Assembly (NCBI GenBank): GCA_030950835.1
Contig: JAUZQU010000174.1
Span: 1-33,171, forward strand
Direction of reading: 5' to 3'
Length of the DNA stretch: 33,171 nt
Source: Mariprofundaceae bacterium
GTDB taxonomy: Bacteria > Pseudomonadota > Zetaproteobacteria > Mariprofundales > Mariprofundaceae
Shown here: positions 1 through 33,171 of the stretch, in pieces
How the letters are laid out: every line of letters starts with the position of its first letter
How positions within the stretch are numbered: the stretch's first letter is position 1
Position numbers and translations under genes: made by a program
Notes under the pieces: model-generated
What the model was told of the DNA's origin: nothing
Databases searched by the model: none
What the model saw: only the letters and a program-made list of their open reading frames with translations

Positions 1-161
1 ATGCGTAGGTTGTGCTTCAAATTCAGAAATAGATAATTTTGGAAGCTTTTGGTCTAGGGTTCGCAGCTGCTGAATTGTTGGGCATGCAGCAAGCGATGGT
101 CTATAAGCCATAAAAGCACGCTATTCCTCCCCATGCCTCAATACGTACTCTAAGGATAACT

Positions 162-515
162 ATGAAAAAGACGTTTACATTAACCCACCCCAAAACAAAA
201 TATGCCCGATTGATTGATGCGGTAAGAAATGAAGTAAAAAGGTATCTAAAACGCGAACGTGGGAAAAGCATCGCTGAAGGTTATGTTTGGAATTTTGCTT
301 GCAAGTTTGGTCCAACTGCCGCACAAGCTAAGGTCATAAACGAAGCCGATTTAAGCAAAGCCATTACAGCCGCCGAGACAGAGCAATGCGAGTCCTTTTA
401 TATTGAGATTTTGGCAAAAAAATGCGCCAAAGCTGAGCAATCATATGTGAAACCTAACAAAGCCATGGCCGAACAGCATGAAGAAGCGGAGCCAGAAAAA
501 ACTGCTGATTCATAA
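162..515 (+). CDS. DUF6172-like hypothetical protein
   Basis: 117-aa ORF beginning MKKTFTLTHPKTKYARLIDAVRNEVKRYLKRERGKS, resembling the small DUF6172 family from memory; upstream AAGGATAACTATG provides a plausible SD. Confidence 0.7.
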   Translation: MKKTFTLTHPKTKYARLIDAVRNEVKRYLKRERGKSIAEGYVWNFACKFGPTAAQAKVINEADLSKAITAAETEQCESFYIEILAKKCAKAEQSYVKPNKAMAEQHEEAEPEKTADS

Positions 516-524
516 ATAATGAAG

Positions 525-1013
525 TCATCTTTTGTGATCAGACCGCCTAGCTTGCGCAATGAAATGGACTAAGTTTTCCTCAAGAGCATGGGCTTGCTGT
601 GGCTGGTCAATGCTCTTTAAAACTTCGATCACACACTCTGCAGTACACAGCCCTGCTTCTTTTTGGTTGCGTCTAAGCGTATAAATCGAAGCAGCTTTAG
701 GCTGCAGCTGGACTTTGTTTAAGCGATGCAAATATGGGCTATGATTATACATTTTTTGCGACTCTTGCCATGTGGCATCAAGTATGATGAAGCTATCAAA
801 GCTTACACATTCCTCCACCCCAGCACTACCCTCACCAGGATAAACCAGTGCTACCGATTCATGTTTGAGCTTATGCAAAAGTTCAATATCTGGCAAAGTC
901 CGACTCCAAACAAAGACCTTACAATTTCCCCCGAGCACTTCAGCTGCCAAGATCCCAGTATTGCTCTTGCGAGTAAGTTCTCGTTGGTGTGTTAACAGAT
1001 AAATATTCACCAT
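525..1013 (-). CDS. DTW domain protein (tRNA-uridine aminocarboxypropyltransferase-like, TapT/YfiP family)
   Basis: Contains LVYPGEGS, the LDATWQES DTW-type motif and the TLRRNQKEAGLCTAECV block. Confidence 0.8.
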   Translation of the reverse strand: MVNIYLLTHQRELTRKSNTGILAAEVLGGNCKVFVWSRTLPDIELLHKLKHESVALVYPGEGSAGVEECVSFDSFIILDATWQESQKMYNHSPYLHRLNKVQLQPKAASIYTLRRNQKEAGLCTAECVIEVLKSIDQPQQAHALEENLVHFIAQARRSDHKR

Positions 1014-1070
1014 ACAAAAGATTTCATGCTGCAGCGTAGGTTGGCTACAATGCTCTCAATCCGCGCTGTT

Positions 1071-1799
1071 TTAATCAGACCTAGGCTTGCTTGCTTGATA
1101 GTCAGCATTCCATTTAAAGGCTATTTTCCCATCTTTATTTGTTGCAGCAGTGGCAGCTTCTTTTTTCTCAGCTTTGGGTTGAATAGAGGGTCTGTCTGCA
1201 GACCACTTAAAATCGGTATTGGCACCTTTTTTAGCAGCAGTCTTAGTGTGCTTGGCAGGGCTAACTTTAGCAGCGCCTTGTTGATCACCTGCCATAGCCT
1301 TAGTTGCTGCTTTGAGCGGTGCATCGGGTCGGTACTTCATCTGTAAGCCATGCAGGAAATTACGCAAAATTTGGTCTTTACACTCACGGTACTGACGGTG
1401 ATCAGACCTGCGAAAGAAGGCACTTAATTCATGTTTGCTGACAGTATATTTCACCAAACTAAGCAGCTGAATCATGGCATCATCTTTTAAGTTTAAAGCG
1501 ATACGCAGCTTCCTTAAAATAATATTGTTGCTTAACCGCTGCTCAGGCTCCTGTTGTGAACCCTCTTTTTTACCCCGTTTATCATGGATAAAACCATTAA
1601 GAAAGGTTGCTAGCTGGGTGTCGTTGCAAAGCTTATAAGCAGGGTCGTCATCTTTTTTTAACCAGTCACTAACTTGCTCGCGGCTAACCGCTAAATCAGC
1701 CAAGGCAAAAAGAGCAATCATTTTGGAGTCATTGATATCAAAGGCATAACGTAGCCTGCGTAAAATGTCGTTGTTGGTCATGCTTGCTCCAGTATTCAC
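1071..1799 (-). CDS. DUF1456 (YehS-like) family protein with Lys/Ala-rich C-terminal tail
   Basis: Two DUF1456 repeats (MTNNDILRRLRYAFDINDSKMI... and LSNNIILRKLRIALNLKDDAMI...); alternative start at the internal MTNND. Confidence 0.8.
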   Translation of the reverse strand: MNTGASMTNNDILRRLRYAFDINDSKMIALFALADLAVSREQVSDWLKKDDDPAYKLCNDTQLATFLNGFIHDKRGKKEGSQQEPEQRLSNNIILRKLRIALNLKDDAMIQLLSLVKYTVSKHELSAFFRRSDHRQYRECKDQILRNFLHGLQMKYRPDAPLKAATKAMAGDQQGAAKVSPAKHTKTAAKKGANTDFKWSADRPSIQPKAEKKEAATAATNKDGKIAFKWNADYQASKPRSD

Positions 1800-2265
1800 A
1801 CTTGCTGAGGTTTCAGCAGAGAAGATACTCAGTCGCCTGAGCTTAGTCTATCATGAAACATAGCATCAACTTTTCAATCGCTCACATAAGATGTAGTGAT
1901 TCAGAGTACAAAGCAGCGGAGTTAAGTCGATTATTGTACTATCTATTGATCAGTATATATCGCTGCTTATCTCGCGTAAATCATCCGCCCAGCGGCTGAA
2001 ATAGTGGCAGAATTTTCGCTATCAATCAATGAGAAGACCTTGCTGAACGATTATGGGAGGGGTTCGGTTTCTGCATGATTTTAATGTGATTCCCCTGAAG
2101 GGAAAGAGTAATGCTCTTGACATTAAGCCCAAGGTTTATACTGTTCCGCACCGTTCCATATTACTGGAACATGCTTTATGATTTAAAAGGTTGAAGCGAA
2201 AATATATATCGTCTTTTACCATCAGTTTTTGTTTGATGAACCAGTTGAATCAAACAATACCCTTT

Positions 2266-2376
2266 GTCATCTGGGTCGGGCCTCGCACGGAAAGTCTTGG
2301 TGAACCCCGTCAGGTCTGGAAAGAAGCAGCGGAAGCGAAGTACTTTCGCGTTGCGAATCAGTCCGATTCAGGTGGC
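2266..2376 (+). ncRNA. ffs: Bacterial small signal recognition particle RNA (4.5S RNA)
   Basis: Core GTGAACCCCGTCAGGTCTGGAAAGAAGCAGCGG matches the SRP RNA apical domain (GGAA tetraloop closed by U-A instead of C-G, followed by GAAGCAGC). The ends pair as GTCATCTGGGTC with GATTCAGGTGGC (Watson-Crick plus G-U); inner arm CGCACGGAAAGT pairs with ACTTTCGCGTTGCG with small bulges; TTTTTTCTC follows. Confidence 0.9.
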
Positions 2377-2386
2377 ATTTTTTCTC
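2377..2386 (+). terminator. U-tract directly after the SRP RNA terminal stem
   Basis: ATTTTTTCTC immediately downstream of the paired 3' end. Confidence 0.45.
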
Positions 2387-2561
2387 AAGTATACTTTGAA
2401 AAACTGACTATTCCCCACGATACCTAGCGTCACCCAAACATGCATTGCTCATCACTTTCGATTGGATTTGAAATCCAAGCATGACAGGCTGCGATGGACA
2501 CTCGTATTCCCGCCTGACGACAACAGAACTATGCATCTTTGAATCAGACTGTTTTGAGTTA

Positions 2562-3200
2562 TTATAGGGGTGATGCTTCTTCGCTGACTGTGAAACCTGT
2601 TAATTTATCCACACGTAAAATACGTTTTTTGAGTGCTAAAGCTTGTGCTTTGCTGGCGACAGGGCCTACCCATACGGCATAGATGCCACCTTTATCGACG
2701 ACTTTGGCGCGTTTGTAATGTTGTTGCATCTTTTTATACATGATATTGGCAAGCGCTTTTTTCTGAAATGCACCGACTTGGATGTATAAATGCCCTTTAC
2801 CAACAGTAATCTTGAGGGCTGAAGCCTTGGCTGGGGCTGGAGTGACTTTGCGCTTAGGCTGAACTGCAGTTTTCTGCGCTGGCGCTATGGCTTGTGTTAT
2901 GTTTGTGGCATATGGATTGATGGAGGACGAGGGTATTTGTTGCTGTGCAGCGCTATAGCCATTCAAAATGTTGTTATAAGGCGAAACTGTGGCAATGACA
3001 GGTTGGCTGAAAGATGGTTTTTCGATGGTTGCCACTTCTGTGGGCATAGTTGGTGTTGCTGTTTCATGTTCAGCTGAGCTTGGGATAAACCAAATAATAG
3101 AAACAACCAAAATAATCAAACTGGCAAGTAAGGCGAGCATGCCAGCCAGTTTGATTTCAGTCGTATTTGCTGCGTATGTTTGCAACCATGGGGTACGCAT
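2562..3200 (-). CDS. SPOR domain membrane protein
   Basis: N-terminal TM segment (LAGMLALLASLIILVVSIIWFI), Pro/Ala-rich linker, C-terminal SPOR fold (LYIQVGAFQKKALANIMYKKMQQ...YAVWVGPVASKAQALALKKRI). Confidence 0.85.
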   Translation of the reverse strand: MRTPWLQTYAANTTEIKLAGMLALLASLIILVVSIIWFIPSSAEHETATPTMPTEVATIEKPSFSQPVIATVSPYNNILNGYSAAQQQIPSSSINPYATNITQAIAPAQKTAVQPKRKVTPAPAKASALKITVGKGHLYIQVGAFQKKALANIMYKKMQQHYKRAKVVDKGGIYAVWVGPVASKAQALALKKRILRVDKLTGFTVSEEASPL

Positions 3201-3205
3201 TATAC

Positions 3206-3601
3206 TTAGTCGAGTTTAAGGATTTCCCCAAGTTTTTCGCAGAATGTGTGGTAGCGGAATGGTTTTTGTAACACATTCAAGGTCAAATCTGGAAAGCGCT
3301 CAACTAAATCATCGGGGTAACCCGTGACAAACAGTACCCGCTCCAACAAACTAGGGTTGACATGAATTAAACTATTGTAAATTTCATCACCTGTGAGTTT
3401 CGGCAAACGAACATCCAGCAGGATAGCTTGGTATTGGTCACCATTCATACTTAACTCAAATAAACCTTGAACAGGGTCACTGATGGTTTTAATTTCACAT
3501 TCAATACCTTTTTCACCAAGAAAACGATTGAGAAAAGCAGCAACAATACTTTGTACAGTATCCTCATCATCCACTGCTAAAACCTTAATTACTTGACTCA
3601 T
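3206..3601 (-). CDS. Single-domain response regulator (receiver domain)
   Basis: VLAVDDED, ILLDVRLPKLTGDE, LFVTG and LQKPF: canonical D/D/T/K receiver residues. Confidence 0.9.
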   Translation of the reverse strand: MSQVIKVLAVDDEDTVQSIVAAFLNRFLGEKGIECEIKTISDPVQGLFELSMNGDQYQAILLDVRLPKLTGDEIYNSLIHVNPSLLERVLFVTGYPDDLVERFPDLTLNVLQKPFRYHTFCEKLGEILKLD

Positions 3602-3621
3602 AGTGTTATAACCTTTTATGC

Positions 3622-4356
3622 CTATTTAGACTGCTGCAAAACAGCAATCATCTGATTTAAATGCTTTAATGCCTGATGGCATACTTCTGCAAGCCTTGGA
3701 TTGTTGGATTCAACGGCTGAATCACGTTTATCTTCTAGCTTTTGCAAACGTTTTTGAAGCGAAGCCTCAAAATGGATGTTGGTACAAAAGTGTGGACACA
3801 TGAGACATGCATCAAGCAAGTAACATGGTTCATCTTTCATGCAGAAGCCGGTATCATGAACTTGTAAATTAGAATTATCAAGCACACGCTGTTGTGTTTC
3901 CGTATTTTCAACATCAAGCTGCACGATTTGGCTTTGAAAGTTGATAAAAGGTGGTTTGAATACTGCAACACGCTGATGTTTGTTGCTCAACGACCACAAG
4001 CCGTTTTCATCTTGACGAATGCCCGGCCAGCGCCATAAAAACAACTCCACGACATAACGTGTTGTTTCATCGAGTTCACTTTGTTGATTCAACCAATCAG
4101 CGATAACTTTGGCAGCATGACCTATGGGTGTATGTTCATGGGCTTCAAAATCCATCTGATATAAATCAACATACAATCGAAGTACGGGTATACCATGTTC
4201 GGATTTATCTGAATTGCGGGTAAGTAAGGCGTTGACACTATCCATTTTGTCTGGGCTAAAGGGAATATCACAGGGGAAAGTGCCGAGAAATATATCAATT
4301 TTTTGGTCGTCTTTGCTGATGCGGAACAAATCACTTTCACTCATCTTTGCCTCCAA
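3622..4356 (-). CDS. Hypothetical protein with C-terminal Cys-rich (putative Zn-binding) domain
   Basis: Complete ORF in an operon; GFCMKDEPCYLLDACLMCPHFCTN cluster followed by a helical Leu-rich tail; alternative start MSESD at 4344. Confidence 0.7.
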   Translation of the reverse strand: MEAKMSESDLFRISKDDQKIDIFLGTFPCDIPFSPDKMDSVNALLTRNSDKSEHGIPVLRLYVDLYQMDFEAHEHTPIGHAAKVIADWLNQQSELDETTRYVVELFLWRWPGIRQDENGLWSLSNKHQRVAVFKPPFINFQSQIVQLDVENTETQQRVLDNSNLQVHDTGFCMKDEPCYLLDACLMCPHFCTNIHFEASLQKRLQKLEDKRDSAVESNNPRLAEVCHQALKHLNQMIAVLQQSK

Positions 4357-5191
4357 GACTGGGTTGAGCCTCTTGTTGTGCAGCTTGGTTCAACATGGTG
4401 CGCGGATTGATTTTCGCGCCTGCAAAATGTACACCCCAATGTAAGTGTGGCCCTGTAGAACGACCCGTACTGCCGACCTCGGCAAATACTTCGCCTGCTT
4501 GTAAGACTTGCCCTTTTTTGACCAAGCTACGTTTGAGGTGAGCATAGATGCTGGTGAGACCATTACCATGTCCGATAGCAATGAGGTTGCCATTTAAATA
4601 CATATCTTCTACCAGCAGCACTTTTCCTGCCAAAGGTGCGAAGACTTTGGTGCCTGCTGCTGCTGCAATATCAATGCCTGAGTGGGGAGAGCGAGGTTTG
4701 TTGTTAATATAACGCTGGGCAGCAAATGGTGTGGAAATGATGCCTGCTACTGGCCAAGACATGGCTGGCCATGTATGCAAGGTGGGTGCGCTGGTTTTGT
4801 AGGCGGTTTTGATGGCTTGTTGGTCAGCGCGTAGGCGTTTTAGGTTTTCAGGGCTAAAGGATGACATGCTTTTTTTGACTTGGATGTGGGAAATGCGAAA
4901 ATCACCTTGGTTGACCTGTATCTCATCATGCCAAGTTTGTTTGGACTGGCTGCTTGACCAAGTGATGGGGTATTTTCCGACTTTGGTATGCAGGTGTACC
5001 GCAATCCATGCTACTTGCTGCTCATCGTGTTTATAAATGGGCCATGACTTACCAAAGGCTTGGACTTTCATGCCCTCAGCTTGGGTAGGGGCAGGGATAC
5101 GCAAAACATCACCTTGGGGGACTTCGTAGCTGCTGGCGAAAGCAGTGAGTTGTAAACAGCAGCATACACAGAGCGAGATGAGGTATTTCAT
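4337..5191 (-). CDS. M23 family (LytM-like) peptidoglycan endopeptidase
   Basis: Signal peptide, HSGIDIAAAAGTKVFAPLAGKV and STGPHLHWGVH; Zn ligands HxxxD and HxH intact. Confidence 0.93.
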   Translation of the reverse strand: MKYLISLCVCCCLQLTAFASSYEVPQGDVLRIPAPTQAEGMKVQAFGKSWPIYKHDEQQVAWIAVHLHTKVGKYPITWSSSQSKQTWHDEIQVNQGDFRISHIQVKKSMSSFSPENLKRLRADQQAIKTAYKTSAPTLHTWPAMSWPVAGIISTPFAAQRYINNKPRSPHSGIDIAAAAGTKVFAPLAGKVLLVEDMYLNGNLIAIGHGNGLTSIYAHLKRSLVKKGQVLQAGEVFAEVGSTGRSTGPHLHWGVHFAGAKINPRTMLNQAAQQEAQPSLGGKDE

Positions 5192-6603
5192 GGTTGAGGC
5201 AGCTCCTTGGTTTGCACTTGTTGTACACTGACATCGGCAACACCATCATGAAAATGCAGTTGCAGCAAGTCGTTGCTGTGTAAACCTTGGCTAGAAGTGA
5301 TGATTTGACCTTGGGTGTTGGTGGTCATGGCATAACCACGTTGCAAAATATGACTAGGGTTGAGGGCTTGTAGATGTTCATGCAGAGCCTGCCAGCGTTG
5401 TTGTTGCTGGTGTAAGCTTTGGTAGGACTGTTGTAATAAACGTTGTTGTACGGCAGCATAATACTGCTGTTGTTGCAGTTTGATATGGTTGGCATGATGC
5501 AACAAACGTTGATTCAAATGATAATAATGATGGGTTTGTTGGCGTAAACGTTGGTAGGGTTCAAGCTGTTGTAAACGCTGGTTGTGTTGTTTTAAAAGAC
5601 GGCGTTGTTGTTGGATATATTGCCTATAATATTGCTGCAAGCGGGTATTACACCGCTCTAATGACCAGTATTTATCATCTTTGTAACGGGTGATGTGATG
5701 GGTTAAACGTTGTTGCAGCTGTTGTTCTTGTTGCTTTTGGCTTTGTAGCTGACGTTGCAAGAGCATAGACAATACATGCTTTTTGGGCAGTTGTTGACGC
5801 AGGGTTTCACGCGATGGGCAACATAATTCAGCGGCATTGGATGGGGTTGCAGCCCGACAATCCGCAGCTAAATCAGCTAGTGTGGTGTCAATTTCGTGCC
5901 CAATGCCTGAAATGACGGGTATAGGGCAGTCTACAATGGCTTTGACGATGTTTTCATCATTAAAACACCATAAATCTTCCATACTTCCGCCACCACGCAC
6001 CAATAAAATCACATCAGGCATCGTTGTTTGTTGTTGTACACGCGAAAAGGCAGCCACAACTTCAGCTATAGCTTGTTCACCTTGCACCAAACATGGGAAA
6101 AGTGTGATGTGCAACCAAGCAGGACGACTGCTTAATACTTTTTTCACATCTTCAAGCGCCGCTGCAGTTGTTGAGGTGATGATGGCAATACGTTGGGGTA
6201 GTGTGGGGATGTTTAGCTTACGTTGGCTTTCAAACCAGCCGCGCTCGGCAAGGGTTTGTTTGCGGCGTTCAAATTCGGCTGCCAAACGCCCTTCACCTTG
6301 GGCTTGAATGCTTTGCACGACCAGTTGGTAGCTGCCGCGTGGTTCATATAAGCTTAAATGTCCTGAAAATATATACGCTTGCCCTTCTTTGGGGCGTGTT
6401 TTTAAACGTAAAGCGGCACTGCGCCAAACTACGGCGGAAATAGCAGCGTGACTATCCTTGATGGTGAAATAGTAGTGACCAGATGAAGGCTTGGTTAAAC
6501 GTGAAATTTCACCCGAAACTTGGATTTGGGCAAAGCCTTGCTCCAAGACTTGTTTGATGCGGGCAGTGAGCTCGGTAACACTAAGCGGTGGACTGGTTTG
6601 CAT
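5188..6603 (-). CDS. xseA: Exodeoxyribonuclease VII large subunit
   Basis: LSVTELTARIKQVLEQGFAQIQVSGEISRLTKPSSGHYYFTIKD..., LLVRGGGSMEDLWCFNDE, PVISGIGHEIDTTLADLAAD, SHILQRGYAMTT; start taken at internal MQTSPPLSVTE rather than the longer ORF to 6654. Confidence 0.95.
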   Translation of the reverse strand: MQTSPPLSVTELTARIKQVLEQGFAQIQVSGEISRLTKPSSGHYYFTIKDSHAAISAVVWRSAALRLKTRPKEGQAYIFSGHLSLYEPRGSYQLVVQSIQAQGEGRLAAEFERRKQTLAERGWFESQRKLNIPTLPQRIAIITSTTAAALEDVKKVLSSRPAWLHITLFPCLVQGEQAIAEVVAAFSRVQQQTTMPDVILLVRGGGSMEDLWCFNDENIVKAIVDCPIPVISGIGHEIDTTLADLAADCRAATPSNAAELCCPSRETLRQQLPKKHVLSMLLQRQLQSQKQQEQQLQQRLTHHITRYKDDKYWSLERCNTRLQQYYRQYIQQQRRLLKQHNQRLQQLEPYQRLRQQTHHYYHLNQRLLHHANHIKLQQQQYYAAVQQRLLQQSYQSLHQQQQRWQALHEHLQALNPSHILQRGYAMTTNTQGQIITSSQGLHSNDLLQLHFHDGVADVSVQQVQTKELPQP

Positions 6604-6608
6604 GGTGT

Positions 6609-8264
6609 TTAAGGCTGCATGGCGTTGCGTTGTAAAGCTTGGGGAATAAACCACTTCTCTTGATTGTGATAAATGCCTGCAGGAGCAGGTTTTATGCCTT
6701 GAATACGTCGGTTCACGGCGGGCAGGGCATAAGCAGCATAAAGGAAGATGAGGGGGGTGTCGTGATGGATTTCTTGTTGCATGATGTTATACCAAGCTTG
6801 GCGTTGTGGCACATCAAAAATACGGCGAGCCTTTTCCAAAGCTTCGTCCACTTTGGCATTGCTGTAGCTTAAAAAGTTAAACTGACGTTCACCTGTTTGG
6901 GAGGAGTGCCAAATGGAGTATTGATCGGGTTCAGGGTTGAGGCTCCAGCCTAAAATGACCGCGTCAAAGTTGCGGGTGTTGATGAAGCTTGCAATGAATG
7001 CTGACCATTCAATCAAACGTATGTGTACTTTAATACCAATGGTTTGCAAACGTTGCTGGATGATGGTGGCAGTGTCGGCACGTTGTTTGTTGCCATTGTT
7101 GGTGACGATGGTGAAGACAAACTTTTTACCATTTTTGCTAACAAAGGACTCACCTGGCTGTTGTACCCAGCCTGCTTGGGCGAGTAAAGCTTTGGCTTTT
7201 TGAGGATCAAAGGGGCGCGGTTTGATGTTTTGATTGACCCAAGGTGTGCCTGGTTTGTAGGGCGTGGCAATGGCTTCACCCAAACCCAACAAGACACCAT
7301 CCACCAATTCTTGGCGGTCTATCGCATAATCAATGGCTTGGCGCACTAAAATATCATCAAAAGGAGGGCGTTTGAGGTTGAAGCCAAGGTAGCTGTAGCC
7401 TGAGCCAAGGTATTGATAACGGGTATAGTTTTGTTTGAGTTGGGCATTGTTATCAAACAAACGTTTGTATTGTATGGGGGTGAGGTTCATCGCATCAATA
7501 TGGGCAGCAGTAAGCTCTAAAAACTGGGTGGCTGAATCAGGAATGATGCGGGTGATACGTTTGTTGATCCATACCTCACCATCAAAATAATCAGGGTTGG
7601 CTGTTAAAACGATAGACTGCTGATTTTGCCAATCTTCAAGAAAATAAGGACCAATACTTGCCTTAGGTTGACGGGATAATTTGGTGTCCATGATGTCTTC
7701 ATCTTTGAAGATATGTTGGGGCAAAATGGAGAGTTGTGCCCACGAAGCAAGGGCAGGGGAGAAGGTCTCTTTATAATGCACGATAAAGGTGTGGGCATCG
7801 GGTGCTTCGGCGCTTGTGACCAAGTTATAGTCTGATTTATAAGGGCTTTGGGTATGCTCATCTTGCATCAGTTGTAGGGTAAACAGGCAATCTTGAGCGC
7901 TGAAAGGTGTACCATCGCTCCATTGAAGGTTGGGTTTGATGGTGAAGGTGATGCTGAGTTTATCTTTGGAGACTTGCCAAGATTCCGCTAATTTGGGCAC
8001 AAGCTTGAAGTTGCGGTCATATTCAAGCAAGGCGAGGTAAAGTTGACCTGCAATAGCATGGCTGGAGGCATCACCTGCAATCATGGGGATTAAATTGCTG
8101 GCATCACCAATCGAAGCATCGGTAAACTGTCCACCATGGCTTGCTTGGTAGCTTGTGGTTGTTGCAGGGTGGTTTTGGATGGGTTTTTCGTCATCAGAGC
8201 ATGAAATCAGGCAAAAAAGACTGCAAAGGATGACTAACTTGGTCGAAAACGTGCGAGAATCCAT
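6609..8264 (-). CDS. ABC transporter oligopeptide-binding protein (SBP_bac_5 family), lipoprotein
   Basis: Lipobox-like LFCLISCSD, LAESWQVSKDKLSITFTIKPNLQWSDGTPFSAQD, VRQAIDYAIDRQELVDGVLLGLGEA. Confidence 0.92.
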   Translation of the reverse strand: MDSRTFSTKLVILCSLFCLISCSDDEKPIQNHPATTTSYQASHGGQFTDASIGDASNLIPMIAGDASSHAIAGQLYLALLEYDRNFKLVPKLAESWQVSKDKLSITFTIKPNLQWSDGTPFSAQDCLFTLQLMQDEHTQSPYKSDYNLVTSAEAPDAHTFIVHYKETFSPALASWAQLSILPQHIFKDEDIMDTKLSRQPKASIGPYFLEDWQNQQSIVLTANPDYFDGEVWINKRITRIIPDSATQFLELTAAHIDAMNLTPIQYKRLFDNNAQLKQNYTRYQYLGSGYSYLGFNLKRPPFDDILVRQAIDYAIDRQELVDGVLLGLGEAIATPYKPGTPWVNQNIKPRPFDPQKAKALLAQAGWVQQPGESFVSKNGKKFVFTIVTNNGNKQRADTATIIQQRLQTIGIKVHIRLIEWSAFIASFINTRNFDAVILGWSLNPEPDQYSIWHSSQTGERQFNFLSYSNAKVDEALEKARRIFDVPQRQAWYNIMQQEIHHDTPLIFLYAAYALPAVNRRIQGIKPAPAGIYHNQEKWFIPQALQRNAMQP

Positions 8265-9616
8265 AATTTATCTCCTGGTCGAATAAGGCGGCGTGTGGAC
8301 ATTTGGTTGGTGCGAGCAATGGCTTTGGCAGAAGTACCAAATTTTTGGGCAATTTTCCATAATGAGTCACCACTGCGGACTTTATAACGAATACGCCGAC
8401 CTTGGGAAAGCAAAGGGTTGGTTTTAGAGGCGACATGTTTGCTGCTGCCAGCTGTGGGTACGCTGAGCTGGTGACCAATGGATAAGATGTTTTTCAAATG
8501 TGGGTTAAGTTGGCGGAGTTGCTTGATGCTGGTGCGATACTGACGCGCAATATCCCATAAATTATCACCTTTTTGAATCGTGATGCTGATGTATTTGGGT
8601 TTAAAAGCATCAGGATTGTTTTGCATGTGCAATTTTAAGCGTTGGATGTTTTCTTGGGGTAAAAAGACTTGGGTATCGTGGTGTAGGTAGTGTTGGTAAT
8701 CAAAACCAGGGTTAAAGCGGAAGACATCGTGTTGTTGAAGACCTGCGGCTGTTTCGATGGCTTTGAGGTCAACGGGGGCTTGGATGTTGATGCTTTGGAT
8801 AGGGCTAGGCGGGCTAAATTGTAGCTCTCCTTGTTCATGTAGGGCAATCATACCAAGGATTTGTTTGACATAGTGTTTGGTTTCTCTGGGGAAGGGTAGG
8901 GCATCAAGCCCTTGAGCAGGTGTCCAAGGTGTTTTGCGTAAGCGACGTTCCACACCCCAAGGCCCAAGGTTGTAAGCACAGATGGCTAAGGTCCAATTGT
9001 CAAAACGTGCGTGCAGTTGTAATAAATAAGTGATGGCAGCTTGGCTGCTTTGTTCAATATCTCTGCGACCATCAATGCCATTGCGGTGGGTAGTTCCAAG
9101 TTCTTTGGCGGTTGCTGGCATCAGCTGCCAAAGCCCCAAAGCACCAGCAGGAGACAAAGCATAAGGTTGGTATGCAGACTCGGCAACAGGTACAAATTGT
9201 AGCTCTTCAGGGGCTTGAAGTGCTTTTAATTTCAATAAGATACGTTGTCGCACATAAAGGGCGCGTTTGTCCATGCTTGCCCATAAAATTTGACTGACTC
9301 GGCGGGCTTCATCTTGGATGATCACCATGTCTTTTGCAGTTAAGTGTTGTAAAAATAATGATTGAAACTGTATGGGGGTATCAAGGGTGGTTGCAGATGT
9401 TTGTTGGTAAATGTCTACTGGGGGTTGTTGTGCTACTATAGGTTTTACTGGTAAGTGTTGAATGACATGGGTATTTTTACTTTGCGGACTGGCGCAAGCG
9501 CTTAAAATAAGCGCAAAAAAGACAGCAAGCAAGAGGTTTGGTCTAGGAGATAAGGCTAAGTTTGTATGCTTGTTGCACGAATAGGGGTAGGTAAGTGGCT
9601 TCACGATGCCAAGCAT
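8234..9616 (-). CDS. Membrane-bound lytic murein transglycosylase D-like with two LysM domains
   Basis: LILSACAS lipobox-like, VAESAYQPYALSPAGALGLWQLMPATAKELG SLT motif, two LysM repeats (ITIQKGDNLWDIARQYRTS..., YKVRSGDSLWKIAQKFGTS...). Confidence 0.93.
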   Translation of the reverse strand: MLGIVKPLTYPYSCNKHTNLALSPRPNLLLAVFFALILSACASPQSKNTHVIQHLPVKPIVAQQPPVDIYQQTSATTLDTPIQFQSLFLQHLTAKDMVIIQDEARRVSQILWASMDKRALYVRQRILLKLKALQAPEELQFVPVAESAYQPYALSPAGALGLWQLMPATAKELGTTHRNGIDGRRDIEQSSQAAITYLLQLHARFDNWTLAICAYNLGPWGVERRLRKTPWTPAQGLDALPFPRETKHYVKQILGMIALHEQGELQFSPPSPIQSINIQAPVDLKAIETAAGLQQHDVFRFNPGFDYQHYLHHDTQVFLPQENIQRLKLHMQNNPDAFKPKYISITIQKGDNLWDIARQYRTSIKQLRQLNPHLKNILSIGHQLSVPTAGSSKHVASKTNPLLSQGRRIRYKVRSGDSLWKIAQKFGTSAKAIARTNQMSTRRLIRPGDKLWILARFRPS

Positions 9617-9728
9617 AACATGGCTTTTTTGAAGAGGAAGAATATAAATAGGTGCTTGATATTCTATGTTTCGGGGTTAATGTTTACCGAAATGTATTGT
9701 GATCTGTGATTCTTAATATGGAGGGTGT

Positions 9729-11939
9729 ATGCTGCTAAAGCAACAGCGAGAGTTGATTGATACTGGTCTTGTTTCACAAGAACAGATTTCAGAAGCTTTA
9801 GAAAGCGACCAAGCCAAAAAAGGCGGATTATTGTTGGTATTGCTTGCTATGCCTGACCTTGATAGCAATATGATTTTACAAGCCCTTGCTAAAATTTATA
9901 AAGTTCCTTACTTAGATTTAGACAACGTAGAAATTGATGCGGAAGTGGTCAAAAAATGCCCTGAAGAGCTGTGTACAGAGTATGGGTTTGTGCCGATTGA
10001 TGTTACAGGCGGCGAAATGGTGATTGCTACGGGCAATCCTATGGATTATGCGGGTATGGATGCCTTGCAGTTTAAATTGGGGCAACGTGTGCGCCCTGTG
10101 TTTGCCAGCCCTGAATTGATTCAAAAGCATATTCGTGCACTTTTTAGTGATGGTGATGCAGCGTTTGATGATGCAATGTCAGGTTTATCGGGTGGGGCAG
10201 GTTTTGAAAATGTAGAAGAAGAAGATAATGATGACTCTTCAGATTTGGATGCGCTGAAAAAAGGTGCAGATGGTTCGCCGATTATCAAATTGGTCAATGG
10301 CATTATCATTAAAGCCATGCAATTGGGCAGCTCGGATATTCATATTGAAGCGGGTGAGAAAGCCAGCGTGGTGCGTTTGCGCGTAGATGGACGTTTGCGG
10401 GCAGTGATGCAGTTTCCTAATAAGGCGCACTCCATGCTTGCTTCGCGCATCAAAATCATGTCGAAGCTGGACATTTCCAATGTAAGAACGCCACAAGATG
10501 GGCGCACCCGTGTCAAATTCATGGGTAAAAGCTTCGATATGCGTATTTCAACACTGCCTGCTTTGTATGGCGAAAAAGTGGTGATGCGTATTCTGGATAA
10601 ATCAGGGCTTTCGTTGTCGTTGGACATTTTGGCCTTTGAGAAAACTGCAGACAAACGTATCCGTGAATGTATTTCCCGCTCTACAGGCGCAGTGCTGGTG
10701 ACAGGGCCTACTGGTTCTGGTAAAACAACAACGTTGTACTCATTTTTACATCATATTAATGATGAAGAAACCAATATTGTGACAGTGGAAGACCCTGTCG
10801 AGTTTCAAATTAAAGGTTTGAACCAAGTGCAGGTTAACCCCAAAGCAGGCATGACTTTCGCGGCTGCTTTGCGCTCTATTTTACGTCAAGATCCTGACAT
10901 CGTGATGGTGGGTGAGATTCGTGATGAGGAAACAGCGCATATTGCGCTACATGCGGCGCAAACGGGTCACTTGGTGTTTTCTACTTTGCATACCAATGAT
11001 GCCCCTTCCACGGTGAGTCGTTTGGTGGAAATGGGTACGGATGCGGTGGCGCTTTCTTCATGTTTAAACATGGTGGTGGCGCAACGTTTGGCGCGTAGAT
11101 TATGTGGTAAGTGTAAAAAGAAAATAAGCCCTACGCCTGAAATGATTCAGCTGTATGAGATGCATGAAGGTATGGAAATTTATGAGCCTGTGGGTTGTAA
11201 GGCTTGCATGAACATTGGTTATAAAGGGCGTTGTGGTATTCATGAAACGCTTTATGTGAATGATGTGGTGCGTGAGGCGATTGCCCGCGAAGCTTCGGAT
11301 CAAGAGTTGATGCAGATTTGTCGTGAGCAGGGTATGTACACGCTTTTTGAAGACGGTATGAACAAGGTGTTGGCTGGTGTCACCAGTGTTAAAGAAATTA
11401 CACGCATGGCGAAGATGCCTGAAGATTTCACTTTCAGAGATAGGCTAGATGAAGACGGTAATTTGATGTCTTTGGGGCAGGCTCAGGAAGCGCGCAGCTC
11501 TTCTCAGCTGACTTCAAGCGTAGATAACGAGCGCAATACGGTGTTGGTGGTGGATGACTCTAAGAGTATTCGCAGCTTGGTGCGTTTTGTTTTGCAGGCT
11601 GAAGGTTACGATGTGATTGAAGCTGAAGACGGGCAAAAAGGTTTGGCGTTGCTGCAACAAGCAGGTTCTAAGTTGTGTTTGGTGATTGTAGACTTTGAAA
11701 TGCCGCATATGACTGGCCCTGAAATGATTGCGGCAGTGCGGCAGAAGAGTAAATATGATGATATACCTTTGGTGATGTTGACTTCGCGTAAAGATGAGGA
11801 AGATGAAGTGTTTGGCTTGGATACAGGCGCGGATGATTATATCTGTAAACCAGTAGAGCCGATGAAGTTGCAAGCTAGAGCGCGTAAAACAATCAATATG
11901 TATAATCGCATTCGTTTGGCAACACATGGGCAGGGTTAG
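9729..11939 (+). CDS. GspE/PilB-family secretion/pilus ATPase with C-terminal receiver (REC) domain
   Basis: T2SSE_N/MshEN-like N-terminus, GPTGSGKTTTLY Walker A, LRQDPDIVMVGEIRDEETAHIALHAAQTGHLVFSTLHTNDA, CGKCKKK...GCKACMNIGYKGRCGI Cys motifs; C-terminal NTVLVVDDSKSIRSL...VIVDFEMPHMTG...MLTSRK...CKPVEP; GGAGG SD at 9721. Confidence 0.95.
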   Translation: MLLKQQRELIDTGLVSQEQISEALESDQAKKGGLLLVLLAMPDLDSNMILQALAKIYKVPYLDLDNVEIDAEVVKKCPEELCTEYGFVPIDVTGGEMVIATGNPMDYAGMDALQFKLGQRVRPVFASPELIQKHIRALFSDGDAAFDDAMSGLSGGAGFENVEEEDNDDSSDLDALKKGADGSPIIKLVNGIIIKAMQLGSSDIHIEAGEKASVVRLRVDGRLRAVMQFPNKAHSMLASRIKIMSKLDISNVRTPQDGRTRVKFMGKSFDMRISTLPALYGEKVVMRILDKSGLSLSLDILAFEKTADKRIRECISRSTGAVLVTGPTGSGKTTTLYSFLHHINDEETNIVTVEDPVEFQIKGLNQVQVNPKAGMTFAAALRSILRQDPDIVMVGEIRDEETAHIALHAAQTGHLVFSTLHTNDAPSTVSRLVEMGTDAVALSSCLNMVVAQRLARRLCGKCKKKISPTPEMIQLYEMHEGMEIYEPVGCKACMNIGYKGRCGIHETLYVNDVVREAIAREASDQELMQICREQGMYTLFEDGMNKVLAGVTSVKEITRMAKMPEDFTFRDRLDEDGNLMSLGQAQEARSSSQLTSSVDNERNTVLVVDDSKSIRSLVRFVLQAEGYDVIEAEDGQKGLALLQQAGSKLCLVIVDFEMPHMTGPEMIAAVRQKSKYDDIPLVMLTSRKDEEDEVFGLDTGADDYICKPVEPMKLQARARKTINMYNRIRLATHGQG
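11534..11927 (+). other. Receiver domain segment fused to the ATPase
   Basis: All canonical receiver residues retained (DD, D, T, K). Confidence 0.9.
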
Positions 11940-11941
11940 TG

Positions 11942-12421
11942 ATGTTCAAGGAGACTGAATTTAGTTCTACGCAGGAGATTCGCGATGCGGTATCGGCTGC
12001 TGCAGGTGAAGATGTTGCAGTGTTTGATTATATGCGGGTGCAAATGAATGGTGAAGCGTTTTTGCTTCCAGTGCCTGCGGTATTGGGTATTTTGCGCCCA
12101 GTGACGTTGACACCTGTGCCTATGGCGCCAGATCATTTGATGGGCGTGGCGAATATTCGGGGTCAAATCTTTTGTATTGTTGACCCTGGCAAAGCGTTGC
12201 ACTTAAAACAGGCGCGAAAAGCCCAAGATACAAATAGTCGTTTTTTGTTGTTAAGGCATGCTAGAGTGAATTTGGGCATGTGGGTAGAAGAAGTGTTTGA
12301 TTTGCACCGTGTGCGTGAGGATGAGCTGCCAGAAGATACAGGGCATGTGTACCAAACAGGTGTGATCAATACCCAACATGGGGACTTGCCGATATTACGC
12401 GTACAAGTATTGTTTGATTGA
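11942..12421 (+). CDS. CheW-like chemotaxis scaffold protein
   Basis: VFDYMRVQMNGEAFLLPVPAVLGILRPVTLTPVPMAPDHLMGVANIRGQIFCIVDPGKAL is a CheW/PilI-type sequence; ATG at 11942 taken over the overlapping GTG at 11939. Confidence 0.88.
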   Translation: MFKETEFSSTQEIRDAVSAAAGEDVAVFDYMRVQMNGEAFLLPVPAVLGILRPVTLTPVPMAPDHLMGVANIRGQIFCIVDPGKALHLKQARKAQDTNSRFLLLRHARVNLGMWVEEVFDLHRVREDELPEDTGHVYQTGVINTQHGDLPILRVQVLFD

Positions 12422-12427
12422 TGAAAG

Positions 12428-13954
12428 ATGGAAAAGAATGGAGTAATAACAATGGCTGAAGAAATCAGTGTTGGGCAAGATGAAATCAAAGAAGTAAGCA
12501 GTAAAAAGAAAGAGAAGAAATCCGTTAACTTAAGGCAGTTGGCACGACGCAATATGGCCTGGTCATCTATGTTTTTTGTGGTGCTTATCGGAACGGTGGG
12601 TTTCACCTCTTTTCAGGCGACTACGAATATGGATGCATTGTCGTCTTTGTATGAACAGCAGAATGATTTGGAACGATTTCGGGCGACAGTGCCCGATGTA
12701 TTGCTGCCTTTGAATGACTTTGTGTTGACCGGAAATGAAGAAGATATTCATAAAATTGAGACTGCAACCCAACAATTTAACCAGCTTTATGCACGGGTAT
12801 CTCAGTTCTCTTTGTTGACTGCTGAAGATGCAAGCGAGTTGGATAGTGTGAACCAGCTGATGACTTTGGTAAGTACATCAGCTGATGATATTACATCAGG
12901 CGTCACCCCTGATGACCAAATTGGTAGCTTGGCGATTGTAGCGCGAAACTTGGTGTTTGTGGTGCAAAAGAAGATTAACACAGTGGCAGGACATTTGAAA
13001 AACGCTTTGGTGGCAGAAACGGATAGTAAAACGGAACAAATGACCATGTTGATGTATATCAATATGGGTATTATTGCGGCAATTTTGATGCTTTTGTTTG
13101 TTTTAAGCCGTGGTTTCACCTCCAGTATAACCAATCGTATCACTACAGTGGCACAGAATGTTGCTTTATCATCCGAAGATATTTTGGCGGCGGTGGATCA
13201 TCAGGCAACAGCTTCAGGCACCCAAGCGAAAACGGTGGTAGATGTGACGGGTGAGTTGAGTGTGATGTCCAGTGCAGCGATTAAAATCGCGAGTACGGCA
13301 ACCAGTGTAGAGCGTATTGCAACTGCAACAACACTGGCGGCGAATGATGGGGTGAAAGCAGTGAAAGAAGCGATTGGTTACATGGACAGGATTCGTGCGG
13401 AAGTGGAATTGATTGCGGAGAAAGTATCCGATGCGGGGCGAAAAGCAGAGCAGATTTTGGAATCAGTCGATTCGATTCAGGAAATTGCTGATGAGACCCA
13501 TTTACTGGCACTTAATGCATCTATTGAGTCTGCAGCTGCGGGTGAATTTGGTAAACGTTTTGCCGTGGTGGCGAGTGAGGTGCGTAGGCTTTCTGAACGT
13601 GCAAGAGAGTTTACAGAAGAGATTCAAACGGTGGTCAATGAAGTGCATACGTCTACCAAGGAGTCCATTGATGTGACCCGGCAAGGGCTTGCCGAGGTGG
13701 CAAAAGGGGTGGAAATTGCGCGTCGTGCGGGTGATGCACTGGTGAAAATGCAGGACATGTCGGAGAAAACAAGTCAGGCGGTACATACCATTGCTTTGGC
13801 AACCAAACGTCAAAGTGATACGAGTGAGAAATTTGTGGTGACCATGCAACAGATGTCACAACTCTTACAAAACTCAGCTGTTGAGATGCAGGATTCGCGT
13901 GATTCAGCGGTACAGTTGAATAATGTGTCGGATGAATTGAGAAAGTTCGTTTAA
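12428..13954 (+). CDS. Methyl-accepting chemotaxis protein with divergent signalling tip
   Basis: Two TM segments flanking a helical periplasmic region; THLLALNASIESAAAGEFGKRFAVVASEVRRLSERAREFTEEI; alternative start at MAEEISVG. Confidence 0.93.
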   Translation: MEKNGVITMAEEISVGQDEIKEVSSKKKEKKSVNLRQLARRNMAWSSMFFVVLIGTVGFTSFQATTNMDALSSLYEQQNDLERFRATVPDVLLPLNDFVLTGNEEDIHKIETATQQFNQLYARVSQFSLLTAEDASELDSVNQLMTLVSTSADDITSGVTPDDQIGSLAIVARNLVFVVQKKINTVAGHLKNALVAETDSKTEQMTMLMYINMGIIAAILMLLFVLSRGFTSSITNRITTVAQNVALSSEDILAAVDHQATASGTQAKTVVDVTGELSVMSSAAIKIASTATSVERIATATTLAANDGVKAVKEAIGYMDRIRAEVELIAEKVSDAGRKAEQILESVDSIQEIADETHLLALNASIESAAAGEFGKRFAVVASEVRRLSERAREFTEEIQTVVNEVHTSTKESIDVTRQGLAEVAKGVEIARRAGDALVKMQDMSEKTSQAVHTIALATKRQSDTSEKFVVTMQQMSQLLQNSAVEMQDSRDSAVQLNNVSDELRKFV

Positions 13955-13970
13955 GCGTATATAACTTAAT

Positions 13971-16727
13971 ATGGCAGATTTTGACTTATCCAACTTCATT
14001 GCTTCGTTTTTTGATGAGGCAAGAGATCGTTTAAACTCGATCAACCAGCACTTGGTTGATTTCGAATCAGGCACTTTGGATAACAACGGGCTGACTGATT
14101 TGCGCCGTGATGCGCATACCATTAAAGGCTCAGCGCTGATGTTGGGTGTGAATGACGTGGGTGCGATTGCACATCTCTTTGAGGATATGATGGAAGAACT
14201 CATCAAACATCCTGATTGGCAAGTGCCGAAATCGATTCAGTTTTTGTATGACTTGCATGATATGTTGGATGTACGTTTGCAAGACCCTGATGGCGCAGTT
14301 TTGCTGGAAGATACAGAGAAAAAAGCTGAATATAAGATTATTATGGATGAACTGCGTCAGGGTCAGGTTGCGACTGAATCGACGGTTGAACCAGTAGCTG
14401 AACAAGCGAAAGTAGAAACACAAGAGTTTCCTACAGAGGTGTTACAACAAGATGTAACAACGCAGTTTGTAGAGCCAGCTAAGCCACAGCTTGAAGATTA
14501 TAGTCTGTCTTCGTTACCCGATGAAAATCATGAAGGTTTTGTAGGTGATAATTTTACCTTGAGTGACATCCCTTTGTTGAGTTTGGCTGATGATGGGCTT
14601 GAAGAAGTTGAAAGTGAGTTCGCTCTTGTTGATTTAGAAGATGTGCTTGAGGGTAATCAGACTACTGAAGGTATTGGGCATCAAGATATAAGCTTTGCAG
14701 AAAATGCTGCTGACTTGTTTGAAACAACAGTGGATCAAGTGCAAGTAGAGCAAGATCTTGGTTTGCAAATATTTGAAGAAATTGAAACAGTCGAAACAGT
14801 CGAAACAGTCGAAACAGTGCCTCAAGGTGCAGATGAACGTATTCACATCGCTGAAGAACCAAGTGCACCAGCGTTTGCTGATGACTTTGTTACCTCTGAT
14901 TTCCGCCCTATAGTTACAGAAGAGAAGAAAAAAGGCTCAGGGCAACGTCAAAATTCTGGTCGTTTTTTACGGGTAGATGCAGAACGTTTAGAAGAGCTGT
15001 CGCATCATATCATTGAAATGAGTACAGAGCAGAGCCGCTCCTCAAAAGCAGAGAGTGATTTGGGGCAAACGCAGTTGGAATTGAGGGCAATTCGTCGTGA
15101 AATGCGCAAAATGCAACATGTAGTGGAAGCGAATCCAGACGCTAAGTCAACATTGCAGAATATGGAGCATATGCTGGATGTACATATGCGGAAAATCCGT
15201 CGTATGAGCGAGGAAACACGTTATCAATCTGAACGTAGTAGTTTGGTATTGCGCGAGCTTCGTGACCAAGTGCTGGGTTTGATGTTACGTCCCTTAGATA
15301 GTATTTTCTCCACTTTTCCGCGCGCAGTGCGTGATGTCGCGGCGCGTATTGGTAAACGTGTACGTTTGGTGGTGGATGGCAAAACTGTGGAAATGGATCA
15401 AAGCGTAGCTGAATCCTTGGTGGAGCCGCTGGTACATTTATTGAATAATGCAGTTGCACATGGTATCGAAGATAATGCAGAACGGGTGCGCCTTGGCAAA
15501 CCTGAAGAAGGACAGGTGACGATTGTTGCCCACCAAAATGGTAATGAAGTACGCATTGAAGTGATGGATGATGGACGTGGTATTGATACCGAAGTCATTA
15601 AACGTGTAGCCGTTGAACGTGGTGTGACCACTCAAGATGAAGCCGATTTGATGGATTCGGCTGAAATTTTGGAAATGATTTTTCGCCCTGGGTTTTCCAC
15701 TATGGATGAAGTGGGTTCGTTGGCAGGGCGTGGTATTGGTATGAATGTGGTGCAAGATACGTTGCGTCGTTTAACGGGTTCGATTCGTATTCATACTGAG
15801 CTTGGTAAAGGTACGCGTTTTGTGCTTGCAGTACCGGTGAGTGTAGCGGTGCAACAGGCATTGATGTTTACGATTGGCAATCAGCAATATGGCATGTTGA
15901 CCCATATGATTGAGCAAGCGGTACCGTATAACAAACAAAAAATTGAGAAAGGTGTGGGTGGTAAACAGTTCCTTTCTTATGAGTCTCACCAAGTTCCTAT
16001 TGTAGATTTGCGCAGAATGATGCTGAAAAAAGGCTCGGTATTATCTGAGAATCCTTATATTATTGTTTCTGAACATATTGAAGGGTTTGTGGGCATTGTG
16101 GTGGATGATTTGTTGGGAGATGGTGAGATTGTGGTGCGTAACCTTGATCCTTATATCAAACGTTACCAACCACAAGGTTTGATGGGTAATACCATTATTG
16201 ATGATGGTTCTGTGGTGATGTTACTTGAGCCTTACGGCATCAAAGAAATGGGCAGAACATCACCTGATCAAGACATTGAAATCAACATTGAAGAAGAAGA
16301 TAAGTTGGACTTTAGCATATTGCTGGTGGATGACTCGTTGATTGCGCGTGAAATTGAGCGCAGTATCTTTGAAAGCCTTGGTTTTACCGTGGCAACAGCG
16401 ATTGATGGCATGGATGGTTTGGAAAAACTCGATGCAGGTGAATATGACATGATTATCACTGACTTAGAAATGCCACGTTTGGATGGTTTTGGTTTTGTGC
16501 GTCAAATTCGCAACCAACCTGAATATGAAGACATGCCTGTGATGGTAATTTCTACCCGTGAAAGTGCTGAAGACAGAATGCGGGCATTAGAAGCGGGCGC
16601 CGATTCATATATGGTTAAACAACATTTGGATGGAGATAGCATTCTTGCCACGGTGCAAGCTTTGGTGGGTCCGTTGGTTGCTAAGCAACATGGTGTAAAG
16701 CATGATCCCACAAGCGAAGTTCAGTAA
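13971..16727 (+). CDS. CheA-type hybrid histidine kinase (Hpt - acidic linker - HATPase - CheW - REC)
   Basis: Hpt DLRRDAHTIKGSALMLG, N-box HLLNNAVAHGIED, DDGRGID, GRGIGMNVV, CheW-like C-region, REC LLVDDSLIAREIE...IITDLEMPRLDGFG...VISTRES...MVKQ. Confidence 0.95.
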   Translation: MADFDLSNFIASFFDEARDRLNSINQHLVDFESGTLDNNGLTDLRRDAHTIKGSALMLGVNDVGAIAHLFEDMMEELIKHPDWQVPKSIQFLYDLHDMLDVRLQDPDGAVLLEDTEKKAEYKIIMDELRQGQVATESTVEPVAEQAKVETQEFPTEVLQQDVTTQFVEPAKPQLEDYSLSSLPDENHEGFVGDNFTLSDIPLLSLADDGLEEVESEFALVDLEDVLEGNQTTEGIGHQDISFAENAADLFETTVDQVQVEQDLGLQIFEEIETVETVETVETVPQGADERIHIAEEPSAPAFADDFVTSDFRPIVTEEKKKGSGQRQNSGRFLRVDAERLEELSHHIIEMSTEQSRSSKAESDLGQTQLELRAIRREMRKMQHVVEANPDAKSTLQNMEHMLDVHMRKIRRMSEETRYQSERSSLVLRELRDQVLGLMLRPLDSIFSTFPRAVRDVAARIGKRVRLVVDGKTVEMDQSVAESLVEPLVHLLNNAVAHGIEDNAERVRLGKPEEGQVTIVAHQNGNEVRIEVMDDGRGIDTEVIKRVAVERGVTTQDEADLMDSAEILEMIFRPGFSTMDEVGSLAGRGIGMNVVQDTLRRLTGSIRIHTELGKGTRFVLAVPVSVAVQQALMFTIGNQQYGMLTHMIEQAVPYNKQKIEKGVGGKQFLSYESHQVPIVDLRRMMLKKGSVLSENPYIIVSEHIEGFVGIVVDDLLGDGEIVVRNLDPYIKRYQPQGLMGNTIIDDGSVVMLLEPYGIKEMGRTSPDQDIEINIEEEDKLDFSILLVDDSLIAREIERSIFESLGFTVATAIDGMDGLEKLDAGEYDMIITDLEMPRLDGFGFVRQIRNQPEYEDMPVMVISTRESAEDRMRALEAGADSYMVKQHLDGDSILATVQALVGPLVAKQHGVKHDPTSEVQ
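14784..14819 (+). repeat. Tandem 9-bp repeat GAAACAGTC x4 (in-frame ETV repeats)
   Basis: gaaacagtcgaaacagtcgaaacagtcgaaacagtg. Confidence 0.97.
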
Positions 16728-17571
16728 AACATTGAACCATCAAGGTTTTCAGGTAGTCCCTGATTATCATATGCACACACCACGTTGCAACCATGCAACT
16801 GGCGATATACGCGCTTATGCACAAGCGGCATGTGATGCTGGTTTGTCTGAAATTGGCATGTCTGACCATTCACCCATGCCCCATGGTTTTGACAAAGCAT
16901 GGCGAATGGATGAGTCGGAATTAAGTTCATTTATTGCTGAAGTACAAGCCGCTCAAGTGGAATTCAAAGGTCAATTAAGCATTAAATCCGCCTTAGAAGT
17001 CGATTTTTATCCTGGCGCAGAGCCTTATATCCAACACCTTGCAGCCCAACATAACTGGGATTATTTGATGGGTTCAGTGCATTTCATTGGGGATTGGGGT
17101 TTTGATAACCCTGATGAAGTGGCTAAGTTTGAAAGCTGTGATCTGGAACAAGTGTATTGTGATTATTTTGATGTGTTGGGGCAATCTGCGGCTACAGGTT
17201 TATTTGATGTGATTGGACATCCCGATTTGATAAAAAAATTTGGTTATGTGTTAGAGCAACCTTCATCACGTGTAGAAGCGGCTGAAGATGCGATGTTGGC
17301 GGCAGTGAAAGCGGCAGATGTGGTGCTGGAAATCAGCTCCGCAGGTTTACGCAAACCTGTGGCTGAAATGTATCCGCGCGAAGGTTTGGTGGAGAAAGCG
17401 GCAGCTTTGCATATCCCTTTTACCTATGGTTCAGATGCCCATTCGCCTGCTGAAGTAGGTTTTGCTATGGACGATTGTTTAAGTGTATTGCTGAAATACG
17501 GCATCAAGGAAGTAGCCACATTTAGACAAAGAAAACGCACAATGATGCCACTGAAGGTGATAACAGGATGA
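16702..17571 (+). CDS. PHP-family histidinol-phosphatase (HisJ/HisK type)
   Basis: DYHMHTPRCNHATGDIRAYAQAACDAGLSEIGMSDHSPMP..., DYLMGSVHFIG, FDVIGHPDLIKKFGY, YGSDAHSPAEVG; true start may lie inside the annotated ORF. Confidence 0.9.
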   Translation: MIPQAKFSKTLNHQGFQVVPDYHMHTPRCNHATGDIRAYAQAACDAGLSEIGMSDHSPMPHGFDKAWRMDESELSSFIAEVQAAQVEFKGQLSIKSALEVDFYPGAEPYIQHLAAQHNWDYLMGSVHFIGDWGFDNPDEVAKFESCDLEQVYCDYFDVLGQSAATGLFDVIGHPDLIKKFGYVLEQPSSRVEAAEDAMLAAVKAADVVLEISSAGLRKPVAEMYPREGLVEKAAALHIPFTYGSDAHSPAEVGFAMDDCLSVLLKYGIKEVATFRQRKRTMMPLKVITG

Positions 17572-18320
17572 AAACAGTATTGATTACAGGCGCTTCAGGT
17601 GGTTTTGGTTATGAATTTGCCAAACAACTAGAGCAAGATGGTTATGCTTTATTACTGCACGGGCGTGATGCTGTGCGTTTGCAGCTTACGTTAGATGCAT
17701 TGCAATATCCAGAACGCCACAGCATTGTTTTGGCTGATTTATCTTCGCGTAAAGCCACGGAAGATTTGATAGCAAGCTTATCCAATCAAGAAAACTTGTA
17801 TGGTTTGGTGAACAATGCGGGTTTTGGAGTGTGGGGTGCTTTTGCTGATAAAGAAGGGGTGGCGCAAGCTGATGTGATTCGGGTGGATTTGTTGGCGCCT
17901 GTGATGTTAGCCCATGCTTTGCTGCCTAGGTTGAAAAAACAGCATGGTTTTATGATTAATGTGTCTTCTTTAGCCGCAGAAACACCATTGCCATATTTGG
18001 CAACCTATGCGGCAGTCAAAGCAGGTATGACTTTCTGGAGCGAAGCCGTGCGCATGGAAAATGAACAGGATTTACGGGTGGTTACGCTTGCACCTGGCCC
18101 TTCGCCTACGGGTTTTCGCGATGTTTCGGGTGCGCCCAAAGGTAAGGGAAGTCTGTTTAGTACACCTGCTTTGAAAGTGGTGGAAGCAGGTTTGCAAACG
18201 TTGCGTATGGGTGGTGGTTATTGTGTGCCAGGCATTCGCCATAGGCTGTTATGGTTGATTCAATGTTGTACGCCGCGTGTGCTGGCTTTGACAATGATGG
18301 CAAAATATCTCAAAAAGTAG
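17568..18320 (+). CDS. Short-chain dehydrogenase/reductase (SDR)
   Basis: TVLITGASGGFGYEFAKQL, NNAGFGVWG, YLATYAAVKAGMTFWSEAVRME. Confidence 0.93.
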   Translation: MKTVLITGASGGFGYEFAKQLEQDGYALLLHGRDAVRLQLTLDALQYPERHSIVLADLSSRKATEDLIASLSNQENLYGLVNNAGFGVWGAFADKEGVAQADVIRVDLLAPVMLAHALLPRLKKQHGFMINVSSLAAETPLPYLATYAAVKAGMTFWSEAVRMENEQDLRVVTLAPGPSPTGFRDVSGAPKGKGSLFSTPALKVVEAGLQTLRMGGGYCVPGIRHRLLWLIQCCTPRVLALTMMAKYLKK

Positions 18321-18327
18321 CAGCAAG

Positions 18328-19065
18328 GTGAACATACAACAGGGCGAAGCCTTTGCTTGGCAAATGCGCATGTCCAAACGGGCTAAACGACCAAGGATAA
18401 CACTGGATAAATATGGTGTTGTAGAGCTGGTTTGGCCTGAAAAAATGTCTACACGCACTGCACCCAAGTTGATGTTAGAACATACACCTTGGATATTACA
18501 ACGCCTTGAAGGTCAACCTCCACAACAAGCAGAAGAATTTCCGCCATCGCAACTGGACTTATTAGCCATGAATCAATGTTGGCAAGTGTATGATGCCCAG
18601 CATGATGCACAACATGCTGGGCATGTGCAGTTGCTTGAGCAGGAGCAAGGGACTTTATTGATTTCTGCTGAATGGGCTGATCGCGAAAAGTTACGCTTAT
18701 TGTTATGTGCTTGGCTAAAAGAGCAGGCTAAAGCCGTTTTAATACCTATGTTAGCAGATATTGCCGAAGAAATGGGTGAACACTATGCTTCGGTATCCAT
18801 ACGTTTACAAAAAAGGCGTTGGGGAAGTTGCTCGATTGCCAGACGTATTAACCTCAATGCAGCGCTGCTTTTTTTGCCGCCAGTTTTGGTGCGTCATGTG
18901 TTGATTCATGAGCTTGCTCACTTACAACACCACAACCATTCAGCTAAATTCTGGGCTTGGGTTGCCCAGCATGATAGCTGTTATAAACAACACCGTGCCG
19001 ACTTACATGCGCAAAGCCACCTTGTACCACAGTGGTTAACGCATCCCATCAAGCTGTATAATTAG
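18328..19065 (+). CDS. YgjP-like M48 (DUF45) metal-dependent hydrolase, GTG start
   Basis: RWGSCSIARRINLNAALLFLPPVLVRHVLIHELAHLQHHNHSAKFWAWV; start codon at 18328 is gtg. Confidence 0.9.
   Translation: MNIQQGEAFAWQMRMSKRAKRPRITLDKYGVVELVWPEKMSTRTAPKLMLEHTPWILQRLEGQPPQQAEEFPPSQLDLLAMNQCWQVYDAQHDAQHAGHVQLLEQEQGTLLISAEWADREKLRLLLCAWLKEQAKAVLIPMLADIAEEMGEHYASVSIRLQKRRWGSCSIARRINLNAALLFLPPVLVRHVLIHELAHLQHHNHSAKFWAWVAQHDSCYKQHRADLHAQSHLVPQWLTHPIKLYN
18593..18624. repeat. Perfect 12-bp inverted repeat with 8-nt loop inside the YgjP-like CDS
   Basis: ATGCCCAGCATG-ATGCACAA-CATGCTGGGCAT. Confidence 0.97.
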
Positions 19066-20219
19066 CGTTTTTCAATCGCAATATAACTTTGTTGGTGTTG
19101 CCCTGTGTAAATTTGCATAGGGCGATAAATAGGTCCATTTAACTGTTCTTTCCAGTGTGCCAACCAGCCAGATACACGTGCCATAGCAAAGATAGGGGTG
19201 AATAAATCGGTTTCAATACCCAGTTTGCGGTAAACAATGCCAGAATAAAAGTCTACATTCGGGCAAACACCCTTTTTACCTAAGGTTTCCTTAGAGAACT
19301 GCTCAATAAAACTGGCGATTTCGTAAGTAGGGTCTGCACCAAGTTCGGTAGTTAAATCGACATACAATTTCTGCAATAAAGTAGCTCTAGGGTCTTTGGT
19401 TTTATACACCCTATGCCCTAAACCTGCGATTTTTTCTTTATTGGCAAGTTTGTTGGTTAAATATGCTTCTGCATTGTCCAGCGTGCCGATTTCATCCAAC
19501 ATAGTCAGCACATCTTCATTGGCTCCACCATGTAAAGGGCCTGAAAGCGAACCAATGGCTGCGCTGATAGATGAATAGGGGTCCGCTTGAGAAGATGCGA
19601 CCACCAAGGTGGAAAAAGTGCTGGCATTCATGGTATGTTCAGCGTGTACAATCAAAGCGACATCCATAATACGCTCGGCTAAAGCGCTAGGCTCTTCACC
19701 TGTCAACATGTATAAGAAGTTGGCAGCATGGGTCAAATCGTCACGCGGTTGGATAGGGTCGTCCCCTTTGCGCATACGGGCATGGGCGGCAACAATAGTG
19801 GGAAGTTTGGCAATCAAACGCATATAGACTTCGCGGATTGCTGTTTCATCAGGTTGCTGGTTTAAACCTGTATCCATGGGGTAATACATGCCCAATACTG
19901 CCACGCAAGCTTGCAAGGCATCCATAGGGTGTGCCGATTCGGGAAAACACTTCATCATGTCACGAATGCCGAATTTAATGCGACGATGATGACGTAAATC
20001 ATCATCAAATAAGGCAAGTTCTTCTACGCTGGGTAAATGACCGTAAATCAGTATGTATGATGTTTCTTCAAAGGATGACTTCTCGGCTAATTCTTCAAGA
20101 TCAATGCCGCGATATTCTAAGTGCCCAAGCTGTCCATCAATAGATGATACTGCAGATTCTGCAACAGGTATGCCTGATAAACCAGGGGAATAACAACTGA
20201 TATTTTGCTTGCTCATCAT
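19062..20219 (-). CDS. gltA: Citrate synthase (short citrate/2-methylcitrate synthase type)
   Basis: LEYRGIDLEELAEKSSFEE, ASTFSTLVVASSQADPYSSISAAIGSLSGPLHGGANE, GLGHRVYKTKDPRA, VDFYSGIVYRKLGI. Confidence 0.94.
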   Translation of the reverse strand: MMSKQNISCYSPGLSGIPVAESAVSSIDGQLGHLEYRGIDLEELAEKSSFEETSYILIYGHLPSVEELALFDDDLRHHRRIKFGIRDMMKCFPESAHPMDALQACVAVLGMYYPMDTGLNQQPDETAIREVYMRLIAKLPTIVAAHARMRKGDDPIQPRDDLTHAANFLYMLTGEEPSALAERIMDVALIVHAEHTMNASTFSTLVVASSQADPYSSISAAIGSLSGPLHGGANEDVLTMLDEIGTLDNAEAYLTNKLANKEKIAGLGHRVYKTKDPRATLLQKLYVDLTTELGADPTYEIASFIEQFSKETLGKKGVCPNVDFYSGIVYRKLGIETDLFTPIFAMARVSGWLAHWKEQLNGPIYRPMQIYTGQHQQSYIAIEKR

Positions 20220-20284
20220 AATGCTCCTAAGCTAAGGCTGGATAGGGAAATGTCGGTTAAACTATGCATATAGGTCATAAAATA

Positions 20285-21118
20285 TTAAACTGCCAAGTCC
20301 GAAGCGGCAAAGGCACGCATTTTCTTCATGGCACGCGCTTCAAGTTGGCGTACACGTTCTAAAGAAATTTCAAGGATTTCAGACAAGTCTTTTAAGGTCA
20401 TGGCGGTATCTTGAAGATGGCGACGCTCAATGATGAAACGGTCGCGCTGGCTTAATTGCAATAACGCTTCTTTGAGTTGACTCTGTTGCTGGGCTGCTAA
20501 GCTGCTACGCATCACCAAGTCTTCAGGAGATGCTATGGCAGATGGCAGTGTTTCCACCATACTTTGCCCTTCAATTTCAGCATCCAAAGAGACATCACGT
20601 TGTAAATAAGCTTGAGCAGCCTCTTGGAATGCATTGCCTGAAATACCGTATTGCTCGCCTACAATATCCGCTTCTCGCCCATCTACTGCCGCAATACTTT
20701 CTTGGGCTTTGCGTAAACCAGCGAAGATTTTACGTTGCAATTTGGTGGTGCCAAGCTTGACAATGCTCCATGATTTCAAAATAAACTCATGAATGGAAGC
20801 ACGCACCCACCAAGAGGCGTAAGTCATCAAACGAAAACCACGTTCAGGGTCAAAACGTTTGACCGCATGCATCAAACCTAAAGTGCCTTCTTGGATTAAA
20901 TCGGATTCTTGTAAACCAAAGTGACGATATTCACGCGCAATCGATGCCACAGCATACAAATTAGCACGCACCAATTGTTCAGCAGCATCACGGTCTTGCT
21001 GCTCATGCCAGCGTTTTGCCAAGACCAACTCTTCTTCGCGATTCATACGCTCAACACGTTTGACGTCACGATAAAACAAAGCAAGGCTTGAAGTATCAAC
21101 AGCAGCTAAAGAAGTCAT
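20285..21118 (-). CDS. rpoH: RNA polymerase sigma factor RpoH (sigma-32)
   Basis: LVRANLYAVASIAREYRHFGLQESDLIQEGTLGLMHAVKRFDPERGFRLMTYASWWVRASIHEFILKSWSIVKLGTTKLQRKIFAGLRK (RpoH-typical) and region 4 LKDLSEILEISLERVRQLEARAMKKMR. Confidence 0.95.
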   Translation of the reverse strand: MTSLAAVDTSSLALFYRDVKRVERMNREEELVLAKRWHEQQDRDAAEQLVRANLYAVASIAREYRHFGLQESDLIQEGTLGLMHAVKRFDPERGFRLMTYASWWVRASIHEFILKSWSIVKLGTTKLQRKIFAGLRKAQESIAAVDGREADIVGEQYGISGNAFQEAAQAYLQRDVSLDAEIEGQSMVETLPSAIASPEDLVMRSSLAAQQQSQLKEALLQLSQRDRFIIERRHLQDTAMTLKDLSEILEISLERVRQLEARAMKKMRAFAASDLAV

Positions 21119-21158
21119 GTTTTATCCTCGGTATATCCATGTTTACACATGCATGAAT

Positions 21159-21186
21159 AGCATAGCAAAACAGTAAATTTTGTCAA
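21159..21186 (-). promoter_or_regulatory. Candidate sigma70 promoter of rpoH
   Basis: Minus strand TTGACA - 16 nt - TATGCT upstream of the rpoH ATG. Confidence 0.55.
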
Positions 21187-21253
21187 TCACACTTGTATGG
21201 CAGAGGCGCATTGTAGCGGTTTATGATGAAGATGGAATGAATAAGGTGCTGTT

Positions 21254-22555
21254 TTAAGGCGTTGTAGCTGCCAAGCCAAGCCAAGTTTTCTCAATGACCG
21301 TCTTTTGCCGCTGCTGTATCAGCACATCGGGCATGGTGATGGTCGAAATTACTTGTCCTTGCTGCCCAATCAAGCTGAGTTTGGCGGGGTAAGTACCTGC
21401 TTTTAAACGTAAACGGGCGAAGTGGATGTTTTTGGGCAAGGTCAACCAACTTCGTGTATCGGCAGTTTCGGTGAGTATACCCGCTACATTGAGCAAGAAA
21501 CCTGCAAAAGCACCATTGTTTCTTTCTGCCTTCTTTGCAGCTGCTTTTTTTAACATGGTGCGGGCAATCAGGCGGGCAATCATAGCTGGTTTGTGTTGCT
21601 CCAAGGAAGCTCTAGCAATAGCATCAAAATCATTGACCAGCACTGTTTCAACGACGTGCTTACCGATATGAAGTTGCACTTTTTTCACCCTAGAAGCCCG
21701 TGATTGGTAGTAGGGCATGGAGATGCGTAAAGCGATGCCTTCATGGTTGTACACCACTATTTCTTGGGCACGTTTGATGGGGGCAAGGGCATGGTGAAAG
21801 AGTAAAACGACTTCACCAGCTTGTGCATCATTGGTTAGATGAGGCTTTTGCAGTTTAAATTGCTGTTGGTATCCTTGATATTCTTTATCTAAGCCCATTT
21901 TCTTGCTCAAACGCAATAAATCATGCTTTAAAAATGAAGGCACAGCCACAGCAAAGCTTTTTTGGTATTTGATATATGCCTGATAAGCCTTGCGATAAGC
22001 AATCATGGCATCGCTCCACTCACCACCTTGCTCATAAATGAAAGCTGTTAAATAACGTGAAAAGGCATCTTCAGTATAGATATTCGCATCGTCATCATCT
22101 TGCGCTTTTGCCAAGGCTTTTAAGCGCACGTCTACCTGCAAAGCCTCAACCCTGGCTTCATCCCAAAGCCCCAGTTGTATATAATTCAGCGCAGCATAAA
22201 CATGAATCGCGACCTGCTCATAACTTTCGCCTTCATAACTCAAAACCGCATCATTGATAGTCAAAGCACCAACTTGTTCGACCACGCTGATGCCATCAAG
22301 CTCCTCAATGACTGCCTTGGCTGCTTCAAAGCTTTGGTTACTTTGTGGATATAACCCAGCCATGCGTTGCAACATGGCTTTGTCTACCCAATAGAGGAAA
22401 CGATCCGCCTTGGTTTTGGGTTGTTTTTCCATTTCCAGCAATGCTTGTTCAGGTTTGCCTTGCAGCAATAAAGTTTCAACTTGCTGAAAGTTTTGACTAT
22501 AACTCGCGCAACCCGAAAGCACCGCCAGCAGGAGGATAAGTATGATTTTTTTCAA
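21254..22555 (-). CDS. COG3014 family lipoprotein with TPR-like region
   Basis: MKKIILILLLAVLSGCASYSQNFQQVETLLLQGKPEQALLEMEKQ; overall COG3014-like, adjacent to LpoB. Confidence 0.8.
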   Translation of the reverse strand: MKKIILILLLAVLSGCASYSQNFQQVETLLLQGKPEQALLEMEKQPKTKADRFLYWVDKAMLQRMAGLYPQSNQSFEAAKAVIEELDGISVVEQVGALTINDAVLSYEGESYEQVAIHVYAALNYIQLGLWDEARVEALQVDVRLKALAKAQDDDDANIYTEDAFSRYLTAFIYEQGGEWSDAMIAYRKAYQAYIKYQKSFAVAVPSFLKHDLLRLSKKMGLDKEYQGYQQQFKLQKPHLTNDAQAGEVVLLFHHALAPIKRAQEIVVYNHEGIALRISMPYYQSRASRVKKVQLHIGKHVVETVLVNDFDAIARASLEQHKPAMIARLIARTMLKKAAAKKAERNNGAFAGFLLNVAGILTETADTRSWLTLPKNIHFARLRLKAGTYPAKLSLIGQQGQVISTITMPDVLIQQRQKTVIEKTWLGLAATTP

Positions 22556-22585
22556 GGTTATAAGCGCTTGCTGTTGTGAAATATT

Positions 22586-23191
22586 TTAACGAAAGAAACC
22601 TTCTTTCTCTAAGACTTTTTTGATGCGTTTTTGCCCAGCCCATACTTTCCTGTTGTTTTTCAGGCTGATTAAATTCAAATCAATTTGATAGAATTTCACT
22701 TGCATATCACCAGCAGCATCCATGATGGTATTGATTTCACCTTGCAACATAAAATCAGCACCCGTTTCTTGACCAGCAGCATGTTGGGTATCGGTAGAGG
22801 CATTGTAAGCTTGGTCATCACGTTCACTACGAATCGCTTCACGCTCTTGGCTAGAAGCCACAAACTCGACTTCACCAGAATTGAGTAGTTCGCGCTCTAA
22901 ATCTTTAATAAAAGTGCGCAAATTGATGTGTTCATGGCTTAAATTACGAATCTTACCCACAATCACCACAGGATTTTTCTCTTGTTTAACTTGGTATTTC
23001 ACCAACCACTTACGCGACAACACATCACGCACCATATTTGCTGAAACCAAACGTGAGTCGGTATCGTTCCAACTGCCGCTTAAATCTTGCACACTATCGC
23101 TATCGACACGGTTGACGCTGGTCGAACTACAAGCTGTCAGCCCTAAGAGCAAGGCAGCTACCATCATGATTTTCAAGTTTGTTTTATACAT
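22586..23191 (-). CDS. lpoB: Penicillin-binding protein activator LpoB-like lipoprotein
   Basis: LLGLTACSSTSVNRVDSDSVQDLSGSWNDTDSRLVSANMV..., FMLQGEINTIMDAAGDMQVKFYQIDLNLISLKNNRKVWAGQKRIKK. Confidence 0.88.
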   Translation of the reverse strand: MYKTNLKIMMVAALLLGLTACSSTSVNRVDSDSVQDLSGSWNDTDSRLVSANMVRDVLSRKWLVKYQVKQEKNPVVIVGKIRNLSHEHINLRTFIKDLERELLNSGEVEFVASSQEREAIRSERDDQAYNASTDTQHAAGQETGADFMLQGEINTIMDAAGDMQVKFYQIDLNLISLKNNRKVWAGQKRIKKVLEKEGFFR

Positions 23192-23231
23192 ATACTACTC
23201 CTTTTTTTCACTTCAATGCACTGTAAAGCGT

Positions 23232-23948
23232 TTACACCACGGCTTGAATCGCCGCCAATAAAGCTGCGGCAGCAGTTTCTGTGCGCATCACTCTTGCACC
23301 AAAAGTTAATGTTGCAAAACCTTTGTGGTGTAAACATTGTAAATCTTGTGTTGTCCAACCACCTTCAGGGCCTATGGCTAAGGTGATATCGTTGAAACCT
23401 TGGATATGTTCTCTGCATGTTGCCCATGTTTGGGCATCTCTAGGATGCAAGGCAAAAGCTGCACCTTGGGTTTGCACCTGATCCAGCTTGGTCAACCATG
23501 CTACGCTGGGTACAGCAGTGCGCTCGCTTTGTTCGGCGGCCTCAACAACGATTTTTTGCCAACGCAACAAACGTTTTTCGCGTTTGTTATCAGGTAGTTT
23601 AAGCGTAGAACGCTCACTATTGACGATTTGAAAGCTGCTCGCGCCCAATTCAGTGGCTTTTTGTAAGACAGTTTCAATTTTTTCACTTTTGTTGGCAGCT
23701 TGGATGATGTGTACACCGCAAGGTAGTTCTCGGTTGACGGCATCTAAGTCTGCCAAGCGACATTCACCACCATCTTTGGCTAGGAAAGTGAGTTCGGCCT
23801 GATATTCACCACCAGAACCATTAAACACCGTAATCGGATCGCCAGCTTGTAAACGCATCACTTGGCGCAAATAACGCGCTTGCTCTGCTTCAATCTGAAC
23901 TAAGGTTTGTGCTGCAAGCTCAACATTTAAATAGATTCTACAGTGCAT
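23232..23948 (-). CDS. rsmE: 16S rRNA (uracil(1498)-N(3))-methyltransferase
   Basis: HYLR-like RYLRQVMRLQAGDPITVFNGSGGEYQAEL, KSEKIETVLQKATELGASSFQIVNSERS, LAIGPEGGWTTQDLQ, LGARVMRTETAAAALLAAIQ-type end. Confidence 0.95.
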   Translation of the reverse strand: MHCRIYLNVELAAQTLVQIEAEQARYLRQVMRLQAGDPITVFNGSGGEYQAELTFLAKDGGECRLADLDAVNRELPCGVHIIQAANKSEKIETVLQKATELGASSFQIVNSERSTLKLPDNKREKRLLRWQKIVVEAAEQSERTAVPSVAWLTKLDQVQTQGAAFALHPRDAQTWATCREHIQGFNDITLAIGPEGGWTTQDLQCLHHKGFATLTFGARVMRTETAAAALLAAIQAVV

Positions 23949-23974
23949 ATGTCCTCATGCTGTTGGCGGTGGAG

Positions 23975-24247
23975 TTAAGCAAAAACATAATGTTTTTTCA
24001 CTGCCGATAAAATTTCCCAAAAGCATGACATACCTGCAGGTAAAGTCACCAAGTCTCCTTTGCCAAAACATACAGACTTACCACCATCAGGGGTGACAAT
24101 CACATCGCCCTCTAATACATAACAGACTTCGGCAGTATCATATGTCCAAGGAAAGCTGGACACTTCTTTTTCCCAAATAGACCAAGTAGATACGCCTAAA
24201 GACTCTAATTTCTCTGCGGATGGTTGTTCAATGATGATTTGGCTCAT
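23975..24247 (-). CDS. Small cupin-domain protein
   Basis: SFPWTYDTAEVCYVLEGDVIVTPDGGKSVCFGKGDLVTLPAGMSCFWEI. Confidence 0.88.
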   Translation of the reverse strand: MSQIIIEQPSAEKLESLGVSTWSIWEKEVSSFPWTYDTAEVCYVLEGDVIVTPDGGKSVCFGKGDLVTLPAGMSCFWEILSAVKKHYVFA

Positions 24248-25278
24248 GTGCTGTCCTCCATGTGCATTTGTAAGACCAGCTTGCCAGATTGATGACCAGC
24301 TTCAAGGCGGCGGTGTGCTTCATTTGCTTCTGATAAGGGTAGCACATCATCGACATAAATGGAAAGTTTTTGCGCATTAAAAAATTGGACACACTGCTCT
24401 AAAATGGCGGCATGATGTTCGCCCAAGGCATCGATTTCTTGTAACATAGGGGTCAACATCAGGGTTTGGCAAAGCCGTATATTCTTTTTGCGCAAACTTG
24501 CCATGTCCATATCATCGGGAAACTGCAACAAACTCACCATATCGCCATACAAACGCATGGCAGGAATCAACTGTGTCAAGGCATCACCACCCACAGTGTC
24601 CAATGCCACATCAATGCCTTGCCCATCAGTCCAAGCCAGTAAACGCTCGGCGACATCTTCTTGTGTGTAATCAATGATGAGATCCGCTCCCAACTGGCGC
24701 ACCAAATCTGCTTTAGCCGCCGAACTCACGCTGGTTGCGACTTCCGCGCCTGCAATTTTCGCCAATTGAATCGCCACATGCCCCACACCACCTGCACCAG
24801 CATGAATAAACACCTTTTGCCCAGATTGGATTCTGGCTCTATCAAATAATGCCTCCCAAGCAGTAATCAATACCAAAGGGCAGGCCGCCGCGCTATCAAA
24901 GTCTAAGGATTCAGGTTTTAAAGCCACGTAAGCTGCTTTGATGACAGCATATTCGGCATAATTACCTGCAGAATACGCTTTATCTGCCGATTTCTGCCCT
25001 AAACCACCATAACAGTAATATACCGCATCACCCAACTGTAAGTGGGTTACATCAGCACCAACTTTTTCCACAAAACCAGCGCCATCACAACCCAATACCG
25101 CTGGATAAGCTTGTTCAAAAAACATGCCATTCGCGCGTAGTTTGGTATCAATAGGGTTGACGCCTGCTGCCATGACTTTGATGATCACTTCATCTGCTGC
25201 GCAGCTTGTGGGTTGTTCGATGTGTTGCAGTTGTAATACATCCACATCACCTGATTGTTGTATCATCATGGCTTGCAT
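24244..25278 (-). CDS. Zinc-type/quinone oxidoreductase (MDR superfamily)
   Basis: GVNPIDTKLRANG, PAVLGCDGAGFVEKVG, VFIHAGAGGVGHVAIQLAKIAGAEV, DVALDTVGGDAL. Confidence 0.93.
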   Translation of the reverse strand: MQAMMIQQSGDVDVLQLQHIEQPTSCAADEVIIKVMAAGVNPIDTKLRANGMFFEQAYPAVLGCDGAGFVEKVGADVTHLQLGDAVYYCYGGLGQKSADKAYSAGNYAEYAVIKAAYVALKPESLDFDSAAACPLVLITAWEALFDRARIQSGQKVFIHAGAGGVGHVAIQLAKIAGAEVATSVSSAAKADLVRQLGADLIIDYTQEDVAERLLAWTDGQGIDVALDTVGGDALTQLIPAMRLYGDMVSLLQFPDDMDMASLRKKNIRLCQTLMLTPMLQEIDALGEHHAAILEQCVQFFNAQKLSIYVDDVLPLSEANEAHRRLEAGHQSGKLVLQMHMEDST

Positions 25279-25385
25279 AGCTTTGTTTCCCCTTGTTGAT
25301 TAGCGTTGAATCAGGGCAATGATGTGGGGATGCTGCTGAATTTCAAGTGTTGTGCTGTTTAGTCCGTCCATGCCAGAGCTGGATT

Positions 25386-27518
25386 TTAGACGTGTTCAGC
25401 ATGTTCATCCCGAATTTGGGACAATGATTTCAAAAAGTCTTCAATTTCTTGGCTTTGTTTGCTGGCAGTTTGATCCAGCGTGGAGGAAGCTTGCAACAAG
25501 CTTTCGGACATTTCCGAAGCTTCTTTAGATGCCAAAGAGACATCTTCCATCGCGCTGGCAACGTGAGAAATACCACCCTGTGCCAACTGTGCGCTTTGTG
25601 AGATTTGCTGGGTGCTTTCTGCTTGGGTTTGCATCACATTATTGACCCTTTGGTTGATGTCGTACACTTGTTCAACCACTTCTAAGATTCCTGTAATCGC
25701 TTGAGAAGCCAACAAGCTTTCAGACTGCAATAAAGTGATTTGTTCGCTAATATCTTTGGTGGCTTGGGCAGTTTCTGATGCCAAAGCTTTCACTTCACCA
25801 GCGACCACCGCAAAACCACGCCCTGATTCACCTGCTCTAGCCGCCTCAATGCTGGCATTGAGTGCGAGTAAGTTGGTTTGTTCAGCAATATCATTGATAA
25901 CGCCGACTACCATGCTGATATCATTGGAGTTTTTATGTAGTTTAGTCATGTTCACACCTGCCGCCTCTGCTTGCAGGGAAGCTTGTTTGGAGACATCAAG
26001 TGCATGTTTAATTTCTTCACATACTTTACCAATCGCAGTGTTCATTTGGGTAGAGGCAGAGGCATTGGATTGTACGCTTTGATAACCCGTATCCACGCCT
26101 TCTTCAACCAACTCAATTTGGCTGGATAGCTCTACAGCAGTGGTGGCTAAATGTTGGGAGGTTTCATTGACTTGTGATGAAGCATGGGTGACTTGTTGCA
26201 TCATATGGGCGATTTTTTCTTCAAATTGGTAAATCACATCCGACTCAGCTTGTTGCCATTGTTGTTGGCGCTTCATTTTCTGTTCTTGTTCTAAGGTTTT
26301 CACATCTTGTTCGGCTTGTTCTTGGCGTGCTTTCTCTTGTTGATTATGATTGAATGTTTCCCTGTCGATTTGAGCTTGTTTTAAGTCTTCCTGCATACCT
26401 TGCAAGGCGATGAATAAAGAGCCAATCTCATCTTGACGTTTGATATTGATGGGTGTGTCTAAATGACCTGCCGCAATATTCTTCGACACTTTAATCGCAT
26501 GACTTAAGGCATTCATAAACTCCATAGGTACGTATAATCCCAAAGCAATGGCTAAGATAATCGCGATCATGGTAATGCTTAACATCCAGAATTGAGCTTG
26601 GGATACAGCTGCTTTTAAATCTTGTTGACCATGAATCATGCTGGCATGAATGAGGCTCTCAGCATCATCTGCCAATTGAATGAAACGTGCGTACTCTTGG
26701 CTGAATGTCTGATCAACCACGCTATCTGCGGCGATACCACCTAAAGTAAAAGTATTACGTTGATGGGCAACACCAATAAATTGGCTAATCATACTACTTA
26801 TTTCTGTATTACTTGAATCGTCCATGTTTTGCACATGTTGGGCTGCGGCATCAAAGTCAGCAATGATACTATTCATGTTGTTGCTGGCATCACCACTTAA
26901 CATTTCTTCAAAGAAAAGGTGTCCATTGGCGAGTAAATACTTGGCTTCTCCAGCGTGACGCACGGTATTGACCTTTTGTTGTGGTTTTTGCACGATGCTG
27001 GTGAGTTTGGCTTGGATTTTTTCATACATGCGATCAAAAGCTTGGTCGGACTCGGTACCCACACCAGCAGATTGAGCATGGTGGTCATAACGGGTATGGG
27101 CGACGGCGATAAAACGGGTTAAACTTGCTTTGACCTCACGCATGATATTCAATACAGCAGGGTCTGTGCTGGCTTTGAAGCTGCCTTCCTGATTATTGCC
27201 GCCATGTAAAACAGCATCGGTATACCAGAGGGATGCGTTAAAATATGCCCAAGCTTGTTGAATATCTTGGTTGTTATTGCCTGCGATAACTTCCTCGAAA
27301 GTTAATGTTCCTTGTGTGGCAGTGAGCTTGATTTCCATCGCCGCATCACTTAATGGTGCTAACTCTTCACCTACCATCACCCCTTTTTCTGCAATGTAGT
27401 TGGCATAATAAATACCAAAACTACCTGTGAGGGCGGTGAGCAGGGCGATACCCAAAAAAGAACCAATTAATTGTTGTTTAAGACCCAAGTTAAAATGAAA
27501 CATAAGTGTATTCTCCAT
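25386..27518 (-). CDS. Methyl-accepting chemotaxis protein (canonical signalling tip)
   Basis: N-terminal TM, large periplasmic region, HAMP (NIAAGHLDTPINIKRQDEIGSLFIALQGM), NLLALNASIEAARAGESGRGFAVVAGEVKALASETAQATKDI. Confidence 0.95.
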   Translation of the reverse strand: MENTLMFHFNLGLKQQLIGSFLGIALLTALTGSFGIYYANYIAEKGVMVGEELAPLSDAAMEIKLTATQGTLTFEEVIAGNNNQDIQQAWAYFNASLWYTDAVLHGGNNQEGSFKASTDPAVLNIMREVKASLTRFIAVAHTRYDHHAQSAGVGTESDQAFDRMYEKIQAKLTSIVQKPQQKVNTVRHAGEAKYLLANGHLFFEEMLSGDASNNMNSIIADFDAAAQHVQNMDDSSNTEISSMISQFIGVAHQRNTFTLGGIAADSVVDQTFSQEYARFIQLADDAESLIHASMIHGQQDLKAAVSQAQFWMLSITMIAIILAIALGLYVPMEFMNALSHAIKVSKNIAAGHLDTPINIKRQDEIGSLFIALQGMQEDLKQAQIDRETFNHNQQEKARQEQAEQDVKTLEQEQKMKRQQQWQQAESDVIYQFEEKIAHMMQQVTHASSQVNETSQHLATTAVELSSQIELVEEGVDTGYQSVQSNASASTQMNTAIGKVCEEIKHALDVSKQASLQAEAAGVNMTKLHKNSNDISMVVGVINDIAEQTNLLALNASIEAARAGESGRGFAVVAGEVKALASETAQATKDISEQITLLQSESLLASQAITGILEVVEQVYDINQRVNNVMQTQAESTQQISQSAQLAQGGISHVASAMEDVSLASKEASEMSESLLQASSTLDQTASKQSQEIEDFLKSLSQIRDEHAEHV

Positions 27519-27556
27519 GATGCGCGTTGCCTAGTAGCAAAATCGGGCAGCATGGA

Positions 27557-27594
27557 AAACAAGCAAAAGGCATACCAATTTTGTTGATATGCCT
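27557..27594 (-). terminator. Probable intrinsic terminator downstream of purA
   Basis: Minus strand AGGCATA-TCAACAAAATTGG-TATGCCT followed by TTTGCTTGTTTT. Confidence 0.65.
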
Positions 27595-27642
27595 ATTTAG
27601 AGCTTCAATTAACTTATGTTGGTCTCATTTTTAGCGTTATAG

Positions 27643-28953
27643 TCAGGTGTTGATGGATGATAAGTGACAAATATGCTCGCGGTCAGGCCCTGTGGACAAC
27701 ATGGTGATGTTGCAACCACACACTTCTTCAATACGCTGCAACAATACACTCGCAGCAGCAGGAAGTTGTGTAATATCAGTTAAACCAAAAGTGTTTTCAG
27801 ACCAGCCTTGCAAGGTTTCATATATGGGTTCACAAGCATCCAATACTGCGCAATCAGCAGGAATAGATAACAAACGTTCACCTTGATAGGAGTAACCCAC
27901 GCATAACTTCACTTCTTCTAAACCATCCAATACATCCAGCTTGGTAATCGCCAAACCAGTGACCCCATTGATGCGCACAGCATGTTGTACTACCATCGCA
28001 TCAAACCAACCCGTACGACGAGGGCGACCTGTGGTGGCACCAAATTCTTGTCCTTTTTCGGCCATGTGTTTGCCTGCATTTTTGGCATCACACATACCAT
28101 CGGCATTGTACAATTCAGTGGGAAATGGACCTGCGCCTACGCGGGTTGTATATGCTTTGCAAATGCCAAGCACTTCATCCACATCTTTAGGCCCTACGCC
28201 AAGCCCTGCCAAGGCAGCACCAGCTACGGTGTTGGAGGAAGTCACAAAAGGGTAAGTGCCATGATCGACATCCAACATCGAACCTTGCGCACCTTCATAG
28301 AGAATGTTGCTGCCTGCTTGGATATGTTGATGCAAAATGAGAGGTATATCTGCAACTAGTGGTAATAAACGTTCACGCGCTAAGTCCAAAGCCACCATGA
28401 CTTCAGCTTTAGAGACTGCTTTTGCGCCCAAAAACTCCACCAACATGAAGTTGACGTATTTCAAATGCTCATCAAGACGTTCATCCAGATTGCTGGCGTT
28501 TAAGTCGACCAAACGAATGCCACGTCTGGCTGTTTTATCTTCATAACAAGGGCCAATGCCACGACCTGTAGTACCGATTTTACCTTTGCCTTTGGCAGCT
28601 TCACGCGCTGCATCTAAAGCACGGTGATAAGGTAAAATAAGCTGGCAACGATCCGATATTTTAAGACGTTGCTCTACAGGAATACCTGCCTCAAGCAACA
28701 TATCCAACTCTTCGACCAAACGAAAAGGGTCAACCACGGTACCATTGCCAATCAAACTCAAGATGTTGTCATGCAAAATACCTGATGGGATATGATTCAA
28801 CACCGTTTTTTGCTCGCCAATCACCAAAGTATGCCCCGCATTAGGGCCACCTTGAAAACGTGCTACCACATCCATCTTGGGTGCAAGCAAGTCCACAATC
28901 TTACCCTTGCCTTCATCACCCCATTGAATACCAATTGCTACTGTATTTGTCAT
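27643..28953 (-). CDS. purA: Adenylosuccinate synthetase
   Basis: VAIGIQWGDEGKGKIVDLLAPKMDVVARFQGGPNAGHTLV, GTTGRGIGPCYEDKTARRGIR. Confidence 0.98.
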   Translation of the reverse strand: MTNTVAIGIQWGDEGKGKIVDLLAPKMDVVARFQGGPNAGHTLVIGEQKTVLNHIPSGILHDNILSLIGNGTVVDPFRLVEELDMLLEAGIPVEQRLKISDRCQLILPYHRALDAAREAAKGKGKIGTTGRGIGPCYEDKTARRGIRLVDLNASNLDERLDEHLKYVNFMLVEFLGAKAVSKAEVMVALDLARERLLPLVADIPLILHQHIQAGSNILYEGAQGSMLDVDHGTYPFVTSSNTVAGAALAGLGVGPKDVDEVLGICKAYTTRVGAGPFPTELYNADGMCDAKNAGKHMAEKGQEFGATTGRPRRTGWFDAMVVQHAVRINGVTGLAITKLDVLDGLEEVKLCVGYSYQGERLLSIPADCAVLDACEPIYETLQGWSENTFGLTDITQLPAAASVLLQRIEEVCGCNITMLSTGPDREHICHLSSINT

Positions 28954-28983
28954 ATTATCCTCAATATCTCGCGTTGACCATGT

Positions 28984-29949
28984 TCAACATGGTGCGTTGT
29001 CTAACCAAGCCCATAAATCAAAAGAAAAACCCGTCGCTGGCATATCACGACCATGCGTTGCCATCATGGTGTCATAACGCCCACCATGCAATAAAGCATG
29101 GGAAGTCGCGGCAGCAAAACCTGTAAACACCATGCCGCTATGGTATAAAAAGCGCGGTGTGACGGCGACATCAATTACAATTTCTACTTCACCAGACAAA
29201 CGGCTAGAGACTGTTTGTGCCAAATGCAGCAATTCTTGAGCAGCTTGGGCAAAATCAGCGTTGATATGGTGTTGTTCAGCGGCTAACCAAGCAGCATCCG
29301 CTTGCCCTGCTGCCAAGACCATTAAAGCAGCATTGTTGGCATCAGCTAACGATTCTGAGGCAAGATGTGTTGCCATATCTTCGGGACTATGCCGCGCAAT
29401 CAAGTTTACCCAAGCTTCTAAGGCTTGTGTACTTTCAGCTACCAAAGCCTGAATCAAACCCATATGTCCCACTTGTAAGACTGCTTGTTTAAAACCTGCT
29501 TCTGCCATGGATAATGCTGCTAAGTGCATCACTTCCACATCACCTTCTTCACCTGCAAGCCCCAAACATTCCACACCTGTTTGCCATTGTTGGCGTGAGC
29601 CAGAGCGCACATCAGGTCTTGCCAGCATCACAGGCCCTGAATAGTGAAGTTTCAAAACTTTTTCATGGGACATGCGTGTGGCAACTAAGCGTGCAATTTG
29701 TGGTGTCATATCAGGGCGAATAGCCAATAAACCTGCATCAGCAGGATCTGAAAAGACCACGGTTTGATCCGATAAAAAACTTCCTGCACCAGAGTTAAGT
29801 GCCGCTGGTCGTTCGACCAATGGCGGAATCACTTCTGAAAAACCAGCGTCGCTGTACAGCTCAAATAAACGAAACTGCAACAGACGTAATGCCTTGGCTC
29901 TGCTACCAAAAGCATCTTCTAAGCCTAAAATAGGTTTGACTACACTCAC
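28984..29949 (-). CDS. hisZ: ATP phosphoribosyltransferase regulatory subunit
   Basis: HisRS-paralogue: PLVERPAALNSGAGSFLSDQTVVFSDPADAGLLAIRPDMTPQIARLVAT; located directly upstream of purA in transcription. Confidence 0.9.
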   Translation of the reverse strand: MSVVKPILGLEDAFGSRAKALRLLQFRLFELYSDAGFSEVIPPLVERPAALNSGAGSFLSDQTVVFSDPADAGLLAIRPDMTPQIARLVATRMSHEKVLKLHYSGPVMLARPDVRSGSRQQWQTGVECLGLAGEEGDVEVMHLAALSMAEAGFKQAVLQVGHMGLIQALVAESTQALEAWVNLIARHSPEDMATHLASESLADANNAALMVLAAGQADAAWLAAEQHHINADFAQAAQELLHLAQTVSSRLSGEVEIVIDVAVTPRFLYHSGMVFTGFAAATSHALLHGGRYDTMMATHGRDMPATGFSFDLWAWLDNAPC

Positions 29950-31541
29950 ACTTCCTCCAACACCACATGGCGAACTGTGGTCACATGTGGCAAATCTTCA
30001 AGTTGTTGTAACACTTTCTGGCTGGGTTCAGAATCAATGCTCACCAAAGCTATAGCTTCTGCCTTGCCTTTGCGCCTGCCCAAACGAAAATCACCAATAT
30101 TGATACTTTCCTCAGCTAAAGTGGTGGCTAAAGCCGCAATCACACCAGGTTTGTCATCATTTTCAATGAATAATAAACGCCCTTGTGGACGCATTTCCAG
30201 CTCGCAATCATCAATGCTGACCAAACGTGAACTCATACCATCAAATACTGTGCCCGAGACACAACGCACACCATCATCACCATGTACTTCCAGATGTAAT
30301 AAGCTGGAAAAATGATCTGAAACATCCGATGCGATTTCGACTATCTCAATGCCACGTTCTTTTGCCAGTATCACCGCGTTTACCGCATTGACTTCTTCCA
30401 TGCTCTGCGACAACAAACCTTGCAACAAGGCATTGATGATGGGAGGGCGGTTTAGCTTAGCGATTTGACCTTCAACACGCACCGTAATTTTATCATAACC
30501 TGGGCGCATCACTTGCCCCATAAACTGCCCCAAGGCGCTTGCCAAATGTATAAAAGGTGCTAAAGATTTGGCTTTATCTTCGGATAGAGAGGGTACGTTC
30601 ACCGCATTTTTGATGCTTCCAGCCAATAAATAATCGGCCATTTGTTCAGCAATTTGTACGGCGACATTCTCTTGCGCTTCATCACTACAAGCACCGATAT
30701 GGGGGGTGAAAGTCACATTATTCAATGCAAAAAGCGGATTATCTTTGGCAGGTTCATGTTCGTACACATCCAAAGCAGCAGCCCTTAAATGTCCAGACTT
30801 GCACACTTTATACAAGGCTTTTTCATCCACAATGCCACCACGCGCACAGTTGATGAGGATAGATCCCTTTTTCATGCGCCCTAAAATATCGGCATTGATT
30901 AAGTTGCGTGTCACATCCAATAAAGGCACATGGATGGTCAACACATCCACCATGCTCGCCAAGGCGGCAACGCTATCTACTTTGGTCACACCCATAGCCG
31001 CAGCGCGTTCATCAGAAATAAAAGGATCATAGACATACACGGTCAAACGCAGCCCTTTAAGCCTATCGCAGACAATCGCCCCGATATTTCCTGCTCCAAT
31101 CACACCTGCTTTTTTACCTGTAAGCTCCATGCCCATAAATGCAGACTTTTCCCATTTTCCAGCCCGCGTTGAGGCGGTGGCTTGGGGAATTTGACGTGCT
31201 GCGGCTACCAAGTGGGCAATGGCTAGCTCAGCGGTTGTAATCGTATTGCCAAAAGGGGTGTTCATGACCACCACGCCACGCCGTGAACAGCTTGATATAT
31301 CAATGTTGTCCACACCAATGCCTGCTCTGCCAATCACTTTCACTTTGCTGGCAGCTTGGAGCAGCTCACCATGTAGTGTGGTGGAAGAACGCACTGCAAT
31401 ACCATCATATAAAGGTGCGATGTTGCATTGTTCAGCGTGGGATAAGTTGGGTTTGTAGTCAACTTCAATACCACGGGCTCGAAACACTTCCACAGCACGT
31501 TGGCTCATGCTGTCGGCAATCCAGACTTTAGGTAGTGGCAT
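29946..31541 (-). CDS. serA: D-3-phosphoglycerate dehydrogenase (long form with ACT domain)
   Basis: VIGRAGIGVDNIDISSCSRRGVVVMNTPFGNTITTAELAI, LINCARGGIVDEKAL, TPHIGACSDEAQENVA, ACT LLFIENDDKPGVIAALATTLAEESINIGDFRLGR. Confidence 0.97.
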   Translation of the reverse strand: MPLPKVWIADSMSQRAVEVFRARGIEVDYKPNLSHAEQCNIAPLYDGIAVRSSTTLHGELLQAASKVKVIGRAGIGVDNIDISSCSRRGVVVMNTPFGNTITTAELAIAHLVAAARQIPQATASTRAGKWEKSAFMGMELTGKKAGVIGAGNIGAIVCDRLKGLRLTVYVYDPFISDERAAAMGVTKVDSVAALASMVDVLTIHVPLLDVTRNLINADILGRMKKGSILINCARGGIVDEKALYKVCKSGHLRAAALDVYEHEPAKDNPLFALNNVTFTPHIGACSDEAQENVAVQIAEQMADYLLAGSIKNAVNVPSLSEDKAKSLAPFIHLASALGQFMGQVMRPGYDKITVRVEGQIAKLNRPPIINALLQGLLSQSMEEVNAVNAVILAKERGIEIVEIASDVSDHFSSLLHLEVHGDDGVRCVSGTVFDGMSSRLVSIDDCELEMRPQGRLLFIENDDKPGVIAALATTLAEESINIGDFRLGRRKGKAEAIALVSIDSEPSQKVLQQLEDLPHVTTVRHVVLEEV

Positions 31542-31543
31542 GG

Positions 31544-32701
31544 TTATACCACGTTGGCAAAACGTGCTGCCAATACAGTTTGTGCAGCTGCAACCCCAGC
31601 ACCCATTTGCACAGGATGACCAAACTTGAATAAGGCAATTTCAACTGCACTCATGGTGGTGCAGACATCAAATACATCAGTATAACCCAAATGTGCCACA
31701 CGAATGATTTTTCCTTTCAAATCATCCTGCCCCCCAGCAAAAGTCACACCCATTTCGTCGCGTAAATACTTCACAAATGCTGCACCATCAACGCCATCAG
31801 GCACAAATGCACCTGTAGCGGATGTTGCAGGTGAACTGGATACCAACTTCATGCCCAAAGCTTGAAAACCAGCACGTGCTGCTGCTGCCAAGACTTTATG
31901 CCGTGCATATAAGTTGTCCAAACCTTCTTCAAGCATCATTTTTAATACTTCATTCAAACCAATGATTAAAGAGGCTGCTGGTGTCCAAGCGGTGGTATCT
32001 TTGCCTTTTTTCTGATTTTTACGTTCAGTAAGCAGATCAAAATAGAAGGTATTACATCCCTTGCTTGCTTCAACCATAGCCCAAGCTTTGTCGGATAAAG
32101 CAATCGTTGCCAAACCAGGCGGCAACATCAATGCTTTTTGAGAGCCTGAAATGACTACATCCAAGCCCCAGTCATCCATAGGCATATCAATCACACCCAA
32201 TGCCGTAATCGCATCGACTACAGTGACGGTATTTAAATCTTTGGTAAGGGCAGCAATGGCTTGAATTGGTTGTTCGGTGGTGGTGGATGTTTCAGAAGCT
32301 TGAACAAACAGCGCTTTTGCCTCGGGATGTGCCTCTAAAGCTGCTTGTACATCCGCAAGCGCAACCGCTTCACCCCAAGCGACTTTGATTTCAACCGTGA
32401 TGATACCATGTTTAGCCGCAATCTTACCCCAGCGCTCGCCAAATTTACCCGCATTGACATAAATCATGGTTTCGCCAGGTGAACATAAGTTCATCACTGC
32501 CGCTTCCATCGCACCAGAACCAGAAGAAGAAAGCATCAAAGCATCGTTGCTCGTTTTGTAAACTTGCTCCAACATGGCTTTGGTTTCGGCAAAAATAGCT
32601 GAAAATTGAGGGGTGCGATGATGAATCATGGGTGCTGCCATACGCAGCAAAACACGCTCTGGAACAGCTGTAGGACCAGGGGAAAGTAGGTATTGTTTCA
32701 A
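31544..32701 (-). CDS. Class V aminotransferase (alanine/serine-glyoxylate aminotransferase family), probable TTG start
   Basis: YLLSPGPTAVPERVLLRMAAPMIHHRTPQFSAIFAE, DAITALGVIDMPMDDWGLDVVISGSQKALMLPPGLA; GGAGCG SD with 8-nt spacing before TTG AAA CAA TAC; the ATG-extended ORF runs to 32758. Confidence 0.88.
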   Translation of the reverse strand: MKQYLLSPGPTAVPERVLLRMAAPMIHHRTPQFSAIFAETKAMLEQVYKTSNDALMLSSSGSGAMEAAVMNLCSPGETMIYVNAGKFGERWGKIAAKHGIITVEIKVAWGEAVALADVQAALEAHPEAKALFVQASETSTTTEQPIQAIAALTKDLNTVTVVDAITALGVIDMPMDDWGLDVVISGSQKALMLPPGLATIALSDKAWAMVEASKGCNTFYFDLLTERKNQKKGKDTTAWTPAASLIIGLNEVLKMMLEEGLDNLYARHKVLAAAARAGFQALGMKLVSSSPATSATGAFVPDGVDGAAFVKYLRDEMGVTFAGGQDDLKGKIIRVAHLGYTDVFDVCTTMSAVEIALFKFGHPVQMGAGVAAAQTVLAARFANVV

Positions 32702-32902
32702 GGGTTTATCGCTCCAAAAGACAAAATAATCAGGTGCAATCCAAATAAGGTTAAGCAACAGATACCTAGAGTGCGGCGGAATGCTATAAACTTATGGGTA
32801 CAGGTCAAATGATTAGACCTCGAAAATGAAAATATAGCTGCTTATGGCAGCAACTTTGAACAGCGTGTAAAAAAACTGTTTCATTTCAGCGCATCAATGA
32901 GG

Positions 32903-32976
32903 ATGTGTGCGCAGCGCTCCTACAATCTGTATACAGTCTTCTTTCAAGACCTTGCTTGTAGTGGTTTAGCCACTGC
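32903..32976. repeat. REP-like inverted pair with TTGTAG heads
   Basis: Minus strand ATTGTAGGAGCGCTGCGC and plus strand TTGTAGTGG-TTTAG-CCACTGCAA (GTAGTGG pairs with CCACTGC allowing one G-U); a 10-bp palindrome CTGTATACAG lies between them. Confidence 0.4.
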
Positions 32977-33044
32977 AAAATACACTTAGCATGAGCATAC
33001 AACTCAAGATAGACGGAAGTAGTAATAGAGGACAATATAGCGCC

Positions 33045-33171
33045 ATGTCAAAAGTTACACGTGCGATTATTTTAGCAGCAGGTTTAGGCACACGTCTTAA
33101 GTCGCTGACTCAAAACCAACCCAAGGCGTTGATGTTGGTTGCTGGTGAGCCTGCGATTGTGCATGTGATTC
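33045..33171 (+). CDS. Sugar-phosphate nucleotidyltransferase, N-terminal fragment (truncated by window end)
   Basis: MSKVTRAIILAAGLGTRLKSLTQNQPKALMLVAGEPAIVHVI: GxGTR...PK nucleotidyltransferase signature. Confidence 0.85.
   Translation, partial: MSKVTRAIILAAGLGTRLKSLTQNQPKALMLVAGEPAIVHVI

Follow-up and report, generated by a model that had tools for sequence, protein, structure and literature searches.

The window that we analysed, the whole stretch of 33,171 nucleotides from a Mariprofundaceae bacterium, contains a reading frame that joins a pilus-type ATPase to a receiver domain and lies directly ahead of the genes for a chemosensory array. This locus raises the question of whether a sensed signal may control a motor directly and, if so, which machine that motor would drive. 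A first-pass annotation, made from the letters alone, had described a complete GspE/PilB-family ATPase with an in-frame receiver, followed directly by CheW, an MCP and a hybrid CheA, and had inferred a possible hard-wired link from array to motor. Pfam searches bore out both the architecture of the protein and the order of the genes (Table 1). The ATPase and receiver lie in a single open frame of 736 codons with no internal stop, and the GTG start of cheW begins on the final base of the TAG that closes it (TAGTG at 11937-11941), with an ATG three bases further on.

Table 1. Features of the pilB-REC locus (positions are those of the window)
Feature	Position	Strand	Basis
MltD-type lytic transglycosylase with LysM domains; divergent, conserved neighbour	8234..9616	-	Pfam/NCBIfam, loci compared
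GGAGGG, Shine-Dalgarno-like, ahead of the fusion ATG	9720..9725	+	direct sequence reading
pilB-REC, PilB-type extension ATPase with C-terminal receiver domain, 736 aa	9729..11939	+	Pfam and orthologues
MshEN domain, residues 57-144	9897..10160	+	Pfam, E 1.7e-21
T2SSE/PilB ATPase core, residues 180-559	10266..11405	+	Pfam, E 5e-136; catalytic motifs and zinc cysteines all present
Linker, residues 563-603; conserved P564, E565, F567, R572, L579, S581, G583	11415..11537	+	alignment
Receiver domain (Response_reg), residues 605-718	11541..11882	+	Pfam, E 1e-24
cheW; start overlaps the fusion stop codon	11939..12421	+	Pfam
MCP chemoreceptor; variable N-terminal sensor part and conserved MCP signalling domain	12428..13954	+	Pfam, domain identities
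Hybrid CheA: Hpt with His49 (codon 14115-14117), HATPase, CheW, C-terminal REC	13971..16727	+	Pfam
CheA receiver domain, residues 783-888; phospho-acceptor set intact	16317..16634	+	Pfam

The first-pass annotation had named a stop or frameshift between ATPase and receiver, or a fusion that is not conserved, as outcomes that would count against it. More than 50 independent assemblies, a few of which end at a contig edge, read through in the same frame; this excludes an assembly chimera or frameshift, and we found the fusion across the genus, family and order and in another class. The Walker A lysine, the Walker B glutamate E396, the His-box histidine and the four zinc cysteines were kept in all 51 full-length fusions, and the five receiver residues, namely the acid pair D609/D610, the phospho-acceptor D655 (codon 11691-11693), T685 and K707, were all kept in 49 of the 51. 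Judged by its sequence, the fusion is a real, conserved protein with intact catalytic residues. The acid pair is altered in G127 (DGDTK), where the cognate CheA is present, and has decayed in G153 (DRDSK), a genome without cognate CheA, as would be expected if CheA were the partner of the receiver. A fold predicted by AlphaFold without an alignment reached a pLDDT of 35, and the interface is not readable from such a model. Control by c-di-GMP through the MshEN domain was rejected. The upstream RLGxx c-di-GMP motif of MshE, which we took as given in PMC10333796, was missing in all 16 aligned fusions, so the domain probably does not bind c-di-GMP; the motif is present in the canonical PilB of the same genome.

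To place the motor, we compared ATPase domains. In a tree of 50 proteins, the fusions formed one clade (support 100/99) that fell inside the PilB-type group (98/97), and GspE, the multi-MshEN ATPases and PilT lay outside this group; a sister relation with the canonical PilBs that these genomes also encode had weak support (88/44). The best NCBIfam match was PilB (TIGR02538) at 617.6 bits, below the cut-off of 675.65, and the score against the TfpB model (433.9 bits) also fell short of its cut-off of 850. The T2SSE core motifs, the zinc cysteines and the grouping with PilB are those of a PilB-type extension ATPase. Like canonical PilB, its nearest clade, the fusion has an MshEN-like N domain, a complete T2SSE core and the zinc cysteines; unlike canonical PilB, to which it is about 40% identical, it belongs to a clade of its own, carries a C-terminal receiver and has no RLG motif. 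Its gene adjoins cheW and not pilC/pilD. We file the protein, on these features, as a PilB-like but separate subfamily and not as canonical PilB. TfpB of Acinetobacter baylyi, where two extension motors serve a single pilus (PMC8213720), is comparable in being phylogenetically distinct from the PilB that it accompanies and in not lying beside pilC, but the part of its description available to us mentions neither a receiver nor a chemosensory operon. Another PilB-like ATPase, in G036 (L031:1498-3948), likewise unites a PilB-type motor with signal-receiving domains, but these are two N-terminal cNMP-binding domains and it has no receiver. Further ATPase paralogues in the family and in G029 (L136-L142) contain several stacked MshEN-type repeats with LG-type motifs and are possibly tuned by c-di-GMP.

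Beyond this genome, we found the fusion in 14 more members of the genus, 51 more of the family, a second family of the order and a lineage belonging to another class. Among 40 relatives, identity was 72-79% within the genus, 58-66% in further genera, 55% in G025 (another family of the same order) and 48% in G029, the single genome that represents the other class in our collection. Across 399 genomes of the phylum, scanned at a threshold of 1e-175 that recovers orthologues only, the fusion turned up in 54 (a few copies cut by contig ends), with G025 and G029 the only ones outside the family. Searching plasmids with tblastn returned PilB/GspE matches or separate adjacent genes, the fusion not being among the matches, and one contig scan with the lone fusion protein as query returned only an unrelated receiver match.

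The gene order around the fusion is conserved. CheW follows directly in 20 of 20 contigs and the MCP comes next in 19 of them; CheA was present in each of the 10 contigs that reach far enough, split into two overlapping frames in G005. When four further complete loci were added to the 10 from the first locus reading, all 14 loci that span the four genes, that of the other class included, showed the order fusion-CheW-MCP-CheA. From these comparisons, the fusion and its operon linkage are real and old. Mean pairwise identity was 71% for the ATPase, 66% for the CheA Hpt domain, 62% for the motor receiver, 60% for the MCP signalling domain, 39% for the sensor part and 31% for the linker. Receiver and Hpt are thus conserved nearly as well as the ATPase while the sensor part and the linker vary, and therefore the parts of the phospho-relay are kept as the sensed signal changes. 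The MltD-type transglycosylase and a family 5 solute-binding protein (6609-9616, minus strand) stand divergently beside the fusion in most loci read, a neighbourhood that extends even to the lineage of another class. The window also holds a second MCP (25389-27518, minus strand; 710 aa) with HAMP and signalling domains and no adjoining kinase in the window.

In CheA, the Hpt histidine was kept in 17 of the 17 loci in which Hpt aligned, and the CheA receiver has an acid pair of E or D followed by D, with the phospho-acceptor D and the K each kept in 18 of 18. This receiver is a predicted competitor of the motor receiver for phosphate. No Pfam match was obtained for a dimerisation domain in the CheA of the module, whereas the other two CheAs of the genome have one. 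The Hpt region is duplicated in the module CheA of some relatives (L122:3960-6833, L113:2952-5927). Within the fusion operon we found no cheR, no cheB and no separate receiver of the PilG/PilH type; CheR genes lie elsewhere in the genome. One relative, G123, has the module and no CheR match above the cut-off, which suggests that methylation is not essential to it.

Fusion and cognate CheA (called at E below 1e-100) are closely associated. Among 74 genomes of the family, 50 have both, 3 the fusion only, 5 CheA only and 16 neither (Fisher P 2e-9), one of the 50, G014, being represented by an N-terminal fragment of the fusion; above 95% completeness the counts are 24, 0, 0 and 7. These P values are descriptive, and co-loss is weaker evidence than they imply because one deletion can remove adjacent genes and the genomes, which share kinship, are not independent. 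Genera g4, g5 and g9 each contain genomes with and without the module, which has thus probably been lost more than once. The first-pass annotation had asked whether the fusion always co-occurs with CheW-MCP-CheA. It does so at all 14 loci, and 50 and 16 genomes are concordant, but the association, though very strong, is not universal, as eight genomes have one partner only. In G137, G190 and G153 the fusion lies on contigs without CheW downstream and CheA is missing; G137 and G190 nevertheless keep the receiver intact, so other kinases may serve it there. Conversely, G149 and G208 hold CheW-MCP-CheA with MltD upstream and no fusion in between, which argues that CheA has another output. Two further exceptions count neither for nor against, as the contig of G276 breaks off within CheW and that of G258 starts just 636 bases ahead of CheW. 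In G194 an in-frame deletion of approximately residues 293-583, Walker motifs included, has left the receiver and CheW-MCP-CheA in place (L108:1906-3417); because the receiver is intact without an ATPase core, its function may extend further than control of the motor. With an intact receiver in CheA itself and with genomes that keep either partner alone, 'hard-wired' proves too strong a term, and 'dedicated, but separable' should replace it.

We consider it fairly probable that PilB-REC serves the ordinary type IVa pilus as an accessory extension ATPase and is under direct phospho-control by the chemosensory array of its own operon. The MCP and CheW would set the activity of CheA, which would phosphorylate the histidine of its own Hpt domain. 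Phosphate would then pass either to D655 of the motor or to the receiver of CheA, the latter serving as a sink or second output. Phosphorylation would alter the face of the motor receiver, and the conserved linker would couple this face to the ATPase hexamer. The signal would thereby decide whether the second motor engages PilC and extends the pilus, alongside canonical PilB or in its place. We infer the phosphotransfer to the motor, its direction (activation or inhibition) and the use of PilC. Given a conserved fusion with intact catalytic residues and a firm genetic link to CheW-MCP-CheA, the most economical reading is that CheA phosphorylates the motor directly.

The choice of client machine is where one competing explanation enters, that the motor drives type II secretion or another pilus. 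The earlier annotation had noted that no pilC, pilT, pilM-Q or type II secretion genes lie in the window and had left the machine as unknown. For the window this is correct, and the missing pilC and gsp genes favour a different machine, as does a second platform protein that many genomes encode beside GspE. For the genome it does not hold: PilB, PilC, PilD, PilM, PilT and PilU are encoded elsewhere, with pilB-pilC-pilS-pilR-pilD on contig C55, three pilT/pilU-type genes on contig C130 and pilM likewise outside the window, and almost every genome of the family has PilM and PilT. Counting one platform protein as two T2SSF repeats, we found that G018, G042, G050 (99% complete) and G127 (92%) combine the fusion with just two repeats in one frame, that is, with one platform; in G018, G042 and G050 this PilC-type protein adjoins canonical PilB. 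No private platform for the fusion was found in these four genomes, where a divergent one could fall below the threshold. Since single-platform genomes show no platform of its own, the fusion most likely works on PilC, and the ordinary type IVa pilus is its likely client; GspE, moreover, forms a separate clade. A different machine is therefore highly improbable. Flagella were rejected as the main reading of the module, as genomes at least 90% complete include four with the fusion and no FlhA and four with FlhA and no fusion; a weaker association between fusion and FlhA persists among them (P 0.02). In the canonical pilB of this genome, codon 486 is an in-frame TAA (L040:6281-6283, contig C55) where the genes of relatives read through. 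Should this stop be genuine rather than an error of assembly, the genome would have PilB-REC as its sole complete PilB-type motor.

The remaining explanations concern what the receiver does to the motor. It might govern location or competition rather than ATPase rate, so that phosphorylated fusion would sit at the pole or on PilC and displace or block PilB or PilT, with ATP turnover secondary. PilG of Pseudomonas reportedly acts on the localisation of PilB (PMC12632253), G194 retains MshEN and receiver without the ATPase core, and receiver-bearing paralogues that have lost catalytic residues (described below) still have an intact receiver. We hold this explanation to be possible though somewhat unlikely; the catalytic residues are invariant in every full-length fusion (51/51), which argues that selection maintains ATP turnover in almost every lineage. 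It is also conceivable that CheA works mainly through its own receiver or another regulator, leaving the motor receiver as a phosphate sink or minor target. The CheA receiver is intact in nearly all loci and G149 and G208 have the CheA module without the fusion, yet a sink requires no motor, a fully catalytic ATPase has been conserved over class-level divergence and the fusion is nearly always lost along with CheA. This makes the sink quite unlikely.

Direct phospho-control of PilB-REC would differ from what is described elsewhere. As in the Pil-Chp system of Pseudomonas (PilG/PilH, ChpA), a chemosensory CheA with a receiver of its own would act on an extension motor, and, as Pil-Chp-type systems do, the fusion locus links CheA, MCP and CheW to a pilus gene. 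In Pil-Chp, however, separate PilG and PilH act on PilB, reportedly by way of its localisation, whereas the motor of the fusion locus carries the receiver itself and its operon encodes neither these proteins nor the CheR/CheB pair. Synechocystis offers a second likeness, in that the cyanobacterial response regulator PixE has been reported to bind PilB1 (PMC7690835); PATAN-receiver regulators of this kind are separate proteins with a PATAN domain and involve no covalent fusion. The literature searched, most subscription papers lying outside it, yielded no account of a PilB with a fused receiver, and the words 'receiver' and 'fused' do not appear in a 2024 review of PilB control (PMC11656802). 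The route from array to pilus motor is incompletely understood, the separate receivers of Pseudomonas being thought to act on motor localisation; the covalent union of receiver and motor reduces the question to one purified protein and one kinase.

Degenerate relatives of the fusion with receivers occur in three genera, outside the chemosensory operon. On contig C14 of the genome studied here (G000), a frame of at least 1069 aa (L039:2574-5780) encodes a T2SSE domain, a long linker and a receiver. At a threshold of 1e-60 this protein had appeared unique to G000, a view that we rejected on finding similar long-frame paralogues in G017 and G018 (847 and 832 aa; L156:2758-5298, L157:3636-6131). 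The latter two score higher against PilB-REC than against PilB, and the tree places the C14 protein inside the fusion clade, though on a very long branch. A protein of this sort, degenerate as a motor but with its receiver intact, would be an attractive partner or competitor of PilB-REC. We think it unlikely, but worth stating, that active PilB-REC and the degenerate paralogue (in at least three genera) make up a receiver-bearing subfamily of pilus motors that would form a phosphorylation-controlled clutch, by mixed hexamers or by competition for PilC, and so set extension directly from the chemosensory array. All three paralogues keep Walker A and lack the His box; G017 retains the Walker B glutamate, which C14 and G018 have lost. 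The receiver residues are kept throughout, with Glu-Asp as the acid pair of the C14 protein.
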